Shown here: one piece after another, positions 1 to 8,867 of the stretch
How the letters are laid out: every line of letters begins with the position of its first letter
How positions within the stretch are numbered: the stretch's first letter is position 1
DNA from: Deltaproteobacteria bacterium RIFOXYA12_FULL_61_11
GTDB lineage: Bacteria > Bdellovibrionota_F > JAHFAK01 > YA12-FULL-61-11
NCBI GenBank assembly: GCA_001799195.1
Contig: MGSU01000153.1
Coordinates: 1-8,867, forward strand
Length of the DNA stretch: 8,867 nt
Direction: 5' to 3'
Position numbers and translations under genes: made by a program
Notes under the pieces: generated by a model
Database searches by the model: none
Seen by the model: the letters and a program-made list of their open reading frames with translations, nothing else
Told to the model about the DNA's origin: nothing

Positions 1-455
1 CGCTTTGAGGAAGAGGAAGAGCCGGAGGAACGCACCAGGATATCGACGAGGTCCTTGTCTTTCACCCCGAAGGTGCTCGCATTCCGCGGGTTGAGGTGCA
101 AATGCCGCTGGGCCAAGATCACTCCCCGGCTCAGGGTCAGGATCCCGCGAGGACCCACCAGTTGAAGCCCAGGGGTGGCCTCAAGATGTCCGCTATCCCT
201 TACCGGCGGATCGACGCCCAACCTGAGCGCATCGGTACGGGAGAGTTCAACCTGGGTTTGATCCCTGAAGGGACCTAAGATACGGACTTCTTTCAGGACG
301 CCCTTGGGTCCGCGCAACTCAACTTTCTCCTCAGCGGCGAATTGCCCCGGTTGGGACAGCGGCTTGTAGGGGGTCAACTGAGTTTGTCCGAATAGGGCAT
401 GGAAATCGCCGGCGCTAATATGCAGATGGCGGTTAGAAACGCCGATGGGTATCAT
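1..455 (-). CDS. pduL: PduL-type phosphate acyltransferase (phosphotransacylase), 3' end cut by window edge
   Basis: Phosphotransacylases of the PduL family (PTAC) interconvert acyl-CoA and acyl-phosphate. The minus strand from ATG at 455 reads 151 complete codons and then runs off the window. Two histidine motifs typical of the family are present: NRHLHIS (residues 8-14, H10 and H12) and QRHLHLNP (116-123, H118 and H120), which match the zinc-ligand motifs. Between them are the family signatures LSQPGQFA (33-40), LRGPKG (47-52), ILGPFRDQTQVELSRTDA (59-76) and PPVRDSG (83-89). An in-frame TAG lies at 486-488, and AGGGG sits about six bases before the ATG, so the start is firm. There is no N-terminal encapsulation helix, unlike microcompartment-targeted PduL, so this may be the housekeeping form that replaces Pta. 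The visible end carries a serine run (SSGSSSSS, about 143-150) where relatives usually continue with a short beta-rich tail. It lies downstream of the HAD gene on the same strand. Confidence 0.9.
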   Translation of the reverse strand, partial: MIPIGVSNRHLHISAGDFHALFGQTQLTPYKPLSQPGQFAAEEKVELRGPKGVLKEVRILGPFRDQTQVELSRTDALRLGVDPPVRDSGHLEATPGLQLVGPRGILTLSRGVILAQRHLHLNPRNASTFGVKDKDLVDILVRSSGSSSSSK

Positions 456-482
456 GTGTTCCCCTGGACCGTTGCCCGCAAC

Positions 483-512
483 GATCTAGCCGTTTCGAGT
501 GCTTGTTGTCAA
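483..512 (-). promoter_or_regulatory. possible sigma-70-type promoter for pduL
   Basis: On the minus strand a perfect TTGACA (507-512) is followed after 18 bases by TAGATC (483-488), a 3/6 match to the -10 consensus. Transcription would start about 20 bases before the ATG at 455. The -35 box also lies in a small hairpin (501-514, arms GCTTG/CAAGC). The -10 box is weak, so the call rests mainly on the -35 box, on position, and on its likeness to the promoter-like site at 1380-1407. Confidence 0.35.
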
Positions 513-570
513 GCCGCTCTCAGCGCGCACATAAGTCGGACAAGCACGTCCTGCCTCGAACCACGGGGAC

Positions 571-1191
571 TCAGCCAACCATCAGGAGGCTGTGCCGTAC
601 CAACAATTCACGCAGTTCACCAGCCCCTCGGAAGAGGTTGGCGTGAAACCCCAACCGGACCGCAACATCGACATTGGGCGGATTGTCATCGACGAAGAGG
701 GTACGGCACGGCTCCAAGGCATACCGTTGCATCAACACTGCGAACATGGCGGGATCCGGTTTCTTCACCCGTTCCTGCCCGGAAATGACCAGTCCTCGAA
801 AACGGGCCAAGAAGGGGAAGCGCGCCTGGGCAAGAGGGAATTTCTCGGCAGACCAGTTGGAGAGAGCATAGAGCGGGACGTCGGCAGTCCACAACTCTTC
901 AAGGAGGTCGACGGTCGGTTGTATGGGACCACCGAGCATTTCCGCCCAACGTTCGTCATAGGCACGTATGAGAGATGCATAACGGGGGAACTGCTTGACC
1001 AGCAGGGAAACACCCTCGGCGAACGTACGACCAGCATCTTGTTCTTCATTCCAGGCAGGAGTGCACACCGTAGTCAGGAAGAATTCCCGCTCCGTTGCAT
1101 CCTCGATCAATTTCGAAAAAAGGTAGCGGGGATTCCAATCGATCAATACGCCACCGAGGTCGAACACGACCGCAGAGATCTGGGGTTTCAC
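571..1191 (-). CDS. HAD-superfamily phosphatase (YihX-like subgroup)
   Basis: This is a haloacid-dehalogenase-fold hydrolase of 206 residues from GTG at 1191, probably a cytoplasmic small-molecule phosphatase. All four HAD motifs are visible. Motif I is FDLGGVL, with nucleophile D11 and glycine at the usual second Asp position, as in this subfamily. Motif II is ALSNWS (S111). Motif III is KKPDP (K144). Motif IV is VDDN (D168, D169). The C1-type cap segment (about 40-95) keeps the pattern WNEEQDAGR...FAEG...EMLGGPI seen in uncharacterised 'HAD family phosphatase' entries. The GTG start overlaps the stop of the upstream lipoprotein ORF by four bases (GTGA) and has GGGGAG about six bases upstream. 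An in-frame ATG at 1221 would add ten residues not typical before motif I, and is the alternative. The substrate cannot be told from sequence; sugar phosphates are plausible by analogy with YihX. Confidence 0.88.
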   Translation of the reverse strand: MKPQISAVVFDLGGVLIDWNPRYLFSKLIEDATEREFFLTTVCTPAWNEEQDAGRTFAEGVSLLVKQFPRYASLIRAYDERWAEMLGGPIQPTVDLLEELWTADVPLYALSNWSAEKFPLAQARFPFLARFRGLVISGQERVKKPDPAMFAVLMQRYALEPCRTLFVDDNPPNVDVAVRLGFHANLFRGAGELRELLVRHSLLMVG

Positions 1192-1346
1192 GGCATTCTC
1201 CCCTGTTCGTCGGGAGGGCATTCCCCTTTGTCCTTCGTATCGCAGGTCCCCTGCTCACCTTCTTGGGGCATGGTCGTGACTTGCTTCGGATTCTTTGCGC
1301 ATCCGCACAACATCGCGACCAGGAGTATGACCACCAAACACCTCAT
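1188..1346 (-). CDS. small predicted lipoprotein, 52 aa
   Basis: This short ORF falls below common length cutoffs. It starts at ATG 1346, with GAGG six bases upstream, and ends in TGA overlapping the GTG start of the HAD gene. Residues 1-15 form a short lipoprotein signal: M-R, then a hydrophobic stretch (CLVVILLVAML), then lipobox LCGC with the acylated cysteine at residue 16. The -2 cysteine is unusual for a lipobox. The mature part is about 37 residues, polar and charged, with two more cysteines (C35 and C43) and no recognisable domain. Signal peptide, ribosome site, promoter-like sequence at 1380-1407 and four-base overlap all point to a real gene. The function is unknown. It may be an envelope peptide, or mainly a leader that sets translation of the phosphatase. 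Confidence 0.68.
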   Translation of the reverse strand: MRCLVVILLVAMLCGCAKNPKQVTTMPQEGEQGTCDTKDKGECPPDEQGRMP

Positions 1347-1379
1347 CGCTTGCCTCGTCCGTCTCGAGAATACCGTTCG

Positions 1380-1407
1380 AGTCTAAGCAACCTGCGAGCG
1401 TTGTCAA
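1380..1407 (-). promoter_or_regulatory. sigma-70-type promoter for the lipoprotein-HAD operon
   Basis: The minus strand shows TTGACA (1402-1407), a 16-base spacer and TAGACT (1380-1385), matching 6/6 and 4/6 of the consensus. Transcription would start near 1373, about 27 bases before the ATG at 1346, leaving room for the GAGG ribosome site. It supports translation of the small ORF ahead of the phosphatase. Confidence 0.5.
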
Positions 1408-1473
1408 ACCATCCATGTCCCCGAGTCCCACCTCACCCCAGCGTTTCCTCTGCATCCCGAGACTTGTTCCTGG

Positions 1474-1502
1474 TTGACAGCCCCATCCTCGCCCGTCACA
1501 AT
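1474..1502 (+). promoter_or_regulatory. possible sigma-70-type promoter for the pentapeptide-DUF2804 pair
   Basis: TTGACA (1474-1479), a 17-base spacer and CACAAT (1497-1502, 4/6) stand just upstream of the pentapeptide gene and diverge from the promoter at 1380-1407. The predicted first transcribed base is about 1509, which is itself an in-frame ATG, so the mRNA would be leaderless from 1509 or have a 24-base leader to the ATG at 1533. The rest of the 186 bp between the divergent start codons (1347-1532) shows no further gene. Confidence 0.42.
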
Positions 1503-1532
1503 GCCTTGATGAGAACGTTGGCCCCCCCCTCT

Positions 1533-2180
1533 ATGACCTTTTCCCCTCTCGCCCTCCTTCGTTCGGGGGATCCAGCCTCGATCAGGAGGCATTGGAACGA
1601 GACACGGCAACGCCACCCTACCTGCCGTATCGATGTAAGTGGCGCAGACCTGGGGAGGCTGGATCTGGGTAAAGAACCAGTCGAACTCCTCGATTGTCGC
1701 GGCATTTCCCTGCGCGGGACTTTTCTCCTCCTGGCTCGTATGCAAAAGTGCGATTTCAGGGCCTCCGACCTCAGCGAGCTCGATGCCTTCAGGGCCGATC
1801 TGCGCTACTCGGACCTGCGCTATTGCAACCTCCGCGGCGCCTACCTGGGAAAAACCGACCTGCGAAATACCGACTTTAGCGGGGCGGATTTGAGCGGAGC
1901 CGATCTTCGCGAGACCGATTTACGGGGCGCCTCTCTGGTCGGAGCCATCCTCGTGGAGACGTATCTGGACGGAGCCCTCCTCAATGATGCCAATCTGAAG
2001 GATGCCGTGCTCGAACGCACCAGACTGCGTGGCTGCGACCTCACCGCGATCAAGGGTCTTGAGCCCCTCCAACTCCGCACCTGTGTTCTCGATAGCCCGG
2101 CCACGACAACGGCCAAGTCCTTGCTCACCGCTGCACCTACACACCTGGACGAGAAATCCTCGCAAGGGAATCGGTCCTGA
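1533..2180 (+). CDS. pentapeptide-repeat protein
   Basis: The product has 215 residues from ATG 1533. Residues 36-170 form about 27 consecutive pentads of the A(D/N)LXX type: from L40 every fifth residue is Leu or Phe, except V50, C55, M70 and A85, and from L90 to L170 the register is perfect. This predicts a right-handed quadrilateral beta-helix of almost seven coils. The N-terminal segment (about 16-40, WNETRQRHP...SGADL) resembles the capping segment of many bacterial pentapeptide proteins. The last 45 residues are not repeated. There is no signal peptide or membrane segment, so it is probably cytosolic. Some family members (MfpA, Qnr) mimic DNA and bind gyrase, but most have unknown roles and nothing here singles out that function. 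The start is uncertain: neither ATG 1533 nor in-frame ATG 1509 has a clear ribosome site, and a C8 run lies between them. DUF2804 follows 29 bp later. Confidence 0.85.
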   Translation: MTFSPLALLRSGDPASIRRHWNETRQRHPTCRIDVSGADLGRLDLGKEPVELLDCRGISLRGTFLLLARMQKCDFRASDLSELDAFRADLRYSDLRYCNLRGAYLGKTDLRNTDFSGADLSGADLRETDLRGASLVGAILVETYLDGALLNDANLKDAVLERTRLRGCDLTAIKGLEPLQLRTCVLDSPATTTAKSLLTAAPTHLDEKSSQGNRS

Positions 2181-2209
2181 ACCATCGCCACTGTGGAGCA
2201 ACCAATCCG

Positions 2210-3244
2210 ATGAGTACCGACCAACCCGACGTGCGCCTCATCGATGCGAAGGGTGTTCCCGGTTTCGGCCTGCACCCTCGGCCGGTCACCTCGATCAACC
2301 ACGCTGATTTCCATTCTACCCGGCCCACGGGTGGACAGTACGGCAAACTCGCCAAATGGCTGCAGTACAAACAATTCCAATTCTTTGGCGGTCTTGGGGA
2401 TGACCTGGTTTTCGGCTGTGCCCTGATCGACCTCCACTACCTCGGTGCCGCCTTCTGGTATATCCACCAACCCTCGTCAGGCCGGACCTTCGAACTGCGC
2501 AACAAGCTCCCCCTGGCGCGAGGAGTGACCTTGACCTCCTCACCGCTCGACGGTACGAGCAGCCTTCGCCGACGTGGACGAGAACTCCGCCTCGAATACC
2601 GGTCTCATCCGCGGCGCACCATGCTCGTAGGTAGCTGGGGCGAGGAATTGGCCGTCGAAGCCTGGTTCGAAGAAGGTCCAGACTTCCAGCCCTTGGTCTT
2701 GTGCACGCCGACCGGTGCCACGGGTTGGACCTACACCCAGAAAGCCGCGGGACTGCCGCTCTCGGGAACTATCCGTTGCCCACTCGGAACCTTCGACCTC
2801 GCCGCAGAGGGAGTCCACGCCGTCACTGATTTCACCGCGGGGTACCTGCGCCGGGAGACCAACTGGTGTTGGGCAAGCATCTCGGGGCGTATGCCCACGG
2901 GCAACACCCTCGGGCTCAATCTCTCCTGTGGAGTCAACGAAACCAGCTTCACCGAGAACTGTTTCTGGCTCGACGGCCGACTCGAAAAGGTCCACAGTGT
3001 CGCCTTCGAGCCCCCCGCCCTCCCCTCGGGCACGACGTGGAGAATCACTTCGAACGACGGCAAGGTCGACCTGCGCTTCCAACCGCAGTGGGCCTTTGGC
3101 GAACACCTCGACCTCTGGCTCCTGGCCAGCGCCTTCGATCAACACTTCGGCCGCTACGACGGACTGCTGCACCTCGGGGATGGCACCCGCGTGGAGGTCC
3201 GAAACCTACCGGGCTTCTTAGAAAAGCACTACGCCCGCTGGTGA
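2210..3244 (+). CDS. DUF2804 family protein
   Basis: The product has 344 residues and matches DUF2804 (PF10974) over its whole length, as judged from remembered family patterns. Diagnostic stretches are FGCALIDLHYLGAAFWYIH (68-86), the central NWCWASISGRMPTGNTLGLNL (218-238), ENCFWLDGRLEKVHSVAFE (249-267) and the C-terminal DQHFGRYDGLLHLGDGTRV (310-328) followed by LPGFLEKHYARW (333-344). The family is rich in beta strands and has no established function. No signal peptide or membrane segment is seen, so it is probably cytosolic. The start ATG has only a distant GGAG (about 12 bases upstream), which suggests translation partly dependent on the preceding pentapeptide gene. Whether the two proteins work together is not known. 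Confidence 0.87.
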   Translation: MSTDQPDVRLIDAKGVPGFGLHPRPVTSINHADFHSTRPTGGQYGKLAKWLQYKQFQFFGGLGDDLVFGCALIDLHYLGAAFWYIHQPSSGRTFELRNKLPLARGVTLTSSPLDGTSSLRRRGRELRLEYRSHPRRTMLVGSWGEELAVEAWFEEGPDFQPLVLCTPTGATGWTYTQKAAGLPLSGTIRCPLGTFDLAAEGVHAVTDFTAGYLRRETNWCWASISGRMPTGNTLGLNLSCGVNETSFTENCFWLDGRLEKVHSVAFEPPALPSGTTWRITSNDGKVDLRFQPQWAFGEHLDLWLLASAFDQHFGRYDGLLHLGDGTRVEVRNLPGFLEKHYARW

Positions 3245-3286
3245 CGCGCACCTGCCGGGTCTATTATTGCCATCACGATTGCAGTT

Positions 3287-3316
3287 GTAGGGGCACACAG
3301 CATGCCGTGCCCCTAC
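3287..3316. repeat. perfect palindromic element (REP-like) between convergent genes, possible bidirectional terminator
   Basis: Arms GTAGGGGCAC and GTGCCCCTAC are exact reverse complements of 10 bases, separated by a 10-base loop that contains GCATGC. The RNA hairpin would be strong from either strand. It lies 42 bp after the DUF2804 stop and 28 bp beyond the transporter stop, the usual place for a terminator. There is no U-run after it, so it is not a canonical intrinsic terminator. The GTAGGGGC...GCCCCTAC design is one I recognise from dispersed palindromic repeats in many bacterial genomes, so further copies are likely elsewhere in this genome. Confidence 0.7.
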
Positions 3317-3344
3317 GGGAAGGTGAGGTCATTTGATCAAAGAA

Positions 3345-4715
3345 TTAGCCCTGGGGGACGGGTGCTTCAGCGCCCTGCCCACCGGTTTTCTGCCCTGGGC
3401 TCGGAGAATGGGCTCCTCGCGCCTGCATCGTCGCCTGATGTCTTCCCAACCCAAAGGCAACTCCGGTCCAGAGCAAGGCCAGAGCCACTGCAACCAGGGC
3501 AATACCGGAGACTCCCAACCGCAGGGCTTGGAGATACTCGAACACCCAGGAAGACAGCGCATCCCCGCCTCGATAGACGAAGGTATCGAGCACGCTCTTG
3601 GCTCGATACTTTGCCAGGGGAGGCAACACGGTGAAGAGCACCTCCCGGGCCGGCCGGGTCAGCGCGAAGTTGGCCGTACGCCGTAGGACCTCGAAGCCGG
3701 CGATCACAAGCAGAGTTGGAGACAATCCGAGGACGAGGAAGCCGAGCGCGGTGAGCAGGGGCAATACGCACAGCATCGCGGTCAACCCGAAGGAAGCGAT
3801 CATCCGCCCGGTCAGGAAAACCTGGATCGCGAGGGTCAAGCCCGCGACCAAGAGGTTGATCCTCGAGAAATAGGCTAGGCGAGCCGCTCGATCGCTCAGC
3901 ACCGAAGCAACAATGTCCTGTTTCTCGAAATAGAGGAAGGTCGAGGTAAAGGTATACAAGAGCATGAAAAGGCAAATACCCAGGAGATACGGTGAACCCA
4001 GCACCTCTCGGAACCCCGCCAACGCGCTACTGCCGTTGGACTTCTTCACCGCTGAGGCCGAGTTGGGGGAGGCCACCTCCGCGGTACTGCGCAGGAGCCG
4101 ACGCAAACAGAACAGGGCCACTTCCAGAAGGATCCAGGAGAGCAACAACAGATCGACGGTCGTTGGAACGAGTCCTGCCAAGGAGGTTGTCAACCCGGAA
4201 CCGACCAATTGCCCCGAGGTCCCCCCCGCTGCAAGCAACCCGAACAGTCGCTTGCCCTGCAGCGGAGTGAAGCGATCGACCATGACCGACCAGAAGATGG
4301 AAATCGCGAACAAGTTGAAAATATTAACCCATAGATAAAAAACCCAGGTGAGGGTTGTGCCCCACTCCGGAGGCAGGAAGCGCAAACCACCATAGAAGGC
4401 CAGGATCGAGCAAGAACTGAGACGGTAGAACCAGGCAATGACCTTCCTACGAGGAAAGCGGGAGACAAACCAGGAATAGACTGGATTGAGGACCAGCATC
4501 AGCACTAAAGTCCAACGAAACAACGCCGGCAGGTGCTCGGTCCCAATCTGTAAGGCCAACTCGTCACGCAGCGGTTGGAGCACGTAATAGGCAGCGAGCA
4601 GAAAGAAGAAATACCCCCCTGCCAAGAGGACGGGGAGACCTTCAGGTTCGGTAATCCGGAAAAACGCAGCAAACCGAGGCCCCAGCGACCGAGGACTACG
4701 GTAACCGGGGTTCAT
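3345..4715 (-). CDS. TlcC/COG3202-like transporter (NTP/NDP-exchange or MFS-type), 12 TM
   Basis: This is an inner-membrane carrier of about 456 residues with roughly 12 hydrophobic segments, related to the ATP/ADP translocase group and often labelled simply 'MFS transporter'. Conserved family blocks are visible: YYVLQPLRDELAL (about 43-55), SRFPRRKV (85-92), SIFWSVMVDRF (139-149) followed by QGKRLFGLLAAGG (153-165), and RRTANFALTRPAREVLF (about 345-361) followed by KSVLDTFVYRGGDALSSW (373-390). The C-terminal tail of about 30 residues is polar and rich in Gly and Pro. The start is either ATG 4715 or GTG 4721; neither has a good ribosome site, and the upstream carboxypeptidase stop is only 25 or 19 bp away, which fits an operon with coupled translation. 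True nucleotide exchange is characterised in obligate intracellular bacteria and plastids. Free-living homologues have unknown substrates, so nucleotide transport should not be assumed. Confidence 0.82.
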   Translation of the reverse strand: MNPGYRSPRSLGPRFAAFFRITEPEGLPVLLAGGYFFFLLAAYYVLQPLRDELALQIGTEHLPALFRWTLVLMLVLNPVYSWFVSRFPRRKVIAWFYRLSSCSILAFYGGLRFLPPEWGTTLTWVFYLWVNIFNLFAISIFWSVMVDRFTPLQGKRLFGLLAAGGTSGQLVGSGLTTSLAGLVPTTVDLLLLSWILLEVALFCLRRLLRSTAEVASPNSASAVKKSNGSSALAGFREVLGSPYLLGICLFMLLYTFTSTFLYFEKQDIVASVLSDRAARLAYFSRINLLVAGLTLAIQVFLTGRMIASFGLTAMLCVLPLLTALGFLVLGLSPTLLVIAGFEVLRRTANFALTRPAREVLFTVLPPLAKYRAKSVLDTFVYRGGDALSSWVFEYLQALRLGVSGIALVAVALALLWTGVAFGLGRHQATMQARGAHSPSPGQKTGGQGAEAPVPQG

Positions 4716-4740
4716 GGTCACGGATCAGCGATAGGGGATA

Positions 4741-6153
4741 TTAGGGGTTGGGCAAGGGCTGGAGCACAATATCGCGATCCAGGCCGTGGTCTCCGAGCGT
4801 GAATTCCGCCTTGTGCTCTGCATAGCCCTTGGCTCTGAAGATGACCGTCCGAACTCCCTGCGGCAGGGGAATGGTGAAGCGGCCAAAGCGCGGTTCGCTG
4901 CGCCGGAGTTCCCCTTCCTGATAGCCGAAACCGACCACCTCGAAGTCCGCCACCAGGGGTTTTCCGGTCTGTGCATCGCGGACATGCCCGCGGAAAGCAG
5001 GACCGAGCAGCAATTCCAAGAGGTAGCGCCAGCCGGGTCTCAATCCACCGAGGATCTTCTCGCGCATGGCTTGATAGCTCGGTTGGAAGGCAGAGCCGAT
5101 CTCGGTAACGAACGCCAAGGTCCCGAGTTCGTTGAAGAACCAGTCGCGATCGAGCCCATCCACGGAATAGAGCTTGTTGCGGAAATCATACACCCCTTTG
5201 CCGTCATCCTTGGTCATAAGCCCGGCATAGGTCTTGGCCACCCCGGCCATGAACTCGGTCGCACCGGTAGGCAGCTTGGCCGTACCGCAACCATAGGGCG
5301 GATAGAGGACCACGTTGCCATAGCTGTGGTACGAGACGTTGAGGGCGAAGTGGCGGTCCCGGGCGAGGGTCATCAGCAGGCGAGCCTCGGGTTCTGAGGC
5401 GGCAGCGGGACCGCGATAGGTGTCACTGCCAGGACTGGCGCTCGAACCGTTGCAAGCGCCCCATTTAAAGGGATAGTTCCGGTTGAGGTCCACACCGAAG
5501 GTCTTGGCGTCATTGGGCCGCCGGTTCTTGCGCCACCAAGCATCGGACGTGAGCACATGGTCGAGCCCGTCGGGGTTGATCACCGGGAGGAACCAGAGCT
5601 CGAGACTATCGACGAGGCGCCGGATACCGGGATCCTTGGCATACCCCTCGAGTAGCTTCTCGGTGATATCGAGCACGGCTTCGACGGTCATGAGTTCACG
5701 TGCATGGTGCAGTCCGTTGAAGGCGACCGTCGGCTCGTCTTCCTCGAGATGAACGTTGTCGGAAATAACCAAGGCGTAGAAGGGACGTTGCCCATGGCTC
5801 GGGGGTAACCCGAGCCAACTATTCACTTCTACCACGCGGGCCAGCGTGGGATAGCGCTTCGAGAGCTCCTGCAGAACAGCGAGGACCCTGGCATTGTCCT
5901 TGTAATCGGGATCCACGCCCTCGGGTTCAACGGCAAGGGTTTCCAGTTCTATACCGAGTTGTTGCAGGTCGAACACCTGTTCGTCGTCGAGGATGACGTC
6001 TAGGCGGATCCGGTCTGGTGCCAAACCTGCCACATCCAGTTCTCCGGAAATCATTCTGATATCGTCGGGAGACACCCGCACGAGTTGTCGCCCGGCCTGG
6101 ACTTGGGTGGCCAGGAGAACAGCGAGGACGAGGACTGCACAGCGATGAGTCAC
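4741..6153 (-). CDS. secreted M14 zinc metallocarboxypeptidase
   Basis: This enzyme of 470 residues would remove C-terminal amino acids from peptides outside the cytoplasm. The signal peptide is residues 1-20 (hydrophobic core AVLVLAVLLA, probable cut after VQA). A propeptide-like part (about 21-80) precedes the peptidase domain (about 85-380). Catalytic residues are all present: zinc ligands H150 and E153 in HHARE, H276 in YHSYG, substrate-binding R208, N224-R225 in DLNRNYP, a candidate tyrosine Y329 in KLYS, and the general base E351 in VTEIGSA. Residues about 384-470 resemble the transthyretin-like CarboxypepD_reg domain (FRGHVRDAQTGKP). Substrate class (basic or hydrophobic residues) cannot be assigned safely. 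The GTG start at 6153 is chosen because a G-rich ribosome site lies four bases upstream and the signal peptide follows directly; the open frame upstream to 6477 lacks coding character. The transporter gene follows closely. Confidence 0.93.
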   Translation of the reverse strand: MTHRCAVLVLAVLLATQVQAGRQLVRVSPDDIRMISGELDVAGLAPDRIRLDVILDDEQVFDLQQLGIELETLAVEPEGVDPDYKDNARVLAVLQELSKRYPTLARVVEVNSWLGLPPSHGQRPFYALVISDNVHLEEDEPTVAFNGLHHARELMTVEAVLDITEKLLEGYAKDPGIRRLVDSLELWFLPVINPDGLDHVLTSDAWWRKNRRPNDAKTFGVDLNRNYPFKWGACNGSSASPGSDTYRGPAAASEPEARLLMTLARDRHFALNVSYHSYGNVVLYPPYGCGTAKLPTGATEFMAGVAKTYAGLMTKDDGKGVYDFRNKLYSVDGLDRDWFFNELGTLAFVTEIGSAFQPSYQAMREKILGGLRPGWRYLLELLLGPAFRGHVRDAQTGKPLVADFEVVGFGYQEGELRRSEPRFGRFTIPLPQGVRTVIFRAKGYAEHKAEFTLGDHGLDRDIVLQPLPNP

Positions 6154-6157
6154 GATA

Positions 6158-6170
6158 CCCCCCCTTTTTT
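6158..6170 (-). promoter_or_regulatory. homopolymeric A6-G7 ribosome-binding site of the carboxypeptidase gene
   Basis: Read on the minus strand, six A (6165-6170) run straight into seven G (6158-6164), four bases before the GTG start at 6153. It serves as a Shine-Dalgarno-like AAGGGGGGG and decides the start. Both tracts are homopolymers, so slippage would alter the spacing to the start codon. Confidence 0.55.
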
Positions 6171-6203
6171 GTGCTACCAGATCCCAGGTACGAACCGGGC
6201 GTC

Positions 6204-6232
6204 GTTGTACCAGATCGGTGCTGAAAAGGCAA
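6204..6232 (-). promoter_or_regulatory. possible sigma-70-type promoter for the carboxypeptidase-transporter operon
   Basis: The minus strand reads TTGCCT (6227-6232), a 17-base spacer and TACAAC (6204-6209), each matching 4/6 of the consensus. Transcription would begin near 6197 and give a leader of about 44 bases to GTG 6153. It lies in the 109 bp between divergent start codons. Confidence 0.35.
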
Positions 6233-6262
6233 TGATTGCGATGCTCCTCCGACTGCGCTAGG

Positions 6263-7621
6263 ATGATCCAGGTTCTCATCCGGATTCTTCCCATGTTTCT
6301 CGTACCGTACCTGCTCCTGCTCCTCGCTCTCGGTTGTTTTCCGATGATCATCGACGTCAACGACAAACAAAAGGACGAAGAAGACCTCGCCTCCATTCCG
6401 GTCGAGCAGGACTTTCCCATGGATTTCCGCTCGGGCCAACCCCTCGGCGCCGTCAATGGTCTCGGCGATCTGAACAATGATCAGAGCGTAGACCTGGCCG
6501 ACCTGGAGCTTTTCACCGCAATTCTCGCCGGCAACTACACCCCCCCGGAGAACGAGCGTCAGGTCACCTTGCAACGCATGGACCTCAACGCCGACAGCAA
6601 GGTCAACTACCTCGATCTCCTCGTCCTGCAGGAATTCCAGAAGGGCAATCTTCCCCTCGGTCTTCCCCTGCTGGGCGCACGGTTCGGCGACCTCGACGGT
6701 GACGGACAGAGCACTGAAAACGATCTGGAAACCCTGCGGCTCACCGTCGCGGCTCCTGCGACCGCCATGCCCATGGCTCGTATCTGCGGCGACCTCGACC
6801 TCGACGGCACGTATGACGCCCACGACCTGCAGATACTCCGCCAACACCTCCGCGGAACCTTCCCCGAGCTACCGGTACAAGTCGCGTACGGCGACCTCGA
6901 TCTCGATGACACCATCAACGTGGACGACATCGCCGTGGCCACGACTATCCTCGACAAGGGAGACCGCTATGACCTCGCCCAATCGACCCTTCCGGGTTCG
7001 GTCGGCCAGGTACGCCAGATCCTTGCTCTTGACTTGAACAAGAACGGCCTGGTCGGACGCGCCCTGGACCCCTTCGACGAATACATCTTCCTCGACTTCC
7101 TCAAACAGAACCTTAAAACCCTCCCCTTCCGGATCAGCTACGGCGACCTGGACGCCAACGGGACCGTCGAGGCCGCGGATTACGACCTCGCCAAAAAGGT
7201 CCTCTCCAAGGAAATCATCCCCGCGACGCTCAGCCAACTCCTGGCCCTCGACGTGAATCAGGACTATGACCGGAGCGGTCAACCCGAGAAGGATTTGGTC
7301 ATCAACCGGCTCGATGTGGAGCTCGTCGGTCTCGCCGCCACCGGCGATCCGGACCTGTTCAGGCGCGAAGGACGGTTCTCCTGCCGTTACGGCGACCTCG
7401 ACCGCGACCATGACGTCGATGCCGCCGACCTCCTCCTCTTGCAAAGCCATGTCGGAGGTACGCCTCTTCCCGATGGCCCCTGTGCCTTGCTCGTGACCGA
7501 CCTCGATCTCGACGGCAGCCTCAGCGCCGCTGATGCCGCCCTACTCGGAACAGCCGTGGAAGCAGGAGAAGCGGCCGAGCCCTTCCCCGGAGAAACCGAG
7601 GTACGCGCTTCGAGAGAGTGA
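6263..7621 (+). CDS. lipoprotein with five tandem dockerin-like (EF-hand-type) modules
   Basis: The product has 452 residues from ATG 6263. Residues 1-24 form a lipoprotein signal (MIQVLIR, a Leu-rich core, lipobox ALGC) with acylated C25. A short acidic linker (26-66) follows. Residues 68-443 carry ten calcium-loop motifs of the DxDxDGxxxxxD kind, starting near D69, D107, D143, D177, D211, D257, D295, D330, D378 and D413. The second loops of modules 3 and 4 (D257 and D330) carry insertions. Odd loops begin with GDL and even loops mostly with an ALD or TDL form, so the repeat unit is a pair, as in type I dockerins. Dockerins usually dock onto cohesins as a single C-terminal module on an enzyme; no enzyme domain is present here. 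It would be anchored in a membrane, facing the periplasm or outside. Start choice is uncertain: TTG 6236 and ATG 6293 are in frame, but 6263 gives the best n-region. Calcium binding and partner are inferred. Confidence 0.83.
   Translation: MIQVLIRILPMFLVPYLLLLLALGCFPMIIDVNDKQKDEEDLASIPVEQDFPMDFRSGQPLGAVNGLGDLNNDQSVDLADLELFTAILAGNYTPPENERQVTLQRMDLNADSKVNYLDLLVLQEFQKGNLPLGLPLLGARFGDLDGDGQSTENDLETLRLTVAAPATAMPMARICGDLDLDGTYDAHDLQILRQHLRGTFPELPVQVAYGDLDLDDTINVDDIAVATTILDKGDRYDLAQSTLPGSVGQVRQILALDLNKNGLVGRALDPFDEYIFLDFLKQNLKTLPFRISYGDLDANGTVEAADYDLAKKVLSKEIIPATLSQLLALDVNQDYDRSGQPEKDLVINRLDVELVGLAATGDPDLFRREGRFSCRYGDLDRDHDVDAADLLLLQSHVGGTPLPDGPCALLVTDLDLDGSLSAADAALLGTAVEAGEAAEPFPGETEVRASRE
6464..7591 (+). 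repeat. five tandem protein-coding modules (dockerin-like) within the lipoprotein gene
   Basis: Modules begin at the (Y/F/L)GDL motif, residues 68, 142, 210, 294 and 377, giving lengths of 74, 68, 84 and 83 residues plus a last unit of about 66. Modules 3 and 4 share extra features: a Q-x-LALD(L/V)N block before the second loop and an inserted, longer second loop, so they look like the most recent duplication. Similarity is at protein level; the DNA has diverged. Confidence 0.7.
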
Positions 7622-7652
7622 GCAGTGAGTCGCGCCCAGGAAGGAGGAAAGA

Positions 7653-8867
7653 TCAGCCGAAACGATGGACCAGGTTGCGATCCTCGACCGCACCGAACTG
7701 GTGTTGCGGTGCCAAGCCGAAGGCCATGGAGCGGGTAGCGTGGTTCCAAGCCAGGGCTTTCTGGGAGGTCAGGCGGTGGGTGGTCATCCGGTAGCCGTTC
7801 CCGTAGACCTCGAACAAGATCCAACCGAGCGGGTATTCCTTGGCGCTGACCGTGGTGACGTGGGGGATCGAACCTGCCGCGCCAATCGCCTTCTTGACTC
7901 GAGCGCCGTGAGTGTGGGCACAGAGGATGCCCTCGACCCGTCCGTGTTCGGCCACCGCCTTCAGCAACTGTTTGGGATGGGAGGCCTCGACCCAATCGGG
8001 GAAGGCGATGGTCCGCGCGATCGGGTGATGGAGGAAGAACAAGGTCGGCAGACCGGCATGCGCCTCGAGTCGATCAATCGTCCAATGCAAGGCCTCGGGT
8101 GTGACCCGGCCACGACCGAGCGTGGGATCGATGAAATCGCCGAGCAGGAAGTGGACGCCGTGTCGTACGAAGGAATGCCGACTGGAGGAGAGTCCGAGAC
8201 ACTCGATGAAATGGTCGCTCCCGCTCGCGTCGTGAGGAGTATCGTGATTGCCTCGTCCATAGACTACGGGCACGTCCAGCTCTGAGAACAGGTTTTTCGC
8301 CGCCGCGTAATGCTCGGGTTGATCTTTATTACTAATATCGCCGTTGAGCAGCAGGAACTCGACCCCGGCCTGGTTGATATCCTCGACCAGTTGTTCGGTG
8401 CAGAACCGCCAGTGCGGGTCCTCGGGATCAGGATTCTTGAAGCATTTCGGGAAATTGTAGTTGTTCCAGACGAAACAACCGGTGTGCGGTTCACCGAGGT
8501 GCAAGTCGTTGGCCACCGCGAAGCGCAGGATCGGCTGACCGGCCAAGGCCGGTAAGGTGCGGAACGTACCCCGCGCCAGGGGTTCTCCGTTGCCGGCGTG
8601 ACAAAGGGTGTAGGCATAGCCTGTTCCCGGGTTCAGCCCAGCAGCGGTACAGAGACCGAAGATGGCTGGCGCGGTCGGTTCGGAAAGAGTTTCTTCACCG
8701 TGTTCGGAAAGAAGTTTGAGCACGAGGCCGGAGTCGAGGTCGCTGGCATAGGACAGGGTCACGGCCGTATCGGAGAGGGTGACCAACTCGACTGCTTGGA
8801 GTTTCGACCCGTCCTCGGGTCTGGTCATCGCGCGTAGCCCCCCGGGCACCAGAGAAGCTCCCAGGGT
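7653..8867 (-). CDS. calcineurin-like metallophosphoesterase with N-terminal Fn3-like domain, 5' end probably outside the window
   Basis: This is a binuclear-metal phosphohydrolase. Counting from the in-frame GTG at 8849 (398 residues), the metallophosphoesterase motifs are complete: DLHLGE (D115, H117), LNGDIS (D171), GRGNHD (N201, H202), FLHHP (H274 or H275) and AHTHG (H312, H314). A beta-rich region (about 16-100, LQAVELVTLSDTAVTLSY onward) resembles the Fn3-like or purple-acid-phosphatase-type N domain. Starts at ATG 8828 and GTG 8849 are possible, but the frame stays open to the window edge and reads TLGASLVPGGLRA before M8. That looks like the hydrophobic core and cleavage region of a Tat or Sec signal peptide, so I infer an exported enzyme whose true start is to the right. 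Substrate is unknown: phosphodiester, nucleotide or phosphoprotein are all possible. It converges on the dockerin-like lipoprotein gene, with 31 bp between the stops. Confidence 0.87.
   Translation of the reverse strand, partial: TLGASLVPGGLRAMTRPEDGSKLQAVELVTLSDTAVTLSYASDLDSGLVLKLLSEHGEETLSEPTAPAIFGLCTAAGLNPGTGYAYTLCHAGNGEPLARGTFRTLPALAGQPILRFAVANDLHLGEPHTGCFVWNNYNFPKCFKNPDPEDPHWRFCTEQLVEDINQAGVEFLLLNGDISNKDQPEHYAAAKNLFSELDVPVVYGRGNHDTPHDASGSDHFIECLGLSSSRHSFVRHGVHFLLGDFIDPTLGRGRVTPEALHWTIDRLEAHAGLPTLFFLHHPIARTIAFPDWVEASHPKQLLKAVAEHGRVEGILCAHTHGARVKKAIGAAGSIPHVTTVSAKEYPLGWILFEVYGNGYRMTTHRLTSQKALAWNHATRSMAFGLAPQHQFGAVEDRNLVHRFG

Follow-up and report, generated by a model that had tools for sequence, protein, structure and literature searches.

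The window, by which we mean the whole 8,867-nucleotide stretch of DNA analysed here, carries on its forward strand a gene for a protein of 452 residues (P0001; positions 6263..7621, ATG at 6263, stop codon at 7619-7621). A signal peptide (aa 1-24, 6263..6334, with a helix predicted for aa 2-24) leads into a lipobox cysteine, Cys25 (LLALG-C; 6335..6337), and a linker of about 40 residues in which Pfam recognises no domain (aa 26-65, 6338..6457). The remainder consists of five two-loop dockerin modules encoded on the same strand: module 1 (aa 66-135, 6458..6667; loops at aa 69 and 107, best Pfam stretch aa 67-123), module 2 (aa 136-204, 6668..6874; loops at aa 143 and 177), module 3 (aa 205-288, 6875..7126; loops at aa 211 and 257), module 4 (aa 289-371, 7127..7375; loops at aa 295 and 330) and module 5 (aa 372-446, 7376..7600; loops at aa 378 and 413). 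The stretch PYLLLLLALG-C25 matches the PROSITE-type lipobox pattern, and the mature protein is acidic (13% Asp, pI about 4.1). P0001 is thus a predicted lipoprotein that would be lipidated in a diderm host (Omp85 match at 1.7e-49). It may sit in either the outer or the inner membrane; the residue at +2 after Cys25 is Phe, which by the Lol rule of E. coli would not give inner-membrane retention, although that rule comes from a different lineage.

The divergent neighbour encodes a secreted M14 zinc carboxypeptidase without a dockerin (4741..6153, minus strand; Peptidase_M14, 9.7e-53), and its GTG start at 6153 lies 109 bp from the start of the lipoprotein gene. The longest open reading frame for this peptidase (window 4741-6477, minus strand) begins at a TTG within the lipoprotein gene; the GTG at 6153 is likely the real start, with a G-rich ribosome-binding site ahead of it and a signal peptide after it. 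On the other side of P0001 is a convergent metallophosphoesterase gene. A promoter scan found nothing, and a terminator scan gave a single terminator-like match, at chance level.

Searched against Pfam, P0001 matches Dockerin_1 (PF00404; E = 1.1e-24, 86.8 bits where the cut-off is 22.9, in five stretches) and, with a far lower score, EF-hand_7 (1.7e-8, 35.1 bits against a cut-off of 30), and no catalytic, carbohydrate-binding or adhesin domain. Its ten loops all follow the pattern D-x-[DN]-x-[DNS], compared with a mean of 0.55 and a maximum of 6 in 20,000 residue shuffles of the protein, and the five modules, spanning aa 66-446, account for about 89% of the mature chain. The original prediction had described ten calcium loops, arranged as five two-loop modules, filling nearly the whole mature protein behind a lipobox with no catalytic domain, and had looked to dockerin and EF-hand profiles for a match; on all of these points the sequence agrees with it. 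The grouping into two-loop modules is also reflected in the similarity among odd and among even loops, which is significant in a paralogue described below (p = 0.016, exact permutation) but weak in P0001 alone (p = 0.095). Among PDB sequences the best matches to P0001 are all dockerins, the first being the tandem pair of the C. thermocellum protease Clo1313_0689 (3.6e-6).

For fold prediction, module 5 was taken as a 78-residue domain with the other four modules of P0001 as its alignment, giving a model with a pLDDT of 81 and a pTM of 0.69. Its topology is loop-helix-short helix-loop-helix, the helix ahead of the first loop being absent. In a Foldseek search of the PDB the best 30 matches to this model were all dockerin entries (probability 0.99-1.00), with TM scores by target length of 0.69-0.87 for most single-dockerin chains; the best E value was 4e-3, a modest figure such as a domain of 78 residues would be expected to give. 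VIA-align gave Z scores of 8-10 to many dockerins, the top score of 10.0 going to the C. thermocellum double dockerin (8x39); rows of low Z were set aside as ordinary EF-hand-like resemblance. We consider the modules of P0001 to be genuine dockerin-family modules, as judged by profile for modules 1-4, from sequence alone, and by predicted fold for module 5. A single-sequence AlphaFold2 model of the whole protein had a pLDDT of 36 and was discarded, so we infer, rather than read from a model, both a rod shape and the packing of modules against one another.

One further dockerin protein is encoded in the genome, a paralogue of 428 residues on another contig (L011:8775-10061); a search for paralogues of the repeat had been suggested at the outset. 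It is 38-40% identical to P0001, with three single-residue gaps in total over aa 66-445. Scored module against module, the two proteins give 99-185 for modules at the same position and 29-91 for all other pairings, so that the highest score always falls on the positional match. The order of the five modules is therefore older than the duplication and has been kept since, the array having been duplicated whole and then retained. Conservation is uneven, with module pairs 3 and 5 scoring 185 and 182 and the remaining pairs 99-144. Loop residues are identical at 63/120 positions compared with 90/258 outside the loops, and within loops the calcium-ligand positions are identical at 26/32 while positions 10/11 are at 5/16. 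Eight of the ten loops, in both paralogues, are canonical 12-residue loops with D, N or S ligands at positions 1, 3, 5 and 12, so that the coordinating residues have been kept as the calcium-loop assignment expected. The irregular loops 6 (aa 257, the second of module 3) and 8 (aa 330, the second of module 4) are lengthened in P0001 by 4 and 10 inserted residues ahead of the last Asp, and the same insertions are present in the paralogue. These comparisons rest on one pair, the exact architecture being known from two sequences: with the alignment of both paralogues as a profile, no relatives were confirmed in a collection of genome contigs, and among 386 genomes the exact ten-loop array occurred only as the two copies in this one.

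No strict lipobox is present in the paralogue, and its gene neighbours are not those of P0001: they encode a VWA protein and one with an HD domain, and genes for C11 and C25 peptidases lie close by. The surrounding segment (L011:853-16588) is a protease-rich region of surface genes, in which the C11 peptidase is of the clostripain type and the C25 peptidase of the gingipain type; besides the VWA protein, it encodes one of 1404 aa that has Ig-like and FGE-sulfatase domains. Both copies keep a pair of cysteines in the last module (Cys374 and Cys407 of P0001, within window 7376-7600), which could form a disulfide there.

No cohesin was detected in the genome, which is 87% complete, with Pfam PF00963 at E <= 0.001 or at E <= 10. 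As a guard against divergent cohesins, we built a profile from 20 aligned cohesins of 20 other genomes; its best E value in this genome was 0.96, compared with 1.8e-6 or better in five control genomes that had contributed no sequence to it. Nor does the genome encode a detectable dockerin-bearing enzyme, all ten dockerin matches falling in P0001 and its paralogue, and neither dockerin nor cohesin was found in the single genome examined from its class. The absence of cohesins is strong but not final, since one could be encoded in the part not assembled. Among the 386 genomes, dockerins were found in 100 and cohesins in 81, with 61 genomes having both (odds ratio for co-occurrence 21); dockerins without a detected cohesin, in 39/386 genomes and mostly with few dockerin matches, are thus not rare.

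Further arrays were sought with a DNA pattern that describes three dockerin loops in a row and that matched 61 stretches among 84,980 genomes, an undercount since one codon was fixed in the pattern. An uncultured Clostridium encodes a protein (L107) that consists of a signal peptide and ten loops (five dockerins) and nothing else, in a genome with three cohesins; one of the three cohesin proteins also bears a dockerin. Twelve loops are found in a protein from Phycisphaerales (L090), and about twelve with further repeats in one from Selenomonadaceae (L088), no cohesin being found in either genome, nor in that of a third array, L126, with Pfam or the 20-sequence profile. An array of eighteen loops followed by a protease-like stretch (L110, from a bacterium) was dropped as a cohesin-free example, as its genome has no Pfam cohesin but gives a match of 2.2e-7 with the 20-sequence profile. 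Several other stretches, L093, L097, L101 and L125 among them, were excluded from the relatives, being TSP3-like Asp-rich repeats by sequence reading and not dockerins.

Repeat positions 10, 11, 17 and 18 are the predicted cohesin-recognition residues of dockerins (Dassa et al., PMC4081043). Compared across loops, these positions have a mean pairwise BLOSUM score of -0.19 in P0001 and -0.04 in the paralogue, with no repeated code, whereas arrays from genomes with cohesins score +1.39 (L107) and +2.21 (L096) and show a repeated pattern; the arrays L088, L126 and L090 range from -0.29 to +0.40. The lack of a repeated code in P0001 is a hint against a cohesin-binding array, drawn from few proteins.

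These results bear most directly on the proposal that P0001 is a multivalent docking platform, the inverted cellulosome-like scaffold of the original prediction, whose partner cohesin would be too divergent for the profiles, encoded in sequence absent from the assembly or supplied by another organism. Cohesin binding is the known job of the dockerin fold, the two gene families co-occur strongly, L107, from a genome with three cohesins, is built almost identically, and the divergence of the paralogues could mean divergent specificities. However, neither cohesin profile found a partner, including the one validated on left-out genomes; no dockerin enzyme was detected; neither component was found in the genome of the same class; and the recognition positions of P0001 and its paralogue, unlike those of L107 and L096, show no repeated code, a suggestive difference among few proteins. 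We therefore think a docking platform unlikely in this organism, and L107 is the better candidate for an inverted scaffold.

The best-supported reading is that P0001 is a calcium-stiffened, lipid-anchored stalk of dockerin folds that works without cohesins, because neither cohesin nor dockerin enzyme was detected, the calcium ligands and module order are conserved, and no recognition code is repeated. We hold it tentatively, as not quite an even prospect. After export, Cys25 would be lipidated and would hold the protein in a membrane; the linker would then lead to the five tandem modules, the paired loops of each would bind calcium, and calcium would fold and stiffen the array into an acidic stalk, perhaps serving as a spacer. 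Its interface would be set module by module, not as five equivalent cohesin-binding heads, with no need of cohesins. Of the functions first put forward, a calcium-dependent rigid stalk is hence the one that survives, with its rigidity and calcium occupancy presumed, and with module 5 giving a dockerin-like model where the whole protein did not give a usable one. Against it stand the co-occurrence of similar arrays with cohesins in other organisms and the paralogue's lack of a strict lipobox. More generally, it is plausible, if somewhat short of evenly balanced, that dockerin modules have here been co-opted as building blocks independent of cohesins, forming a calcium-stiffened, lipid-anchored solenoid that has a structural role or binds a target other than cohesin, in a lineage without cellulosome parts.

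A third explanation is that P0001 is a calcium sensor or buffer, in which calcium bound by the ten loops at the cell surface alters the protein's conformation, and this alteration either signals to an adjacent membrane or protease system or shields it. The EF-hand_7 match, the conserved ligands, the Asp-rich, acidic mature protein and the upstream region common with the divergent M14 peptidase are all consistent with such a role, but the protein has no signalling domain and no transmembrane output, and its paralogue has different neighbours. Dockerin loops are usually calcium-loaded at extracellular calcium concentrations, and permanent loading suits a structural role better than sensing, so we consider this explanation improbable. 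Equally doubtful is an adhesin in which modules 3 and 5 bind a non-cohesin target (a polysaccharide, an S-layer or a host polymer) with the rest as spacer, since the uneven conservation that would favour it is set against a module 5 resembling an ordinary dockerin and the want of any carbohydrate-binding or adhesin domain match.

The original prediction took dockerins to sit normally once, at the end of an enzyme, which is broadly right, but proteins with several dockerins have been published (PMC4081043, PMC12484212) and more were found here; they are rare, and their structure and function are given as unknown in PMC12484212. P0001 and its paralogue are an all-dockerin pair in a genome without a detectable cohesin or dockerin enzyme. 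The seven-dockerin protein of Ruminococcus flavefaciens 007c (EWM52407) and 17 (WP_019680459) (PMC4081043) is like P0001, by its description, in joining tandem non-identical dockerins in one polypeptide, but the genome that encodes it abounds in cohesins and dockerin enzymes, and P0001 differs from it in being a predicted diderm lipoprotein. Clo1313_0689 of C. thermocellum (PDB 8x39/8x3a) likewise has tandem dockerins, although there two modules are joined to an S8 protease and the organism makes cellulosomes, compared with five modules and no enzyme in P0001. L107 shares with P0001 ten loops behind a signal peptide, and differs in its repeating recognition positions and its genomic cohesins. 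Ruminococcus albus (PMC4081043) resembles the present genome in having dockerins with cohesins nearly or wholly absent (one or none), but its dockerin-containing proteins number 58-90, include many enzymes and have recognition residues in common, which is not so here. The 'Planctosome' model of freshwater Planctomycetes (PMC6461901) offers a non-cellulosomal use of dockerins around peptidases, including an M14 carboxypeptidase; it needs cohesins and dockerin-bearing peptidases, however, whereas the M14 neighbour of P0001 has no dockerin. By separating a dockerin array from its usual context, the pair found here opens to experiment the question whether dockerins can serve as a structural element that depends on calcium, or as binders of a non-cohesin target. 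At the other extreme, one genome of the survey (G058; 5.0 Mb in one contig, with loci L014, L018 and L152) contains a very large cohesin-dockerin system, with about 126 cohesin matches to the 20-sequence profile and 515 first-look dockerin candidates.
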